Shown here: positions 1 through 64,000 of the stretch, piece by piece
How the letters are laid out: every line of letters begins with the position of its first letter
Numbering within the stretch: position 1 is the stretch's first letter
Assembly: GCA_949283575.1 (NCBI GenBank)
Contig: CASDSU010000016.1
Coordinates: 64,130-128,129 of the forward strand
Direction: 5' to 3'
Origin: an uncultured Eubacteriales bacterium
GTDB taxonomy: Bacteria > Bacillota > Clostridia > TANB77 > UBA1234
DNA length: 64,000 nt
Notes under the pieces: generated by a model
The model's database searches: none
Told to the model about the DNA's origin: nothing
What the model saw: only the letters and a program-made list of their open reading frames with translations
Position numbers and translations under genes: made by a program

Positions 1-91
1 CGTAAGGATGCGTATTCAAATATAATTGCATATCATACAATTTAAAATCTAGAGTCATGAGCTCTTTAAGCTTTTCTTCTTTACAATCCAT
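1..91 (-). CDS. cotJB: Spore coat protein CotJB, N-terminal part (cut by window edge)
   Basis: The reading frame opens at an ATG on the reverse strand and runs off the left edge after about 30 residues. The visible part is an acidic/basic helix followed by LYDMQLYLNTHP, which matches the start of CotJB, where a conserved 'LYLDTHP' precedes the rest of the small coat protein. AGGAGG lies just upstream, inside the end of cotJA, and the two genes overlap by 11 bases, so they are translationally coupled. CotJB belongs to the CotJABC set of inner spore-coat proteins made in the mother cell. cotJC would be expected just outside the window. Confidence 0.75.
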   Translation of the reverse strand, partial: MDCKEEKLKELMTLDFKLYDMQLYLNTHPY

Positions 92-368
92 TTGAATCAT
101 CCTCCTCGCATGTTCTAGTTTTCTTTAAATACGCAATCACTTCTTGTGATTGATTTTTACAATATGGTGAAACAAGCTCAGGAAAAGTTGTTCCATTTTC
201 TAACGCCTCAAGCGGATAAAACAATTCGTCCGCCTCTTGAAACGGAACATACGCATTTGCAATCATTGGATTACTTGGCATAAAATCCATTGGTCTACAC
301 CTATTTTGGCAATTACGGCAAGTACATCCATGCGAACGTCTAGTATTATACCTATTTCTCATATGCAT
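81..368 (-). CDS. cotJA: Spore coat associated protein CotJA
   Basis: A small protein with a Cys-rich basic head (CTCRNCQNRC) followed by the CotJA signature: PSNPMIANAYVPFQ, then a NGTTFPELVSPY motif. CotJA is a mother-cell coat component encoded with cotJB and cotJC. Two ATGs, at 368 and 362, sit 4 and 10 nt after a strong AGGAGG (372-377), and either could be used. A longer open frame to 452 runs back through the ribosome-binding site and is not expected to be translated. The Cys-rich head before the conserved domain suggests metal binding or disulphide cross-linking in the coat (inference). Confidence 0.85.
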   Translation of the reverse strand: MHMRNRYNTRRSHGCTCRNCQNRCRPMDFMPSNPMIANAYVPFQEADELFYPLEALENGTTFPELVSPYCKNQSQEVIAYLKKTRTCEEDDSNGL

Positions 369-440
369 ATTACCTCCTAAATTTATTGGTATAGTATAGA
401 ATATGCTTGTATCTAAATTGTGGTGAAAGAATTTATGACA

Positions 441-491
441 TAAAAAATACACCTCTAGATACTATTTATTTAGCATCTAAAGATGTATTAA
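441..491 (-). terminator. Rho-independent terminator of the membrane-protein gene
   Basis: Imperfect inverted repeat with arms 447-464 and 472-489. On the reverse strand it is followed by a T-run, so it should end transcripts from the gene at 506-997 before cotJA. Confidence 0.6.
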
Positions 492-505
492 AATCATTAA
501 TTTAA

Positions 506-997
506 TTAGTTAATTGGAGTTGTATAATCATTATTTTCTACAGCTGGACCATTCTCTACAACAGCATTTGGAGCTGAAATACTTCCAAATTTTTGTGTTC
601 TTTTATCTTCATAGAAAATAACATGAGCCATTGTAAATGCAGCTGTATAAAAATAAGACATAATAGCAGCTACAACAACTTCTTTTGAAGAACTTTCTGG
701 TGACATGATTGCTTCATTGTAAGCATATCTGTATTTATATACAAGTGGTATTAATAATATGAAAGATACCAAGTATGCAATCCACACTACTATTCCCATA
801 ACACCAGAACCAACAGTACTTATACTTGAACTTGTAGGCGTCAATATAAGACTCTCTGTTGCAAAAACAGATGCAGCACTAAATATAATTGTTCCAACAG
901 TTGCTGCTACCATTATAAGTACTGGAACTAAATATTTAAGAAATAAACGAAGTGATATTTTCCATGCTCTTCCGAAATTAGAAAAACCTTCACCCAC
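506..997 (-). CDS. Integral membrane protein of unknown function, start displaced by an apparent frameshift
   Basis: About 163 residues with three to four hydrophobic segments (roughly 17-46, 64-86, 107-125) and a polar C-tail. I do not recognise the family. The only in-frame start left is a GTG at 997 with no ribosome-binding site. Upstream, a good AAGGGGG site serves an ATG at 1025-1023, but that frame stops after seven codons. Removing one base from the four-A run just after this ATG (1019-1022 on the plus strand) joins it to this frame and gives a start reading MKEIGPFDFVGEGF. The true gene therefore probably begins at 1025, with a one-base insertion or sequencing error. Confidence 0.6.
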   Translation of the reverse strand: MGEGFSNFGRAWKISLRLFLKYLVPVLIMVAATVGTIIFSAASVFATESLILTPTSSSISTVGSGVMGIVVWIAYLVSFILLIPLVYKYRYAYNEAIMSPESSSKEVVVAAIMSYFYTAAFTMAHVIFYEDKRTQKFGSISAPNAVVENGPAVENNDYTTPIN

Positions 998-1202
998 AAA
1001 ATCAAATGGTCCTATCTCTTTTCATTGATAAACCCCCTTTGTTTTTTTATACGTTCATGTCACCACTAATAAATAAATATTGTAAACCTAATTTGTAAAA
1101 TAATAGCAAAATTTGTTACTTTATCAAAGATATTTAAAATAAATTAGATTTATAGTTGACAATTAATTTTTACTGTGCTAATATACTAAGTGTTGTAAGC
1201 AT

Positions 1203-1279
<77 letters not shown>

Positions 1280-1290
1280 TCTACAATATA

Positions 1291-1326
1291 AAACCTCGGT
1301 ATTCATAATGATTACCGAGGTTTTTC
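1291..1326. terminator. Terminator after tRNA-Arg, probably bidirectional
   Basis: Perfect stem AAACCTCGGTA / TACCGAGGTTT around an 11-nt loop with a T-run on the plus strand. A shorter T-tract on the other strand could also end the sseB-like transcript coming from the right. Confidence 0.85.
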
Positions 1327-1331
1327 TATTT

Positions 1332-2162
1332 TTAGATATTCACTTTTTGATATAATGGAAGGATTCCATTGTTCCTCACAAAATCTTCCCTTTGTTCTTC
1401 TAAAGCCTCAACATGAACTTCGGAAGAAATACCAGACATGATAACTACAGACTTTAATTCTTGATACAATCTTGTCTTTTCATTTCCATCAAGAATATCT
1501 TGAACCACAAATAAAATTGCAATATGTTCTTTATTATCACTATTATCAATATATTGCTTTTCAAATATCCAAAGCGCATTCACTTCTGCCTTTTTTCTAG
1601 CAAAGTTTACAGCCTCTTTCAATGATTTCATCGGAAAGGTATCAACTTTAGAAATTTTCAAATCAGAATCTAGTATAAGATTTTTTTCAACTATACGTTT
1701 ACTTTTTCTCTCCATCATATATTCAAGTTTCGCTCTAGTAAGCACTAAATTATCTGTATAAGGATTAATTACAATCCCCTGAAGAATTGAATTTTCGCCA
1801 AAAACTATATCATAATATCCTTCAAATGAAAACTGGGCTAACTCTGGAAACATATCAACATTTCCCCTATTTTTCGCCTCTTCTACATTCGTATAAACAG
1901 GTAAATACGCATCCTCTGTCTCAGAATAAACTAACGCAAGTTGCACCATAGCATCTGGATGTAACGTCTTAGAACCATCCTCATTTATCATTGGCGGAAT
2001 CGTATATTTGAATGCATGAATTAACTTCGAATTCTCCTCAATACACCCATAGATTCCACCCATTATCTTTTTCATTTCTTCCTCTGTCTGCGCTTCTTTT
2101 CTTTCTTTAAGATACTTATCAAGTTCTGAATTGCTTACAAAATTCATTGCTTCATTTGACAT
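1332..2162 (-). CDS. SseB-family protein (SseB N-terminal and C-terminal domains)
   Basis: The middle contains the SseB N-domain pattern: AYLPVYTNVEEAKN, then IVFGENSILQGIVINPYTDNLVLTR cores around residues 85-145. The last 100 residues match the SseB C-terminal domain (KSLKEAVNFA ... VNALWIFEK ... IAILFVVQD). E. coli SseB was named for enhanced serine sensitivity; the biochemical role is unknown. The gene lies 32 nt after spoIIE in the same direction behind GAGGAAAAGAT, so it is probably cotranscribed with or after spoIIE. Whether it has a sporulation role is unknown. Confidence 0.7.
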   Translation of the reverse strand: MSNEAMNFVSNSELDKYLKERKEAQTEEEMKKIMGGIYGCIEENSKLIHAFKYTIPPMINEDGSKTLHPDAMVQLALVYSETEDAYLPVYTNVEEAKNRGNVDMFPELAQFSFEGYYDIVFGENSILQGIVINPYTDNLVLTRAKLEYMMERKSKRIVEKNLILDSDLKISKVDTFPMKSLKEAVNFARKKAEVNALWIFEKQYIDNSDNKEHIAILFVVQDILDGNEKTRLYQELKSVVIMSGISSEVHVEALEEQREDFVRNNGILPLYQKVNI

Positions 2163-2194
2163 ATCTTTTCCTCTTTTCTTTAGTACTTTTAGAA

Positions 2195-3268
2195 CTACTG
2201 CACCCTTGCTACTATTACTGTCATATCGTCTTTTGGCATTCCAAAGTTACAATCAATAGATTCTTGAAGCATTATATCAGCTAAACGCTGTGCACTAGTA
2301 GTTTTCACAGCTTTAAGCAAATCAATAATCGCTTGTTCTTTCTTGTCAAAATTAGCATCAAGAACGCCATCCGTCACCATCACTAATAAATCACCACGTT
2401 TTAATAATTTGGTCTTTGTTTCAATTTCAATATCTCCAATCATTCCAACAGGTAAACTATTGGATTCAACCATGCAAACATTACCATTTTTATTGCAAAT
2501 AAAAGTAGGACAAGCTCCTATTTTTATAAATTCTGTTAGACCAACTAAAGGATCAAAAACCATTGCATCAATAGTTGCAAAATTATCTGGTTCTTTTCCA
2601 ACCAACATATATGAGTTAATCAACTTAACAGCTCTATCCTCTTCAAACCCAGTATTAAGTAACTTTTCTAAATTCAATACTACTTTTTTACTATTTCTCG
2701 CAGCAACATCACCAGAGCCCATCCCATCGCTTATTGCCACTAAAATTTTGCCATCTTTAAGTTTAATAATTGTATTACTATCACCAGAAATAGTGCTATT
2801 ATATTTCTTAATTCTAGCAATACCAAGTTCTAAGGTATATGGATTATTTTCAACAATCTCATCTTCCTGAGCAACCGCAATACTATTAGTAATATTTTCT
2901 TTTACTTTATTAAGTTCTTTCGAAACTTCTTTAAGTTGCATAGCCATTTGAATTCTTTGCTCTTTAACTTTTTCTTGCCAATCTTTATTTACTTTATAAA
3001 TTTCATAGCTTAAATTCAAACCTTCTGCAAATAAATCTTTTTTCTCGCAAATTGAATCTTCCAAATCCTTGCTTACAACTTCACCTCTAACTTGCAAAAT
3101 TTCAATCGCATTAAAAGTTTGTTCATACATTTTATGATAATTTTGCTTCCAACAATTATTATAATTTTCACAACGTTTACAAGTATTTTCATTAAGTGTC
3201 TTTATAAAACTTCCAATCTCATCAGTAGATGTTATAACATTTTTCGCCGTCGAAACATTTTCAGCCAT
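2195..3268 (-). CDS. spoIIE: Stage II sporulation protein E, C-terminal PP2C phosphatase part (frame-shifted half)
   Basis: The C-terminal half of SpoIIE: a Cys/Trp region (CKRCENYNNCW), a coiled linker (about 90-130), then the PP2C-type phosphatase with SGDSNTIIKL, VAISDGMGSGDVA, NFATIDAMVFDPLVG, IGACPTFICNKNG, SLPVGM and GDLLVMVTDGV. The metal-binding aspartates are present. SpoIIE dephosphorylates SpoIIAA and thereby frees sigma-F in the forespore. The open frame continues upstream of this ATG to about 3325, reading LIEENTIYKLGAVSDVIND, a typical SpoIIE segment, with no ribosome-binding site at the ATG. It is therefore the continuation of the 3318-4358 gene, separated by a frameshift. The rejoined protein is about 720 residues, shorter than the roughly 800-830 usual, mainly in the regulatory region before the phosphatase. 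Confidence 0.85.
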   Translation of the reverse strand: MAENVSTAKNVITSTDEIGSFIKTLNENTCKRCENYNNCWKQNYHKMYEQTFNAIEILQVRGEVVSKDLEDSICEKKDLFAEGLNLSYEIYKVNKDWQEKVKEQRIQMAMQLKEVSKELNKVKENITNSIAVAQEDEIVENNPYTLELGIARIKKYNSTISGDSNTIIKLKDGKILVAISDGMGSGDVAARNSKKVVLNLEKLLNTGFEEDRAVKLINSYMLVGKEPDNFATIDAMVFDPLVGLTEFIKIGACPTFICNKNGNVCMVESNSLPVGMIGDIEIETKTKLLKRGDLLVMVTDGVLDANFDKKEQAIIDLLKAVKTTSAQRLADIMLQESIDCNFGMPKDDMTVIVARVQ

Positions 3269-3317
3269 ATCATTTATAACATCCGAAACTGCTCCAAGTT
3301 TATAAATTGTATTTTCT

Positions 3318-4358
3318 TCAATTAGTCCGAACTACACCCTCACCAGGTAAAACACGATTATAATCAAATAAGTTGTCAATTACTACTAACAATTTTTTTG
3401 GAATTAAAAATAATACCGCAGAAGCTACAATAATTTCTTTAATACTTATAAGTACTTCTGTTGAACCATTTGCAAAGAAAACTAGTACAATATTTCCAAG
3501 AACAAAACCAATAACTGCACCAATTTTTCCATACTTTGCAAGAATACCAGAAAGCATTCCACAGAAAGCATATGTTGCAACAGTTGCAACACTTGCATGT
3601 CCCATAATTCCCAAAACTAACGAAATTGAAAGTCCGCTCGTTGCCCCAACCGCAGCACCACATTTCCATCCAAGAAGCATTACTGCAAGTATACTAATTA
3701 CTCCTCTAAACGTAATACCTGCGATTCCTAAATTACCAAAGCTACTCACAACTACTGCCAAAATAATTCCTGCACACATCAAAGCTTCTGATGAGTTAAC
3801 TCTTTCTTTATCAAACGAATATATAACCGGCAATCCTTCAGAAAAAATTAAAAAGAAAACGCCTGTCATAACTGAATTATATACAGCAAATAAAGCATTA
3901 TAAAGAAGCATTCCCTCTATTGATAACCCAACAATTTCTGACATCATACATGCAAAAATTATTATGCCAGCATTCCCCATTTTAGTATTTTCTGTTTTTA
4001 TAAACGCCTTGATTGCCACATATAAAATACCTGCTATTATAAATTTTAAAAGTGCAACCTTTCCTAGTAATAACCCCGTAATCACTGATATTGCAAGAAA
4101 AGGAATTATAAGTGGTACATTAATTAAGCTAGTTGCACCTAAAATTGCAAGACCAAACGGCGTTGCTCCTGACGCCATTTGACACGAAGACACAAGCACC
4201 CCTATTAACAAAACAATCACATTTTTTATACTACTAAAAACTTCTTTAAAAAATAGCTTGTCCATGAAAGAAAAAGTGCTTTCTTCCGGAGCATCTTCAT
4301 ATTTAATTTTACTTTTTAAATCTTGAAACACTTCACGTACACCTCTTAACTTTTTCAT
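3318..4358 (-). CDS. spoIIE: Stage II sporulation protein E, N-terminal membrane part (frame-shifted half)
   Basis: 346 residues with about ten transmembrane segments (from about 45 to 330), including ASGATPFGLAILGA, which is typical of the SpoIIE membrane domain that targets it to the polar septum. The frame ends in VVRTN-stop at 3318. Deleting one base around 3327-3329 (a G of the GG pair or the C before it on the coding strand) reads straight into LIEENTIYKL of the phosphatase half. Upstream of the ATG no clear Shine-Dalgarno is seen. A smc gene lies upstream on the same strand. If the frameshift is real the cell could not release sigma-F normally, so a sequence error or a programmed shift must be considered. 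Confidence 0.85.
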   Translation of the reverse strand: MKKLRGVREVFQDLKSKIKYEDAPEESTFSFMDKLFFKEVFSSIKNVIVLLIGVLVSSCQMASGATPFGLAILGATSLINVPLIIPFLAISVITGLLLGKVALLKFIIAGILYVAIKAFIKTENTKMGNAGIIIFACMMSEIVGLSIEGMLLYNALFAVYNSVMTGVFFLIFSEGLPVIYSFDKERVNSSEALMCAGIILAVVVSSFGNLGIAGITFRGVISILAVMLLGWKCGAAVGATSGLSISLVLGIMGHASVATVATYAFCGMLSGILAKYGKIGAVIGFVLGNIVLVFFANGSTEVLISIKEIIVASAVLFLIPKKLLVVIDNLFDYNRVLPGEGVVRTN

Positions 4359-4462
4359 AAAACTTTTTAAAACATTATAATGAAATAATCTAAAATATAA
4401 TGTCGTATTATAGTTATGCGTTCGAAAAAGTTTTTTACAAAAAACTACATTAAAAACTGCTT

Positions 4463-7400
4463 TTATAATCTTATCGATAATAACTTTGATATTCCGTGTT
4501 CTTCCATTGTTACACCATACATAGTCTTAGCTGCCTCCATAGTACCTTTTCTATGTGTAATAATAAGAAACTGCGTTTTTTCGCTAAACTTTTTAAGATA
4601 CTCTGCGTATCTATGAACATTAACATCATCAAGCGCTGCTTCAATTTCGTCAAGCACACAGAATGGTGACGGATTAAGTTTTAGAATAGCAAATAGAAGC
4701 GCAATAGCTGTTAACGCTCTTTCTCCTCCAGATAAAAGCATCAAATTTTGAAGCTTCTTTCCAGGTGGCTGAACCTCAATCTCAATGCCACATTCCAAAA
4801 TATTATTCTCGTCAGCAAGCTTTAATAGCGCCTTTCCTCCACCAAAAAGCTCAGAAAAAACTTCAGAAAAGTTCTTATTAATCAATGTAAATTGCTCTGC
4901 AAATTGAATCTTCATAAGCTTAGTCATATCATCAATAATCTTATTAAGAGATTTTTCTGACTCTTCCAAATCAGTCTTTTGAGTATTAAGAAAATCAAAT
5001 CTATCCTTCAAAGTTTTATACTCATCAACAGCATTAATATTAACATTTCCTAAGCTACGCATCTCTGTTTTTAACTTTTCAACATCTTTTGCTGTTGTTG
5101 AAGTAACTTCTGCATAGTTTTGCGCTGTATTTGGAGTCGTCTCATAATCTTCCCACATTTTATTTTGAATAGTCTCAATATCAAGTTCAAGCTTACTTCT
5201 CTTGATATCAAGTTTTGTATTTTGTTCTTTCAAAATATCTAAAGTTCTAAATTGACTTGTTATATTTTCTTCAATTGTCAAAAGTTCATTATTTTTATTT
5301 TCTCTATCAGATTTAAGCTCTGAAATCTTTTGTTCAATTGCCTTTGTTGTTTCATCAGAATTATCAATAGTGCTTTGCATTTCAGAAATTCTATTTTCCA
5401 AACTTTCATTTTCAGCAAGCAAATTTTCTCTTTCTTTCATCTTGTTTTCAACACTTTGAACACAATTATTAATTTCTTGTTCAATCATCTCAACCATTTC
5501 ATCAATTGAAACTGAACTTTCATCAAAAGACGAAACCGAAATCTTCAAATCAACAATGTCTGAATTTAAATCATCAATAACTTTTTGTTGTTCTTCATTT
5601 TTACTTGTGAACTCACTAACCTTAGCTTGAAGCTCAACATTTTCTTTTTCTAAGTTTTCAATTAGTGTATTTAAACCAACTTGATTCTCTTTTTCTGTCG
5701 CAAGTGATTCAGTTGTTTTTTCTTTCTCACCATTTAACAAATCAATTTTCTTTTTTATTCTTTCGATGTTATTATCGATTTCACTCATTTTTTGCGCTTC
5801 ACGAGCATAATCAACATCAACAGTTTGAAGCTCTTTTTCTATTTCAGCAAATTCATTCATTGTATTTTCAGAATCATTTTTATATTTTTCTAAATCTTTG
5901 ATTGCACTTTCTTTTTGTGCCTTCAAATCTTTTAACTTAACTTCAAGTTCTTTAATTTCTCTTCCACGGCTTAGTAGGCTAGTCGTTTTCTTTTGAACAC
6001 TACCACCTGTCATTTGTCCAGAAGGATTTACAACATCACCATCTAGAGTAACAACTCTAAAAGAGTATTTATATTTTTTAGAAAGCTCAATTGCATTCTC
6101 CATATTTTCTACAACAACTGTCTTTCCAAGTAAATTTTCCGCAATAGGTTCATACTTTTTGTCATATGAAATCAAATCACATGCAACACCTATTACACCT
6201 TTATCATTTTTAAAGTTTTGAGTTACTTTTCCAGACTTGACAGACGAAATTGGCAAGAATGATGCCCTTCCTAAATTGTTTGTTTTCAAAAATTCAATTG
6301 CTCTTTTTGCATCCTCTTCTTTTTCTGTAACAACATTTTGAAGAGATGCACCAAGAATCATCTCAATTGCAGTTTCATATTTCGATGGAACTTCAATCAA
6401 ATTCGCAACCGCACCATAAATATTTTTTCCAAAATTCATATCTTTTTGGCACTTAGTAAGAACTTCTTTAACAGCACGATTATATCCTTCAAATTCATTT
6501 TCAGTTTCAACTAAAAATTTATATCTAGATTCTGTAATTCTATAAATATCATCAGCTTTTTTAATTGTTTCTTCAAACTCAGAAATTTTCTTTAAACAAT
6601 TTTCTCTATCTTTTGAAAGATTTTGAATTTTTTCTGTCAATTTATTTTTCTTTGAAGTAACTTCATTTAAAAGACTGCTTGCATCTTCCTTAACCATTCT
6701 TTCTTTATCAAGCTCATGAATATTTTCTCTGACCTCATTATCAATCTGAGTAATTCTTCGATTACTAGCTTCAATACTCGCAGAAATATCTGTAAGCACA
6801 CTCATCTTTTCAAATTTCAAATCCATGTTGCTTAAAATTTTTGCTTTCAATTCTTCTGCTTGCTTTTGCTCATTAGAAAAGCTTTCAGATAATTTTGCAA
6901 GTTCAGTTTCTTTTTCTTTAAGCTCATCTTCAAATCTTTTCTTATCTTCAAAAAGTCTAGTTTTTCTATTTTTACGTTCTTCTTTATCTTGTTCAAGCTC
7001 AGCTTTTTTATCGTTCAACTTTTCAATTTCACTCGCGCCAAGCTCATATTTTTCAGAATTATTTTGAATACGTTCCTTTAAAACTCCAATTTCAGCTTTT
7101 TGCTTTTCTAAATTATTTTGAAATTCAAAAACATTTGCTTGTTCAGTTTCAATCAAATTAATGATTGCTTCAACTTGAACCCTAATCTCTTTTTTTTGTT
7201 TTTGAAAATTCTCAATTTTTTCATTTTCAGTTTCAAGTTGGTCTACAATTTCTTGAATTTGATTTGCAGTTTCCTCAAGTTTTTGCTTATTTTTGTTAAT
7301 ATTACTAATCAACAAACCAACTTCTAAATATCTTAGATTATCTCTAATTTCTAAAAACTTTTTAGCCTTTTCAGCTTGATTTTCAAGAGGCCCTAATTGA

Positions 7401-7999
7401 TTTTCAATCTCAGTAACAATGTCATTTATTCTAATCAAATTTTGTCTTGTATTTTCGATTTTCTTTTCAGCTTCTTGTTTTCTACTTCTGTACTTAACAA
7501 TCCCCGCAGCTTCTTCGAAAATATTTCTTCTTTCCTCAGACTTTGTACTTAAAATTTCATCGATACGTCCTTGTCCAATTATTGAATAACCATCGCGACC
7601 AATACCCGTATCCATGAACAATTCAACAATATCCTTAAGTCTACACTGATTTTTATTTATAAAAAATTCACTTTCACCGCTTCTATAAACTCTTCTAGTA
7701 ATTGTGACTTCTGAATACTCAACCGGAAGCTTTCCGTCAGAATTATCAATAGTCATATCAACTTCAGCAAAACCTAGCGATTTCCTTGCTTCCGTACCAG
7801 CAAAAATAACATCTTCAAGTTTAGATCCACGAAGAGTTTTAATGCTTTGTTCACCCAAAACCCATCTAATCGCATCAGAAATATTGCTTTTACCACTACC
7901 ATTTGGACCAATTACAGCCGTAATCCCATCCTCGAATTCTAAAACAGTTTTATCAGCAAAAGATTTAAAACCTTGCATTTCAATTTTCTTTAGATACAT
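4463..7999 (-). CDS. smc: Chromosome segregation ATPase SMC
   Basis: 1,178 residues, normal for bacterial SMC. Walker A GPNGSGKSN at 31-39, a long coiled coil, hinge domain about 520-660 (IYGAVANLIEV ... GQMTGGSVQ), second coiled coil, then the ABC signature LSGGERALTA near 1088 and Walker B CVLDEIEAALDD near 1120. SMC with ScpA and ScpB loads at parS/ParB sites and compacts and separates newly replicated chromosomes. It is transcribed divergently from lemA. The ATG at 7999 is the conserved MYLKKIEMQGFKSFAD start. Further upstream, smc often follows rnc and precedes ftsY; here ftsY is 42 kb away. Confidence 0.97.
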   Translation of the reverse strand: MYLKKIEMQGFKSFADKTVLEFEDGITAVIGPNGSGKSNISDAIRWVLGEQSIKTLRGSKLEDVIFAGTEARKSLGFAEVDMTIDNSDGKLPVEYSEVTITRRVYRSGESEFFINKNQCRLKDIVELFMDTGIGRDGYSIIGQGRIDEILSTKSEERRNIFEEAAGIVKYRSRKQEAEKKIENTRQNLIRINDIVTEIENQLGPLENQAEKAKKFLEIRDNLRYLEVGLLISNINKNKQKLEETANQIQEIVDQLETENEKIENFQKQKKEIRVQVEAIINLIETEQANVFEFQNNLEKQKAEIGVLKERIQNNSEKYELGASEIEKLNDKKAELEQDKEERKNRKTRLFEDKKRFEDELKEKETELAKLSESFSNEQKQAEELKAKILSNMDLKFEKMSVLTDISASIEASNRRITQIDNEVRENIHELDKERMVKEDASSLLNEVTSKKNKLTEKIQNLSKDRENCLKKISEFEETIKKADDIYRITESRYKFLVETENEFEGYNRAVKEVLTKCQKDMNFGKNIYGAVANLIEVPSKYETAIEMILGASLQNVVTEKEEDAKRAIEFLKTNNLGRASFLPISSVKSGKVTQNFKNDKGVIGVACDLISYDKKYEPIAENLLGKTVVVENMENAIELSKKYKYSFRVVTLDGDVVNPSGQMTGGSVQKKTTSLLSRGREIKELEVKLKDLKAQKESAIKDLEKYKNDSENTMNEFAEIEKELQTVDVDYAREAQKMSEIDNNIERIKKKIDLLNGEKEKTTESLATEKENQVGLNTLIENLEKENVELQAKVSEFTSKNEEQQKVIDDLNSDIVDLKISVSSFDESSVSIDEMVEMIEQEINNCVQSVENKMKERENLLAENESLENRISEMQSTIDNSDETTKAIEQKISELKSDRENKNNELLTIEENITSQFRTLDILKEQNTKLDIKRSKLELDIETIQNKMWEDYETTPNTAQNYAEVTSTTAKDVEKLKTEMRSLGNVNINAVDEYKTLKDRFDFLNTQKTDLEESEKSLNKIIDDMTKLMKIQFAEQFTLINKNFSEVFSELFGGGKALLKLADENNILECGIEIEVQPPGKKLQNLMLLSGGERALTAIALLFAILKLNPSPFCVLDEIEAALDDVNVHRYAEYLKKFSEKTQFLIITHRKGTMEAAKTMYGVTMEEHGISKLLSIRL

Positions 8000-8085
8000 A
8001 ATTCAAGTTCTCTCCCCCGTATGTTTTAATCCACATTTATCTTATAACAATGAAGTCGAATAAGCAACAAAAAAATTGAAAGCTA

Positions 8086-8114
8086 TTGCGTCATTTTCAA
8101 CAAATTGGTATAAT
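8086..8114 (+). promoter_or_regulatory. Putative extended -10 promoter for lemA
   Basis: TATAAT at 8109-8114 is preceded by TG one base upstream (extended -10). A weak -35 TTGCGT lies 17 nt upstream. It sits 36 nt before the lemA start. Confidence 0.55.
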
Positions 8115-8150
8115 TATAAATAGATTATATTTGAAAAGGAGTGTTGACTC

Positions 8151-8699
8151 ATGGGATGGATTATAGCTTTAGTTGTAGTTGTTGTCATCGCAATTTGGTT
8201 GATTGGAACATATAATGGTCTTATTCAAGCGAGAAATAAAGTAAGAAATGCTTTCGCCCAAATTGATACACAATTACAAAGAAGATTTGATTTAATACCT
8301 AACTTAGTTGAAACAGTTAAAGGGTATGCGTCACATGAAAAAGAATTATTAGAAAATGTTACTGCAAGTAGATCTGGATATATGAACGCTCATACACCAG
8401 GTGAAAAAATGGCTGCTGATAACCAATTAACTTCTACTTTAAAAACATTATTTGCAGTTAGTGAAAACTATCCAGAATTAAAAGCAAATGAAAACTTTGC
8501 TAAGCTTCAAGATGATTTAAAGGGAACTGAAGATAAAGTTGCTTTCTCAAGACAATTTTATAACGATACAGTTACTCGTTTTAACAACAAGTTACAAGTG
8601 TTCCCTACAAACATAATTGGTTCTATGTTTGGTTTTAAAGAAGAAGAATTATTCAAAACTGATGAAGCTTCAAAAGCTGCTCCAAAAGTTCAATTCTAA
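8151..8699 (+). CDS. lemA: LemA family protein
   Basis: 182 residues: one N-terminal transmembrane helix (about 2-22), then the LemA helical core with [18 protein letters not shown] and [17 protein letters not shown], and the C-terminal [12 protein letters not shown] motif. LemA proteins are membrane-anchored helical bundles with the bulk outside or inside the membrane depending on the family; function is poorly defined. It is very often paired with an HtpX-type protease, as here. AAAAGGAGTG precedes the ATG at a suitable distance. Confidence 0.92.
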
Positions 8700-8711
8700 T
8701 ATTATGAAAAC

Positions 8712-8742
8712 AAAGGTCGCAGTCAAATGCGACTTTTATTTT
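8712..8742 (+). terminator. Hairpin/terminator between lemA and htpX
   Basis: Stem GTCGCA / TGCGAC (8716-8721, 8728-8733) followed by an interrupted T-tract. It ends only about 20 nt before the htpX start, so it probably acts as a partial terminator that lowers htpX expression relative to lemA. Confidence 0.6.
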
Positions 8743-8762
8743 TTAACAAAGGATGTGATTTT

Positions 8763-9659
8763 ATGTTTGATATAAGTAAATCTAACAAAAAGAAAACTTA
8801 TGGCATCATCGCTGTTTTTATTGTTTTGCTTACATTGATTGTTTATTTTGTGGGTTTGTGGTGGTTTAAAAAAGCAAGTATTGGCGTAGCTATTTTTGCT
8901 ATGATTTTTTCTGTGATACTCGCATGGGGAAGTTATTATAATTCCGACAAAATAGTTTTAAAGTTAAATGGAGCTAGAAAAGCAACAAAAGAAGAACATC
9001 AAAGAATGGTCGAAAATTTAGAAGGTCTTTGTATTGCAGCTGGATTGCCTATGCCAGAATTATATATAATGGATGACGGTTCTCCTAATGCTTTTGCAAC
9101 AGGTAGAAACCCTGAACATGCAGTTATTTGTGTCACAACAGGTCTATTAAAAAAATTAGACTCAAATGAGCTTGAAGGTGTTCTTGCACACGAGTTATCA
9201 CATATAAAAAATTATGACATTTTGCTTCAAACAGTCGCTGCTGTTTTTGTAGGATTTGTTACAATTATTTCGGATTTATTTTTCAGAATTGGTGTTAGAA
9301 CTTCAAGAAGTAGAAATAATGACAATAATAATCCTGCTCAAGCAATATTGTTGTTAGTAGGTTTCATTTTTCTACTTCTTTCACCGATATTCGCAAATTT
9401 GTTAAAACTTGCACTTTCAAGAAACAGAGAATATTTAGCAGACTCTTCTGCAGTTGAATTAACAAGAAATCCTGAAGGATTAATTAGTGCTCTAAGAAAA
9501 ATATCTTCAGACACAGATCCACTTGAGCAAGCAAATAAGGCTACAGAATGTATGTACATCTCAAATCCTATAAAAAATAAAAAAGGAAAAACTAGTAACT
9601 TATTTTCTACTCATCCATCAATCGAAGATAGAATTACACAATTACAAAATATATATTAA
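8763..9659 (+). CDS. htpX: M48 family zinc metalloprotease HtpX
   Basis: 298 residues with two N-terminal transmembrane helices (about 13-55), the zinc-binding HELSH (H143, E144, H147) followed by IKNYDILLQT, further hydrophobic helices (about 155-220) and the third zinc ligand in NREYLADSSAVELT. HtpX is a membrane endoprotease that degrades misfolded membrane proteins. AAAGGA lies 10 nt upstream of the ATG at 8763. A longer frame from 8727 would start inside the preceding terminator stem and is unlikely. It is paired with lemA. Confidence 0.93.
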   Translation: MFDISKSNKKKTYGIIAVFIVLLTLIVYFVGLWWFKKASIGVAIFAMIFSVILAWGSYYNSDKIVLKLNGARKATKEEHQRMVENLEGLCIAAGLPMPELYIMDDGSPNAFATGRNPEHAVICVTTGLLKKLDSNELEGVLAHELSHIKNYDILLQTVAAVFVGFVTIISDLFFRIGVRTSRSRNNDNNNPAQAILLLVGFIFLLLSPIFANLLKLALSRNREYLADSSAVELTRNPEGLISALRKISSDTDPLEQANKATECMYISNPIKNKKGKTSNLFSTHPSIEDRITQLQNIY

Positions 9660-9668
9660 TAAAAATGT

Positions 9669-9700
9669 GAAAACCCGACGAAAAAAATCGCCGGGTTTTT
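9669..9700. terminator. Bidirectional terminator between htpX and the VanW gene
   Basis: Stem AAAACCCG.CG / CG.CGGGTTTT with one mismatch and an A-rich loop, flanked by T-runs on both strands. It serves two convergent genes. Confidence 0.85.
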
Positions 9701-9708
9701 GTTGTTCG

Positions 9709-10893
9709 TTATTTAACTTTTGTAAGAGTAACCATACAAACACCATCCATTGCATAGACGTTCAGCTTAACACTAAACGGATAGTTGTTGACAAATTTCA
9801 AATCAACACTACCATAGCTAACCGTCGCATCCATGTCATACGGAAGATATGTCACTTCTAAGCCGTGTTTTCTGCGAGATGTAACGTTGATGTTCGGATC
9901 ATGCATGATTGCTGCATAGATTGTAGAAGATACCTGGCAAACGCCTCCACCGTAGCCATCAACATACTGTCCATTCTCAATCACAGCCGCAATTTTGTAA
10001 CCCATGCCAGCCGACCGTGGACCAGTAGTTTGGTTATAGCTGAAAGTCGCTCCACTTTCTATTATCGTACCATCAAGAATAGAAGAAACCAACTCAATGT
10101 TGTGTTTTCTTCCACTTGCAGACGAATAATAGACCGTTCTGTATGCAGCGAGAGTTTGATGCATGGGGCCAATTTCTTCAAAGTAAACAAACTTGTCTAC
10201 ACTCATCTTATAGATATTGCGCCCACTCGGGAAATACGCATATCCATCGATAATAGCATAGACCGGGATAGAACCTTTAAAGTACAACCCTCCTTTAGTA
10301 GTCACTCCTTGGCTCTTCGTACGTTCAGACAATGTAGCAATATACTGAATCTGTAGATTCGGCATATTCCACGATTTCATATCATCTTCGGTCAAAAGAA
10401 TCTCTGGATAATCATATATCTGAATGAAATCAAATGTCATCGTATTTTCGAGAATCCAGCCACCAGTGGCAAGTTCAACGAAACCGTTCTTTTTTTGAAC
10501 AAAACGACAAATTTCCTCTTCATTCACATATCCGATTACACCACTGTCTATATTCGCTTCTCCATAGATATTCGCACAGCACATGATAATGCCATTTTTA
10601 TCTATCGACGCAGAATCGAATACAAACCGCTTACTCACGTATCCACCTTCAACACGATACCACTCGCCCAAATCTTCGAGCAAAACAATCGTAGAATCAG
10701 CAGGATACTGTCCCAGCCACTCTGAATCAACATCCATCTCTTTTCGGATGTTCAAAGGAGACTCACAATAGCCATACACAACGCTTGCAACTTCAGTTTT
10801 CGCAGCAAACTCATCACAGGCAACAAAAAGCACTCCCAAAACAATCACTGAAATCAGCAATTTCGGAAGCAAACCTTTTATGCTCCGGAACAC
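9709..10893 (-). CDS. Secreted/anchored SH3b plus VanW-domain protein
   Basis: 394 residues. An N-terminal hydrophobic segment (about 8-26) ends in VACDEFA and could be a lipoprotein signal or an anchor. Next comes an SH3b-like region (PLNIRKEMDVDSEWLGQYP, about 44-95). The C-terminal third is a VanW domain: HNIELVSSILDGTIIESGATFSYN, GPRSAGMGYK, GGGVCQVSSTIYAA, then LPYDMDATVSYG. VanW proteins occur in some vancomycin-resistance clusters, with unknown function, and widely in clostridial envelopes. Start is GTG at 10893 behind AAAGGAGTGAG. Base composition is clearly richer in G+C than the flanking genes, suggesting different origin or codon selection. Confidence 0.8.
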   Translation of the reverse strand: MFRSIKGLLPKLLISVIVLGVLFVACDEFAAKTEVASVVYGYCESPLNIRKEMDVDSEWLGQYPADSTIVLLEDLGEWYRVEGGYVSKRFVFDSASIDKNGIIMCCANIYGEANIDSGVIGYVNEEEICRFVQKKNGFVELATGGWILENTMTFDFIQIYDYPEILLTEDDMKSWNMPNLQIQYIATLSERTKSQGVTTKGGLYFKGSIPVYAIIDGYAYFPSGRNIYKMSVDKFVYFEEIGPMHQTLAAYRTVYYSSASGRKHNIELVSSILDGTIIESGATFSYNQTTGPRSAGMGYKIAAVIENGQYVDGYGGGVCQVSSTIYAAIMHDPNINVTSRRKHGLEVTYLPYDMDATVSYGSVDLKFVNNYPFSVKLNVYAMDGVCMVTLTKVK

Positions 10894-11003
10894 AGTTACT
10901 CACTCCTTTACAAAAAATTTTCAAATATTATTATATAGCTTTTTTACATTTTATGTCAACATTTTTTGCATTCTCACTGCAAATTTATATATAAAATTAA
11001 TTA

Positions 11004-11031
11004 TTGACATGTAATTGAATTATGCTATAAT
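11004..11031 (+). promoter_or_regulatory. Promoter of tRNA-Lys(CTT)
   Basis: Consensus TTGACA (11004-11009), 16-nt spacer, TATAAT (11026-11031) with TG one base upstream. The tRNA begins 12 nt downstream. Confidence 0.85.
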
Positions 11032-11042
11032 ATATTTCGTAC

Positions 11043-11118
11043 GCACCACTAGCTCAGTTGGTAGAGCATCCGACTCTTAATCGGCAGGTCCGGGGTTCGA
11101 ATCCCCGGTGGTGCACCA
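11043..11118 (+). tRNA. tRNA-Lys (anticodon CTT)
   Basis: Perfect acceptor pair GCACCAC / GTGGTGC, D-arm, anticodon stem CCGAC/.TCGG with loop CTCTTAA, T-arm GGTTCGAATCC, encoded CCA. A terminator follows. Confidence 0.96.
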
Positions 11119-11120
11119 AA

Positions 11121-11150
11121 AAAACCAGTTCAATTTGAACTGGTTTTTTA
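11121..11150 (+). terminator. Terminator after tRNA-Lys
   Basis: AACCAGTTCAA / TTGAACTGGTT stem followed by TTTTTT. Confidence 0.9.
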
Positions 11151-11158
11151 TTAAATTC

Positions 11159-11572
11159 TTAATTATTTAAAACTAATCCTATATTCTCATTTCGAACATT
11201 AGTGCCACTCCCCTCAACAGATGAATTATCAAAATAACAATCTGCAATAATTTGTATCAATATGTCCTAATGCTGCAACATTTCTTGTTTGTATATCATT
11301 ACATCTTGCACATGTTTTTGTTTTCACACCAGCTTCAGCACAAGTAGCTACTTTCGTCACTACATATTTACCATATGAATCTTCTAATACTGGTATTGTT
11401 TCTGAACTTAAAATCGCTTTAAAAGTTGAATATTTATATACTTTTGTACCTATCGACTAAAGAACCATCTACTGGATCAAGTACAATCTCAAATGTTTCT
11501 TTTTCTACAGTTATAGTTGTTTGCATTTTATGTTCTACCACATTATCAGGCGTTATATATAACTTTTTCCAT
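11159..11572 (-). pseudogene. Decayed fragment of a cell-surface repeat protein
   Basis: Three reverse-strand frames each carry a piece of one coherent protein. Frame one gives TFEIVLDPVDGSLVD, frame two gives KVYKYSTFKAIL and VATCAEAGVKTKTCARCND then AALGH, and frame three gives CYFDNSSVEGSGTNVRNENIG to a stop at 11159. The Cys-pair segment with 'ALGH' is typical of repeats in large secreted clostridial surface proteins. At least two frameshifts separate the pieces. No signal peptide or intact frame remains. Flanked by tRNA genes. Confidence 0.6.
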
Positions 11573-11735
11573 AATCATTCCCCCTTATATCATGAATATA
11601 AAAAAAATTGCATGCTTTCAGTATTAGAATAACACTCTTTAGCATACAATTTTTTCCTTTTTTATTTACTTTTTTACAAATGGTCCACGCATATTCAATT
11701 TTTTCAGGTCTAATGATTCTTACATTTTCGTTCAT
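11553..11735 (-). CDS. Short ORF of unknown function with a strong ribosome-binding site
   Basis: 60 codons starting MNENVRIIRPEKIEYAW behind AGAGGAGAGAGAATA at the right distance. The remainder (Cys-rich, then hydrophobic) has no recognisable domain, and its end overlaps the decayed surface-protein fragment, so it may be the broken 5' end of a lost gene rather than a functional peptide. Confidence 0.25.
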   Translation of the reverse strand: MNENVRIIRPEKIEYAWTICKKVNKKGKNCMLKSVILILKACNFFYIHDIRGNDYGKSYI

Positions 11736-11856
11736 TATTCTCTCTCCTCTTTCGTAAAACGATATAACTATTTATATTATACTATTTTTTGCAACCAATG
11801 CATACCATTTACCCTCTCAAAATCACATACATTTGTAGATTAAACAAATTTTTTCT

Positions 11857-12285
11857 TTATAAAAATTGCCTCAAATCATTCATAAAATTCTGTTCTAAAA
11901 CAACAACATTATTAGCAACATCCATAACTTCTTTAGAAGCACCCGCATATTCATTCATATATCTACTAACCGATTTTATTCCCATATTACAACCATCTAT
12001 CATAATATCAGCAATTTTTTCATCCGTATCATTCATCATAAGTTTAATACCAGTAGATATCTTAGAATTTGCTGTAGCAAACATATTAGGCTCCTTATCA
12101 TCAGCCCCTCTAGCATCCAACTTTTCATGAATTTCCCTTAAAATCTTAGAATGTTCCCCTTGATATTTATTAAGCATATTCTTAAAATCCTCGCCATAAG
12201 CCTTTTCCATAACATCATTAATGCTTTGAATCCCCATTTTCACACCAGAATCACACTCTTTCAAAAGTTCAACATCATCACGCAT
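11857..12285 (-). CDS. Ferritin-like four-helix protein, DUF2383-like
   Basis: About 142 residues, almost wholly helical: DVELLKECDSGVKMGIQSIN, then KYQGEHSKILREIHEKLD, a middle helix, and SVSRYMNEYAGASKEVMDVA. The placing of acidic residues and histidine resembles the PA2169/DUF2383 group of ferritin-like four-helix bundles found in spore-formers and other bacteria; function is unknown. I place the start at 12285, 9 nt after AAAGGAG; a TTG two codons earlier is too close to that site. No partner gene is adjacent. Confidence 0.6.
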   Translation of the reverse strand: MRDDVELLKECDSGVKMGIQSINDVMEKAYGEDFKNMLNKYQGEHSKILREIHEKLDARGADDKEPNMFATANSKISTGIKLMMNDTDEKIADIMIDGCNMGIKSVSRYMNEYAGASKEVMDVANNVVVLEQNFMNDLRQFL

Positions 12286-12479
12286 CTTCAAAAACTCCTT
12301 TCAAATTTTTAAAACTTATATACCTTAAATTAGTATAAATAAAAATAGAAAACCTATTCACTTCGTCGACAAAAAATGTAAAATTAACATTTTGAAATAA
12401 TTCATTGCATCACAAAATCCATATATTATGCACATTTGACAAGTCTTAAAAATTTTATCAAAATTTATCAAAAAAATCA

Positions 12480-12508
12480 TTGACATCACCAATCATTTAT
12501 AGTAATAT
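12480..12508 (+). promoter_or_regulatory. Promoter of the tRNA-Lys/Glu/Thr operon
   Basis: TTGACA at 12480-12485, 17-nt spacer, TAATAT at 12503-12508, about 40 nt before the first tRNA. Confidence 0.65.
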
Positions 12509-12546
12509 ATAGAAGCAGTCGAAATTACACCGACTGCCCGTTATGT

Positions 12547-12622
12547 GGGCCATTAGCTCAGTTGGCAGAGCACTTGACTTTTAATCAAGTTGTCCGCAGT
12601 TCGAATCTGCGATGGCTCACCA
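12547..12622 (+). tRNA. tRNA-Lys (anticodon TTT)
   Basis: Acceptor GGGCCAT / ATGGCTC, anticodon stem CTTGA / TCAAG with loop CTTTTAA, T-arm CAGTTCGAATCTG, CCA encoded. First of three closely spaced tRNAs. Confidence 0.96.
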
Positions 12623-12630
12623 CATAACCT

Positions 12631-12705
12631 GGCCCGTTGGTCAATCGGTTAAGACATCGCCCTTTCACGGCGGAGTGAGGAGTTCGACTCTCCTACGGGT
12701 CACCA
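12631..12705 (+). tRNA. tRNA-Glu (anticodon TTC)
   Basis: Acceptor GGCCCGT / ACGGGTC, anticodon loop CTTTCAC, T-arm GAGTTCGACTC, CCA encoded. Lies 8 nt after tRNA-Lys. Confidence 0.96.
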
Positions 12706-12709
12706 AATT

Positions 12710-12785
<76 letters not shown>

Positions 12786-12859
12786 TATGAATGTGAAACT
12801 CTTACAGTAGTAAGGGTTTTATTTTTTTAAAAATAATTATAGAACCCTATATAATACAA

Positions 12860-12888
12860 TTGACAATCAAGAACGTACGTTCTATAAT
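12860..12888 (+). promoter_or_regulatory. Consensus promoter of the KilA-N gene
   Basis: TTGACA (12860-12865), exact 17-nt spacer and TATAAT (12883-12888). The spacer contains the LexA-like palindrome. Transcription should begin near 12895, which excludes the upstream in-frame TTG codons as starts. Confidence 0.85.
12870..12883. promoter_or_regulatory. LexA-type SOS operator
   Basis: AGAACGTACGTTCT is a perfect palindrome of the GAAC-N4-GTTC type recognised by LexA in Gram-positive bacteria. It fills the spacer between -35 and -10, where a bound repressor would block RNA polymerase. Inference: the downstream KilA-N gene is induced by DNA damage. Confidence 0.7.
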
Positions 12889-12919
12889 ATTTTTGAAAAA
12901 AGAAATTGTAAAAACAGAG

Positions 12920-13759
12920 ATGAGGGTTAAAAATACTTTTGTTGGTATTATGAGAGTTGGAAATGTAGATTATATATCATTAACAGATTTGGCAAGATAT
13001 CAAAATGAAGATGATCCTTCTGGTGTTATACGAAACTGGATGTCAAATAAAAACTCGTTTGAGTTTTATAGTTTGTGGGAAGAACTACATAACGAAAAAT
13101 TTAATTCCGTGGAATCACACAGAATTAAAATTGAGGAAGTTGGATATAATCGTTTTACTATGACTCCAAAGCGATGGAAAGATAACTTTAATGCTATTGG
13201 TATTATTCCTAGTAGTGGTAGATATAGTATTGGTACTTTTGCACACCCAGAGATTGCTTTTGAGTTTGCTAGTTGGCTAAATACAGAATTTAAACTTTAT
13301 TTAATAACGGAGTTCGAGAGATTAAAACAAAATGAAAGTTATCAAAACAAAGTCGAATGGTTTGTTAGACGAGAATTGACAAAAACAAATTATAGAATAC
13401 ATACTGATAGTATAAAAGAAAATATAGTTCCTACTCTAACTGAAAAACAGAAACAATATGTATACGCAAACGAAGCTGATATACTAAATGTTGCTTTATT
13501 TGGAATGACTGCAAAGGAATGGAAAGATAAAAATCCGAATTTGGATGGTAATATGAGAGACTATGCTAACATTCTTCAACTCGTAATTTTAAGTAATTTA
13601 GAAAATATTAATGCAGAACTTATAAATCAAGGGATGCCACAAAATAAACGATTAGAAAGACTAAATGAAATTGCTAAAAAGCAAATAGAAACTTTACAAA
13701 ATAGCCCAAGTATTAAGAAAGTTGAAAGTTTAGAAGATAAAAATTTGTTAAGCAAGTAA
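12920..13759 (+). CDS. KilA-N domain protein, probably SOS-regulated
   Basis: About 279 residues. The N-terminal 115 form a KilA-N domain: VDYISLTDLARYQNEDDPSG, then WMSNKNSFEFYSLWEELHN, FNAIGIIPSSGRYSIGTFAH and EIAFEFASWLNTEFKLYLI. KilA-N domains occur in phage antirepressors and other DNA-binding regulators. The C-terminal part (GMTAKEWKDKNPNLDGNMRDYA and a long helix) is the conserved tail found in related bacterial proteins. Start chosen at ATG 12920, because earlier in-frame starts lie in the promoter; the ribosome-binding site is weak. The gene directly follows tRNA-Thr and opens the accessory region. Confidence 0.8.
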   Translation: MRVKNTFVGIMRVGNVDYISLTDLARYQNEDDPSGVIRNWMSNKNSFEFYSLWEELHNEKFNSVESHRIKIEEVGYNRFTMTPKRWKDNFNAIGIIPSSGRYSIGTFAHPEIAFEFASWLNTEFKLYLITEFERLKQNESYQNKVEWFVRRELTKTNYRIHTDSIKENIVPTLTEKQKQYVYANEADILNVALFGMTAKEWKDKNPNLDGNMRDYANILQLVILSNLENINAELINQGMPQNKRLERLNEIAKKQIETLQNSPSIKKVESLEDKNLLSK

Positions 13760-13834
13760 ATGTTACATTAAAAAAATATGTCATAAAAATGGGCTGTAAA
13801 AAAACAAGCAAATATATTAATTTATAACTATGTC

Positions 13835-13880
13835 AAGAACTTTAAAGGCGCTTAAATAGCGCCTTTAAAGTTCTTATAAT
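13835..13880. terminator. Strong terminator after the KilA-N gene
   Basis: Perfect 18-bp stem (13835-13852 with 13858-13875) around a 5-nt loop TAAAT. Only a short T-rich stretch follows on the plus strand. Confidence 0.7.
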
Positions 13881-13930
13881 TCTAATAGTTATAATTAAAA
13901 TTCTGTTTTTTTACACTCCCTTGAATTTTG

Positions 13931-14131
13931 TTATTCAGCAATATTTTTATAAAAATAATATTCATTACTTTTTCCGCTTGATACAAATTCAATTAAAGCA
14001 TGTGTATTATCTTCAGTTCTAAATTGATAAAAAGGTACATATAATTTTTTTATTTTTTCTATTCTAACCTCAGCCGTGAATTCTTGACTTTTAAAAATTT
14101 TTATATTTATAAACCGATTAAATAGACACAA
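13931..14131 (-). CDS. Small hypothetical ORF, possibly a gene remnant
   Basis: 66 codons from a TTG with no clear ribosome-binding site. The C-terminal part (VPFYQFRTEDNTHALIEFVSS) looks like a beta-rich protein fragment, but no family is recognised. It may be the tail of a lost gene at the element boundary. Confidence 0.25.
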   Translation of the reverse strand: MCLFNRFINIKIFKSQEFTAEVRIEKIKKLYVPFYQFRTEDNTHALIEFVSSGKSNEYYFYKNIAE

Positions 14132-14186
14132 GGGCGTCCATTAAAAGTCTAAAACTTTTCTATATGTTTACATTTTGATATAAAAA

Positions 14187-14507
14187 CTATCTGTTACCAG
14201 TTTCTTTTTCAACAATAATTTCTCCACTTTCAATTTGCTCATTAATAATATTAGTAAAACTTATATACGGATTTGGTAAAAGTAATTTATTTTGTACATT
14301 ATACATTGTTTTTAATTTCTCATTATAGTCTATATTTGAAGTAGGCTCTTCAATTTTCATATTGTTTTCCATGGCAATTTCGCCTATCAAACTATATGCA
14401 ATATCTATATGTTTTTCACATTCTTTTAGTCTAATAGAAAGAGATACATTATATAAAAGCAAACCAACTATTAAAACAATCATTACTATAATTAATATTC
14501 TTTTCAT
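14187..14507 (-). CDS. Small single-pass membrane protein of unknown function
   Basis: 106 residues: an N-terminal transmembrane helix (about 3-24, very Ile/Val/Leu rich) followed by a soluble helical tail beginning LKECEKHIDIAYSLIGEIAMENN. AAGGGGGAA lies 7 nt before the ATG, so translation is credible. No family recognised; adjacent genes are a remnant and, divergently, a mobilizable-element gene. Confidence 0.5.
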   Translation of the reverse strand: MKRILIIVMIVLIVGLLLYNVSLSIRLKECEKHIDIAYSLIGEIAMENNMKIEEPTSNIDYNEKLKTMYNVQNKLLLPNPYISFTNIINEQIESGEIIVEKETGNR

Positions 14508-14730
14508 AAGAATTCCCCCTTATATAAACCCATTAAACAAGTTATTCTAAGTTCCATATATAATTATTATACCATTATAATTATGGTAATTTCAACATTT
14601 TTTGACAAAACCATAATGCTTGGATTCATTTTTAGGATTTAATCTTTCGGGAAAATTATACTTGAATTTTAACAAACTATTTGCTAATCTATATATAGAA
14701 AATCTGATTGATGTTTATATCAATCGTTAA

Positions 14731-14822
14731 AGGAGCGAAAAAGTTGTAAATAACTACGACAACCGCTCCATTTGAATACAACTTACGGACGGTAGAAAGT
14801 TCGTAAGTTTTTATTTTTATAT
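14731..14822 (+). ncRNA. Structured leader/attenuator-like RNA before the element gene
   Basis: Two consecutive stem-loops. The first pairs GGAGCG with CGCTCC and, inside, GTTGT with ACAAC. The second pairs ACTTACG with CGTAAGT around an 13-nt loop and ends in a T-rich tract, so it looks like a terminator. A gene with a very strong ribosome-binding site starts 45 nt later. The arrangement suggests transcription attenuation or a short regulatory RNA; no known family could be assigned. Confidence 0.45.
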
Positions 14823-14865
14823 ATGAAACTTAAATGTTCTCTTTCTAGGAAGGAGGACATTTTTT

Positions 14866-15150
14866 ATGCTTGAATTTAAAACTATTCAAATTTTAAAGCC
14901 AAATACGGAAATACTTGAAATAATTAAGGATTATAATTACAAAATTAAAAACGGTAAAGTTAAAAATCTGTTACATGCCAATTTACAAGTTATAGAACCT
15001 ACTGAATACTTAATTACATATCCAATAACTCTTACAATACTAGAATACAAAATAAATGAAATATCTAGTAAGCCATTTTATATTAAAGAGCATAAACAAA
15101 AAAAATCACTATCAGAAACCATTCAAATTTTACAGAAACTTAGAATTTAA
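14866..15150 (+). CDS. Hypothetical protein of the mobilizable element
   Basis: 94 residues, no membrane segment, rich in Ile/Lys/Glu; IQILKPNTEILEIIKDYNYKI near the start and a helical C-tail. The ATG follows AGGAAGGAGGACA, one of the strongest ribosome-binding sites in the region. It lies between the attenuator-like leader and the serine recombinase. I do not recognise a family. Confidence 0.5.
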   Translation: MLEFKTIQILKPNTEILEIIKDYNYKIKNGKVKNLLHANLQVIEPTEYLITYPITLTILEYKINEISSKPFYIKEHKQKKSLSETIQILQKLRI

Positions 15151-15164
15151 ACCTTATTTTTTCT

Positions 15165-15372
15165 TTTTTAGTGAGGAAACATTAGAGAAGTATTAATTGA
15201 TAGACTTCGTAAAACTCATTTTAAATAAGATAACTAATAAAAAATATTAAAAATTTTTAAATAAAATTAAAGATTAGACTATACTTTTCATTTATTAATG
15301 GGGAAACTAATGAAAAATATAAAAAAATTAATTTAGTGTTTGTTATTTTGCTTTTTAGTTAGGAAACAAGTG
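15165..15372 (+). repeat. Three degenerate copies of a TAGnnAGGAAAC motif before the recombinase
   Basis: Copies at 15165-15185, 15291-15312 and 15352-15372 share TTTnTTAnTnnGGAAAC followed by an A/T-rich TRR end. The third overlaps the leader of the recombinase gene. They could be recombinase-binding half sites or decayed copies of the 5' end of a recombinase gene. Apart from these, 15151-15387 holds no gene. Confidence 0.35.
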
Positions 15373-15387
15373 AGGAGATGATATTTT

Positions 15388-16551
15388 ATGAGATGTGGTA
15401 TTTATGTAAGAGTTAGTACAGATGACCAAAGAGATAATGGTTACTCTATCGATTCACAACTTAGAATGATAAAAGAATACTGTGAAAAGAATGATTATGA
15501 TATTGTAGATGTCTATAATGACGCAGGGCATTCAGGAAAAGACTTAATGAGACCAGAAATGCAAAGATTACTTGCTGATATAAAATCTAAAAAGATTGAT
15601 AAATTAATTGCTATTAATGTAGATAGACTTACCAGAAATAATTATGATGGCTTTTGGCTACTTAATTATTGTGAGGAACACGATGTTAAAATAGAACTCA
15701 TTTTAGAGCCTTATGATGTATCTACTGCTAATGGTGAAATGATATTTGTAATGAATTTGGTCTTTGGTCAAAGAGAAAGAAAAGAAATTGGAGCAAGAAC
15801 GAAACGTGCTATGGAAGAAATGGCATTAGAGAAAATACACCCTAGTAAAGCACCTTATGGCTATATTAGAAATAAAGAAACAGGTCATTTAGAAGTAGAA
15901 CCTATTAAAGCACAAGTTGTTAAAGAAATATTCGAACTATGTAAACAAGACAAATCTACAAGAAGTATAGCAACGATTATGAAAGATAATAACGCTTATT
16001 TAAAACAAGGCAAGTGGGCATCTGATAGAGTTTATAAAATACTAACTAATTCTATTTATATTGGTATCTTTGAATACAGAAAATATAAACGAAAACCACA
16101 AGATATTTTAAGAGTTGAAAATTATTGTGAACCTATTATAGATGAAGTTACTTGGAATGCAACTAGAAATGTGTTAATAAAAAATAAACATTCAAATTAT
16201 GGAGAATACATTCATTTATTTTCGGGATTAGTAAAATGCCCTATATGTGGCAATATTATGAGTTCATCAGAATCTTTTAAATATCCAAATGGAAAATTAA
16301 AAGTATACTATCATTTAAGGTGTAAAAATCATAATTGTAAAGGTTTTGGACTTCATTATAATACTGAAAAAATCGAAGGCAAATTAAAGCGAATACTAGA
16401 AGAATTAACAATATTTATACTTTCTATGGATAATGAAATTATTACTTGTAACTCTACTAAAAGCAATGATGTAAAAGAAATAGAAAAAGCTATTGAAAAG
16501 TTAAAACTACAAGAAAAAAGATTAGTTGATTTATTGTTTAGAAGAAAATGA
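15388..16551 (+). CDS. Large serine recombinase, N-terminal and zinc-ribbon part (C-terminus frame-shifted)
   Basis: Resolvase catalytic domain at 1-145 with nucleophile S10 in YVRVSTDDQ and arginines in VDRLTRN and ERKEIGARTKRAM. Then the recombinase domain (about 160-260: APYGYIRN, VKEIFELC, RVYKILTNSIYIG) and a zinc ribbon (CPICGNIM ... CKNHNC). Such enzymes integrate and excise Tn4451-type elements by a covalent 5'-phosphoserine intermediate. The frame ends in the coiled-coil region at LVDLLFRRK-stop. The expected C-terminus continues in another frame from 16526, so the gene carries a one-base loss near 16530-16548. Confidence 0.85.
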   Translation: MRCGIYVRVSTDDQRDNGYSIDSQLRMIKEYCEKNDYDIVDVYNDAGHSGKDLMRPEMQRLLADIKSKKIDKLIAINVDRLTRNNYDGFWLLNYCEEHDVKIELILEPYDVSTANGEMIFVMNLVFGQRERKEIGARTKRAMEEMALEKIHPSKAPYGYIRNKETGHLEVEPIKAQVVKEIFELCKQDKSTRSIATIMKDNNAYLKQGKWASDRVYKILTNSIYIGIFEYRKYKRKPQDILRVENYCEPIIDEVTWNATRNVLIKNKHSNYGEYIHLFSGLVKCPICGNIMSSSESFKYPNGKLKVYYHLRCKNHNCKGFGLHYNTEKIEGKLKRILEELTIFILSMDNEIITCNSTKSNDVKEIEKAIEKLKLQEKRLVDLLFRRK

Positions 16552-16978
16552 CAATATGATTTTTACTAATATTAGAAATATAGGTTTTACTTTTCTATAT
16601 GATTTACTATCACGAGAAGCCAAAAGAGATATGATTCATGGACTTGTATCACAAGTAGAAATTAATAGAGATAAAAATTATAATATTGAAATTAAGAATA
16701 TAAAATTTACGGATGAATTTATAACAAAAAGTAGTAAAAAGTATTTAAAATATCTTGATAAAATAATGACTGATAACAATATTGGAATTAAATATCAAGA
16801 AGAAATCAACAAAGAAAAATTAAAAAAATTAGAACAAGATTACGACATTCTATCAGTTGCAAAAATAAAAGACAATAAATATTCTAATGAATTTTTAGAA
16901 GATTTTATATCAAAATCCAAAGAGCATTTATATATAGATGGTATTATTAGTTGCCCTTATGTTGAAAAAATAAAATAA
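16526..16978 (+). pseudogene. C-terminal part of the serine recombinase, out of frame
   Basis: Residues SREAKRDMIHGLVSQVEINRD and IEIKNIKFTDEF are the usual end of the coiled-coil and C-terminal domain of large serine recombinases. No start codon with a ribosome-binding site exists; the frame overlaps the preceding gene by 26 bases. It is read here as the separated tail, so the recombinase is probably inactive unless the frameshift is an error. Confidence 0.7.
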
Positions 16979-17050
16979 AAGATATTTTAATATTAGTACC
17001 TAAAACTAAAATGGAAACAGTAAATTAAATAAAGAAATGGAGAGATAAAA

Positions 17051-17413
17051 ATGAAATTAACTTATACAAAAGTTGGAGATTATTTATTACCTAATTTAAC
17101 TATTAAAAATCAAAATTATAAAAGAATTAACAAATATGGATTACTAAAATTGAACTATCTGAAAAAAACTAACAAGGCACTTTATATTACTCTTTTAATG
17201 AAAGATGAACTAACTAATTATCTTATTTCAGTCAGTAATGAATGTGAAAATAGTTTAAATAACCTAATGGAACAATTAAAAAAATCAAACAAATTACTAT
17301 CTGAAAAAAGTAAAGAAATCAATCAATTAGAACGTACAAAACTAATAAATAACTACAAAAATATTGCAGAAGAAAATATTTTAAATGAACTAACTTATAA
17401 TAAAAATGTGTGA
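17051..17413 (+). CDS. tnpV: TnpV-type transposon-encoded protein
   Basis: 120 residues matching TnpV of Tn4451-like elements: KLTYTKVGDYLLPNLT at the start, then KYGLLKLNYLKKTNKALY and a coiled C-terminal half with NYKNIAEENILNEL. The role is unknown; tnpV is nearly always found with tnpX-type recombinases and mobilization genes. GGAGAGATAAAA precedes the ATG. Confidence 0.8.
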   Translation: MKLTYTKVGDYLLPNLTIKNQNYKRINKYGLLKLNYLKKTNKALYITLLMKDELTNYLISVSNECENSLNNLMEQLKKSNKLLSEKSKEINQLERTKLINNYKNIAEENILNELTYNKNV

Positions 17414-17490
17414 GTACAAACTATAATATTTGTACTAGCCAGCACTGAATTTGTACTCCCGTACAAATTCTATTATGGGAAATTCCCATA
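17414..17490. other. Cluster of three palindromes, oriT-like
   Basis: GTACAAA / TTTGTAC (17414-17435), a 10-bp-arm palindrome (17447-17470, arms GAATTTGTAC / GTACAAATTC around TCCC), and TATGGGAA / TTCCCATA (17474-17490). They lie just upstream of a MobC-like gene, the usual position of oriT in mobilizable elements. The first two share the GTACAAA arm, as expected for repeated protein-binding sites. Confidence 0.5.
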
Positions 17491-17518
17491 CCCTTACTTT
17501 GAAAAGATAAAATTGATT

Positions 17519-17818
17519 ATGAGAAAAAGAAATATTAAAATTAATGTATTTTTAAATGAAGATGAAAAGCGAATGCTAGTAGAAAAATCTAATAAAGCCA
17601 GACTATCACAGTCTGACTTTATTAGAAAATTAATTAACGATTATGCAAATGATGATGGAACTAAAAGCAATTTAGAAGAAGAAAGGGTACAACTATTAAA
17701 AATAATTGAAAATTTATCGTTATTAAAACGACAAATGGATTTTCTTGGATATCGTGATTATTCTAATTTGATTATTAAACAAATCAATCAAATTAAAAAT
17801 ATTTTAAATGATTATTAA
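17519..17818 (+). CDS. MobC-like ribbon-helix-helix mobilization protein
   Basis: About 99 residues. RKRNIKINVFLNEDEKRMLVEKSNKARLS then SDFIRKLIND is the pattern of plasmid/transposon mobilization (MobC-type) proteins with a ribbon-helix-helix fold, which bind oriT and help the relaxase. The rest is a helical tail. No relaxase gene follows: the next gene is on the opposite strand and unrelated. The element is therefore truncated or depends on a relaxase elsewhere. Confidence 0.65.
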   Translation: MRKRNIKINVFLNEDEKRMLVEKSNKARLSQSDFIRKLINDYANDDGTKSNLEEERVQLLKIIENLSLLKRQMDFLGYRDYSNLIIKQINQIKNILNDY

Positions 17819-17865
17819 GAAATAATATTACTGTAATTCTTCTCACTCCTTTCTATTTTAGACAT

Positions 17866-17896
17866 AAAAAAAGAGCCTACCATTTCTGATAAGCTC
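17866..17896 (-). terminator. Terminator of vanY
   Basis: On the reverse strand GAGCTTATC pairs with GGTAGGCTC, including wobble pairs, followed by seven T residues. Confidence 0.8.
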
Positions 17897-17942
17897 ATAA
17901 TTGTCTGCTCTATAAATTGTAATTTGTCTTGCTAAAATAATT

Positions 17943-18662
17943 TTATTTTATATTTTCCAAATATTCCTCTAAACAAATTCCTTTATCATAAATTTCTTTT
18001 GCTACTTCTTTTCCAACATATCTATAATGCCATACTTCTTCTGAAATACCAGTAATATCTGTTTTATTACCAGGATACCTAAATATAAAACCATATTTAT
18101 AACTATTCTCTTGTAACCAAAAGTATAAATCATAAGTTGCACCATTTATATCTACTGCTAGTCCTATTTGGTGTTCACTATAACCTGGTACAGAAACCCA
18201 TTTTTCTGCTTCTGTAATTGCTTCTTTTTCTGAATATCCATCTTTTTTATATCCTTCGATTCTTTCTTCATATAGTTCTGTTTGTTTTTCGTTAGTTCTG
18301 TATCCCGCTACAACTATTGGTTCTTTGTCCCAATTACTTTCTTTTGCATCATTTAGCATTTGCATTAGTGGATCATATATTCTTTTATCTACTTTTTCTC
18401 CTCCTGGTACTTCTACTAATTCTACACTATAATTATCAGGAATTTTGTTCCATTTATTTACCAAAATTAAATTCCAATTTTCTATCTCATTGCTTGTATT
18501 TAATGTATTATTGGTACTTGAATAATTAGATGAATTATGTGATAAATTATCCACATTTTTGCAAAAATTGTCCCATAATATAACTATTAAAACTGCAATA
18601 GCAAGAAGTATAATAAATACTTTCAAAAAATTATTAAATTTAAGATTATTTGTTTTTTTCAT
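17943..18662 (-). CDS. vanY: VanY-family D-alanyl-D-alanine carboxypeptidase
   Basis: 239 residues with one N-terminal membrane anchor (about 12-31). The M15B peptidase motifs are present: AGYRTNEKQTELYEE, zinc site SEHQIGLAVDI and EEVWHYRYVG. VanY removes the terminal D-Ala from pentapeptide precursors or wall, lowering glycopeptide targets. The ATG at 18662 is 10 nt after GGAGG; an upstream in-frame ATG lacks one. It follows vanR-vanS on the same strand. No vanH, vanA/B ligase or vanX is nearby, so resistance alone would be partial at most (inference). Confidence 0.88.
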   Translation of the reverse strand: MKKTNNLKFNNFLKVFIILLAIAVLIVILWDNFCKNVDNLSHNSSNYSSTNNTLNTSNEIENWNLILVNKWNKIPDNYSVELVEVPGGEKVDKRIYDPLMQMLNDAKESNWDKEPIVVAGYRTNEKQTELYEERIEGYKKDGYSEKEAITEAEKWVSVPGYSEHQIGLAVDINGATYDLYFWLQENSYKYGFIFRYPGNKTDITGISEEVWHYRYVGKEVAKEIYDKGICLEEYLENIK

Positions 18663-18697
18663 AATATAAATTCCTCCATTTATATAATTTCGTATTA

Positions 18698-18760
18698 AAA
18701 AAGAACAATCTTTAATCAATACAAATAAATTATACTGACTTATTTTTGATTGTTCTTTAA
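18698..18760 (-). terminator. Hairpin with T-run between vanS and vanY
   Basis: AAAGAACAATC and GATTGTTCTTT (18700-18710, 18748-18758) form a stem whose 3' arm on the reverse strand runs into TTTTTT. Only 35 nt remain before vanY, so the vanY promoter must overlap this hairpin or vanY is transcribed by read-through. Confidence 0.7.
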
Positions 18761-18795
18761 TTTTTACTTATAAAAACCTTAAAATAATCTTAACT

Positions 18796-19929
18796 TTAAT
18801 CTATTGGTAATTTTACTGTAAAAGTAGTTTCATTTCTATTACTTTTAGCGACAATTTCTCCTCTGTGCAATTCTACAATTTTTTTAGAAATAGCAAGACC
18901 TAGTCCACTTCCACCAGTTTGAGAGTTTCTTGCTGAATCTAATCTATAAAATTTTTCAAAAATTTTATTCAATTTTTCTTTTGGTATTTCTTTTCCTTTA
19001 TTTATAAACTCTATTACTGCATTATTATTTTCTTTATATAAATTTATCTTTATATCACTATTTTCTTTACTATAACTAATTGCATTTTTTACAAGATTGC
19101 TAAATACTCTGCTTAACTTGTCCGAATCTGCAAATACTGTAATAGTGTCTTTTTTATCTATAATTACATTTTTATTAAGTTCTTTTAATATTGGATAAAA
19201 GTCATCTACTATTTGCTCTAACATTAGACTTAAGTTTATTTCTTCTTTTTCTAAAACAATTTTTTCAGAGTTAAATCTTGCTATTTCAAATAGTTCATTG
19301 ATCAGTTCTTCTAACCTATATGATTTATCAAGGGCTGTACTTGTATATTTCTTTCTTTGTTCTTTTGGCATATCTTCTGCTTCGTCTAAAAATGATAAAT
19401 ATCCTATCATAGAAGTTAAAGGCGTTTTTATGTCGTGTGCTAAATATACAATTAGTTCGTCTTTTTGCTCTGCATTTTCTAATGCTAATCTTTCATTTTT
19501 TTCTGACTCTCTTTTAAAATGATTTAATTTTTCTTCTATGTCTGATAGTTCCTCTGGTAACTTGATATAATCTATATTTTTATCATATAGTTTTTGCACA
19601 GAATTTGTTATTTGATTCATATAGGAAAATACTTTTTTTAAAGTAATATAAATATTTATTATTGATAGTCCTATCCATATTATAAGTACTATAATAAATG
19701 GTGTGAAACCCATAAAAACATAATCAAATAGACTTATGGCATTGCTATATGCTTCATAAGAAATATTATATAACCAATTAAAGTCCATTGATTTTATTAA
19801 AAAAGCTATTCCTATTAAAATTAGTGAAATTATACCTATTATTATTACTTCTCTTATTAAAAACTTAACAAATATTTTAGATAACAAAGATTTTTTTTTA
19901 TTATTCTTCAATTTTATATCCCACCCCAT
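18796..19929 (-). CDS. vanS: VanS-type sensor histidine kinase
   Basis: 377 residues: two transmembrane helices (about 24-47 and 73-96) with a short extracellular loop, HAMP-like linker, dimerization domain with H165 in LAHDIKTPLTSMIGYLSFLDEA, and ATPase domain with N-box KLSRVFSNLVKNAISYS, DSARNSQTGGSGLGLAI. The LAHDIKTPLTS...YLSxLDEA wording is characteristic of VanS. It overlaps the end of vanR by about 29 nt from the ATG at 19929; this ATG has no Shine-Dalgarno, and a TTG a few codons later, after GGGGTGG, is an alternative start. Confidence 0.88.
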   Translation of the reverse strand: MGWDIKLKNNKKKSLLSKIFVKFLIREVIIIGIISLILIGIAFLIKSMDFNWLYNISYEAYSNAISLFDYVFMGFTPFIIVLIIWIGLSIINIYITLKKVFSYMNQITNSVQKLYDKNIDYIKLPEELSDIEEKLNHFKRESEKNERLALENAEQKDELIVYLAHDIKTPLTSMIGYLSFLDEAEDMPKEQRKKYTSTALDKSYRLEELINELFEIARFNSEKIVLEKEEINLSLMLEQIVDDFYPILKELNKNVIIDKKDTITVFADSDKLSRVFSNLVKNAISYSKENSDIKINLYKENNNAVIEFINKGKEIPKEKLNKIFEKFYRLDSARNSQTGGSGLGLAISKKIVELHRGEIVAKSNRNETTFTVKLPID

Positions 19930-20590
19930 AAATTGTCTTAATATATTTTGGCTTTTTACTTGTATCTTTCATTTTTTCTCTTAAATGCCTTATATGAACC
20001 ATAATAGTATTATTATCTTTTTCAAAATATTTTTCTTTCCATACCTTTTCAAATAGTTCATCACTTTTTACAACTTTTCCTCTGTTTTCGCACAAAATCC
20101 ATAAAATTTCAAACTCTGTTTTAGTTAAGTTTATTTTTTCTTCATTAAAGTAAAATTCATAAGTATCTTTATTTATTACAATCCCTTTAAAATCAATTAA
20201 ATACTGTTTTTGATTTATTGTATTATACTTTTTATATCTTCTTAATTGTGATTTTATTCTGGCAACTAATTCTAATGGCTCAAATGGTTTTGTTACATAA
20301 TCGTCTGCTCTTATTGTTAGACCTTTTATTTTATCTATATTTTCTACTTTTGCAGTAAGGAAAATAATTGGAAAATTATATTTTTCTCTTATTTTGCTAC
20401 AAAATTCAAAACCATCCATATCTGGCATCATTATATCTAACACAGCTAAATCTATATTTAACTTTTCTAAATCTTGTATTGCTTCTATGCTAGAATAATA
20501 TTTATACACATTAAAATTATCGTTTTTTAAGTATATTTCTAGTAAATCTGCTATTTCTTTTTCATCATCTACTATTAAAATATTGCTCAT
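19901..20590 (-). CDS. vanR: VanR-type response regulator
   Basis: 229 residues: receiver domain with D8/D9, phosphoacceptor D52 (LAVLDIMMPDMDG) and K101, then an OmpR-type winged helix (KTEFEILWILCENRGKVV, TIMVHIRHLREKMKD, IKTIYGVGYKIEE). It pairs with the overlapping vanS and should activate its own operon and vanY. Residue 94 is Arg in LTIRADDYVTKPF, where nearly all relatives have Gly (IGADDY), an unusual change near the active site. GGAGG precedes the ATG. Confidence 0.9.
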   Translation of the reverse strand: MSNILIVDDEKEIADLLEIYLKNDNFNVYKYYSSIEAIQDLEKLNIDLAVLDIMMPDMDGFEFCSKIREKYNFPIIFLTAKVENIDKIKGLTIRADDYVTKPFEPLELVARIKSQLRRYKKYNTINQKQYLIDFKGIVINKDTYEFYFNEEKINLTKTEFEILWILCENRGKVVKSDELFEKVWKEKYFEKDNNTIMVHIRHLREKMKDTSKKPKYIKTIYGVGYKIEE

Positions 20591-20727
20591 TATTCCTCCC
20601 TACAACTTACTATTTAACGATTTGTTTGTTGTGCTAATTATACTATTAAAACCAAAAATAATCTATACTATTGGAGAAGAATATTACTATTTAAATATTG
20701 AAATCTTATAAGTTTTAATATATAATT

Positions 20728-21045
20728 TTAACAGAAAGAGAACAAAGTTCGTAACTTGTATGTGATTCGCTCCAATAATGAATCTGTCTGAACTACAGAT
20801 TTGATACAAAAATCATTCAAGTCAATGGATGATTTTTTTGTTTGTCCAAAAATATCATCTAAAAAAGGATGTGTTAGTTTTTCAATCTGTTCCATCGTTA
20901 TTAAATCAAATGATTCAAGATTTGCTGTAGTTTGTCCAAAAGCAAAGGCTAGACAGTTCGCATTATGTTTCTCAACGATTTTATTAAATCTCCGTGCAGA
21001 GAGAAAGGTTTGTGGTTGAGATTTGATGCCAAGAAACTTCTGCAT
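20728..21045 (-). CDS. Hypothetical protein with an NC-x5-G motif
   Basis: About 105 residues from an ATG behind GGAGGTGAACCTT. The core HNANCLAFAFGQT looks like the active-site turn of papain-like or NlpC-type phage proteins (Asn-Cys followed by a hydrophobic helix and Gly), and the C-terminus SLLERITYKLRTLF resembles a beta strand end. No second catalytic residue can be assigned, so the papain-like idea is weak. It lies alone between vanR and a divergent DUF1653 gene. Confidence 0.45.
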   Translation of the reverse strand: MQKFLGIKSQPQTFLSARRFNKIVEKHNANCLAFAFGQTTANLESFDLITMEQIEKLTHPFLDDIFGQTKKSSIDLNDFCIKSVVQTDSLLERITYKLRTLFSFC

Positions 21046-21197
21046 AAGGTTCACCTCCATAATAACAAAAATGATAATTGACATAATTAGTTGGTGGAAC
21101 TTTAACAGCTTTTTATAAAAAAGTCAAAAGATTAATAGATTTGTTAAGTTAATAGTTATACAATATTTAATAAATTATACGAAAGGAAAGAGGAAAA

Positions 21198-21428
21198 ATG
21201 GGAGAGGTTGAAATTAATAGAATTTATAAGCATTATAAAGGGGATTTGTACATTGTAGAAGATATTATTTATCATAGTGAAACATGCGAAAAAATGATAG
21301 CATATAGGGCTTTATATGGAGAAAATAAATTATGGTGCAGACCTTATAATATGTTTTTTGATGAAGTGAATAAAAATGGACAAAAATATAGATTTGAATT
21401 ATATGAGGTAAAAAGTGTAAAAGACTAG
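21198..21428 (+). CDS. DUF1653 family protein
   Basis: 76 residues covering the whole DUF1653 domain: YKHYKGDLYIVEDIIYHSET, then YRALYGENKLWCRPYNMFFDEV and a closing RFELYEV. A small conserved domain of unknown function, common in Firmicutes and Proteobacteria. AAAGGAAAGAGGAAAA precedes the ATG. It stands as a single gene and ends in a long hairpin. Confidence 0.8.
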   Translation: MGEVEINRIYKHYKGDLYIVEDIIYHSETCEKMIAYRALYGENKLWCRPYNMFFDEVNKNGQKYRFELYEVKSVKD

Positions 21429-21432
21429 TAAA

Positions 21433-21485
21433 ATATAAAAATAGTGTACAAAAGGGACGGAGAATTTTGTTCACTATTTTTATAT
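21433..21485. repeat. Hairpin with GGGACGG core (copy 1)
   Basis: Near-perfect 20-bp stem (ATATAAAAATAGTG.ACAAAA with its complement, one mismatch) whose loop begins GGGACGG (21454-21460). It follows the DUF1653 gene and may end its transcript. One of four hairpins sharing this core. Confidence 0.7.
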
Positions 21486-21618
21486 TAGTTTAATATCCTA
21501 ATTCTTCACCGATTAGAAGAACTTTAAAGTGTTAGCTGGAAGGGTTTTTGTTGTTAATAATTATTTTATGAATATTATTTTGGTATTTGGAAATATTATC
21601 AATTAGAGGTGATAATAT

Positions 21619-21792
21619 ATGACAAGTAAAGAGTTATTATATGTAGAGGATGCTTTAGGTCATGAAACATTCATGAAAAGTTGTTCTAAGCAGACTGCTG
21701 GGGTGTTAAAAGATCCTATTCTTTCAAATTATGTTTTTGAACTAGAAAAGAAACATTCAGAATTATACAACAAATTTTTAAATTTATTATAA
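21619..21792 (+). CDS. Small CotF-like spore coat protein
   Basis: 57 residues, MTSKELLYVEDALGHETFM then VLKDPILSNYVFELEKKHSELY. This follows the pattern of small clostridial spore coat proteins of the CotF group, in which 'xKELxYVEDALGHE' opens the protein. GAGGTGATAATAT precedes the ATG. It is 13 nt upstream of a second CotF-type gene, forming a two-gene operon. Confidence 0.65.
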   Translation: MTSKELLYVEDALGHETFMKSCSKQTAGVLKDPILSNYVFELEKKHSELYNKFLNLL

Positions 21793-21805
21793 GGAGTGTG
21801 TAAAA

Positions 21806-22054
21806 ATGGAAGATAGAGATTTAATCGAGAAAGAGTTATTAGTTGTTAAAGGTGTTAGCGATTTATACCTTCATGGTGTTCTAGAGTCAACGACAGCAGA
21901 GGTACATCAAGCGTTTAAAGAAGCATTGAACGAATCGATAAATATACAAAATAAACTGTACAATATAATGGTTGAAAAAGGTTGGTATACAAAAGAATAT
22001 GCAGAACAAGAAAAAATAAATTCTACAAAACAAAAGTTTATGGCTCAAAATTAA
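21806..22054 (+). CDS. CotF-family spore coat protein
   Basis: 82 residues: ELLVVKGVSDLYLHGVLEST, then VHQAFKEALNESINIQNKLYNIMVEKGWY, the CotF core with a helical bundle and the conserved 'xMxxKGWY' near the end. Coat proteins of this family are made late in sporulation. AAGGAGTGTG precedes the ATG. Ends just before a GGGACGG hairpin. Confidence 0.75.
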   Translation: MEDRDLIEKELLVVKGVSDLYLHGVLESTTAEVHQAFKEALNESINIQNKLYNIMVEKGWYTKEYAEQEKINSTKQKFMAQN

Positions 22055-22060
22055 AAGATT

Positions 22061-22092
22061 TTTTGAAAATTGGGACGGTTCCATTTTCAAAA
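22061..22092. repeat. Hairpin with GGGACGG core (copy 2)
   Basis: TTTTGAAAAT / ATTTTCAAAA stem with loop TGGGACGGTTCC. It lies 7 nt after the CotF stop and probably also terminates that operon. Confidence 0.7.
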
Positions 22093-22103
22093 ATATAAAC
22101 TAT

Positions 22104-22379
22104 TTAAGCCAGCAAAAAAGTATTGTTTTTTGTCGCCGAGTTCTCATTTTCATTGTATTGTGTTTGCAATGAAAAATGAGTTGCCTGAGTCTTAAAAACA
22201 ATACTTTTTTGTTGGCTTTCAATATTAATATTTTCAAATTGATATGCAAATTTTAAGCTACGACTAATAACATATTTGATATGTTCTAGTCCATGCACGC
22301 CTTCATTTTTTTCGTAAACAGGAAAGATTTCATGTTCAATATAATTTTGTAGTTCTGGATTAATTGATAAATTATTCAT
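22104..22379 (-). pseudogene. Truncated HD-domain phosphohydrolase
   Basis: The first 55 residues (MNNLSINPELQNYIEHEIFP, NEGVHGLEHIKYVISRSLKFA) match the start of a small HD phosphohydrolase, where HGxxHxxxV begins the metal-binding domain. The rest of the domain, including the HD pair, is missing. The reading frame runs into a 111-bp palindromic element that supplies 37 unrelated codons and the stop nearby. GGAGG precedes the ATG, so the 5' end is intact. Confidence 0.65.
22107..22217. repeat. 111-bp imperfect palindrome inserted in the HD gene (MITE-like)
   Basis: Outer arms AGCCAGCAAAAAAGTATTG and CAATACTTTTTTGTTGGCT are complementary with one G-T exception; inner arms CTCATTTT.CATTG / CAATGAAAAATGAG continue the fold. 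The element ends where the HD-domain similarity ends. It has no coding capacity. Sixteen bases of it (22119-22134) recur at 52909-52924. Confidence 0.6.
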
Positions 22380-22437
22380 AATAAACCTCCAAATTATTTA
22401 TAATATATAAAAATTTAACATACTTTTGTGGTATGCA

Positions 22438-22477
22438 AAATCCCCTGAAAAAGTTTTTGCACTTCTTCAGGGGATTA
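22438..22477 (-). terminator. Terminator of the Cys-rich protein gene
   Basis: AATCCCCTGAA / TTCAGGGGATT stem with a 17-nt loop; T-rich on the reverse strand. Confidence 0.8.
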
Positions 22478-22485
22478 CTAGATAT

Positions 22486-22872
22486 TTAGGGTTCTTCTTC
22501 GTAACCAAGGTAGATGGGACAGGAAACTACGTGGCAATCCTTACATTCACCACGTTTACAGTTAGGATGGCCGGGAATCGTGTCATCCTCGTCTGTTTTC
22601 TGGACATGTTCACCTTTGATGGGGGAAGGAAGCTCATAGAGGTCGGCCTGCTCTTGATAAACAGCGCAGTAGTGAACCTGACAGGTGCGACAGTGAGAAG
22701 GGCTACAGTTGCAGTTCGCAGGAATGTCGCGAGAGGACTTGTCGAGAAGATCGACTTTAAGATAAACATCTTTGTCGGCAGGGACGAACAAGGAGATTTC
22801 GAGGTTCTTTTTTTCGGGATCCTTCGGTACTCGAATGTATACGGTCTTGGCTGAATTTACAGGATAAGACAT
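22486..22872 (-). CDS. Cys-rich protein with two duplicated Cys clusters, unknown function
   Basis: 128 residues, no signal or membrane segment. Residues about 1-50 look like a beta-sandwich (TVYIRVPKDPEKKNLEISLF, VYLKVDLLDKS). Then come two similar clusters, CNCSPSHCRTCQVHYC (about 54-69) and CKRGECKDCHVVSC (about 105-118), each with CxxC inside a larger Cys/His pattern, suggesting two metal sites. AAGGAGG sits at ideal distance from the ATG. The gene is richer in G+C than its surroundings. I do not recognise the family. Confidence 0.6.
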   Translation of the reverse strand: MSYPVNSAKTVYIRVPKDPEKKNLEISLFVPADKDVYLKVDLLDKSSRDIPANCNCSPSHCRTCQVHYCAVYQEQADLYELPSPIKGEHVQKTDEDDTIPGHPNCKRGECKDCHVVSCPIYLGYEEEP

Positions 22873-23022
22873 TGTAATACCTCCTTTTGGTCAATAGAAA
22901 ACGAGAAACGCTCTTTTCTAGTCGGTCATGAAAGCTTTATTTGTTCAAAAGAATAATATCATAATTAGTAGAAAAAGCAATATAAAAACTCCCTGAAAAA
23001 TAGAATTTTCAGAGAGTCTATA

Positions 23023-23220
23023 TTATGGTTCGTTTGCAGGTTCACTAAAAGCAACTAGAGCTGCACCTAGCATAGCAATGGGAAAAACCTACATAGCAAA
23101 GCAAAGAAGGGATGAGAGATAATTTGCCTTACCTTGATCTTTGAGCAAAAGAGCGTAATCATATTCATTGTATGTTAACTTCTCGAGTCGAAATACTAAC
23201 CGTAGGAAACAATCAAACAT
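23023..23220 (-). pseudogene. Small protein gene interrupted by an in-frame TAG
   Basis: From an ATG behind GAAAGGATGATCAGC the frame reads 43 residues (MFDCFLRLVFRLEKLTYNEY ... LLCFAM), meets TAG at 23091-23089 and continues in frame with VFPIAMLGAALVAFSEPANEP to a TAA. The part after the TAG is a credible membrane segment. It is followed by a hairpin. Either a recent nonsense mutation or a 43-residue peptide; the composition resembles the neighbouring Cys-rich gene. Confidence 0.4.
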
Positions 23221-23462
23221 GCTGATCATCCTTTCATAAATCTGATGTTTACATAACGACTATAACATAAAATGTATAAAATTCAAGATTAACATAATTA
23301 TGTATTGGGCAATTTTCGTTTATTTGACGGATGCCCCCGAAATGGATGAAAATTTCTTCATATTTTTATACAAATTTCACTGTTTTTTGTGTTCTCATAT
23401 GATATAATATCTGCGAAATGTTATGCTCATTGAGTAGTATGACTATATGTTGGAGGAAACAA

Positions 23463-24056
23463 ATGGCAAATTATGAGTTTTTAACGGAAATTGAAAAATA
23501 TGGAAGAGAAAATAAAATTCCAATTTTACTTGATGAAACATTGGATTATATTACCAATAGATTAAGTGAAATTAGACCTCACAGAATTTTAGAAATAGGT
23601 ACTGCGATTGGTTTTTCAGCAATTAATTTTTCTAAGTATCTAGATGAAGGCGGAAGAATTGATACGATTGAAATTGAAAGTTTGAGGGTTGAACAAGCTC
23701 TTGAAAATATAGAAAAAGTTGGGGTTCAAGAAAAGATAAGAGTCCTTGAGGGTGATGCTTTAGATATATTACCTTATCTTAATGAAAAATATGATGTTGT
23801 TTTTATTGATGCATCCAAAGGAAAGTATAATGAATTTTTTGAGCATGCTTTAAGGCTTGTTAAAGTTGGCGGTTGGATAATTGCTGACAATGTTTTGTAT
23901 AAAGGCATGGTTATGAGTGACTATAATAAACATAAGCAGCGTACAGCAGTAAATAAGCTTAGAACATTTATTGATTCAGTAATGGAAAATGAAAGACTTG
24001 AGTCAGAGCTTCTTGAAATCGGAGATGGCTTGACTGTAAGTCATGTTATTAAATAG
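23463..24056 (+). CDS. trmR: tRNA 5-hydroxyuridine methyltransferase (YrrM/TrmR family)
   Basis: 197 residues, class I SAM methyltransferase of the O-methyltransferase family: motif I ILEIGTAIGFSAINFS, acidic IDTIEIE, YDVVFIDASKGKY and GGWIIADNVLYKG (metal/SAM residues). In Bacillus, YrrM (TrmR) methylates ho5U34 to mo5U34 in tRNAs reading four-codon boxes. The following gene is the U32 protein that makes ho5U, which supports this assignment. Start at 23463 behind GGAGGAAACAA; upstream in-frame codons precede the ribosome-binding site. Confidence 0.82.
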   Translation: MANYEFLTEIEKYGRENKIPILLDETLDYITNRLSEIRPHRILEIGTAIGFSAINFSKYLDEGGRIDTIEIESLRVEQALENIEKVGVQEKIRVLEGDALDILPYLNEKYDVVFIDASKGKYNEFFEHALRLVKVGGWIIADNVLYKGMVMSDYNKHKQRTAVNKLRTFIDSVMENERLESELLEIGDGLTVSHVIK

Positions 24057-24076
24057 AAAAATAGGGGGAGATTTCT

Positions 24077-25309
24077 TTGAAAAAACCAGAATTACTTGCA
24101 CCAGCAGGTTCATATGAAAAGGCAAAAGTTGCATTTTTATATGGAGCAGATGCGGTATATGCAGGAACAACAAAACTTTCACTAAGGACAAGAACATCAA
24201 TGGAATTTGATGATTTGGTTAATACAGTTAAACTTGCACATTCTTTAAATAAAAAAGTTTATGTTGCAATGAATATTTATGCTCGTGATAATGAATATGA
24301 TTTGATAAAAGAAGAAGCTAAATATTTAGATGAACTTGGCGTTGATGGAATAATAATTTCTGATGGTGGAATCGTAGATGTAGTTAAGGAATATGCTCCA
24401 AATACAGAAATACACATAAGCACGCAAGCTAATGTTACAAGTCTTCACAATGCAATGTTTTGGTATAAAAATGGTGCGAAGAGAGTTATTCTTGCTAGAG
24501 AATTAAGTAAGGATGAAATTAAATATATGACAGATAATAAGCCAGAAGATTTAGACATAGAGATGTTTGTACATGGCGCCATTTGCTATAGTTATTCTGG
24601 AAGATGTTATATGAGTGATTATATGGCAGGTCGTAGTGCAAATCATGGTGATTGTGCACAACCATGTAGATGGGCTTATAATATTTATGCTGAAGAGGTT
24701 AATAAACCTGGTGAACTTATGCCTGTTGAATATGATGAAAGAGGCACATACATATTTTCATCAAAAGATATGTGTTTAGTGCATGATATACCTTCACTGT
24801 TTGATATAAATGTTGATAGTTTAAAAATTGAAGGCAGACTAAAAACAGAGTTTTATCTAGCAAATGTAGTTCATGCTTATAGACATGCGCTTGATGATTA
24901 TGAAATAGATCCTGAAAATTGGAATAGTAAAAAATATTTCATAGAACTTGATAAAGCAAGAACAAGAGGAATTACAGATTTCTTTTTTAATAATAAAGAA
25001 AATAAGGATATTCAAGATTTTTCAGGAAGACAATATAATCCAGATTATGAATTCGCGGGTATTGTTGTTGATACGGATGAGAAAGGTATAACAACGATTG
25101 AAATTAGAAATAAATTATCTGTTAATGATAAGCTTGAAATAATGCTTCCAGAAATTTTAGAGCCTATAAATATGACTATTGACAAGTTGTATGATTTTGA
25201 AACTGGAGAAGAGATTGAAACTGTAAATCCTGGTGTTAAAGAACAAAAAGTAAAACTTGTTTTACCAGTTGAAGTAAAAAAAGGTATTGTAATTAGAAGA
25301 GTTAAATAA
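24077..25309 (+). CDS. trhP: U32 family protein, tRNA hydroxylation factor TrhP-like
   Basis: 410 residues, TTG start behind AGGGGGAG. Peptidase U32 family: PELLAPAGSYEKAKVAFLYGADAVY, then MFVHGAICYSYSGRCYMSDY and NHGDCAQPCRW with the four conserved Cys of the Fe-S site, then SLKIEGRLKTEFYLANVV. Members called TrhP (YegQ, YrrN/YrrO) introduce the hydroxyl of 5-hydroxyuridine at tRNA position 34 using prephenate. It lies 20 nt after the trmR-like gene; the two steps form one pathway. Confidence 0.85.
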   Translation: MKKPELLAPAGSYEKAKVAFLYGADAVYAGTTKLSLRTRTSMEFDDLVNTVKLAHSLNKKVYVAMNIYARDNEYDLIKEEAKYLDELGVDGIIISDGGIVDVVKEYAPNTEIHISTQANVTSLHNAMFWYKNGAKRVILARELSKDEIKYMTDNKPEDLDIEMFVHGAICYSYSGRCYMSDYMAGRSANHGDCAQPCRWAYNIYAEEVNKPGELMPVEYDERGTYIFSSKDMCLVHDIPSLFDINVDSLKIEGRLKTEFYLANVVHAYRHALDDYEIDPENWNSKKYFIELDKARTRGITDFFFNNKENKDIQDFSGRQYNPDYEFAGIVVDTDEKGITTIEIRNKLSVNDKLEIMLPEILEPINMTIDKLYDFETGEEIETVNPGVKEQKVKLVLPVEVKKGIVIRRVK

Positions 25310-25342
25310 ATTTTGAAATACGTAAGTAAAGGAGAATTATAA

Positions 25343-26434
25343 ATGGAAATAGGTATCGTTGGTTTACCAAATGTAGGTAAGAGTACAATGTTTAATGCAA
25401 TAACAAAAGCTGGTGCGGAATGTGCAAACTATCCATTCTGTACGATAGAACCAAATGTGGGAATTGTTCCAGTTCCTGATGAGAGATTGGATAAGCTTGC
25501 CGAGTTATATAATCCTGAAAAAATTACTCATGCAGTTGTTAAATTTGTTGATATAGCTGGTATTGTTAAAGGTGCTTCTAAAGGCGAGGGATTAGGAAAT
25601 AAATTTTTGTCACATATTAGAGAAGTTGATGCTATTGTTCAAGTTGTTAGATGTTTTGAAAATGGCAATATTACTCACGTTGATGGAAGTATAAATCCAC
25701 TTCGTGATGTTGAAACAATCAATTTGGAGCTTATATTTGCAGATTTAGAAACACTTGAAAAACGTATGGATAGAGCTGTTAAAATGGCTAGAACAGATAA
25801 AAAGCATCAAGTTGAAGTTGATGCCCTAAATAAAATTAAAGCTGTTTTAGAAAGTGGAAAGCTTGCAAGTTCAGTAGAGCTTACTGATGAAGAAAAAGAG
25901 ATGTTATCAGATTTTTATCTTTTGACAGCTAAGCCAATGATGTATGTTGGAAATCTTTCAGAAGATCAATTAAAAACTGTTGATTCAGATGAGAATTTCC
26001 AAGCACTAAAAAAATATGCTGAAGAAAATGGAAGCGAAGCTATTCCTTTATGTGTAAAAGTTGAAGAGGAACTTGCCGCTCTTGAAGATGATGAAAAAGC
26101 TGAAATGCTAGAACTTATGGGAATTGAGGAACCAGGATTAGATAAATTAATTAAAGCAAGTTACAAACTATTAAACCTTATGTCATTCTTAACAGCAGGG
26201 GAGCCTGAAGTTAGAGCTTGGACAATTACAATTGGAACAAAAGCTCCAGCTGCAGCAGGTAAAATTCACTCAGATATCGAGAGAGGATTTATAAAAGCTG
26301 AAGTTATAAGCTATTCAGATTTAATGGAATGTGGTTCGATGGTTAAAGCTAGAGAAAAAGGTTTAATTAGATTTGAAGGCAAAGAATATGTAATGCAAGA
26401 TGGAGATGTAGTATTATTTAGATTTAACGTTTAG
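25343..26434 (+). CDS. ychF: Redox-responsive ATPase YchF (OLA1 family)
   Basis: 363 residues. G1 [16 protein letters not shown]3 [20 protein letters not shown], the altered G4 typical of YchF ([10 protein letters not shown] instead of NKxD), a coiled-coil middle and the C-terminal TGS domain ([21 protein letters not shown]). YchF binds ribosomes and hydrolyses ATP more than GTP. Full length, with AAAGGAGAATTATAA before the ATG. Confidence 0.95.
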
Positions 26435-26455
26435 ATTATTTAGTGGAGGAAACAA

Positions 26456-27523
26456 ATGAAGAAATTATTTACCTTATTATTTTTTGTAGTGATGATGAAT
26501 ACAGTAGTTTTTGCGAGATCAAATGTTGAAGTTCCTGAGTACATTTTAGTAAAAACAGGGGATAACAAAATTGAAGAAATAGAACTTGATACATATTTAT
26601 ATAGTGTAGTTCAAAGTGAGATGGGAATAAATTATAAGGCTTCTGGAATGTCAAGCGCAAAAAGTGTTCCATTGGACGCGCTTAAAGCACAAGCGGTTGC
26701 TTCAAGAAGTTATGCTGTTTATAATATCTTGAAAGCTGGTGAAGATGCTGAATATCATGTTACATCGACAGTAACAAGCCAAGTATATAATAAAAATGCT
26801 AACATTGCTGATATTGTAAAGGAAGCGGTTGATGAGACATCAGGGCAAGTGATTACATATGATGATGAAGTTGCGTGTGCATATTTTTTCTCAACAAGTG
26901 GTGGACATACTGAAGCACCAGAAAATGTTTGGTCTTCTGCTATTCCATATTTACAAGGTGTTGAAGATGAATATGAAATTGAAGTTGATAATAAAACAAC
27001 ATGGACAGCTGTTTATACACAAATCGAATTACAAAAGTTATTTCCTAAACTTGGCGAGATAGAAGATATTATTATAGAAGATTATTCAGAAAATGATAGA
27101 GTTATTGAGCTTAAGATAGTAGGTAGCAAAGGTAAGGAAATTTTAGTTAAAAACAACATAAGAATGAAAATGGGTACAGGAAAGCTTAGAAGTCAATGGT
27201 TTGATGTTGATTTTGATGGAGATGAAGCTGTGTTCGAGGGTAGAGGGTTTGGACATGGAATTGGTATGAGTCAAAATGGAGCAATAGGTATGGCTTTGGA
27301 AGGATTTTCTTACGATGAAATTTTGGAATGGTATTATACAGATATTGAAATATTTGGATTTGATGATTATTCATATAATTACGATGAAGAAGACGATTAT
27401 GAAGAAGAATATTATATTCCAGAAGAAGAACTTGAAGACATTGAATTATCAAAACCACTTTTGGATAAAACTATTGAAATTTGTACAACAAACTGGCTAC
27501 TTTCTTTAATAGAAAAAAGATAA
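26456..27523 (+). CDS. SpoIID/LytB domain protein, secreted
   Basis: 355 residues: signal peptide or anchor at 1-21, SpoIID domain about 35-300 with VVQSEMG (catalytic Glu of the SpoIID lytic transglycosylase), LKAQAVASRSYAVYN, TSGGHTEAPENVW and GRGFGHGIGMSQNGA. SpoIID removes peptidoglycan during engulfment together with SpoIIP and SpoIIM; family members outside sporulation also exist. The C-terminal 50 residues are acidic and Tyr-rich, which is unusual for SpoIID. GGAGGAAACAA precedes the ATG, 20 nt after ychF. Confidence 0.82.
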   Translation: MKKLFTLLFFVVMMNTVVFARSNVEVPEYILVKTGDNKIEEIELDTYLYSVVQSEMGINYKASGMSSAKSVPLDALKAQAVASRSYAVYNILKAGEDAEYHVTSTVTSQVYNKNANIADIVKEAVDETSGQVITYDDEVACAYFFSTSGGHTEAPENVWSSAIPYLQGVEDEYEIEVDNKTTWTAVYTQIELQKLFPKLGEIEDIIIEDYSENDRVIELKIVGSKGKEILVKNNIRMKMGTGKLRSQWFDVDFDGDEAVFEGRGFGHGIGMSQNGAIGMALEGFSYDEILEWYYTDIEIFGFDDYSYNYDEEDDYEEEYYIPEEELEDIELSKPLLDKTIEICTTNWLLSLIEKR

Positions 27524-27560
27524 AATAAGATGAATAAGTATTAAATACTAAAGATAAGAG

Positions 27561-28442
27561 GTGATTGATATTAATATAGGTGTTGATATCGGTGGAAATC
27601 ATATAGGAATAGGAATTGTTGATGAGAAAGGTGAAATCCTAAAAAAAGAAATAACTGACTATGATAATGAAATTGTTAAAGCAGAAGAGATTTTTAGAAT
27701 TTTGAATACATTCTTAGAAAATAATAATACAAGCAAAATAGAAAGCATAGGAATTGGTATACCTGGTATTGCAAGTGGCACACATATTGATTACACATGT
27801 AATTTACCACTTAGTAACATAGAAATAAGAGAATATGTAAAAACTAAATTACCTATTTATGTTTCAAATGATGCTAATTGTGCTGTAATAGCAGAATACC
27901 AAGTTGCTGATAATAGATTTTATAATAATTATGGACTTGTTACTATTGGTACTGGAATAGGTGCAGGTGTAATATTAAATGGAAATCTTTTGGAAGGTTC
28001 AACTGGTGCAGCAGCAGAGCTTGGTCATATGATAATTGAAAAAGATGGTCTTAAATGTAGATGTGGTAGACAAGGTTGCTTTGAGCAATATGCGTCAGTT
28101 ACAGCTCTTAGAAGAAAAACAAATTTAGATACACTTAAAGAAATCTTTTACTTGCTTGAAAGAAATGAAGTTATACAAAATGCATTCGAAGAATATTTAA
28201 ATGATCTTGCAGAAGGTCTTGCGAATTTTATTAATTTATATGATTTAGAAATGTTGGTTATTGGTGGAAGTTTTTCTGAATATGGATATAAATATATGAT
28301 GAAGTTAAAGAGTATGATATTATCAAAGATATATAATAAATATACATATGAACTAAATATGAAACCAGCAACACTTGGTAATGATGCAGGTATTATAGGA
28401 GCTTCGTTTTTAAAAGAATATAAGAGTAGTATTTATGATTAG
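27561..28442 (+). CDS. ROK-family sugar kinase
   Basis: 293 residues: N-terminal phosphate loop IGVDIGGNHIGIGIVD, SNDANCAVIAEY with the catalytic Asp, GTGIGAGVILNG, and the zinc motif CRCGRQGCFEQYAS. ROK kinases phosphorylate glucose or N-acetyl sugars; the neighbour murB hints at amino-sugar supply but does not prove it. The listed start is a GTG that lies inside the AGAGGTG ribosome-binding site; an ATT codon at 27570, 6 nt after that site, is the likelier initiation codon, though rare. Confidence 0.8.
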   Translation: MIDINIGVDIGGNHIGIGIVDEKGEILKKEITDYDNEIVKAEEIFRILNTFLENNNTSKIESIGIGIPGIASGTHIDYTCNLPLSNIEIREYVKTKLPIYVSNDANCAVIAEYQVADNRFYNNYGLVTIGTGIGAGVILNGNLLEGSTGAAAELGHMIIEKDGLKCRCGRQGCFEQYASVTALRRKTNLDTLKEIFYLLERNEVIQNAFEEYLNDLAEGLANFINLYDLEMLVIGGSFSEYGYKYMMKLKSMILSKIYNKYTYELNMKPATLGNDAGIIGASFLKEYKSSIYD

Positions 28443-28467
28443 TAGCTTAAAGAAAGGTGATGACTTT

Positions 28468-29361
28468 ATGGAAAAAATTTTGAAATCGCTAAAAAAAATA
28501 ACAAATGAAGAGAATATTTTTTGCAATGAACCTATGAAGAATCATACAACTTTTAAAACAGGCGGAAATGCAGATATATTGGTTATGCCAACCTCAAAAG
28601 AAGAACTTATAGAATGTTTGAAGCTTGATGTTCCTAAATTTATCATTGGAAATGGAAGTAATCTTGTTGTAAAAGATGGTGGTTTAAGAGGACTTGTAAT
28701 TAAAACAACAAAAGTTAATAACATGAGTTTGGATGGAGATGTACTTGAAGCCGAGACAGGGTGTTTTTTAGGAAAGATTGCAATGCATGCTAGAGATAAT
28801 TCACTTACAGGATTTGAGTTTGCGTGTGGAATTCCTGGAACACTGGGCGGTGCGGTATCTATGAATGCCGGAGCATATGGTGGAGAAATGAAGGACGTAT
28901 TAATTGAGAGCACATATGCTGATAGAGATGGAAATGTACATACCATTACAAATGCAGAACATGAATTTGGAAAGAGAAAAAGCTTTTTTACAGGGAAAGA
29001 TTATGTGATTCTTTCTTCAAAAATACAACTTAAAGCTGGAGATTATGAAGAAATAAAAAACAAGATGGAAGAGTTGAAGGTTTCTAGAAATACAAAGCAG
29101 CCAATTACAATGCCAAGTGCAGGAAGTGTTTTCAAAAGACCAGAAGGTTTTTTCGCTGGAAAACTTATTGAAGATTCTGGTTTAAAGGGGTACAAAATAG
29201 GTGGTGCAGAAGTTTCAACATTACATGCTGGCTTTATAGTAAATGCAGGTAATGCAACTTCAAAAGATATATTAGATTTAATAAAATATATTCAAGAAAC
29301 AGTTCAAAAAAATTATGGAGTTTTGTTAGAAACAGAAGTTAAAATTATTGGAGAAGACTAA
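28468..29361 (+). CDS. murB: UDP-N-acetylenolpyruvoylglucosamine reductase MurB
   Basis: 297 residues. FAD domain with NHTTFKTGGNADILV, FIIGNGSNLVV and GFEFACGIPGTLGGAVSMNAGAYGGE, substrate domain with QPITMPSAGSVFKRPEGFFAGKLIE (catalytic Ser) and GGAEVSTLHAGFIVN. It reduces enolpyruvyl-UDP-GlcNAc to UDP-MurNAc with NADPH. Start at 28468 behind GAAAGGTGATGACTTT. It overlaps no neighbour and is followed 23 nt later by glmR, the usual Firmicutes order, although rapZ, normally between them, is absent. Confidence 0.95.
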   Translation: MEKILKSLKKITNEENIFCNEPMKNHTTFKTGGNADILVMPTSKEELIECLKLDVPKFIIGNGSNLVVKDGGLRGLVIKTTKVNNMSLDGDVLEAETGCFLGKIAMHARDNSLTGFEFACGIPGTLGGAVSMNAGAYGGEMKDVLIESTYADRDGNVHTITNAEHEFGKRKSFFTGKDYVILSSKIQLKAGDYEEIKNKMEELKVSRNTKQPITMPSAGSVFKRPEGFFAGKLIEDSGLKGYKIGGAEVSTLHAGFIVNAGNATSKDILDLIKYIQETVQKNYGVLLETEVKIIGED

Positions 29362-29384
29362 GTAATAAAAGGTGGAAGTAATTG

Positions 29385-30776
29385 ATGAATAGTATAAATG
29401 AATGGTTTAGTTCAGGTCTTAAGTTAAAACGATGGTTTTTCCTTATGGTAGTAGGAGTGTTATTTTTAAGTTTCAGTATTGCTAAATTTATGGTAAGCGA
29501 AGAATTGGAAATATTTCAACTAGTGGTATGCATTGCAATGTTTGTCATTGGTTTTACATCAATAATAATGAGTTTTGTTATGTCACAAAGAAGAATTCTT
29601 CAAGCTATAGCCGAGGCTAACGCAAATCCAAACGGAAGAAATATCAATCTAAAAAGACTTTTGTTTGATAAAAGAATGCTTGATAAGAACATAAAAATTG
29701 TTGCCATTGGTGGAGGCGAAGGTTTAGTTGCTTTGCTTAAAGCTTTAAAGATTTTTTCAAATAATGTTACGGCTGTTGTAAGTGTCGTTGACGATGAAAA
29801 AAATAGTTCTGATAATTTATCAATTCAAGAAATAAAGAAAGCTATGGTTGCTTTATCAAGCAAGGAGACGGCGTTATACGATTTCTTTACACATAGAATA
29901 ATGTCTGGTGAATTAAGAGGAAGAAATGCAGGAAATGTATTTTTTGAAACATTGAATGATATGTGTGATAACAATTTATCGAGAACGGTTGAACACGCGT
30001 CAAAAATGCTTGATATGAGAGGGAGCGTTATACCAGCTACTTTAGATAATGTTACCATTGGCGCTGTTCTTACTGATGGTTCAAGAGTTATTGGAAAGAA
30101 AAATATAGAAGAAAAAATAGAAGAAAAAAATGTTGGAATTGAAAAAATATTTTTAGTTCCTGAAAGATGTGCTCCTGCTCCGGACGTAATAAGAAGTGTA
30201 AAGGAAGCCGATGTAATAATAATTGGACCTGGAAGTTTGTATATGGGTATTATTCCTACCTTGCTAATAAAAGAAATATCAGATACAATAAGAAAGAGTA
30301 GTGCAACTAAGATATTTGTTTCAAATATTATGACAGAAAAGCATCAAACAGTTGATTATGCGTTGTCTGATTATATTAATATGATTCATGAGCATGCAGG
30401 AAAAGGTTTATTTAATCATTGTATTTTTTCAGATAGTGATATAATGCCCGAATATATTCGTAGATATAATAGAGAAGGCGCAGATTTAATTGAGCTTGAT
30501 AAAAATAAATTAAAAGATATGAAATTAAATATAACAGTAGCAGATTTAGCTATGGTAGATGATAGAAATGGTATTAGACATGATCATATAAAACTTGCTC
30601 AAACCATTTTTAAAATTGTTTGTGATAATATGGATTTAGAAGATAATGATAAAGCGATTGAATATTATACTGCTAAATCAAAATTACAGAGAATGTCTAA
30701 TAAAAACAAAAAGAAAAGTTTTTGGCTAAGTAGTGTAAAAGTCATTAATCCAAATAAAAAGAGAAAGCGTAAATAA
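29385..30776 (+). CDS. glmR: GlmR/YvcK-type CofD-like protein with membrane anchor
   Basis: About 463 residues: two N-terminal membrane helices (about 18-36 and 44-66), then a CofD-like domain from about 100: IVAIGGGEGLVALLKALK, RNAGNVFFETL, SVIPATLDNVTIGAVL, IIIGPGSLYMGIIPTLL and SNIMTEKHQTVDY. GlmR binds UDP-GlcNAc and promotes carbon flow into wall precursors. Two changes are notable: GGGEG instead of the common GGGTG, and DDEKNSSDN in place of the DDGGSSG loop. These touch the nucleotide-sugar site and suggest altered ligand use. ATG at 29385 follows AAAGGTGGAAG. Confidence 0.82.
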   Translation: MNSINEWFSSGLKLKRWFFLMVVGVLFLSFSIAKFMVSEELEIFQLVVCIAMFVIGFTSIIMSFVMSQRRILQAIAEANANPNGRNINLKRLLFDKRMLDKNIKIVAIGGGEGLVALLKALKIFSNNVTAVVSVVDDEKNSSDNLSIQEIKKAMVALSSKETALYDFFTHRIMSGELRGRNAGNVFFETLNDMCDNNLSRTVEHASKMLDMRGSVIPATLDNVTIGAVLTDGSRVIGKKNIEEKIEEKNVGIEKIFLVPERCAPAPDVIRSVKEADVIIIGPGSLYMGIIPTLLIKEISDTIRKSSATKIFVSNIMTEKHQTVDYALSDYINMIHEHAGKGLFNHCIFSDSDIMPEYIRRYNREGADLIELDKNKLKDMKLNITVADLAMVDDRNGIRHDHIKLAQTIFKIVCDNMDLEDNDKAIEYYTAKSKLQRMSNKNKKKSFWLSSVKVINPNKKRKRK

Positions 30777-30801
30777 ACAACTAAAATAAGGGAGTGTATT
30801 T

Positions 30802-32691
30802 ATGAGAATTACAAAAGACAAGATTGAACGTTTTGATATTTCTTCAAGAAGGGAATGGATTGCAACAAATGGTGTTGGTGGATTTTGTTCAAGTACAATA
30901 ATTGGGCTTAATACAAGAAAATACCATGCTTTATTAGTAGCTGCCCTTGGAGATACAGGTGATAGATATGTTGTTTTATCAAAATTGAATGAATCTATTG
31001 TAAAAGGTGATAAAACATATACCATAGCAACAAATCAGTGTGGTAATTTTGTTGAAAATGGATATGTATATCAAGAATACTTTAGAAAAGCATATGTGCC
31101 TGAATTTTACTATAAAGTTGACAATGTAGATATAATAAAAAAAGTTGCAATGAAGCATGGAGAAAATAAAGTTGCTGTTTCATATACAATTAGAACAAGT
31201 GGTGAAGATATTACTTTTAGAGTTCAACCACTTGTGAATTATAGAAAGTTTCATGATACAAGAAATTGTTATGTGCTTGATTACAACGTGAAAGAAAACG
31301 CGGTGAATGTTAAATTAAATTTACACACAACACTTCATATGATAACTTCGGAAGGTACGTTTGAAAGATATGACAGAACATATTATAGAAATATGTTTTA
31401 TATGATAGAAGAAGAACGTGGACTTGATGCGTATGAAGATCATTTTATGCCAGGATCGTATTCAATATTTGTTCCTAGAAATACTGAAATGACATTTGAA
31501 TTTGTTGCGTCTGTTGATTATACTCAGGATTTTTTGAAGGCGGCAAATGCTTCGGAAATAATAAGAAGTGAGAATACGCGTTTGGAGAAAGTTTGTAAAA
31601 TAGCAGAAGCAAATACTGTGATTGAGAAACAATTGGCAATATCAGCAGATAGTTTTATTGTAGATAGAGGAAATAGAAAAACAGTGATAGCGGGCTATCC
31701 ATGGTTTGGAGATTGGGGCAGAGATACGTTTATTGCCTTCGAGGGCTTATTATTATGTACAAATAGATTTAAAGATGCGAAAGAAATTTTACTTAGTTTT
31801 TCGAAGTATATAAATGAAGGTTTAATTCCTAATTTAATAGATGAAAATGGCGGTAGTGCATATAATACTGTAGATGCTTCACTTTGGTATATTGATGCTA
31901 CATACAAATATTATAAATATACAAGTGATGAAATTTTTGTTCAAGAAATATATGAACATCTAATGAAAATAATTGATGCGTATAAAAATGGTACTAGATA
32001 TAATATTCATATGGATGTAGATGGTCTTATTTCTGCTGGTGATGAAATGACTCAGCTAACATGGATGGATGCAAAAGTTGGAGATATAATTCCAACATCA
32101 CGTCACGGGAAATGTGTAGAAATAAACGCATTGTGGTATAATGCATTGAAAATAATGAGCGAATTTTCGAAAATTTTAGGGAAAAAATTTGATACCGATT
32201 TAATAGAAAAAGTAAAAGATTCTTTTAGAAAGTTTTATGCAAATTATGGACTTTTTGATGTTATTGAACCTGTTAGTGAAAAAATAAGACCAAATCAGGT
32301 GATTGCGATAGGACTAGAGTTTTCACCGGTTGATGAAAATAAAGCAAAAGAAATATTAAATTTGATTGAAGAGGAATTGTATACATCTAAAGGTTTAAAA
32401 ACATTGTCAGATGATGATTCAGAATATAAAGGATACTATTTTGGTGATGTATATAATAGAGATATAAGTTATCATCAAGGAACAGTTTGGCCTTGGCTTT
32501 TGCAACCATATTTTGAAGCTTCTAGAAAATATGATGGAAAATATAAATGGTTAGAAAATACTGAAGAATTAATAACGGATGACTGTTTTGGAAGCATTAA
32601 TGAGATATATGATGCAGATGAACCAAGATGTCCAAAAGGTGCTTATTCACAAGCTTGGAGTATAGCAATGGCAATTATTAATTCAAAATAA
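30802..32691 (+). CDS. Amylo-alpha-1,6-glucosidase (glycogen debranching enzyme family)
   Basis: 629 residues. The N-terminal domain (REWIATNGVGGFCSSTIIGLNTRKYHALL) and the C-terminal (alpha/alpha)6 domain with YPWFGDWGRDTFIAFEGLLL, GGSAYNTVDASLWYIDA, and YFGDVYNRDISYHQGTVWPW are those of GH133-type debranching enzymes. It would hydrolyse alpha-1,6 branch stubs of glycogen. No other glycogen gene is in the window. AAGGGAGTGTATTT precedes the ATG. Confidence 0.88.
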   Translation: MRITKDKIERFDISSRREWIATNGVGGFCSSTIIGLNTRKYHALLVAALGDTGDRYVVLSKLNESIVKGDKTYTIATNQCGNFVENGYVYQEYFRKAYVPEFYYKVDNVDIIKKVAMKHGENKVAVSYTIRTSGEDITFRVQPLVNYRKFHDTRNCYVLDYNVKENAVNVKLNLHTTLHMITSEGTFERYDRTYYRNMFYMIEEERGLDAYEDHFMPGSYSIFVPRNTEMTFEFVASVDYTQDFLKAANASEIIRSENTRLEKVCKIAEANTVIEKQLAISADSFIVDRGNRKTVIAGYPWFGDWGRDTFIAFEGLLLCTNRFKDAKEILLSFSKYINEGLIPNLIDENGGSAYNTVDASLWYIDATYKYYKYTSDEIFVQEIYEHLMKIIDAYKNGTRYNIHMDVDGLISAGDEMTQLTWMDAKVGDIIPTSRHGKCVEINALWYNALKIMSEFSKILGKKFDTDLIEKVKDSFRKFYANYGLFDVIEPVSEKIRPNQVIAIGLEFSPVDENKAKEILNLIEEELYTSKGLKTLSDDDSEYKGYYFGDVYNRDISYHQGTVWPWLLQPYFEASRKYDGKYKWLENTEELITDDCFGSINEIYDADEPRCPKGAYSQAWSIAMAIINSK

Positions 32692-32718
32692 ATATTGGAA
32701 GAAAGAATAAGGGGAAGT

Positions 32719-33207
32719 ATGATAATAATAGGGATAGATCCAGGGTATGCGATAACTGGTTTTGGGGTTATAGAATATGAGGGGAACCACTTCAAGTTGA
32801 TTGAAAGTGGTTCTATTCAAACTAAAGCAGGAGTTCCTTTGCCTACAAGAATTGCAAAGATTTATGATGATATGACTTTGTTGATTGAGAAATATAAGCC
32901 GGACGCAATTGCAATAGAAGAATTATTTTTTAATAGAAATACTACGACAGCTATTGGTGTTGCTCAAGGAAGAGGCTCGGTTTTAATTGCTGCGGCAAAG
33001 ACATCGACACCGATATATGAATATACACCACTTCAAGTAAAGCAAGGTGTTACAGGTTATGGTCGTGCAGATAAAAAACAAGTTCAAATGATGGTGAAAA
33101 CAGTATTGGGACTTGAAAAAGTTCCAAAGTTAGATGATACGACAGATGCGATTGCAATAGCAATTTGTCATGCGCATAGTCATAGATTTGCTAAAACTAT
33201 ACAATAG
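32719..33207 (+). CDS. ruvC: Holliday junction endonuclease RuvC
   Basis: 162 residues with the four acidic catalytic residues: D in IGIDPGYAITGFGV, E in AIEELFFNRNTTTAI, and the DDTTDAIAIAICHAH pair. RuvC cuts Holliday junctions moved by RuvAB; ruvAB are not in this window. Start chosen at ATG 32719 behind AAGGGGAAG, which places the conserved MIIIGIDPG at the N-terminus. Confidence 0.95.
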   Translation: MIIIGIDPGYAITGFGVIEYEGNHFKLIESGSIQTKAGVPLPTRIAKIYDDMTLLIEKYKPDAIAIEELFFNRNTTTAIGVAQGRGSVLIAAAKTSTPIYEYTPLQVKQGVTGYGRADKKQVQMMVKTVLGLEKVPKLDDTTDAIAIAICHAHSHRFAKTIQ

Positions 33208-33223
33208 AAATTAGGGGATTTAA

Positions 33224-34198
33224 ATGAGTTCAAATTTATATTTAATTACTGGCGAAGAAGCATATGAAAAACAAGAACGACTAGAACAAATAAAGGCTGA
33301 TTTTGGTGAATGTGTAAAAGGAATAAATTATATTGTTTTAGATAAGGCGAACATAAATAATCTTGAAGATGAGATAAATACATATCCTTTTGGATTTTCA
33401 AAAAAACTTATAATTGTAAAAATAGATAAACAAGAAAAAGCATCAGAAAATGCAAATGATGGTGAAACGACAGACAATGTCGAAGAAAAAAATGATTGGT
33501 TAACGTCTAGTTTGGAAGAAACTTTGAAAAAATTAGAAGATGTTACTGTCGTCCTATTAGGAGATATTAAGAAAACAACAAGAATATATAAATTGGTTCA
33601 AAAGTATGGTGAATGCATAGTTTGTGATAAGAAGAAAGAATATGATTTATTATCATGGAGCGCAAAAATATTTAAAGAAAATGACGTTGAAATTAATAAT
33701 GCGGATATAAATTATTTAATAAATATTTGTGGAACGGACAAATTAATGCTTAAAAATGAGATTGATAAGTTGATTGATTTTTCTTTTGAATCAAAGAAAA
33801 TTACTAAAGAGAATATCGATGCAATATGTATCAGAACATCCGATGTAATTATATTTGATTTGACAGATAGTATAGGTAACAAAAATACGAAAGCAGCACT
33901 TAATTCATTAAATGAATTGATTGAAAACAAAGAGCCAATACAAAAGATTGTTATTATGATAGCAAAACATTTTAAGTCATTATTAGTCGCAAAAGTAGCA
34001 ATGCTTGAAAATAGAAATGTATTAGAAGAACTGTCTACCAAATCAACATTCGCAGCTAATAAATACAAATCACAAGCAAAGTATTTTACTATAGAAGAAT
34101 TAAAAGATAAAGTTATAGAATTTTCAAAATTAGATATAGATTCTAAAACAGGTAAAATAGATTTGAAAATAGGACTTGAAAAAATAATTTGTTCTTGA
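33224..34198 (+). CDS. holA: DNA polymerase III delta subunit HolA
   Basis: 324 residues with YLITGEEAYEKQERLEQIK at the start, the long loop domain, and LINICGTDKLMLKNEIDKLI plus C-terminal clamp-loader helices (KIVIMIAKHFKSLL). Delta opens the beta clamp during loading. A charged, low-complexity insertion (about 75-90, EKASENANDGETTDNVEEKN) is unusual but in a surface loop position. AGGGGATTTAA precedes the ATG. The transcript ends in a GGGACGG-type terminator. Confidence 0.92.
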   Translation: MSSNLYLITGEEAYEKQERLEQIKADFGECVKGINYIVLDKANINNLEDEINTYPFGFSKKLIIVKIDKQEKASENANDGETTDNVEEKNDWLTSSLEETLKKLEDVTVVLLGDIKKTTRIYKLVQKYGECIVCDKKKEYDLLSWSAKIFKENDVEINNADINYLINICGTDKLMLKNEIDKLIDFSFESKKITKENIDAICIRTSDVIIFDLTDSIGNKNTKAALNSLNELIENKEPIQKIVIMIAKHFKSLLVAKVAMLENRNVLEELSTKSTFAANKYKSQAKYFTIEELKDKVIEFSKLDIDSKTGKIDLKIGLEKIICS

Positions 34199-34200
34199 AA

Positions 34201-34247
34201 ATTGGAAATTGGAACGGAAAAATAACCGTCCCAATTTCCAATTTTTT
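34201..34247. terminator. Terminator after holA, GGGACGG-type hairpin (copy 3)
   Basis: ATTGGAAATTGG.ACGG pairs with CCGTCCCAATTTCCAAT (CCGTCCC at 34226-34232), followed by TTTTTT. It separates convergent holA and gpr. Confidence 0.85.
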
Positions 34248-35064
34248 ATGAAAATGCTAGATTTATGCCCTCTGAAATTATTCTTGAAAGGTTTGTAATG
34301 ATGTCGTCAATGGTGTTTGGCGTAACCATGAAATTATCGTCAACCATGGATGGAATGCCGATAACAGTTGGAACGCCTATTGCGATGACGGGTATACCAA
34401 GCGCTTCTTCGTTTATAGCATTTCTATCATTCTTTACACCTGAACCAGGGGTTATTCCGGTATTGCTTATTTGAATAGTGTGGCTAATTCTGTGCATTTC
34501 CTTTGCTGCTAATGCATCTACAACAATAACAGCATTTGGAACTGTTTTTTCTGATATTCCTCTAATAATGTCTCGGGTATCTATTCCTGTTGTTCCAAGA
34601 ACGCCGGGAATTATGGCGCTTATTGATATAGTTGGGCTTTTTAGTAGTTCAGGATGATATTTTACAAGATGTCTAGTTACTGTTAGATTTTCTACAACTT
34701 TAGGACCAAGAGCGTCAGGAGTAATATTTGAGTTCCCTAGGCCTACAACAAGAACTGAAAAATTAGATTTTTTAGCCGGTATTAGCTTTTTTAACGTGTT
34801 TGAAAGACTATCAATAATCTTTTCGTCTATTTTCTTAACTTCATCATTCATATATTGCGATTCAATTGTAATATATTCTCCAATCGGCCTACCAAGAGCT
34901 GTTGCAGCCTCGCGAGTGTTAACTTTTACAGTTGTAATCTTAAAATCATCATCAGAATCCATTATTAAAGTCTCAATTCCAGGAATTTCATCATCTAAAT
35001 TCATTGCTTTTTTATAAAATTCTCTATTTTCAATAGCTAAATCTGTACGTATTTTTGAATTCAT
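34246..35064 (-). CDS. gpr: Germination protease GPR
   Basis: 272 residues matching spore protease (M63/A25 family): IRTDLAIENREFY near the pro-sequence cleavage region, TVKVNTREAATALGRPIG, VVGLGNSNITPDALGPKVV, GTTGIDTRDIIRGI, VVDALAAKEM and GSGVKNDRNAI. GPR degrades small acid-soluble spore proteins at germination. It stops shortly after IDDIITNLSRIISEGINLAFS, so it lacks the 40-60 extra C-terminal residues seen in many homologues. The reverse strand start lies 145 bp from the divergent giant gene. Confidence 0.92.
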   Translation of the reverse strand: MNSKIRTDLAIENREFYKKAMNLDDEIPGIETLIMDSDDDFKITTVKVNTREAATALGRPIGEYITIESQYMNDEVKKIDEKIIDSLSNTLKKLIPAKKSNFSVLVVGLGNSNITPDALGPKVVENLTVTRHLVKYHPELLKSPTISISAIIPGVLGTTGIDTRDIIRGISEKTVPNAVIVVDALAAKEMHRISHTIQISNTGITPGSGVKNDRNAINEEALGIPVIAIGVPTVIGIPSMVDDNFMVTPNTIDDIITNLSRIISEGINLAFS

Positions 35065-35208
35065 AAACTCACCTCGAATTTAATATTCCCAAAACTATCA
35101 AAACAATACAAATAAATCCAAATTCTGTAAGAAAATTGTCTGTAATTGTTGAATCTTCGCGTTATTTAAGGTAAAATTATATTAGGAGCGTGCAAGGAGG
35201 ATGATGCT

Positions 35209-38200
35209 ATGGGAAATGTAGTTGGTAAGGTTAAAAAAGCCGTACAAGGCTTTGTGAAATTTGTAAAGAAAATTATAAATATGGTTAAGTTTTTTATGAC
35301 CTACGTAGGTTGGGTTGTTGCGATACTTATCCTAGTAGTTTTTTTAATTATAGCACTTGCTGTGTTAATAAGAACCGCAGAACATGCTTTAGGGAAATGG
35401 CTTGATGCTGATTATGCTGGTATTTCGACAGAAGGAGACTATGAATATTTAGTTTCTAGCTTAGGGTATGCTGGCTATGATTCCTTAATAACAGAAAAAG
35501 TTTGGCAAGAATTTATGGCTTATGAATATGCTGTATTAATGGATGTTGCTGAATTCATATATGATGGTCAAGAAGAATATTACGGCGATCCTAATAATAT
35601 GAAAGGAGCATATGGTCCATACTCAGAAGCATACTATAATGATGAAGACGAAGCACAAGTTGATCCTAATACTGGTAAGAAGATTGCTGGTCCAGCATAT
35701 ATGCCATATTTAGAGGTTAGCGGTGAATATGATATTTCAAAAATGTCATTTAAAGATTGGCAAAACTGTGTAATAGAGGGCCAAGGATCGGCTAGATTTG
35801 GTATAACTAGCATAGGTCAGCTTACGGAGGGTTCTTCTGGCATAGAGAACGGAAAAATTTCTTATGGTGGAAATAGAGATGTTATGCCTCCAACACTTTT
35901 GTATGAATTTAAAACAAATCCTTATGAACCAGAGGCTAAAGGTTCGTTAGTTCCATATATTACAGTATTAAAAGAGCAACTTAAATATTATTACTATACT
36001 GTTGGTGGTAGAGAAGATTTTAGAGGTTCAAAAAATGACAAAAATGGTGGCGTAGTAATAAATGAAAGCAATATAGATCTTGTTAACTTAATGGAAATAA
36101 ATAATGCACTTAATGCGGCGAATCCATATTTGCCAAAATCAACGGCTCTTTCTGAACATCTTATACAAAATCCAGAGCTTAATCCGTTATCAAATGAAGA
36201 TGCGTGGCCTGTTGCTGATACAAAACTTCCACAAGATTTGTATTTTACAAACGATTATGGCTCAGTTACATATAAAACAGCGTTGCAAATAATAATTGAT
36301 AGATATTTGCCTAAAGCAAGCTTATTAACAGCGTGGTACTATGTAAAAGATACAGATTTGGCTGATCCAGAAACTCAAGGAAGAGAATCTGCAGATTCTA
36401 CGCATATACAATATAAATTCAATATTGATGAATTAATGATAGATATAAAATCTATATATAACTATTATTGTTGGACAAATGCAGGAGAGTCATACACAGA
36501 TGAGTCGATTCAAGCAATATTGTATGATTCAGGAGACGGAACAGTTGTTAGATTGGAAGGACAAGGTAGTCCTGCAGAAACATATCCTTCAACACAAACA
36601 ATTGCTACTACAAACAACGATACATTTATTCATTTTGGACAAGCTGGACTTGAGACGAATAGATTTGGTGTATTTAATTTATATGAGGTAGATGGCTCTA
36701 CAACAAAACCAAGTGCACCACAAGCGATTACAGGTGATCCAGAAGAAGTAACAATTCCTGTAGCTACAGAAGTATTATCTGAGAATGCAGAATTCTTAGA
36801 TAGATTTGGTTTGGATGCATCATATGATTATACATATAGGTATACATATACGCAAAGAACATGGATTCCACCAGTATATGGATCAGCTGAAGGGGGAACG
36901 GGCACAGAAGTAACGATACGTATAGATAATGCACTACATCACCATAATTTTGGTTCATCTACGTTTAGAATATCCGAAAGAACGTGTGAAACATGTTATA
37001 GAAATTATGAAGATTATAATGGTTGGAAAATTGTTTCTATAACACCTGGAAGGAATCATGATACATATAGGCTTCGAGATGGAGAAAGTGCTTCGGGTGG
37101 AGATGGAACTTCAAGTGGACAGGTATTGATTTCTCCTGGATATTGGCATAATGAAACAGTTGAAGCTATTGCTGATGCTACTGCGTTTTTAGTTGTTCCA
37201 TACGAAGCAACTCGCGACTTAGTTCCTAGAGGGTATGAAGATATCCCTGAGTCTGATAAAATTTCGAAATATATACATGCTAAAGTTGTTATGCAAGGGG
37301 GTTATAATCTTGTAGATGATAATGAAGAATTAAAGGCAGCGGAAGCTTATACTATAGAAAGTCAAGAATCAGAATTCATGAATAATGGTTACAGATATCC
37401 AGAACGTACTGGACCTTCAAAAGATGATCCAACAAAAGTTGCAGCAGAACCATTGACATATTATGATGAATATTTGCATGAAATACCTTTCTTTAATTTC
37501 CACGCTTTTTCGGGTGATTCTATGACCCCAGAAAGAGTTAAAGAACTATTTAATGTGGAAATGAGTGAGTTATCTCAAACGTTAAGTGGATCAAGTGGCG
37601 ATGGAGATAAAGAATTTTTTAAATTGTTCTTAGAAATAGTTCCTACTATGCCTGAGCCAGATCCAACAGATTCTATGACAGAAACACAAACTAGACGAGA
37701 TTTTGAATTTCAGGAAATTTTATCAGTTAATAGAGTTACAATTAATGGTTTTGCAACACCAGATCAAGATGCAAGATATAATTATCCAAGTTATACAGTT
37801 GTTGCCGATCAACCTGATCCATATAATGCAATTATAGATATAGATGAATATGTTTTAGGATTAATACTAGATATATCTCAAAAGAGAGTTGCAACAATGA
37901 TTGTTACAGATGTTGAAGCTTGGGCAAAGAGTGCTACATACTCTATAGAAATAATTCAAAACTCTTTTGACTACACAAACTATAGATACGTAGTTCCTCA
38001 TTCTTATTTTAGCTTTGGTGTTAGAGTGTTTAAAATAGATGAAAATCCTTCATATAGAATTGAATATTATAAAGCATATTTTTCTAAATATGAAGAAAGA
38101 GAACCGGGAATAAAAGAAGCGGACGTTCTGACTATGATGATGAAATGGGAAGAATTTGCTAAGAGTGGAAATGATACAGCATATGCATTTATGAGAGATC

Positions 38201-40983
38201 TGTACAAATTAATTATGTATATAAGAGAAGCTGGTGATCAAATTCTTGGTACAGCGTACACATACATGTATGTTCCAGATACAATATGGGAGTTTAGAGA
38301 AGGAATATCACAAGAAGCTTTCTGGACTGAGCGATTAGCTGCAGAATTGTATGGTGATGATGCGTTAACGGAAGAAGAGCTTAGAAAAGTACGTGTAAAG
38401 AAAGAAGAAATTGCATGGCAAATACTAGATTATGATGAGTATGCAGAATGTCAATACGAAGAAAACGGCGAATTAAAAGCTAAAGTATATGCATTATTCC
38501 CATTTGGTGTTCCATATACTAGAACATGGTTTATGGAAGATGCGTTGGAAAAAGGCGTGTTCTATGATGGCAATTACACAGATGGTCATGGCGGTGCTGA
38601 CTGGACATCGAGAGCAAAGATGTCTTCTATGCTAGCAGGAGAAGCTGGATTAGCAAAAGAAATTTACGACTATGAACTTCGTTCAAGAACATTAAGAAAT
38701 ATAATGAATGGTACTGGAAATTATAATGAAAAGATTGACAAAGCGCTAGAATTTATTCGTAATGGAAGCGGAGGTACAGCATATACAAAAGCTGAAAATG
38801 AACTTAGAGTTGAACTTCGTGAATATGAGGTAAATTCACCAGAAGTAGCTGTTGCAGGTGGCGTAGTATATAAAGCGGATTATAACTGTTACAGTGGTTT
38901 TTCGGCTGGTGTAACCCACACAAAGGATGATGCTCATACATCAGCAAGAACGTCATATGTTCATATGAGAAGATGGCCAGTAGTTCAAGTTGGTGATATA
39001 GTTGGCCCAGGAACAGTACTTGGTTATGAAGGAACAACTGGTAATAGTGGTGGTAACCATTTACACCAAAATATAAATATTGGTGGAGAAAAGGACAGTC
39101 CTGCAGAATATATGGGACCAATATTTGCACCTTTCTATAATCAAGAAAAAGTATTCGAGATTTCACAAGAATTAGCAAATTATTCACCTGATCAAAGATT
39201 ATTATTAGGTACAGATTATTATACGCTTATAAGAACTGTATTAATGCAAGAATTTGATTCTAGTGGTAAAGCTAAATATTCAGGAGACATAATGCCAGAA
39301 GGACAAGCAACGTACTTAAAAACAGCATCGTTTGTAACAATTTCTGGTGATGAATATATTGATTTCTATGGAGCTGATACCAAATTTGATGAATTAGGCA
39401 ATCCGATAGGAGGTGCAAGTGCCGTATTAAGCGGTGACAAAATAATAGTTAAAGTTGGTATTAATCCAGTAGAATATTATTTGTGTAAGTATAAAGCAGA
39501 AGTCATAAATTCAAATTCATCGGGTGATGCTTCTCTTTCTGGTGATGATTATTTGTCATCAAAAGGTACTACGCTATTAAAAGTGTTGAGTAAAGAAAAA
39601 ATAGATGATTTTTCAGAAGAGGTTTTGAGTAATTCAATTAGAGTTGAGACAGATGTTGATATAGAAAGTATTACAACTGTAGTATGGGGAAATAATGTTC
39701 CATATTCTCCTATAATTGCCGATATGGATGATGCGATTGATATAACTTCATTAGATGTAGAAAAGGCATTTAAGGCTACAGATTTTGCAAAGGAATATAA
39801 AAGTCCATCTAATGATCCACCAGATGATCTTAATGATGTAAAAGCTACAAAGGATTTCTTTGATGCAGAAAAAGCTAAAGATAAGATTAATGTCCCAGAT
39901 TGGATGTTGTTGTATTTATCAGATATTGATTCACCTTATTCAATTCCATTCTATGAAGGACCTGTATCAGTTGCACATCAAAATTCGGGTATAATGCTTG
40001 GTCTACCAGGCTCGATAAGTGGAGATTTGGAAAAATTTCAACAAGCTATTAGAATGAAGGGATTAGATCCAAATAGAGAGCTTGTAATGAGTGGAGAGTT
40101 TGATGTTATTACAGAAAGAATACTTAGAGAGAATGTAGCTCCTGTAATGGACGAACCGGGCGCAATTGCAAAAGGTGCTGCCGGAACATATGGTGGTTAT
40201 AGTATTGATGGTGTTGTTCGTTGGAATGCATATGTAACATATGGCAGTTGTGCTGCTGCAAGAAAAGCTGGTTTACAAGCAACAGAGATAGGTGCTACAC
40301 TGAATGGCCAACATCCGTTGTTCATAGCTGCTGTTGCACAACAAGAGTCTGGGTTCTTACCAACAAATGAGTCAGATGAATTTTGTGATGGCGCAGATTC
40401 GATATCGTGGGTTGATTCTCCAGCATTCCCAGACGAAACAACAGATTTGGATGTATCTGCAGGAACAATTGTTTATAGAGGTGTAAAGAGAACAATAAGG
40501 AGGGCACAAGGTTTAATGCAACTTGCACCTGGAGTTGGTCTAAGTAGAGCGAGACAAAAAGTAGGAAATAATATTGATCAGATAGTTTCATTAATTAGAA
40601 GTCCAAGAGGAAATGCCACACTTGGTGCAGAGTATTTGTCACAGAATAAACAGGATATTATGGCTAATACAACAAATTATGAACGATTAAAAGAAATTGT
40701 TAAAGCAAATCCTGCATTTGAGCAAATGGCTAAAGATTCAGGAATCAGTGGTATGGAACTTGCACTTTCTGGCTGTTCGGCATATATGTATAATAAAGGA
40801 CCAAATGGTGATAATACAGAAAATATTATAGAGCAAATGGCAAATCTTAAATATGACCCATCAACTAAGACAGCATATTATAATGAGGGTGATAGATCTG
40901 AAAAAACGCAAGAACATGGATATTCGCATAAAGTTATAACATATATGGTACAAAATGCTACTGAGCAAACTAGAACTTATTAA
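35209..40983 (+). CDS. Giant membrane-anchored protein with M23 endopeptidase and lytic transglycosylase domains
   Basis: 1,924 residues. A basic amphipathic start is followed by one transmembrane helix (about 28-55); the rest should be outside. A split M23 (LytM) signature is present: HGGAD at 1127-1131, then an insertion of about 85 residues, then AVAGGVVYKADY, YVH (H1252), GTTGNSGGNHLH (H1284, H1286). Near the end is an SLT-type lytic transglycosylase: AAVAQQESGF with E1713, RAQGLMQLAPG and NATLGAEYLS. Two peptidoglycan-cleaving activities in one protein recall conjugation and phage-tail muralytic proteins, but no such genes surround it. Residues 60-1100 match nothing I know. Low-complexity SGSSGDGD and SSGDASLSGDD linkers occur. 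AAGGAGG lies 8 nt before the ATG. Confidence 0.75.
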   Translation: MGNVVGKVKKAVQGFVKFVKKIINMVKFFMTYVGWVVAILILVVFLIIALAVLIRTAEHALGKWLDADYAGISTEGDYEYLVSSLGYAGYDSLITEKVWQEFMAYEYAVLMDVAEFIYDGQEEYYGDPNNMKGAYGPYSEAYYNDEDEAQVDPNTGKKIAGPAYMPYLEVSGEYDISKMSFKDWQNCVIEGQGSARFGITSIGQLTEGSSGIENGKISYGGNRDVMPPTLLYEFKTNPYEPEAKGSLVPYITVLKEQLKYYYYTVGGREDFRGSKNDKNGGVVINESNIDLVNLMEINNALNAANPYLPKSTALSEHLIQNPELNPLSNEDAWPVADTKLPQDLYFTNDYGSVTYKTALQIIIDRYLPKASLLTAWYYVKDTDLADPETQGRESADSTHIQYKFNIDELMIDIKSIYNYYCWTNAGESYTDESIQAILYDSGDGTVVRLEGQGSPAETYPSTQTIATTNNDTFIHFGQAGLETNRFGVFNLYEVDGSTTKPSAPQAITGDPEEVTIPVATEVLSENAEFLDRFGLDASYDYTYRYTYTQRTWIPPVYGSAEGGTGTEVTIRIDNALHHHNFGSSTFRISERTCETCYRNYEDYNGWKIVSITPGRNHDTYRLRDGESASGGDGTSSGQVLISPGYWHNETVEAIADATAFLVVPYEATRDLVPRGYEDIPESDKISKYIHAKVVMQGGYNLVDDNEELKAAEAYTIESQESEFMNNGYRYPERTGPSKDDPTKVAAEPLTYYDEYLHEIPFFNFHAFSGDSMTPERVKELFNVEMSELSQTLSGSSGDGDKEFFKLFLEIVPTMPEPDPTDSMTETQTRRDFEFQEILSVNRVTINGFATPDQDARYNYPSYTVVADQPDPYNAIIDIDEYVLGLILDISQKRVATMIVTDVEAWAKSATYSIEIIQNSFDYTNYRYVVPHSYFSFGVRVFKIDENPSYRIEYYKAYFSKYEEREPGIKEADVLTMMMKWEEFAKSGNDTAYAFMRDLYKLIMYIREAGDQILGTAYTYMYVPDTIWEFREGISQEAFWTERLAAELYGDDALTEEELRKVRVKKEEIAWQILDYDEYAECQYEENGELKAKVYALFPFGVPYTRTWFMEDALEKGVFYDGNYTDGHGGADWTSRAKMSSMLAGEAGLAKEIYDYELRSRTLRNIMNGTGNYNEKIDKALEFIRNGSGGTAYTKAENELRVELREYEVNSPEVAVAGGVVYKADYNCYSGFSAGVTHTKDDAHTSARTSYVHMRRWPVVQVGDIVGPGTVLGYEGTTGNSGGNHLHQNINIGGEKDSPAEYMGPIFAPFYNQEKVFEISQELANYSPDQRLLLGTDYYTLIRTVLMQEFDSSGKAKYSGDIMPEGQATYLKTASFVTISGDEYIDFYGADTKFDELGNPIGGASAVLSGDKIIVKVGINPVEYYLCKYKAEVINSNSSGDASLSGDDYLSSKGTTLLKVLSKEKIDDFSEEVLSNSIRVETDVDIESITTVVWGNNVPYSPIIADMDDAIDITSLDVEKAFKATDFAKEYKSPSNDPPDDLNDVKATKDFFDAEKAKDKINVPDWMLLYLSDIDSPYSIPFYEGPVSVAHQNSGIMLGLPGSISGDLEKFQQAIRMKGLDPNRELVMSGEFDVITERILRENVAPVMDEPGAIAKGAAGTYGGYSIDGVVRWNAYVTYGSCAAARKAGLQATEIGATLNGQHPLFIAAVAQQESGFLPTNESDEFCDGADSISWVDSPAFPDETTDLDVSAGTIVYRGVKRTIRRAQGLMQLAPGVGLSRARQKVGNNIDQIVSLIRSPRGNATLGAEYLSQNKQDIMANTTNYERLKEIVKANPAFEQMAKDSGISGMELALSGCSAYMYNKGPNGDNTENIIEQMANLKYDPSTKTAYYNEGDRSEKTQEHGYSHKVITYMVQNATEQTRTY

Positions 40984-40989
40984 AACTAA

Positions 40990-41021
40990 TACGTTTCCGC
41001 TAGTAATATGGCGGAAACGTA
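40990..41021. terminator. Hairpin after the giant gene
   Basis: Perfect 10-bp stem ACGTTTCCGC / GCGGAAACGT with a 10-nt loop, but only a short T-run, so it may be an mRNA-processing or partial-termination hairpin that lowers expression of the next two genes. Confidence 0.55.
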
Positions 41022-41067
41022 AGTTTATATTAAGAATAGAATGCCAAAGAAGGGAGAAATTGAACTT

Positions 41068-41940
41068 ATGGGAAATAGAAAATTGAAACCACAGGTTAAG
41101 GTTGTTTTAGTGATAATACTTTTAATACTTGTTGCAATTGTTGTTGAAAATTTAATAAAATTATTAGTTAATGTAACTGAAGAAGTTAAAACAAAACATG
41201 AATTAAAAAAAGAACAAGAAATATACATGTCAACTCCTGAATATGCTGAAGAAAAATATGTTGAAGCTTGTGTGAAGAAAACTATAGAATATTTAAATTC
41301 TGGTGACTATGAATCTTTATATAATATTATAGATCCGGATTATAAAGAATATATGCAAATAGATTCTATTGATGAATTTAAAAATTTATTAGCAACATAT
41401 ATTGAAGGGGCAGATTCAGTAAAACTATTAGATTATGGAATGCAAAATAATAGATATATTTGTGAGATAGTACTTGTTTCTGGAGCAAATACTATTAATA
41501 AAAGAATATTAGTAAAACCATTAGAAAATGAAGAATTTTATGTTGTTTTAGATGACATATATAGTATAGAAAAATTTAATGGAAGATTTAGAGTCTTTGA
41601 TGATGAGATTGATTATAATTTAGTATATAGAGTAAATAGGGGAACAACAAAAACTTATGTAATGGATATAAAAAATTACACAAATAAAGATATGGTGGGT
41701 TCATACAAAAATACTTATTTGATGAAAACGAACAGAAAAACATGTACGGTGCAAAATGTCGAAGAACTTGAAAATGTAACTATTCCTGCTGGAGGAACGA
41801 TTAGATTAAACTTTATAATAGAAAATGTAAGTACAAATTCTTATACTTTTCCAGATGATATGTTATATCTAAACTTCGAGTCTGTAGATGGAACTAGAAA
41901 GAGTGACTCAATGATACTACAATGGGAATATTGGGAATAG
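41068..41940 (+). CDS. Membrane-anchored protein, paralogue A, unknown function
   Basis: About 290 residues: one N-terminal transmembrane helix (about 10-30), a domain starting YVEACVKKTIEYLNSGDYESLYNIIDPDY that resembles the NTF2-like/DUF4878 accessory-protein pattern, and a C-terminal beta-rich domain (NYTNKDMVGSYKNTYLM, IPAGGTIRLNFIIE). It is clearly related to the next gene in layout and in motifs (YNSGDY/YSGDFDKAYGYI, ILVKPLENEEFYVV/ILDNDNYYIV, VIPANETLNVSIE). ATG at 41068 follows GAAGGGAGAA. It sits between the giant muralytic protein and paralogue B in one operon. Confidence 0.6.
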   Translation: MGNRKLKPQVKVVLVIILLILVAIVVENLIKLLVNVTEEVKTKHELKKEQEIYMSTPEYAEEKYVEACVKKTIEYLNSGDYESLYNIIDPDYKEYMQIDSIDEFKNLLATYIEGADSVKLLDYGMQNNRYICEIVLVSGANTINKRILVKPLENEEFYVVLDDIYSIEKFNGRFRVFDDEIDYNLVYRVNRGTTKTYVMDIKNYTNKDMVGSYKNTYLMKTNRKTCTVQNVEELENVTIPAGGTIRLNFIIENVSTNSYTFPDDMLYLNFESVDGTRKSDSMILQWEYWE

Positions 41941-41953
41941 GAGGTGTATCAGA

Positions 41954-42733
41954 ATGGGAAAGAATATGAAAAAATTTTTTGTCGTGTGCTTTGTTGCATT
42001 ATGCATTGTGCTATTCCTAATATATACATTAAAGGATTTTAATGAAGAAAAAAATGGCGGAATACAAAATGTAATCGGTGAAGAATTTGGAGGTATTTCT
42101 TCATTGTCAGTTAGAGAGAATCTTATTCTTAGAAATGCAGTTGAGTTGTATATGCAAAGTATATACAGTGGAGATTTTGACAAAGCTTATGGGTATATTT
42201 CCTCTCAATATAAAGAGATAGTTTCAAAAGAAGTTTTTGCTCAAAAAATGACAGAAATAGGATTAGAAAACTTTAAAACATTAAAATCAATTAGTATACG
42301 TCAAGCTACTACCAATATGTTTATTGCACAAATTACACTTTTGAATGGGTTAGAACAAAAAATTCTGATTATATTAGATAATGATAATTATTATATTGTT
42401 CCAGAACCATTTTTGGAATATAGAGTAGTAGATAATAAGATTAAAAGAGATGGGGTTACTTATCACTTAAACGGCTATGAAATAGATTTAGAAAGATGTA
42501 TATTTGACTTAACCATAACTAATGATTCAAATGAAGATATTCAAATTATAGATGCACAAATGGCACATAGTACAGGTGGATACAAACAAGCTATTAATAA
42601 TGAATTTGTAATTCCTGCCAACGAAACACTAAATGTTTCAATTGAAATTGAAACTTATTTGGATTTTCCAACAGGATTTAGATTAAGTAGACAGGATGGA
42701 GAAAAACAGAGGATTTATACATTTGAATTATAA
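41954..42733 (+). CDS. Membrane-anchored protein, paralogue B, unknown function
   Basis: 259 residues with an N-terminal transmembrane helix (about 5-25), an NTF2-like region beginning ILRNAVELYMQSIYSGDFDKAY, and a beta-rich end (IFDLTITNDSNEDIQIIDAQ, IPANETLNVSIEIETYL). It starts 13 nt after paralogue A behind TAGGAGGTGTATCAG, so the two are coexpressed. The domain order (anchor, NTF2-like, sandwich) is like VirB8/TcpC-type scaffolds, which is only an analogy. Confidence 0.6.
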   Translation: MGKNMKKFFVVCFVALCIVLFLIYTLKDFNEEKNGGIQNVIGEEFGGISSLSVRENLILRNAVELYMQSIYSGDFDKAYGYISSQYKEIVSKEVFAQKMTEIGLENFKTLKSISIRQATTNMFIAQITLLNGLEQKILIILDNDNYYIVPEPFLEYRVVDNKIKRDGVTYHLNGYEIDLERCIFDLTITNDSNEDIQIIDAQMAHSTGGYKQAINNEFVIPANETLNVSIEIETYLDFPTGFRLSRQDGEKQRIYTFEL

Positions 42734-42781
42734 TTTGTAAAAATATGGATATAGAGATGCGAAAATATTGTGATTTTTGTG

Positions 42782-42810
42782 TTGCTATATCCTTTTTTTT
42801 GTAATATAAT
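42782..42810 (+). promoter_or_regulatory. Promoter of rpsO
   Basis: TTGCTA (42782-42787), 17-nt spacer and TATAAT (42805-42810). Transcription would start near 42817 and give an 85-nt leader. Confidence 0.7.
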
Positions 42811-42816
42811 ATAAAC

Positions 42817-42901
42817 GAACCTTAACTTGGAAGCGAGAAACAATTATCTCCTCTTGCTACCTAAGCTAATGGCGATTATTGAAAGATAGGAGGTTAAAAT
42901 C
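42817..42901 (+). promoter_or_regulatory. Ribosomal protein S15 leader (candidate)
   Basis: The leader contains GGAAGCGAGAAACAA and, opposite, CTCTTGCTACC, plus a second part close to the ribosome-binding site AGGAGG. S15 mRNA leaders bind S15 and block translation in several phyla. The exact fold is inferred, not computed. Confidence 0.4.
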
Positions 42902-43156
42902 ATGGATAAAAGTCAAATCATAAAAGAATATCAAACTCATGAAGGCGACACTGGTTCACCAGAAGTTCAAATCGCTTTATTAACAAATAGAATTTCTGAA
43001 TTAACAGAGCATTTGAAAGTTCATAAAAAAGACAATCATTCAAGAAGAGGTCTTTTCAAAATGGTTGGACAAAGAAGAGGCTTACTTAAATATCTTGAGA
43101 AGACTGATGTTGAAAGATATCGTTCTTTAATCGAGAGATTAGGTTTGAGAAAATAA
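42902..43156 (+). CDS. rpsO: 30S ribosomal protein S15
   Basis: 84 residues covering the full S15 fold: [46 protein letters not shown] and [25 protein letters not shown]15 binds the 16S rRNA three-way junction early in 30S assembly. ATAGGAGGTTAAAATC precedes the ATG. It is followed by a terminator and then pnp, the classic rpsO-pnp order. Confidence 0.98.
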
Positions 43157-43163
43157 TTAAATT

Positions 43164-43192
43164 GAGGGGTAACAATCTTACCCCTCTTTTTC
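43164..43192 (+). terminator. Terminator after rpsO
   Basis: GAGGGGTAA / TTACCCCTC stem, CAATC loop, then TTTTT. Confidence 0.92.
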
Positions 43193-43212
43193 AAATTATC
43201 ATGAAATTAATT

Positions 43213-43298
43213 CAGGAATTTTGCTAAATAGATGTAGGTGTAATATGTGTGCGTTTTTAAGAAATGCATAGATACTACAGCTACATGGTAAATTCCTG
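43213..43298 (+). promoter_or_regulatory. Long hairpin in the pnp 5' leader
   Basis: CAGGAATTT (43213-43221) pairs with AAATTCCTG (43290-43298). Nested inside, ATGTAG.TGTA (43232-43242) pairs with TACA.CTACAT (43276-43286) with one G-G mismatch. The hairpin ends 58 nt before the pnp start. In enterobacteria a comparable pnp leader stem is cut by RNase III and then degraded by PNPase in an autogenous loop; a similar role here is inference. Confidence 0.55.
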
Positions 43299-43356
43299 GA
43301 TTAAAATATATTTAAAGTGGACAAGCTAAAAAATATCCACAGAAAAGGAGTTTATT

Positions 43357-45450
43357 ATGTTTAAAAGTTATTCGATGGAACTTGCTGGTAGAACATTAAC
43401 GCTTGAAACTGGCAAAATGGCAGGACTTGCTAATGGTAGCGTCCTAGTTAAATATGGTGATACAGTTGTAATTGTTAACGTTACGGCTTCAAAAGTACCT
43501 AGAGAGGGAATTGATTTCTTCCCACTATCAGTTGATTATGAAGAGAGATTATATGCTGCAGGAAAAATTCCTGGAAGCTTTATGAAAAGAGAAGGAAAAC
43601 CATCTGATAAAGCAATTTTAGTTTCAAGAGCGATTGATAGACCAATAAGACCATTATTCCCAAAAGATTTAAGAAACGATGTGTGTGTTAATGCATTAGT
43701 TTTAAGTGTTGATTTAGATTGTTCTCCAGAAGTTGCTGCGCAAATTGGTACATCTGCTGCTTTATCAATATCAGATATACCATTTAATGGACCAACAGCA
43801 GCGGTTAGTGTAGGTTATGTAGATGGAGAAATCGTAATTAACCCAACACTTGCACAAAGAGAGAAAAATAGATTAAATCTTACAGTTGCTGGTACAAAAG
43901 ATAAAGTATCAATGATTGAAGCTGGTGCTGATGAAATACCAGAAGATATCATGCTAGAAGCAATAATTAAGGGTCATGAAGAAATCAAAAGAATTGCTGA
44001 ATTTATTGAAAATATTCAAAGTGAAATTGGTAAACCAAAATTCGACTATACACATTGTGTAGTTGATGAAGATTTATTTGATGTGATTTATGACTTTGCA
44101 AGTGAAAAGATTAGAACAGCACTTACAGAAGTTGATAAAGATACTAGAGATGCTAATATAGATGCTGTTACGGCTGAAATAGAAGAATTCTTAAAAGGCA
44201 AATATAGCGAAGAAGAATTTGAGGAAATTAAGTCACAAATCGGTGAAGCTGTTTACAAACTTCAAAAGAAAACAGTAAGACACATGATTCTTGAAGAGAA
44301 AAAGAGAGTTGACGGAAGATCAATTGATGAAATCAGACCTTTAAGCAGCGAAATAGATATTCTTCCAAGAACACACGGAAGTGCATTATTCACAAGAGGT
44401 CAAACTCAAGTATTATCAGTAACAACTCTTGGTACAATTGGTGATGAGCAAGAATTAGATGGTCTAGATGAAGAGCAATCAAAGAGATATATTCACCATT
44501 ATAATTTTCCACCATATAGTGTAGGTGAAGCTAGACCTTCAAGAGGTCCTGGTAGAAGAGAAGTTGGACATGGCGCACTTGCTGAAAGAGCTTTAGCACC
44601 AGTAATTCCATCACAAGATGTATTCCCATATACAATAAGAGTTGTATCAGAAGTTTTATCTTCAAATGGTTCTACATCACAAGGTAGTATTTGTGGAAGT
44701 ACATTATCATTAATGGCAGCTGGTGTTCCAATAAAAGAACCAGTAGCTGGTATTTCAACAGGTCTTGTTACAGATGATAATGACAGAAGTAGATATGTGA
44801 TGATCACTGACATTCAAGGTTTAGAAGATTTCTTTGGAGACATGGACTTTAAAGTTGCTGGAACAAAAAATGGAATAACAGCAATTCAAGTAGATATAAA
44901 AATTGATGGATTAACATATGATATTATTAAAGAAGCGTTCGAAAGAACAAGAGTTGCTAGAATGTATATTTTAAATGAAGTAATGCTTAAAGCAATTCCT
45001 GCTCCAAGAACAGAAATTTCAAAATATGCTCCAAAGATTATCACAATGTCAATTGATCCTGATAAAATTAAAGATGTAATTGGTTCAGGTGGAAAAGTAA
45101 TTAATAAAATCATTGCAGATACAGGTGTTAAGATTGATATCGAAGATGATGGTAGAGTGTTTATTGCTGGTGAAGACGCTGAAATGGCAAACAGAGCAAA
45201 AGAAATAATCGAAACAATAGCAATGGATCTTGAAGTTGGAAAAACATATATGGGTACTGTTGTTAGAATAATGAATTTTGGTGCGTTTGTAGAAATTGTT
45301 CCAGGAAAAGAAGGAATGATACACATTTCTAAACTTGCAAAAGAAAGAGTAGAAAAAGTCGAAGATGTTGTTCAAATTGGTGATACAGTTGCTGTTAAAG
45401 TAATTGAAATTGATGACCAAGGCAGAGTTAACATGATGAGAATTGTTTAA
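43357..45450 (+). CDS. pnp: Polyribonucleotide nucleotidyltransferase (PNPase)
   Basis: 697 residues with two RNase PH domains (first with [17 protein letters not shown]; second, catalytic, with [46 protein letters not shown] and [21 protein letters not shown]), then a KH domain ([25 protein letters not shown]) and an S1 domain ([26 protein letters not shown]). PNPase degrades RNA phosphorolytically in the degradosome. The S1 domain is the last element; there is no C-terminal tail. AAAAGGAGTTTATT precedes the ATG. Confidence 0.98.
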
Positions 45451-45480
45451 AAACAAGATAAGGAAATATAAAATATAACA

Positions 45481-45540
45481 GGAGATAATGGATAAATGAT
45501 ACCAAATGAAATATCTTTTATCTATTATCTCTTTATTTTA
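45481..45540 (+). terminator. Hairpin/terminator after pnp
   Basis: GAGATAATGGATAAATGA pairs with TCTTTTATCTATTATCTC (17 of 18 positions fit with one mismatch), followed by a T-rich tract. Confidence 0.7.
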
Positions 45541-45560
45541 TCTAAAAAGAGGTGTGTAAT

Positions 45561-46409
45561 TTGTCAAAAGATAAGGAAATAGTTGTAACTGCATTTGTTG
45601 GTCCTAGTGGTACAGGCAAGAGTCATCGTGCACATATGGTCGCTAAAAATAAGGGAATTGAGTACATAATAGATGATGCAATATTAATTCATAATAATAA
45701 ACTTATTGCAGGTACTTCTGCCAAACGTGCAAATACAAAAATTGAGTCAGTGAAAAGAGCACTTTTTTCTGTAGAAGGGCAAGCTGAAGAAATGAAAGCT
45801 GCAATAAAATCAAAAAAACCTAAATCGATATTGATACTTGGGACATCTGATGAAATGGTTCAAAAGATTGTTAATAATCTAGAACTTCCGCCAATTTCTG
45901 AAACTATTTATATTCAAGATGTATCATCTCCTCAGGAGATAGAGCTTGCTAGAAGTGTAAGAATGTCAGAAGGAAAACATGTAATACCAGTTCCAACATT
46001 TGAAATAAAGAAAGATTTTTCAGGATATTTATTAGATCCATTGCAGATATTCAGATGGAGAGGGAAAGGAACAACTCCATTTATGACGGAAAAATCAATA
46101 ATTAGACCTACATTTAGTTATTTAGGTAATTATACTATTTCAGATAATGTTCTAAGAACAATAATTGAATATATTAGTAAGGATGTTGAAGGAATTTATA
46201 AGATTCAAAAAATTAAAATAGAGAATTATCCTGATGGAATGGTTGCGTACATAGAAGTAACGCTAGAATACGGACATAATTTACGTGTAATAATGAAGGA
46301 ATTGAAAGAAAAAGCAAAGAAAGAAATTGATAAATTAACAGCGATGAATGTGTTAGATATACAAATAACAGCGAAAGGATTACATATCCCAGGCGAAGAT
46401 AAAGAATAG
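45561..46409 (+). CDS. P-loop ATPase with C-terminal Asp23/Gls24-type domain
   Basis: About 282 residues from a TTG placed after AGAGGTGTGTAA. Walker A GPSGTGKSHRAH near residue 16-27, a region with ILILGTSDEMVQKIV, and a middle QIFRWRGKGTTPFMTEKSIIRPTFSYLGNYTISD. The final 90 residues (VLRTIIEYISKDVEGIYKIQKIKIE, VTLEYGHNLRVIMKELK) fit the Asp23/Gls24 envelope-stress domain. Such fusions occur in clostridia, function unknown. It stands alone after pnp. Confidence 0.65.
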   Translation: MSKDKEIVVTAFVGPSGTGKSHRAHMVAKNKGIEYIIDDAILIHNNKLIAGTSAKRANTKIESVKRALFSVEGQAEEMKAAIKSKKPKSILILGTSDEMVQKIVNNLELPPISETIYIQDVSSPQEIELARSVRMSEGKHVIPVPTFEIKKDFSGYLLDPLQIFRWRGKGTTPFMTEKSIIRPTFSYLGNYTISDNVLRTIIEYISKDVEGIYKIQKIKIENYPDGMVAYIEVTLEYGHNLRVIMKELKEKAKKEIDKLTAMNVLDIQITAKGLHIPGEDKE

Positions 46410-46628
46410 ATAGACTTTTTACATATAATTTACAATCTATTAAAAAGAAATTAACAGGTTCGTAATATTATGTATGCGGTATAGTAATAGTACATTATTG
46501 TTGTAGATACATATTCATAATTTAACTTTTTTACTGCTCTAAAAAGGTTAAAAATGATTAGTATAAACTGAATGAATAATTTCGCACGTTATTCAGAAAG
46601 AAACAATGATGTATTTATATTATTATCT

Positions 46629-46706
46629 ATTTCGAATTTTTTTGATGGGGGATTCGAAAGTAGAATGCGGTGCCTAGGGGTGATAAACACCCCTTGCGCG
46701 ATGCAT
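46629..46706 (+). ncRNA. Structured intergenic RNA candidate upstream of a two-component operon
   Basis: Two hairpins: TTTCGAA / TTCGAAA (46629-46635, 46652-46658), and AATGC with GCATT (46663-46667, 46702-46706) enclosing AGGGGTG / CACCCCT around ATAAA (46675-46693). A T-run starts at 46719. The interval 46410-46628 has no gene that I can support. The T-run after the second hairpin suggests a terminator-type switch. Confidence 0.45.
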
Positions 46707-46742
46707 TTATATCTGGCATATTTTTTTCATTTATAGAAGGAT

Positions 46743-47453
46743 GTGAGAACAATAAAAAAGATATTAGTTGTAGATGATGACAAAAATATATGTGAGTTAT
46801 TGAACTTATATTTGAAAAAAGAGGGATATGAGGTTATTTTTGCTTATGATGGGAGTGAAGCGGTAACCAAAGCGAAAAATGAAAATCCTAATTTAATAGT
46901 GTTAGATGTAATGATGCCAGTTATAAATGGTTGGGAAGCTTGTAAATTACTTAGACAATTTACGCAAGTGCCAATAATAATGCTTACAGCACTTGATACT
47001 ACTGAAAACAAGGTACAGGGGTTAAACATTGGTGCAGATGACTATATTGTTAAACCATTTGAGCCAGTCGAAGTAATTGCTAGAATAAATGCACATTTAA
47101 GAAGGGAAGAAAATAAGGATACTACGGAGAATGTACAAAATTCTTCAGAAACAACTGTAGATAACATATCAATAAATCTTGAAAAATATGAAGTAAAATT
47201 AGATGGAAATATTGTCGAAGATTTAAAACCAAAAGAAATTCAATTATTATATTTCTTTTTAACTAATAAAAACCAAGTTTTTACTCGTGAACAATTATTG
47301 GATAAAGTATGGGGATATGAATATTTTGGTGGGACAAGAACAGTTGATGTTCATATAAAGAGTGTTAGAGAAAAGCTTAGTAGTCCTAATAATAAATGGG
47401 AAATAAAAACAATTTGGAATGTTGGTTATAAATTCGAGACAAAAGAAATATAG
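46743..47453 (+). CDS. OmpR-family response regulator
   Basis: 236 residues: receiver domain (D11-D13, phosphoacceptor D55 in NLIVLDVMMP, T/K in LTALD and IVKPFEP) and a winged helix (LKPKEIQLLYFFLTNKNQVF, TRTVDVHIKSVREKL, IKTIWNVGYKFE). The listed GTG lies too close to AAGGA. An ATA codon at 46752, giving MKKILVVDDD if read as Met, is better spaced and could be the real initiation codon. It is 8 nt upstream of its partner kinase. Confidence 0.88.
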   Translation: MRTIKKILVVDDDKNICELLNLYLKKEGYEVIFAYDGSEAVTKAKNENPNLIVLDVMMPVINGWEACKLLRQFTQVPIIMLTALDTTENKVQGLNIGADDYIVKPFEPVEVIARINAHLRREENKDTTENVQNSSETTVDNISINLEKYEVKLDGNIVEDLKPKEIQLLYFFLTNKNQVFTREQLLDKVWGYEYFGGTRTVDVHIKSVREKLSSPNNKWEIKTIWNVGYKFETKEI

Positions 47454-47461
47454 GAGTATAT

Positions 47462-48856
47462 ATGTTTAAGAGTATTTATTTTAGATTAGTTGCAACTTAT
47501 CTAACATTGTTTTTAGTAATCGTCGTAGTAATTTCGTTTTTTAGTACGACGTTATTTTATAAAGAATTTACTAATCAGATAGAAGATAATTTGCTTAATG
47601 CGGGCGTTAAGACGAATAGTCTTATGGAGAGATATTATAATAATGAGATAACGAAAACAGAGCTAACTGCGTGGATAGATGCGATGGGCTATATTTCAAA
47701 CATCAGAATATATATATTAAATCCAGATGCGTCAATACTTCAACAAATTTCAGCAAATGATACTCTTAGTGTTAACGAACAATTAAAAGCAGATATAAGA
47801 ACTGCCATGAATGGCGAGAAAGTCATTAGAATGACTTCGGTGTCATTAGAACCAGATTCAGAGGAGGTTGTATATATAGCAATGCCTCTTGAATATGATA
47901 AAAGTATAAGCGGTGTAATAATGATTTTTACACCATTTACAGAAGTAAATCAATTAATCAAAGAAGCTATAATAACGATACTAACAGTTGTTGTAATAGT
48001 AATATTAATCGGTACAATCGCAATTTTGAGAGTTTCTATAAATATATCGAATCCAATAAAACAGATAAGTGAATATGCTAAGCGCATAGGTAAAGGAATT
48101 AATGTTCCTGATGTTGTAATTGATACTGATGATGAAATAGCTATGCTTGGGAATTCTTTTAATGAAATGAAAAAAGAAATTCTTGCAACAGAGCAAATGA
48201 GAAAAGAAATTGTTGCAAATGTTTCACATGAGCTTAGAACACCATTAACTTCGATAATAGGTTTTATCAAGGGAATTCTTGATGGTGTAATATCTAAAGA
48301 AGATGAAGGTAAATATTTAAAAATAGCTTATGATGAGGCAAATAGATTAAAAGACTTGACAAAAGATATAGTAGATGTTGCTAAACTTGAGTCAGGTAGT
48401 GTTGCTTTAAATAAAGAAAAATTTGTATTAAATGAGCTAGTTCAAGATGTATATGTTGAGCTAGAAGAAATGGTTAAGGAAAAAAATCTTAGTTTTATTT
48501 TAAATGAAAAATCAAAAAACATAGTTGTAGATGCAGACAAATCTAAAATAAGACAAGTTCTAATAAATGTATTAAATAATTCCTTGAAATATACAGATAA
48601 GGGTTCAATCTCTATTTTTATAGAATCAATTCAAGGAAAATCAAAAATGAGAATAGTGGATACAGGGACTGGTATTCAAAAAGATAAGATACAATATTTA
48701 TTTAATAAATTCTTTACTGCAAATGATTATGGTGATGCAACAACGGGTGCAGGTTTAGGATTGAATATTGTAAAAACTATAATTGATATGCATGAAGGCG
48801 AAGTTAAAATTGATAGTGAATTAGGAAAAGGTACAACAGTAACAATTATTTTATAA
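47462..48856 (+). CDS. Sensor histidine kinase with HAMP domain
   Basis: 464 residues: transmembrane helices about 7-29 and 164-186, an extracellular sensor region between them, HAMP about 187-235, dimerization helix with H256 in VSHELRTPLTSIIGF, ATPase with DKSKIRQVLINVLNNSLKYTD, DTGTGIQKDKI, TTGAGLGLNIVKTII. It phosphorylates the preceding regulator. Two secreted or membrane-bound proteins follow in the same operon, likely linked to the signal sensed (inference). Confidence 0.92.
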   Translation: MFKSIYFRLVATYLTLFLVIVVVISFFSTTLFYKEFTNQIEDNLLNAGVKTNSLMERYYNNEITKTELTAWIDAMGYISNIRIYILNPDASILQQISANDTLSVNEQLKADIRTAMNGEKVIRMTSVSLEPDSEEVVYIAMPLEYDKSISGVIMIFTPFTEVNQLIKEAIITILTVVVIVILIGTIAILRVSINISNPIKQISEYAKRIGKGINVPDVVIDTDDEIAMLGNSFNEMKKEILATEQMRKEIVANVSHELRTPLTSIIGFIKGILDGVISKEDEGKYLKIAYDEANRLKDLTKDIVDVAKLESGSVALNKEKFVLNELVQDVYVELEEMVKEKNLSFILNEKSKNIVVDADKSKIRQVLINVLNNSLKYTDKGSISIFIESIQGKSKMRIVDTGTGIQKDKIQYLFNKFFTANDYGDATTGAGLGLNIVKTIIDMHEGEVKIDSELGKGTTVTIIL

Positions 48857-48880
48857 TATAAGAGAGTGAGGTGAAGTTAA

Positions 48881-49414
48881 ATGAGCAAAAAATTTGATAT
48901 TGTAACAATAATATTAATGGTTATTTTAATAATAGCTTTGTTTTTTGTTGTATTTAACTATTTTACTCATTCAAGTAGTATGATTACTAATAATTCACAC
49001 CTTTCAATGATTGATGATGTTGAACAAATTCAGAATATAAGTGGGTCTAACACTGTATTAAAAAATAATGTTATTGATATTTCTGGTGATTCTAAAAATA
49101 CAAATCCGATTATTGAAAATACTTCAGGCTCAGGTGATTTAAATAGCAACTCTGGTGATGGAGTTATTGATACCGTTTATGCAGAAAAACAAGATCCTGA
49201 AAGTAATTCAGAAAAAACACCTTCTAATAATGATATTCCAAATGACGCTACACCGCTTATTATTACATCTAATGATAATATTTCAGACAAAGAAAAAAAG
49301 GAAGTTTTAAAAGAACTTGATGAAACGTTAATGGAACTTTTAGATGTAATAGATAGTGTTCAAATTATTGATGAATCTCGCCTAGAAACTTCTGAGAGTG
49401 AGGTGCAGCAATGA
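48881..49414 (+). CDS. Membrane-anchored envelope protein with SGD-rich linker
   Basis: 177 residues: an N-terminal transmembrane helix (about 6-28) followed by a low-complexity Ser/Gly/Asp/Asn region (about 53-95, with DISGDSK, SGSGDLNSNSGDG) and a helical acidic end (KKEVLKELDETLMELLDVIDS). No family recognised. It overlaps the next gene by four bases (ATGA), and is 24 nt after the histidine kinase, so it belongs to that operon. Confidence 0.55.
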   Translation: MSKKFDIVTIILMVILIIALFFVVFNYFTHSSSMITNNSHLSMIDDVEQIQNISGSNTVLKNNVIDISGDSKNTNPIIENTSGSGDLNSNSGDGVIDTVYAEKQDPESNSEKTPSNNDIPNDATPLIITSNDNISDKEKKEVLKELDETLMELLDVIDSVQIIDESRLETSESEVQQ

Positions 49415-49917
49415 AAAAATTTATAGTGTTTACACTAATGATAATAGGTATGACTTCTTTTCCTGTGTATGCTACCGAAATAGAGAATAGTGAAGATTCT
49501 ACTAGTATTCCTATAATGAGTATTGAGGAATTTGCAATGATGATGCAAGCAAAACAGGGAAAAGTTGATATAATAAAAAAGAATAATGCAGAAATAACAA
49601 TGTTGAAAGAATCTTTAAAAGTTGAAATATTGGAGGCTGCAAAAAAGGTTAATAATCTTAGAATCGATATTTCGGCAGATAAAGTTGAAATTGATGATCA
49701 AACTATATTGGAGCTTAAAGAATTATTAGAGTTCTTACAAGAAGCTAAGTCAACTTTAGAGGTTGATGCTGAAAAAATTTCAAATGAAATTGAAGAAATA
49801 CTTGATTTAATATCTACTAAAGGTATGCAACTTGAACAATATGATTTGCTTATTGAAAAGCAAAATACAGTTATTGTTAAAATGAAAGAAATTCTGGAAA
49901 CAGTTAATAAAATATAA
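49411..49917 (+). CDS. Secreted coiled-coil protein of the same operon
   Basis: 168 residues: signal peptide 1-21 with cleavage after VYA, then an almost continuous coiled coil (KQGKVDIIKKNNAEITMLKE, LLEFLQEAKSTLEVDAEKI). No enzyme motif. Shine-Dalgarno GAGGTG inside the preceding gene. It would be released or wall-associated and may act with the 48881 protein (inference). Confidence 0.55.
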   Translation: MKKFIVFTLMIIGMTSFPVYATEIENSEDSTSIPIMSIEEFAMMMQAKQGKVDIIKKNNAEITMLKESLKVEILEAAKKVNNLRIDISADKVEIDDQTILELKELLEFLQEAKSTLEVDAEKISNEIEEILDLISTKGMQLEQYDLLIEKQNTVIVKMKEILETVNKI

Positions 49918-49918
49918 A

Positions 49919-49950
49919 GCTGACTAATTTGTAATTAGTCAGTTTTTTTG
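49919..49950 (+). terminator. Terminator after the two-component operon
   Basis: CTGACTAATT / AATTAGTCAG stem, TGT loop, then TTTTTTT. Confidence 0.92.
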
Positions 49951-50051
49951 TACTAAAAAAGGTTGTTTTAACATGCTTTTATAGATATAATGTTAATGGA
50001 TTTTTATGCAATAAAATCAACTAAGTTTATGGATTTAAAGGAGAGAGTAAG

Positions 50052-50993
50052 ATGTCATTTTTTGAAAAATTGAAGCAAGGTTTGTCTAAGACAAAAGCGT
50101 CTTTTGATGAAAAAATAAATAATGTTTTTAAACGTTTTAGGAAGGTTGATGAAGAACTTTTAGAAGAATTAGAAGAAGCATTAATTCTTTCTGATGTTGG
50201 TTTTGAAACTACTACTAAAATCATTGAACAATTGAGAGATAAGATTAAAACTGACAAGATTGAAGATGCTGATTTAGTAAAAGAAGCTTTATGTAAGATT
50301 ATTTCTGAAATTTTAAATGAGAACGACAGCTCTTTGAAATTAGAAACTAATCCTTCTGTTATTTTAGTTGTTGGTGTTAATGGTGCTGGTAAAACTACAT
50401 CTATTGGTAAATTGGCTGCTAATTTTAAAGCTGAAGGTAAAAAGGTTTTAGTTGCTGCAGCTGATACATTTAGAGCTGCTGCCATTGAACAATTAGAAGA
50501 ATGGACGAATAGGGCTGGTGTTGATATTTTAAAAAGATCTGAAGGTTCAGATCCTGCTTCTGTAGCTTTTGATGCTTCTAGAAAAGCGAAAGTAGAAGGC
50601 TATGATATAGTTATTATTGATACAGCGGGTAGATTACATACTAAAAAAAATTTAATGGATGAACTTGGAAAAATTCAACGTACTATTAGAAAAGAATTGC
50701 CTGATGCTTCTCAAGAAGTTTTAATTGTTCTTGATGGTACATCTGGTCAAAACGCGGTAATTCAAGCTAAGGAGTTTTCTGAAGTTACGGAGATGACAGG
50801 CATTATTTTGACAAAGCTTGATGGCACTGCTAAAGGTGGCGTGGTGATTAGCATTTGCTCTGAACTTAATATTCCAGTTAAATTTATTGGTGTTGGTGAA
50901 AAAATAGAGGATTTACAAGTGTTTAATTCGGTTGATTTTGCTAAAGCTTTACTTGAATCTACAGAAGATGGAAACGAAGAAATAAAAGAGTAG
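50052..50993 (+). CDS. ftsY: Signal recognition particle receptor FtsY
   Basis: 313 residues: short N-terminal helical region, N domain ([19 protein letters not shown]), G domain with [50 protein letters not shown] and closing [15 protein letters not shown]. FtsY delivers ribosomes carrying membrane proteins to SecYEG via Ffh. It lacks the long acidic A domain of enterobacteria, normal for Firmicutes. GGAGAGAGTAAG precedes the ATG. Confidence 0.97.
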
Positions 50994-51007
50994 ATAGAGG
51001 TGAAATA

Positions 51008-52264
51008 ATGAAAATAGGTTTTATATCACTTGGTTGCAGTAAAAATTTAGTTGATACTGAAATGATGATTGGATATTATAAATCGCAAAATTATGAAATA
51101 GTGAATAATCCAGCAGATGCTGAAGTAATAGTGATAAATACATGTGGTTTTATCGAATCAGCGAAACAAGAAGCTATTGATACAATTTTAGAAATGGCAG
51201 ATTATAAAAATCAAAACTGTAAAAAGTTAGTTGTTACTGGATGTTTAGTTGAAAGATATTTAGAAGAACTTAAAGTTGAACTTCCAGAGGTTGATCTTTT
51301 TATTCCTATTCGTGATTATGACAAGATTTTTGATGTTTTGGATTATCATAATAGAGTTATTTCAACTGGTACAAATTTTGCCTATTTGAGAATTGCAGAT
51401 GGTTGTAGTAATAATTGTACGTATTGTGCTATTCCTAAAATTAGAGGACCTCTTGTAAGTAGAGAGCTTGAGGATATTGTTAAAGAAGCTAAAGAGCTTG
51501 AAGCACAAGGTTATAAAGAAATAATTTTAATTGCTCAAGATACAAGTCGTTATGGATTAGATTTATATGGTGAACCAAAGCTTGTAGAATTACTAAAAGA
51601 GATATGCAAATTAGATTTTAAATGGATTAGATTTTTATATACATATCCTGAAATGATTACAGATGAGCTTATTGATTTTGTGAAAGAAAATAAAAAAATT
51701 TGTAGATATTTTGATATGCCAATTCAACATATCTCTAACCCTGTTTTGAAAAGAATGGGTAGAAAGGGAGATTCAGAAACAATTAAAAAGGTTATTTCAA
51801 AAATTAAAGTGGCTATGCCGGATGCAATTCTTAGAACATCTTTAATTGTTGGTTTCCCTGGAGAATCTGAAGAAGATTTTGATGCACTAAAAGAATTTGT
51901 AAAAGAAACGAAATTCAATAGATTAGGGGTATTCAAATATTCAATGGAAGATGGTACTCCAGCTGTAAAGCTTAATGGTCATATGGATGAGTCGATAAAA
52001 GAAGAAAGACATGATGTGATAATGGAAACTCAGCAAGGTATATCTGAAGAGTTCAATAAGTCACTGTTAGGAAAAAAACTAACTTGTATAATCGATGAAA
52101 TTACTGACGATGGAGAGTATTACGTTGCTCGTTCTTATATGGATGTGCCGGATATTGATGGATTAGTTTTTGTTAAGAATAATGCTAATCATCAAATTGG
52201 TGAATTTATTGATGTTGTTGTGAATGAAGCTGCGGAATACGATTTAATTGCTACAGAAATTTAA
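51008..52264 (+). CDS. rimO: Ribosomal protein S12 methylthiotransferase RimO
   Basis: 418 residues with the N-terminal UPF0004 Fe-S domain ([35 protein letters not shown]), radical SAM core with [18 protein letters not shown], and a TRAM domain at the C-terminus ([17 protein letters not shown]). [23 protein letters not shown] distinguishes RimO from MiaB. It adds a methylthio group to Asp88 of S12. GAGGTGAAATA precedes the ATG, 14 nt after ftsY. Confidence 0.95.
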
Positions 52265-52293
52265 GAAAAATTATTTTAAGGAGATGGGTGTAT

Positions 52294-52893
52294 ATGAATT
52301 TACCAAACAAGATTACTTTAGCAAGAATTTTTTTAGTTCCTTTTATGTTGATTGTGCCTTTGTTTGGAATAACATCAACTGTATTAGGTGGTATTACTGT
52401 TGAAAATTTAATAATTTTAGCAATATTTTTGATTGCATCAATTACAGATTTTCTAGATGGTCATTTAGCTAGAAAAAATAATATGGTTACGACTTTTGGA
52501 AAGTTTTTAGATCCTATCGCTGATAAACTTTTAGTAATAACCGCTTTAATGATGTTGGTTGAATCGGGTATAATTCCTGCTTGGATTCCAATAATAACTG
52601 TAGCAAGAGAATTTTTAGTTTCCGGTGTTAGAATGCTTGCTGCTGGAGAAGGAACTGTTATTGCTGCTAGCATGCTTGGAAAAATAAAGACAGTTTCACA
52701 AATGGTTGCAATTTCACTTGCATTCGTATCTATAAATCCTTTTATGGATTTTATTGGAGGAGAATTACAAGGATTGCACTTAATTATTAACATACTTATG
52801 ACTATTGCAATGATTGTTTCAGTAATAGCTACTATATGGTCAGGCACAGATTATTTAGTAAAATCAAAAGATGTTATTTTAAAAAGTAAATGA
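52294..52893 (+). CDS. pgsA: CDP-diacylglycerol-glycerol-3-phosphate 3-phosphatidyltransferase
   Basis: 199 residues. CDP-alcohol phosphotransferase signature DFLDGHLARKNNMVTTFGKFLDPIADK (D-x2-DG-x2-AR-x8-G-x3-D-x3-D) plus four to five transmembrane helices. It makes phosphatidylglycerol-phosphate. Start MNLPNKITLARI is the family standard; ATG at 52294 follows AAGGAGATGGGTGTAT. The usual rimO-pgsA order of Firmicutes is kept. Confidence 0.95.
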   Translation: MNLPNKITLARIFLVPFMLIVPLFGITSTVLGGITVENLIILAIFLIASITDFLDGHLARKNNMVTTFGKFLDPIADKLLVITALMMLVESGIIPAWIPIITVAREFLVSGVRMLAAGEGTVIAASMLGKIKTVSQMVAISLAFVSINPFMDFIGGELQGLHLIINILMTIAMIVSVIATIWSGTDYLVKSKDVILKSK

Positions 52894-52896
52894 TTT

Positions 52897-52932
52897 AAGA
52901 CAACAAACAAGTATTGTTTTTTGTTGTCTCTT
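52897..52932 (+). terminator. Terminator after pgsA
   Basis: AGACAACAAA pairs with TTTGTTGTCT, with the T-run inside the 3' arm. It contains the 16-nt sequence shared with the palindrome at 22107-22217. Confidence 0.7.
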
Positions 52933-52939
52933 ACTAAAT

Positions 52940-52972
52940 TTGGAACAAGGAACCGTCCCTGTTTCCAAAAAA
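52940..52972. repeat. Hairpin with CCGTCCC core (copy 4)
   Basis: TTTGGAACAAGG and its imperfect complement CTGTTTCCAAA enclose AACCGTCC; CCGTCCC at 52953-52959. Ends in an A-run just before the ligA ribosome-binding site. Confidence 0.6.
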
Positions 52973-52976
52973 ATAA

Positions 52977-54977
<2,001 letters not shown>

Positions 54978-55055
54978 TGACTATATGTTATATAAAATAT
55001 AGTTTGAAAAATTTATGTTTTTCGGAACTATAATTATTTACAAGGAGAGAAAAAA

Positions 55056-55772
55056 ATGAAAAAATTTTTATCAATTGTTTTAGTAGCAGCTGCTGTTTTG
55101 GCAGTATGCTTAGTAGGTTGCAAAGATAATGAAGTTGCACAAGGTACTGCAACAGGTGATGTTAGTGGGGATATGGTTTCTTTAGTTTCAGCAGCAAAGC
55201 TTCAAGTTAACGCTCCATATCAAGATTATATCACAGCTGAAATGGCATATAATTTTGTTGGTTTAACAGAGGAAGAATATACAGCTAATGTTGAGGAAGG
55301 TGTATTCTTTGAATCAATGATCTCACCAGCAAACCAATCATATTGCTTACTTAAAGTTAAAGAAGATGCAGATGTTGCAGCATTAAAACAAAAAATATTT
55401 GATAATGCAAATCCAAGAAAATGGGTTTGTATGTCAGCTGATAGAGTTTTAGTTATGGCTGATAGTGAATATGTTATGTTAGCAATGGGACCTGTAGCAA
55501 CATTAGATACTTTAAAAACTGAATTTGCTACACTTGCAGGTGGAGATGTTACAGAGGCTTTAGATAGAGTTGTTAATGCTGATGAAGAACTTCCAGATGA
55601 GTTACTTCCAGGTATGGATGACAATTATTTCTTTGAAGAAGATGAAGATCCACTTCTAGTAGACCCTGAACTTGAAGGTGAAGTATTAGAAGAAATTTTA
55701 TCAGGTGATCAAACATCAGGAGACGTTTCTGGTGAAGTTTCAGGAGATGTTGAAGAAGAAACAGCTGCTTAA
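55056..55772 (+). CDS. DUF4358-like lipoprotein with SGD repeats
   Basis: 238 residues: lipoprotein signal with LVGC box (Cys about 22), a mature domain that fits the DUF4358 pattern (AYNFVGLTEEEYTANVEEGVFFE, VKEDADVAALKQKIFDNA, VLVMADSEYVMLAMGP), and an acidic C-tail ending SGDVSGEVSGDVEEE. The tail repeats the SGD unit also seen after the lipobox (TGDVSGDM). Function unknown. AAGGAGAGAAAAAA precedes the ATG; it is a single gene. Confidence 0.7.
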   Translation: MKKFLSIVLVAAAVLAVCLVGCKDNEVAQGTATGDVSGDMVSLVSAAKLQVNAPYQDYITAEMAYNFVGLTEEEYTANVEEGVFFESMISPANQSYCLLKVKEDADVAALKQKIFDNANPRKWVCMSADRVLVMADSEYVMLAMGPVATLDTLKTEFATLAGGDVTEALDRVVNADEELPDELLPGMDDNYFFEEDEDPLLVDPELEGEVLEEILSGDQTSGDVSGEVSGDVEEETAA

Positions 55773-55794
55773 TTTAAATTATAAAAGTTATTTT

Positions 55795-55832
55795 ACGAAG
55801 TCGTATGTTATAACAACATGCGACTTTGTTAA
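55795..55832 (+). terminator. Terminator after the lipoprotein gene
   Basis: ACGAAGTCGTATGTT pairs with AACATGCGACTTTGT, including G-T pairs; a short T-rich tail follows. Confidence 0.65.
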
Positions 55833-55879
55833 TATTAGACTATTTTATAGCAAAAGATTATTTGTATAGGAGTGAAAAG

Positions 55880-57286
55880 ATGCTTTTTTCGAGTATTCCG
55901 TTTTTATATTATTTTTTACCGATTGTAATTTTACTTTACTTTGTAGTTCCGTCTAAATATAAAAACTTTATATTAATGATTACAAGTTTGTTTTTCTATT
56001 TTTGGGGAGAGTCGACATATGTCCTTCTTATGATAGGAGTTACTTTGTGTGGATATATTTTTGGACTTTTAATTGATAAATATCGTGATAATAAAAGGAA
56101 ATCTAAGTTATTTATGTTTATATCACTTATTAGTTCATTTTCGATTCTTGCAGTATTTAAGTATGCAGATTTCTTTATTGAAAATGTAAATACAATTTTA
56201 AATACGAATTTCAAATTATTAAAGCTTGCGCTTCCAATAGGTATAAGTTTTTATACTTTCCAAATTGCAAGTTATACGATTGATTTATATTGGGGAAATA
56301 TCAAGGTTCAAAAAAGTTTTGTTAAATTTATGACTTATGTATCGATGTTTCCACAGCTTATTGCTGGTCCTATTGTTAGATATTCTGATATTGAAAAAGA
56401 AATTGATGACAGAAAAATAACAAGAGAAGGTGTAGCATATGGTATTCGCAGATTTACGTTAGGTTTGTCTAAAAAGATTCTTTTAGCGAACGTTCTTGGA
56501 GAATTTGTAGATATTGTTAAATCATCAACTGAAATTTCTGTTTTGTATATGTGGCTTTATGTAATCGCTTATGCACTTCATATTTATTTTGATTTCTCTG
56601 GATATAGTGACATGGCAATTGGTCTTGGCAAAGTATTTGGATTTACGTTTCCTGAGAATTTCAATTATCCATATATATCAAAGAGTGTAACTGAATTTTG
56701 GAGAAGATGGCATTTAACACTTAGCACATGGTTTAGAGATTATATTTATATTCCACTTGGTGGCAATAGAGTATCAAAAATTAAGTGGTATAGAAACATT
56801 CTTGTAGTTTGGACTTTTACAGGTTTATGGCATGGTGCAAGTTGGAATTTCGTTATTTGGGGATTAATGTTTGCGGCTATACTTGTTCTTGAAAAAATAT
56901 TTCTTGGAAAGTTACTTGAGAAAATGCCTAGCGTATTGAGAAGAATATATACATTAGTAATAATTGCGATAAGCTGGGTTGTTTTTGATGCTGCAACTTT
57001 TGGAGATATTGCAAGTAAACTTGCGGTTATGTTTGGGTTTGGCGGAGTTCCTTTAGTTACGGCAGAAACTTTATATTATCTAAAAAGCTATTTAATTATA
57101 TTTATAATTGGACTCATTGGTGCAACACCGCTTCCAACTATGTTAGTTAAGAAATTAAGTGACAAAGAATCTGTTCATAAATTTGTAAATCTTGCAGAAG
57201 TTTTGGTATTGCCGATTCTTGTAGTAGTATCTACAGCGTATTTAGTGGATGGCTCTTTCAATCCATTCTTATACTTTAGATTTTAG
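55880..57286 (+). CDS. MBOAT-family O-acyltransferase (AlgI/DltB-like)
   Basis: 468 residues, about ten membrane helices. Motifs of the AlgI-like MBOAT group: PIGISFYTFQIASYTIDLYW, FPQLIAGPIVRYSDIE, DFSGYSDMAIGLGKVFGF, FWRRWHLTLSTWFRDYIYIPLGGNR and the catalytic His in FTGLWHGASWNF. Such enzymes move acyl groups across the membrane to extracellular polysaccharides. Start at 55880 after AGGAGTGAAAAG, which gives the typical MLFSSIPFL. It is paired with a DHHW protein 14 nt later. Confidence 0.92.
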   Translation: MLFSSIPFLYYFLPIVILLYFVVPSKYKNFILMITSLFFYFWGESTYVLLMIGVTLCGYIFGLLIDKYRDNKRKSKLFMFISLISSFSILAVFKYADFFIENVNTILNTNFKLLKLALPIGISFYTFQIASYTIDLYWGNIKVQKSFVKFMTYVSMFPQLIAGPIVRYSDIEKEIDDRKITREGVAYGIRRFTLGLSKKILLANVLGEFVDIVKSSTEISVLYMWLYVIAYALHIYFDFSGYSDMAIGLGKVFGFTFPENFNYPYISKSVTEFWRRWHLTLSTWFRDYIYIPLGGNRVSKIKWYRNILVVWTFTGLWHGASWNFVIWGLMFAAILVLEKIFLGKLLEKMPSVLRRIYTLVIIAISWVVFDAATFGDIASKLAVMFGFGGVPLVTAETLYYLKSYLIIFIIGLIGATPLPTMLVKKLSDKESVHKFVNLAEVLVLPILVVVSTAYLVDGSFNPFLYFRF

Positions 57287-57300
57287 AAGGGGGAATAGTT

Positions 57301-58461
57301 ATGAGTGATAAAATAAAAGATTTAAATTTAATAATAATTTTCATCATCATAATCTTTGGAACTTTTCTAATGAATATTGTGGTGGAAGATACAGCTGTTT
57401 CGAAATCTGAAAGAAAGGCTTTGCAACAGTTTCCAGAAATTTCGGTTAAAACTATAAAAGACAAGTCTTTTATGAATAAGTTTGAAACATATACATCTGA
57501 TCAATTTGTTGGAAGAGATGCATATAGAAAGTTAAAGGCTTTTACTGTTTTCAATATATTTAGACATAGCGATAATAATGATATTTATATTGTAGATGGA
57601 CAAGCTTCGAAATATGTTAGTAAAATAAATGAAAGTGCAATTAATAATGCTATTAAAGGATATAATCATGTTTATGATACATTATTAAAAAATAGTTCAA
57701 ATGTTTATTTTTCAATAATTCCAGATAAGAATTATTTTATTGCTAAAGAAAATGGATATCCTTCAATTGACTATGAAGAATTGGTTAAAAGGTTTAATGA
57801 TAATTTAAATTCAGAAATTAAATATATCAATTTATTTGATTCGCTAAATATTAATGATTATTACACTACAGATATTCATTGGAGACAAGAAAAAATCAAT
57901 GATGTTGTAAAAAAATTAGCAGAAGAAATGAATTTTGAAACAGGAAATATTGATTATACAGAAAATGTTTTAGAAGGATTTTATGGTGTTTATTATGGCC
58001 AAAGTGCATTACCTCTTGATTCAGAAGATTTAATTTATTATACATCAGATGAATTTGATGGTGTAACAGTTAAGGTTTTAAATGAGAATTATAGTGCTCA
58101 AGGAGTTACAAAATTTGATGAAGCAGACATGTATAATCTTGAAAAATATACAGGAACAGATCCTTACGATGTATACTTGCATGGACCTAAACAACTAATT
58201 GTTATAGAAAATAAAAATGCTAGTAGTAATAAAGAATTAGTAATATTTAGAGATTCATATACAAGCAGTTTAGCTCCATTACTAGTAGAAAGCTATGCAA
58301 AGATAACATTAGTTGATTTAAGATATATTGCAAATACATTTATAAATGAAGAAATGATTGAATTTAAAGGAAATCAAGATGTGCTAATACTGAACTCTAT
58401 AGATGTATTAAATTCAGGAACATTGAAATTCTTCGATGAGAATAATATGATGATAAAATAA
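57301..58461 (+). CDS. DHHW/AlgX-type acetyltransferase partner
   Basis: 386 residues: one N-terminal anchor helix (about 9-29), then an SGNH/DHHW-like extracellular domain with YFSIIPDKNYF, YYTTDIHWRQEK (the D-x-H-W motif) and VIFRDSYTSSLAPLLVESY (nucleophile Ser and block residues). DHHW proteins receive acyl groups from the MBOAT partner and pass them to a polymer. The gene pair is a wall- or exopolysaccharide O-acetylation unit; the polymer is unknown. Confidence 0.85.
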   Translation: MSDKIKDLNLIIIFIIIIFGTFLMNIVVEDTAVSKSERKALQQFPEISVKTIKDKSFMNKFETYTSDQFVGRDAYRKLKAFTVFNIFRHSDNNDIYIVDGQASKYVSKINESAINNAIKGYNHVYDTLLKNSSNVYFSIIPDKNYFIAKENGYPSIDYEELVKRFNDNLNSEIKYINLFDSLNINDYYTTDIHWRQEKINDVVKKLAEEMNFETGNIDYTENVLEGFYGVYYGQSALPLDSEDLIYYTSDEFDGVTVKVLNENYSAQGVTKFDEADMYNLEKYTGTDPYDVYLHGPKQLIVIENKNASSNKELVIFRDSYTSSLAPLLVESYAKITLVDLRYIANTFINEEMIEFKGNQDVLILNSIDVLNSGTLKFFDENNMMIK

Positions 58462-58484
58462 GGAAAAGTAGAGGGAGGGGGATA

Positions 58485-60614
58485 ATGAAAAGGTTTAGAT
58501 ATATTATTAATAATTTAGATTGTGCGAATTGTGCTAGAAAGATAGAAGAAGCGTTAAATAAAGATGAAAGATTTAAAAAAGTTGTTGTTAATTTTAATAC
58601 TTCTAGAGTTTCGTTTGAAGCAAGTGAGACTGTTGATGTATCTGTTATAAATGAAATTGTAAAGAGAGTTGAACCTGAAGTTGATATTAGAGAAATAAAA
58701 GCAAGTAAAGATAATGAAAAACTTCATACAAAAGAGTATTCATTATTCTTTCTTGCGATAGCTGTTATTTGTTGTGTTATTGCTGTTAATGTGGAATTCA
58801 CTAATGAGATTGTAAATTTCATTTTATTAGTTATTTCTTATGTCCTTCTAATATATAAACACTTGATAAATTCTTTAAAAGTTTTAATAAAAAACAAGAG
58901 TATAAACGAGAATTTGCTTATTGTAATTTCTTCTTTAGGTGCTTTTGTAATTGGTGAAGTTTTTGAAGGTATAATGGTTGTGGCTTTATATACTTTTGGA
59001 AAATTTCTTGAAGAGAAGGCGATAAATAAAACGAGAAGTTCTGTTAAAGAGCTTTTGGATATACGTCAAAATTATGCAAATTTAAAAGTTGAAAATGATA
59101 TAAAAGAAATTGATGTAAGCGAGATAAAAGTAGATGATGTTTTAGTAGTAAAAAAAGGAGAAAGAGTTCCTGTTGATGGAATTGTTACAGAGGGAACAAC
59201 TATGCTTGATACATCAGCATTAACTGGAGAATCTGAATTAACAAGTGTTAGTGTGAATTCAAAAGTCTTGTCTGGATCTATAAATACAGGCGACGTTATA
59301 GAAATTAAGGCCTCTGAAGTTTATGAAAATTCTACAGTTTCAAGAATTTTGACCTTGATGGAAGAAGCAACAGACAAAAAATCTAAGACTGAAACTACAG
59401 TATCTAAAGTAAGTAAAATCTATACACCAGTCGTATTAATTTTTGCTGCACTTGTTGCTATATTTATGCCTAAATTATTTGATGTAACGTATGCAGAAAG
59501 TTTATATAGGGGACTTACATTCTTAGTAATATCTTGTCCTTGTGCTATTGCTATTTCAGTTCCTTTATCATATTTCGTTGGTATAGGAATTGCTTCAAGA
59601 AATAATATTTTAGTGAAGGGCAGTAATTATTTAGACAACTTGATGCACATTAAAAAAATTATTTTTGATAAAACGGGTACGTTAACGACAGGTGCTTTTA
59701 AGGTTACAGATATTGAAATCTTTGATAAGTCATATTCTAAAGAGGAAGTTATCGATATCTTGACAAAAGGAGAGTCTTTATCAAATCATCCGATTGCGAA
59801 GTCTATTATGAAACTTGCAAAAGGAGAAGTAAATAATGAGGACGTGGAGGATTACAAAGAAATTGCTGGAAGAGGAATTTCTTTTGAATTACAAGATAAA
59901 AAGGTTAAGATTGGAACAGATGACCTTTGTGGTGATTGTGTCTTAGAGGCAAATGTTCATTTGAATATTGATGGCAAGCATGTTGCATCGGTTATAATAG
60001 ATGATGGAATTAAGCGTAATGCAAAAGAAGCAATAGAACAATTACATAAATCTGGTGTTAAAACATATATGTTTACCGGAGATCAAAAAGAAGTTGCTTT
60101 TGAAATTGGAAATGAACTAAGAATTGACGAGATTAGATATGAAATGTTGCCAGCTGACAAGTTCGCTGGATATGAGGAATTATCTAAGAAAGAGCCACGC
60201 ATAGCGTTTGTTGGAGATGGAATAAATGATGCACCAGTTTTAAGAAGAGCGTTTATAGGAATGTCGATGGGAGAAATTGGTTCAGCAGCTGCAATTGAAG
60301 CTTCAGATGTTGTTTTAATGAAAGATGATTTGTTAAAAATTCCTGAAGCAATAAAAATATCGAAGAGCACTAATAGAATAATAAAACAAAATTTAATATT
60401 TGCTTTTGTGGTAAAAATATTGTGTTTAGTTTTAAGTATAATAGGAAAAGCGTCGATGTGGATGGCAGTGTTTGCTGATACTGGAGTTACCGTGCTTACA
60501 ATTTTTAATACTTTAAGACTGAAGAATAAATTCAAGAGAAAACACAAATCTCATAATCATAACTGTGAGTGTCATGAGCATCATCACCATCATCATCATG
60601 AATGTGAACATTAA
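58485..60614 (+). CDS. Heavy-metal translocating P1B-type ATPase
   Basis: 709 residues: HMA domain with DCANCARKI (about 11-19), membrane helices, actuator with TGES, CPC metal site in ISCPCAIAISVP (about 349-360), phosphorylation D395 in DKTGTLTTG, GDGINDAPV and a His-rich C-tail (HSHNHNCECHEHHHHHHH pattern). A CPC site with a following KTGT..and SHP (SLSNHPIAKSI) points to Zn2+/Cd2+/Pb2+ export; copper is less likely. The His tail probably senses or buffers zinc. GGGAGGGGGATA precedes the ATG. Confidence 0.93.
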   Translation: MKRFRYIINNLDCANCARKIEEALNKDERFKKVVVNFNTSRVSFEASETVDVSVINEIVKRVEPEVDIREIKASKDNEKLHTKEYSLFFLAIAVICCVIAVNVEFTNEIVNFILLVISYVLLIYKHLINSLKVLIKNKSINENLLIVISSLGAFVIGEVFEGIMVVALYTFGKFLEEKAINKTRSSVKELLDIRQNYANLKVENDIKEIDVSEIKVDDVLVVKKGERVPVDGIVTEGTTMLDTSALTGESELTSVSVNSKVLSGSINTGDVIEIKASEVYENSTVSRILTLMEEATDKKSKTETTVSKVSKIYTPVVLIFAALVAIFMPKLFDVTYAESLYRGLTFLVISCPCAIAISVPLSYFVGIGIASRNNILVKGSNYLDNLMHIKKIIFDKTGTLTTGAFKVTDIEIFDKSYSKEEVIDILTKGESLSNHPIAKSIMKLAKGEVNNEDVEDYKEIAGRGISFELQDKKVKIGTDDLCGDCVLEANVHLNIDGKHVASVIIDDGIKRNAKEAIEQLHKSGVKTYMFTGDQKEVAFEIGNELRIDEIRYEMLPADKFAGYEELSKKEPRIAFVGDGINDAPVLRRAFIGMSMGEIGSAAAIEASDVVLMKDDLLKIPEAIKISKSTNRIIKQNLIFAFVVKILCLVLSIIGKASMWMAVFADTGVTVLTIFNTLRLKNKFKRKHKSHNHNCECHEHHHHHHHECEH

Positions 60615-60694
60615 TTGGTTGATAATTATTGTAATAACTTATGAAATGTTCTATGATGTTGTCGTTACAAACTTATTATCTAAAGGGGAAAAAA

Positions 60695-61105
60695 ATGAAG
60701 CAATTAATAAAAAAATATAGAGGAATAATATTTTACTTATTTTTTGGTGTTTGTTCAACTTTAATAAATATTATTACGTATTATTTGGCAGCACATATTT
60801 TTGAATTATCAACAATAATAAGTACGGTAATTGCATGGATTACAGCTGTTATCTTTGCATATATAACGAATAAACTTTGGGTTTTTGAATGTAAATCATG
60901 GAAGCCGGAAGTCTTATTAAAAGAAGCAACATCTTTTTTTGCATGTCGTGTACTTACAGGTTTACTTGACATTATAATTATGACAGTTTGTGTAGATATA
61001 CTTTTGTTTAATGACATGTTAATCAAAATAATTTCTAATGTAATAGTTATTGTTTTAAATTATATAGCTAGTAAATTAATAGTATTTAAAAAGAATATAG
61101 TTTAA
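60695..61105 (+). CDS. GtrA-family membrane protein
   Basis: 136 residues, four transmembrane helices, opening YRGIIFYLFFGVCSTLINIITYYL, then AYITNKLWVFECKSWKP and a fourth helix ending NYIASKLIVFKK. GtrA proteins act in transfer of lipid-linked sugars across the membrane for wall or O-antigen glycosylation. It could serve the polymer made or modified nearby. ATG at 60695 follows AAGGGGAAAAA; the frame from 60641 lacks a start with a ribosome-binding site. Confidence 0.88.
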   Translation: MKQLIKKYRGIIFYLFFGVCSTLINIITYYLAAHIFELSTIISTVIAWITAVIFAYITNKLWVFECKSWKPEVLLKEATSFFACRVLTGLLDIIIMTVCVDILLFNDMLIKIISNVIVIVLNYIASKLIVFKKNIV

Positions 61106-61109
61106 TATG

Positions 61110-61146
61110 AAAAAAGCGAGTGCCTAGTGCGGCATTCGCTTTTTAT
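61110..61146. terminator. Bidirectional terminator
   Basis: AAAAGCGAGTGCC / GGCATTCGCTTTT stem with one G-T pair, T-runs on both strands; ends gtrA and the convergent AcrVA2-like gene. Confidence 0.85.
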
Positions 61147-61150
61147 TTAG

Positions 61151-62080
61151 TTACTTGGTGTCGGTTTTGTGATTGACAATTGGGAGTTGATCATCATTGT
61201 CGTTGACGTGAATTGGAGCAACAAATCTCAATTCTTTGTGTTGATGTCCCTTGATGCCAACCCAATATGTGTGCCAGTGAGCTTTCCGCCAATGCTCTCT
61301 GGGGCGACTGTGTCCGGTTTGCGATTTACCTGTTGGGATAGGCGACGCAACAGTAGATTTTTGCACTTCATTGGCTATGCGGTAGCCTACATCCCATTTC
61401 CTAATCTCAGAAAATTTATCTTTGACTGTGTTATTAGGTCTATAAATTTTCCGCTGATTGGGATTTTCGGCGACATCACAGTTTTTGGCACATAAATATA
61501 CAGAGGCCTGAAATGCAAAAAGGATACACTTTTTCAGACTATCTCGATATTCGGCTTCTTCGAATTCGTCAGCGTACTTCTTTGTCATAGTATAGAATGT
61601 TGAAGAACCTTCGAGGTCGAAGATGTTGTAACAGAATGTGCCATCATTACAGACCATCAAGAAAATGATGTGATGATTTGCTGCATCACAAAGGTATTTG
61701 ACAAATACGCCGTGAATGTTTGATATATCCTTAACTTCTAAATAGAAGCAGGGATAGGGCAAATATTCAAAGATATTGCTGTCAAGTAGTGCTTCTTCAG
61801 TGTCGCAAATCATGTCAGTCAGTTCCTTGGAGAAAGAGTAAACTTGCTTGGATTTTCTCCATTCTCCAATAACGGTAAGAAGCAATGCACAAACTTCGGC
61901 AGCTTCTTGTTGTCTGTTATCCGGAAAGAAATGCAGGCTTATATCTGAGGCAATATCGAAAGGTAATTCATCATCACTTTTATTGCGAAGCCTGTTTTCA
62001 TAGAGTTCAAGTCCTCGGGGATAATTGAACTCCATCTCCCGAATGAGTTTGAGAGGTGGGTAGATACTTTTACTCGACAT
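61151..62080 (-). CDS. AcrVA2-like protein
   Basis: 309 residues. The C-terminal RPREHWRKAHWHTYWVG followed by KELRFVAPIHVN matches the conserved end of the anti-CRISPR AcrVA2 family (pattern RPHxRRxHWHxYWxG...WxPxxVN), and the middle FEYLPYPCFYLEVKD followed by GVFVKYLCD fits the family's 'LPDWCVYV' region. AcrVA2 from Moraxella mobile elements recognises the nascent Cas12a N-terminus and causes degradation of its mRNA. Many homologues occur outside phages, with other or unknown roles. No Cas12a or CRISPR array is in the window. The gene is richer in G+C than its neighbours and has a strong GGAGG at ideal spacing. Confidence 0.6.
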   Translation of the reverse strand: MSSKSIYPPLKLIREMEFNYPRGLELYENRLRNKSDDELPFDIASDISLHFFPDNRQQEAAEVCALLLTVIGEWRKSKQVYSFSKELTDMICDTEEALLDSNIFEYLPYPCFYLEVKDISNIHGVFVKYLCDAANHHIIFLMVCNDGTFCYNIFDLEGSSTFYTMTKKYADEFEEAEYRDSLKKCILFAFQASVYLCAKNCDVAENPNQRKIYRPNNTVKDKFSEIRKWDVGYRIANEVQKSTVASPIPTGKSQTGHSRPREHWRKAHWHTYWVGIKGHQHKELRFVAPIHVNDNDDQLPIVNHKTDTK

Positions 62081-62184
62081 TGTTATTTCCCTCCTTGTAG
62101 TTAATGGCCGTGAGACTTACGTCGGTTATAGTGATTAAAACTGTTTATATTCACTCCTTTATAATTTACTTTGTTGACATAAGT

Positions 62185-62212
62185 ATTATAACATCTTTTT
62201 CTATTTCGTCAA
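62185..62212 (-). promoter_or_regulatory. Promoter of the AcrVA2-like gene
   Basis: On the reverse strand TTGACG (62212-62207), a 16-nt spacer and TATAAT (62190-62185). The -35 lies in the last codons of the upstream deacetylase gene. Confidence 0.65.
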
Positions 62213-62962
62213 TATTTGTCGTCCTTCATAGTTTATTTCGTAATTTTCCCAATATATAAGCTCATCTAGAGGAACAATCTGATAGCCCAGCGTTTTTATG
62301 GTATCGATAATTTGCTGTAATCCTTCTGCAGTATGCTTTGTATCATTATGCATCAAAATAATAGAGCCGTTTCTAATTTTCTCTTTTATTCGTTCACACA
62401 TTTCATCTGTTGTTTTTCCTTCATAATCAAGTGTATCAATATCCCATTGAATTACTTTCATACCAAGTTCTTCAGCGACATTTATGACAGTATTATTATA
62501 TTCACCATAAGGTCCGCGGTAAAACTTAACATTTGAGCCTGTTAGTGCTGTAATCTTTTCGTTACATCTAATCATATCATCACGATTTTCTTCATAAGAT
62601 AATTTATTGACGTGTGCGTGGGAATCTGAATGATTACCAATCTCCATTCCTGCATCATATAAAGTTTTTATAGCATCAGGATATCGTTTAATCCAATCTC
62701 CTACAGTAAAAAATGTAGCTTTAACATTATTATTAGTTAAAATATTAATAATTTCCGGAATATCATTGGCTCCCCAAGCACAATCAAAAGTGAGAGATAC
62801 GATTTGTTTGTTCGTATCAACACTATATATTGGCAATAATCTATTGGAATTTGATGTTTCAATTAAAGTATTTGTAGTGCTTGTAATTAAACATATAGAA
62901 ATAAGAAATATAAAAAAGTAAGCTATTTTTTTATATTTTATAACAATAAAATTAAAATGCAT
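62201..62962 (-). CDS. Polysaccharide deacetylase, PdaB-like
   Basis: 253 residues: N-terminal membrane segment (about 10-30), then a NodB domain with TFDCAWGANDIPEII (Asp of motif 1), NHSDSHAHVNKL (His zinc ligands), FYRGPYGEYN, VIQWDIDTLDYEG and SIILMHNDTKHT. PdaB-type proteins deacetylate peptidoglycan GlcNAc/MurNAc, in spore-formers needed for cortex. The usual PdaB sequence 'xTxxxxxAxTFDxxWG' is present. AAGGGTGATTCTAAC precedes the ATG. Confidence 0.87.
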   Translation of the reverse strand: MHFNFIVIKYKKIAYFFIFLISICLITSTTNTLIETSNSNRLLPIYSVDTNKQIVSLTFDCAWGANDIPEIINILTNNNVKATFFTVGDWIKRYPDAIKTLYDAGMEIGNHSDSHAHVNKLSYEENRDDMIRCNEKITALTGSNVKFYRGPYGEYNNTVINVAEELGMKVIQWDIDTLDYEGKTTDEMCERIKEKIRNGSIILMHNDTKHTAEGLQQIIDTIKTLGYQIVPLDELIYWENYEINYEGRQILTK

Positions 62963-63016
62963 GTTAGAATCACCCTTTCGTTAAAAATATATGCACATAA
63001 TAGTTTTTTAGTATTA

Positions 63017-63045
63017 TTGATGAAACAAGATAAAGGTGGTATAAT
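63017..63045 (+). promoter_or_regulatory. Promoter of the tandem coiled-coil genes
   Basis: TTGATG (63017-63022), 17-nt spacer, TATAAT (63040-63045) with an upstream TG; about 55 nt before the first gene. Confidence 0.7.
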
Positions 63046-63099
63046 CGAGCTGTTTAACAGATTTGTTTATAAAATGACTGGAGAATAGGAGTTCAAATC

Positions 63100-63558
63100 A
63101 TGAAGGTGCGCAAAATTAGAATGTTAGATAGTGACATGGATCTTATCAAGTTGGCAGTGCAGGACCGGATTATGTCTAACAATGTTAAGGCATTTCAAAT
63201 TCTGACTACATATTTTGGCGAAGATATCGAATTTACAAAGGATAATTTTGATATGCTTCTGAAGCGTTTTGATACACACTACGAGGAAACGAAGAAGCTT
63301 AATCAAAAGAAACGCGAACTGCATATGCTTGAACATTCGATCAAGGTGGATGATGCAGTTTCAGTTAAATTCCTTGATGCAATTAATGCTGTGGAGGATA
63401 TCTGGAAGAGCGTAAGAGTATTTATATGGGAAAATAATGATTTGCAGAGAATTGCTAACAATGCAGCTGATCATACTCATTTCTATACTGAGCACTACGA
63501 ACCGGATGAACCTGATCCTGAAGCAGAAGCGAGGTTTTGGGATGCAGTGATGTATTAA
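63100..63558 (+). CDS. Coiled-coil protein of unknown function, tandem paralogue 1
   Basis: 152 residues, soluble and helical: VQDRIMSNNVKAFQILTTYF, then IEFTKDNFDMLLKRFDTHYEETKKLNQKKREL and an acidic end EPDEPDPEAEARF. The segment 'YFGEDIEFTKDNFDMLLKRF' is repeated in changed form in the next gene. The ribosome-binding site is TAGGAG. Composition is richer in G+C than the core genes. No family recognised. Confidence 0.5.
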   Translation: MKVRKIRMLDSDMDLIKLAVQDRIMSNNVKAFQILTTYFGEDIEFTKDNFDMLLKRFDTHYEETKKLNQKKRELHMLEHSIKVDDAVSVKFLDAINAVEDIWKSVRVFIWENNDLQRIANNAADHTHFYTEHYEPDEPDPEAEARFWDAVMY

Positions 63559-63571
63559 AGGAGGATTTTTA

Positions 63572-63979
63572 GTGTATTGTAAAATTTGGCTGTACACACG
63601 TCAGTATGCTCTTATCCATCGGTTGCTTCTGGAGGATATTGAAGAGGTAAAGGCAGAATTGTTCACCAAGATAAATGAATATCTTGGTGAGAACGATGAA
63701 TTTAATTCTGCAAAACTTGATGATAAGCTTAAGCGCTTCCAAGAGGCGTGTGGTAAAGCTCGTAAAATTGTTGCTCTCCGATTGGATATTTTTCGAATGG
63801 AGCATAAGGATGATGCTCTTGAAGTATCAGAAGAATACAGAAAGCTGGTTGAAGAAGAAGAACGGTTACGCAATTTTGATTGTAAGGTGTCTTCTCTGAA
63901 GATGGATGTTGACGATTTGCAAAATTCAATACAAGCGATTCGTGAATTGCTTGAGAAAAAGGCATCATATCTTTTATAA
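63572..63979 (+). CDS. Coiled-coil protein of unknown function, tandem paralogue 2
   Basis: 135 residues from a GTG behind AAAGGAGGATTTTTA. It repeats the pattern of paralogue 1 (TKINEYLGENDEFNSAKLDDKLKRF and LRLDIFRMEHK against LHMLEHS) and continues as a long coiled coil to the stop. It starts 13 nt after paralogue 1, so both are translated from one transcript. It may be a small structural or regulatory pair; function not known. Confidence 0.5.
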   Translation: MYCKIWLYTRQYALIHRLLLEDIEEVKAELFTKINEYLGENDEFNSAKLDDKLKRFQEACGKARKIVALRLDIFRMEHKDDALEVSEEYRKLVEEEERLRNFDCKVSSLKMDVDDLQNSIQAIRELLEKKASYLL

Positions 63980-64000
63980 AAATAAAGCGGGGAATATAAT

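Follow-up and report, generated by a model that had tools for sequence, protein, structure and literature searches.

The window, the whole 64,000-nucleotide stretch of DNA analysed here (genome G000, of a Clostridia order), raises the question of what purpose is served by a giant membrane-anchored protein carrying two kinds of peptidoglycan hydrolase domain, and by the two smaller anchored proteins, B and C, encoded after it. An earlier note on this DNA had considered either a sporulation or secretion machine that crosses peptidoglycan or a domesticated conjugation-type channel. Comparison with the window's family (f1, 13 genomes sampled) and with four sister families of the same order (f2 to f5) points to the latter: with a probability of roughly 0.78, the module is the cell-wall complex of a type IV secretion system (T4SS) that is chromosomal, non-mobile and vertically inherited, B and C being VirB8-like, an assignment resting on homology, and the giant VirB1-like, an assignment resting on architecture and position.

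Composition and placement of the module

Investigation of the giant gene product (Table 1) against Pfam, NCBIfam and PHROGs revealed matches to M23 (PF01551, E 3e-9, residues 1209-1294) and SLT (PF01464, E 1.5e-5, residues 1700-1818), both above the Pfam cut-offs, and to no other family. The M23 domain is split by an insert of about 75 residues, longer in some relatives, and its residues H1127/D1131, H1252 and H1284/H1286 are invariant in the seven family members aligned, while in the SLT domain Glu1713 inside QQESGF and a GLMQ motif are both in place. The single N-terminal anchor (residues ~22-59) has a positively charged cytosolic end. Open reading frame, Pfam matches, catalytic residues and anchor thus confirm the 1,924-residue anchored protein with endopeptidase and transglycosylase signatures that had been described, and, as far as sequence can tell, neither domain is catalytically dead; the protein would therefore cut the wall through both, and it has the trait of Gram-positive VirB1 proteins, an anchored extracellular peptidoglycan hydrolase with its catalytic residues. 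Residues outside any recognised domain number closer to 1,500 than to the approximately 1,000 first estimated, and a large share of the ectodomain is conserved among family members (residues 60-120, 240-550 and 860-1320). The AlphaFold model of residues 62-1207 is unreliable (pLDDT 49), and it found no match in Foldseek. That two of the conserved ectodomain regions are repeats of each other was ruled out on comparison. In two relatives the giant is split, into three open reading frames in G003 (L023:7354-12683) and two in G004 (L022:7049-13013), with downstream pieces that have no convincing anchor; either assembly error or real fission may account for this.

Regarding the two smaller proteins, hhalign shows B and C to be distant paralogues (probability 99), and C is predicted by AlphaFold as a helix, an NTF2-like domain and a beta-sandwich (pLDDT 86), in agreement with the pair of paralogous anchored proteins proposed in the earlier note. 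C thereby has the Gram-positive VirB8 trait of a single transmembrane helix with an extracellular NTF2-like domain (NTF2-like Z about 11). Its NTF2-like part is closest in fold to the MecA_N / NTF2-like domain found in PBP5 and PBP2a (98 residues, rmsd 2.3, VIA Z about 11); C, however, has no transpeptidase, and the likeness is confined to the fold. Profiles of B and C found no convincing relative among PDB sequences, and none of the characterised VirB8 proteins TcpC, PrgL, TraM and OrfG is among the sequence or fold matches listed for B and C.

Table 1. Positions in the window of the module genes, their domains and adjoining signals.
Feature	Position	Strand	Details and basis
Candidate sigma-A promoter, TTGAAT-17-TAAAAT	35149..35177	+	31 nt 5' of giant gene
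Giant anchored dual peptidoglycan hydrolase, proposed VirB1-like cell-wall subunit	35209..40983	+	1,924 aa; ORF, Pfam, 13/13 family genomes
Giant, N-terminal membrane anchor, residues ~22-59	35272..35385	+	Hydropathy; 7 K/R, no D/E in residues 1-33
Giant, conserved ectodomain stretch before M23, residues ~860-1126, fold without assignment	37786..38586	+	Family alignment
Giant, M23 HxxxD zinc ligands H1127-D1131	38587..38601	+	Invariant in family alignment; ~75-aa insert before domain remainder
Giant, M23 endopeptidase body, residues 1209-1294, with H1252, H1284, H1286	38833..39090	+	Pfam and alignment
Giant, SLT lytic transglycosylase domain, residues 1700-1818, catalytic Glu1713	40306..40662	+	Pfam; other cutters or none in relatives
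Strong stem-loop between giant and B	40990..41022	+	About -21 kcal/mol, no U-run
Protein B, proposed VirB8-like: one TM helix, NTF2-like, beta-sandwich	41041..41940	+	299 aa; hhalign, blind genome search
Protein C, proposed second VirB8-like paralogue	41954..42733	+	259 aa; TM 3-34, NTF2-like 53-151, beta-sandwich 153-259
Terminator-like hairpin and T-run 3' of C, parting module from rpsO	42746..42802	+	

Upstream of the giant gene, promoter-like hexamers with 17-nt spacing were detected 29-67 nt from the gene in 11 of 13 relatives, mostly scoring no better than shuffles of this AT-rich DNA; they may resemble housekeeping sigma-A sites rather than the sporulation type. A stem-loop of -21 to -30 kcal/mol lies between giant and B (window 40984-41040; L021:12924-13001; L022:13014-13087), its position kept in G000, G005 and G004, with unrelated sequences and no U-run.

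The location between gpr and rpsO was verified (gpr PF03418, 8e-73; rpsO downstream of the module). In a search of 95 genomes, relatives of the giant beyond the M23 domain were confined to the window's family, where all 13 sampled genomes have one, and scanning a single genome for each GTDB species returned essentially the same set, the MAGs coming mostly from ruminant and other animal guts. All 13 family genomes have the giant and, with it, a B/C-type protein, at no fewer than three chromosomal sites: the gpr-rpsO interval houses the module in several, in G008, G011 and G012 giant and B stand between rpmA and obg, the giant follows rpmA at a contig end in G010, and in G006 C is at gpr and the giant after pnp. 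Relatives thus always have a B/C-type protein besides the giant, while position and order vary; since the position varies, gpr and rpsO are incidental neighbours of the module. The part of the giant after M23 is swapped among family members, comprising SLT, glucosaminidase with CHAP, NlpC/P60, phage-tail lysozyme, or nothing recognised. Elsewhere in the window, the stretch 12547-17818, where a KilA-N protein and a serine-recombinase-like ORF (15388-16551) come after a tRNA cluster, is likely a small integrated element; the spore-type genes gpr and SpoIID are also present.

Homologues in sister-family T4SS clusters, and T4SS genes elsewhere in the genome

Long ORFs with M23 in other families of the order were found in T4SS-like clusters. 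In f2 to f5 the genes run in the order pilins, VirB3-like, a 437-aa protein, VirB4 and VirB6, followed by an approximately 300-aa protein with transmembrane, NTF2 and sandwich parts and by a giant anchored hydrolase, whose cutters vary at the same place (M23, M23 with phage lysozyme, lysozyme with M15, glucosaminidase with M15, CHAP, or C39). Both B (hhalign 99.5%, E 5e-23) and C (99.0%, E 3e-18) are homologous to the approximately 300-aa proteins, with alignments spanning NTF2 and sandwich parts and controls at 3% or below. A blind search of whole f1 genomes, using a profile built from the f2-f5 T4SS-cluster proteins alone, retrieved the B/C module proteins in 10 of 13 genomes, and in G000 its single match was protein B of the window (E 9e-13). 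For the giant ectodomain, hhalign detected no homology to sister-family giants outside M23; the syntenic giants of the sister families are likewise without detectable similarity to each other across families, so the missing homology of the f1 giant beyond M23 is uninformative.

The statement that no phage, conjugation or secretion genes surround the module holds locally within the window, but partner T4SS genes are present elsewhere in the genome. The T4SS cluster of G000 (C28:179-202 kb) encodes VirB2/TrbC pilins (PF04956 and PF18895, above cut-off, in several copies), a PrgI/VirB3-like protein, the 437-aa protein, VirB4 and five large VirB6-like proteins. The VirB4 gene (C28:196103-198073) matches P-loop_TraG (1e-14) and the CD1110 family (2e-60), and its product is 67-68% identical to a sister-family cluster protein. 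The small protein in the VirB3/PrgI position before VirB4 gave a PrgI match below the cut-off (E 0.006), and large multi-TM proteins follow VirB4 in every cluster, their match to a conjugal TM family in G000 being 1e-6, below the curated cut-off. VirD4 of G000 (PF02534, 3e-86) has its own locus at C28:474 kb, unlinked to VirB4; PF02534 is matched strongly in nearly every genome of the order, and only weakly in G007 and G004. No wall hydrolase was found in the f1 T4SS clusters. The wall module and virB4 occupy separate contigs or loci in f1, whereas they are linked in the four sister families.

When VirB4 of one sister-family cluster was compared with the 57 genomes sampled from the order, a protein with about 60-83% identity was found in approximately 43 of them, G000 among these. 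The full-length 437-aa protein accompanies VirB4 within the order, and no full-length match was found outside it in about 235 genomes of the class. Regarding the idea that it is a split-off N-terminal part of VirB4, hhalign gave no support, and an NCBIfam match to positions 48-233 of an 894-position VirB4 model speaks faintly for it. The presence in the genome of the remaining T4SS parts, together with the sister-family gene order and the blind retrieval of B, lends good support to the domesticated conjugation-type channel suggested earlier.

Further conserved genes were observed around these loci. A protein of about 173 aa, with no Pfam match, precedes VirD4 in 11 of 12 neighbourhoods in the order (L150:7858-8373; L151-L161) and is a candidate adaptor. 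Another, of about 350 aa and likewise unmatched in Pfam, lies at the edge of the T4SS cluster in four genomes (L105:79-1128, L106:6709-7770, L108:6457-7512, L111:4836-5885) and was not found in the four f1 genomes that are without core VirB4. A second widely shared cluster (G000:C28 about 280180-286755, L118:8180-14755; also L119, L120, L122, L123 and L124) contains a short 437-like protein, a second ATPase of VirB4/TraG type, two further ATPases (one CpaE/MinD-like, one CpaF/T2SSE) and a membrane protein resembling T2SSF/TadB; it adjoins gyrA or mreBCD, resembles a Tad-pilus/VirB4 hybrid and is present in genomes without the main T4SS. On the window's contig, about 64 kb to the right of the window, a relaxase, a VirD4 and a VirB4 of 25% identity (G000:C16:192101-199341) form a separate ICE-like element.

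Inheritance of the T4SS and alternative readings of the module

Regarding inheritance, the mean identity of VirB4 across 20 genomes is 70.6%, as against 70.7% for Pnp, and the distances of the two proteins are correlated (r = 0.94; 0/2000 permutations) and give the same family-level clades. The relaxase search covered one family, the MobA-type PF03432, which was not found beside the T4SS cluster and is sporadic, occurring in 19 of 57 genomes and in about 13 of the approximately 43 with core VirB4. Of the traits of a conjugative element, a relaxase is thus sporadic as far as PF03432 is concerned and horizontal inheritance is not seen, VirB4 tracking Pnp; within that relaxase scope, the T4SS is a resident machine and not a mobile element. 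These results make it very unlikely that the module belongs to a mobile conjugative element or a prophage, or is what remains of one, despite the derivation of all parts from conjugation-type T4SS and the phage-lysin type domains of the giant: VirB4 follows the species tree with Pnp-like conservation, PHROG matches are limited to the generic M23 domain, and housekeeping genes flank the loci. Likewise very unlikely is a sporulation machine crossing the forespore peptidoglycan in the manner of SpoIIQ/SpoIIIA, one of the options of the earlier note. The module adjoins gpr in several genomes, and gpr and SpoIID lie in the window, but the giant is between rpmA and obg in several relatives and after pnp in one, the homologues of B and C are T4SS-cluster proteins, no sporulation family, channel families included, is matched by B, C or the giant in Pfam or NCBIfam, and the upstream sites look sigma-A-like, which is a weak argument.

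Also unlikely is a wall-remodelling complex independent of T4SS, in which the giant would be a growth or division autolysin and B and C its membrane docking, the module having been co-opted away and its T4SS resemblance being ancestral. Such a complex would fit the separation of module and T4SS cluster throughout f1, the housekeeping-gene surroundings with their promoter-like housekeeping sites, and the persistence of the module where core VirB4 was not found; it would, however, leave the f1 T4SS clusters without a wall hydrolase or VirB8 despite a highly conserved VirB4. Nine of the 13 f1 genomes have both module and VirB4, and G002, G004, G006 and G010, all four of MAG quality, keep the module with no core VirB4 or full-length 437-aa gene detected. 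This is the chief point against the T4SS reading. At least two of these four absences look like missing contigs, which counts against the autolysin: truA flanks the T4SS cluster in G001, G007 and G011 and is missing in G006 and G010, which suggests a lost contig. G002 and G004 (89% complete) do have truA, with no T4SS gene beside it, and in G006 the site bearing the T4SS cluster in G000 is without it.

Proposed function and comparison with known systems

As the cell-wall complex of a resident T4SS, the module would supply the wall hydrolase without which the f1 T4SS clusters stand. B and C would each be anchored by one helix, with NTF2-like and beta-sandwich domains projecting into the wall, and are probably oligomers around the channel, while the membrane-anchored giant may reach outward with its long ectodomain, its M23 endopeptidase and lytic transglycosylase opening peptidoglycan so that the channel and a VirB2-type pilus could pass the thick wall. 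Motor and translocon would come from C28:179-202 kb and the coupling protein VirD4 from C28:474 kb, the three loci presumably assembling into one machine that may export protein or DNA by contact.

Gram-positive VirB1 proteins are anchored, often multidomain hydrolases and VirB8 proteins have one transmembrane helix and an NTF2-like domain (PMC12857230, PMC11753425); in the Gram-positive T4SS studied, the VirB8-like proteins bind the VirB1-like ones, and together they make up a cell-wall complex (PMC11753425, PMC12857230). By most of the parts tested, and likewise in how it would work, the present system belongs to the monoderm T4SS class. With the conjugative MPF-FATA systems (pCF10 Prg, pIP501 Tra, CTn2/CD1110-type ICEs; CD1110 is the nearest NCBIfam model to the VirB4 described here) it shares VirB4 and VirD4, together with putative counterparts of VirB3, VirB6, VirB8 (transmembrane helix and NTF2-like domain) and the anchored multidomain VirB1 hydrolase. 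It differs from them in its vertical inheritance, in having no relaxase beside the cluster, in the distribution of its parts over at least three loci, and in its pilin array, five VirB6-like proteins, a VirB8-like protein with an extra beta-sandwich and a VirB1-like protein of near 2,000 aa. Dispersed T4SS are known (PMC12102498), so that linkage of wall module and virB4 is usual and not defining. PrgK, the VirB1 of pCF10 (LytM, muramidase and CHAP), resembles the giant in its membrane anchor and its M23/LytM with a glycan-cutting domain (PMC12857230), but the giant has about 1,500 aa without known domains and a swappable C-terminal cutter, and its M23 keeps all catalytic residues while a regulatory role is ascribed to the LytM of PrgK.

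The chromosomal T4SS of Patescibacteria (that of Southlakia epibionticum, for example) offers the nearest parallel; it is mostly relaxase-less and has a VirB2-like pilin array (PMC12102498, PMC12857230). There a wall peptidase/lysozyme adjoins virB4 (PMC12102498, PMC12857230), whereas hydrolase and VirB8 are detached from virB4 in f1; moreover, the host here is a Clostridia order with spore-type genes, and B/C-type VirB8 is readily found. Of the undescribed system that had been surmised, the machine itself is thus a T4SS, and what stands is its order-wide, non-mobile and dispersed Clostridia form, of which no prior description was found in the literature searched, which is not proof of absence. 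Lying at gpr-rpsO, far from the motor genes and with no annotated T4SS family match, the wall module is a T4SS part easily overlooked.

It could equally well prove right or wrong that throughout this gut Clostridia order a pilus-bearing resident T4SS is a core trait, non-conjugative in nature, by which cells exchange protein or DNA with others on contact, the wall-crossing complex being a separate, shuffling module that changes its cutter according to the wall. A 2025 review, which notes that almost every Gram-positive T4SS known is conjugative, asks whether dedicated effector systems exist among them (PMC12857230). With a vertically inherited T4SS that includes pilins and VirD4 in about three quarters of the genomes sampled from a gut Clostridia order, this question can be put to the test beyond Patescibacteria.
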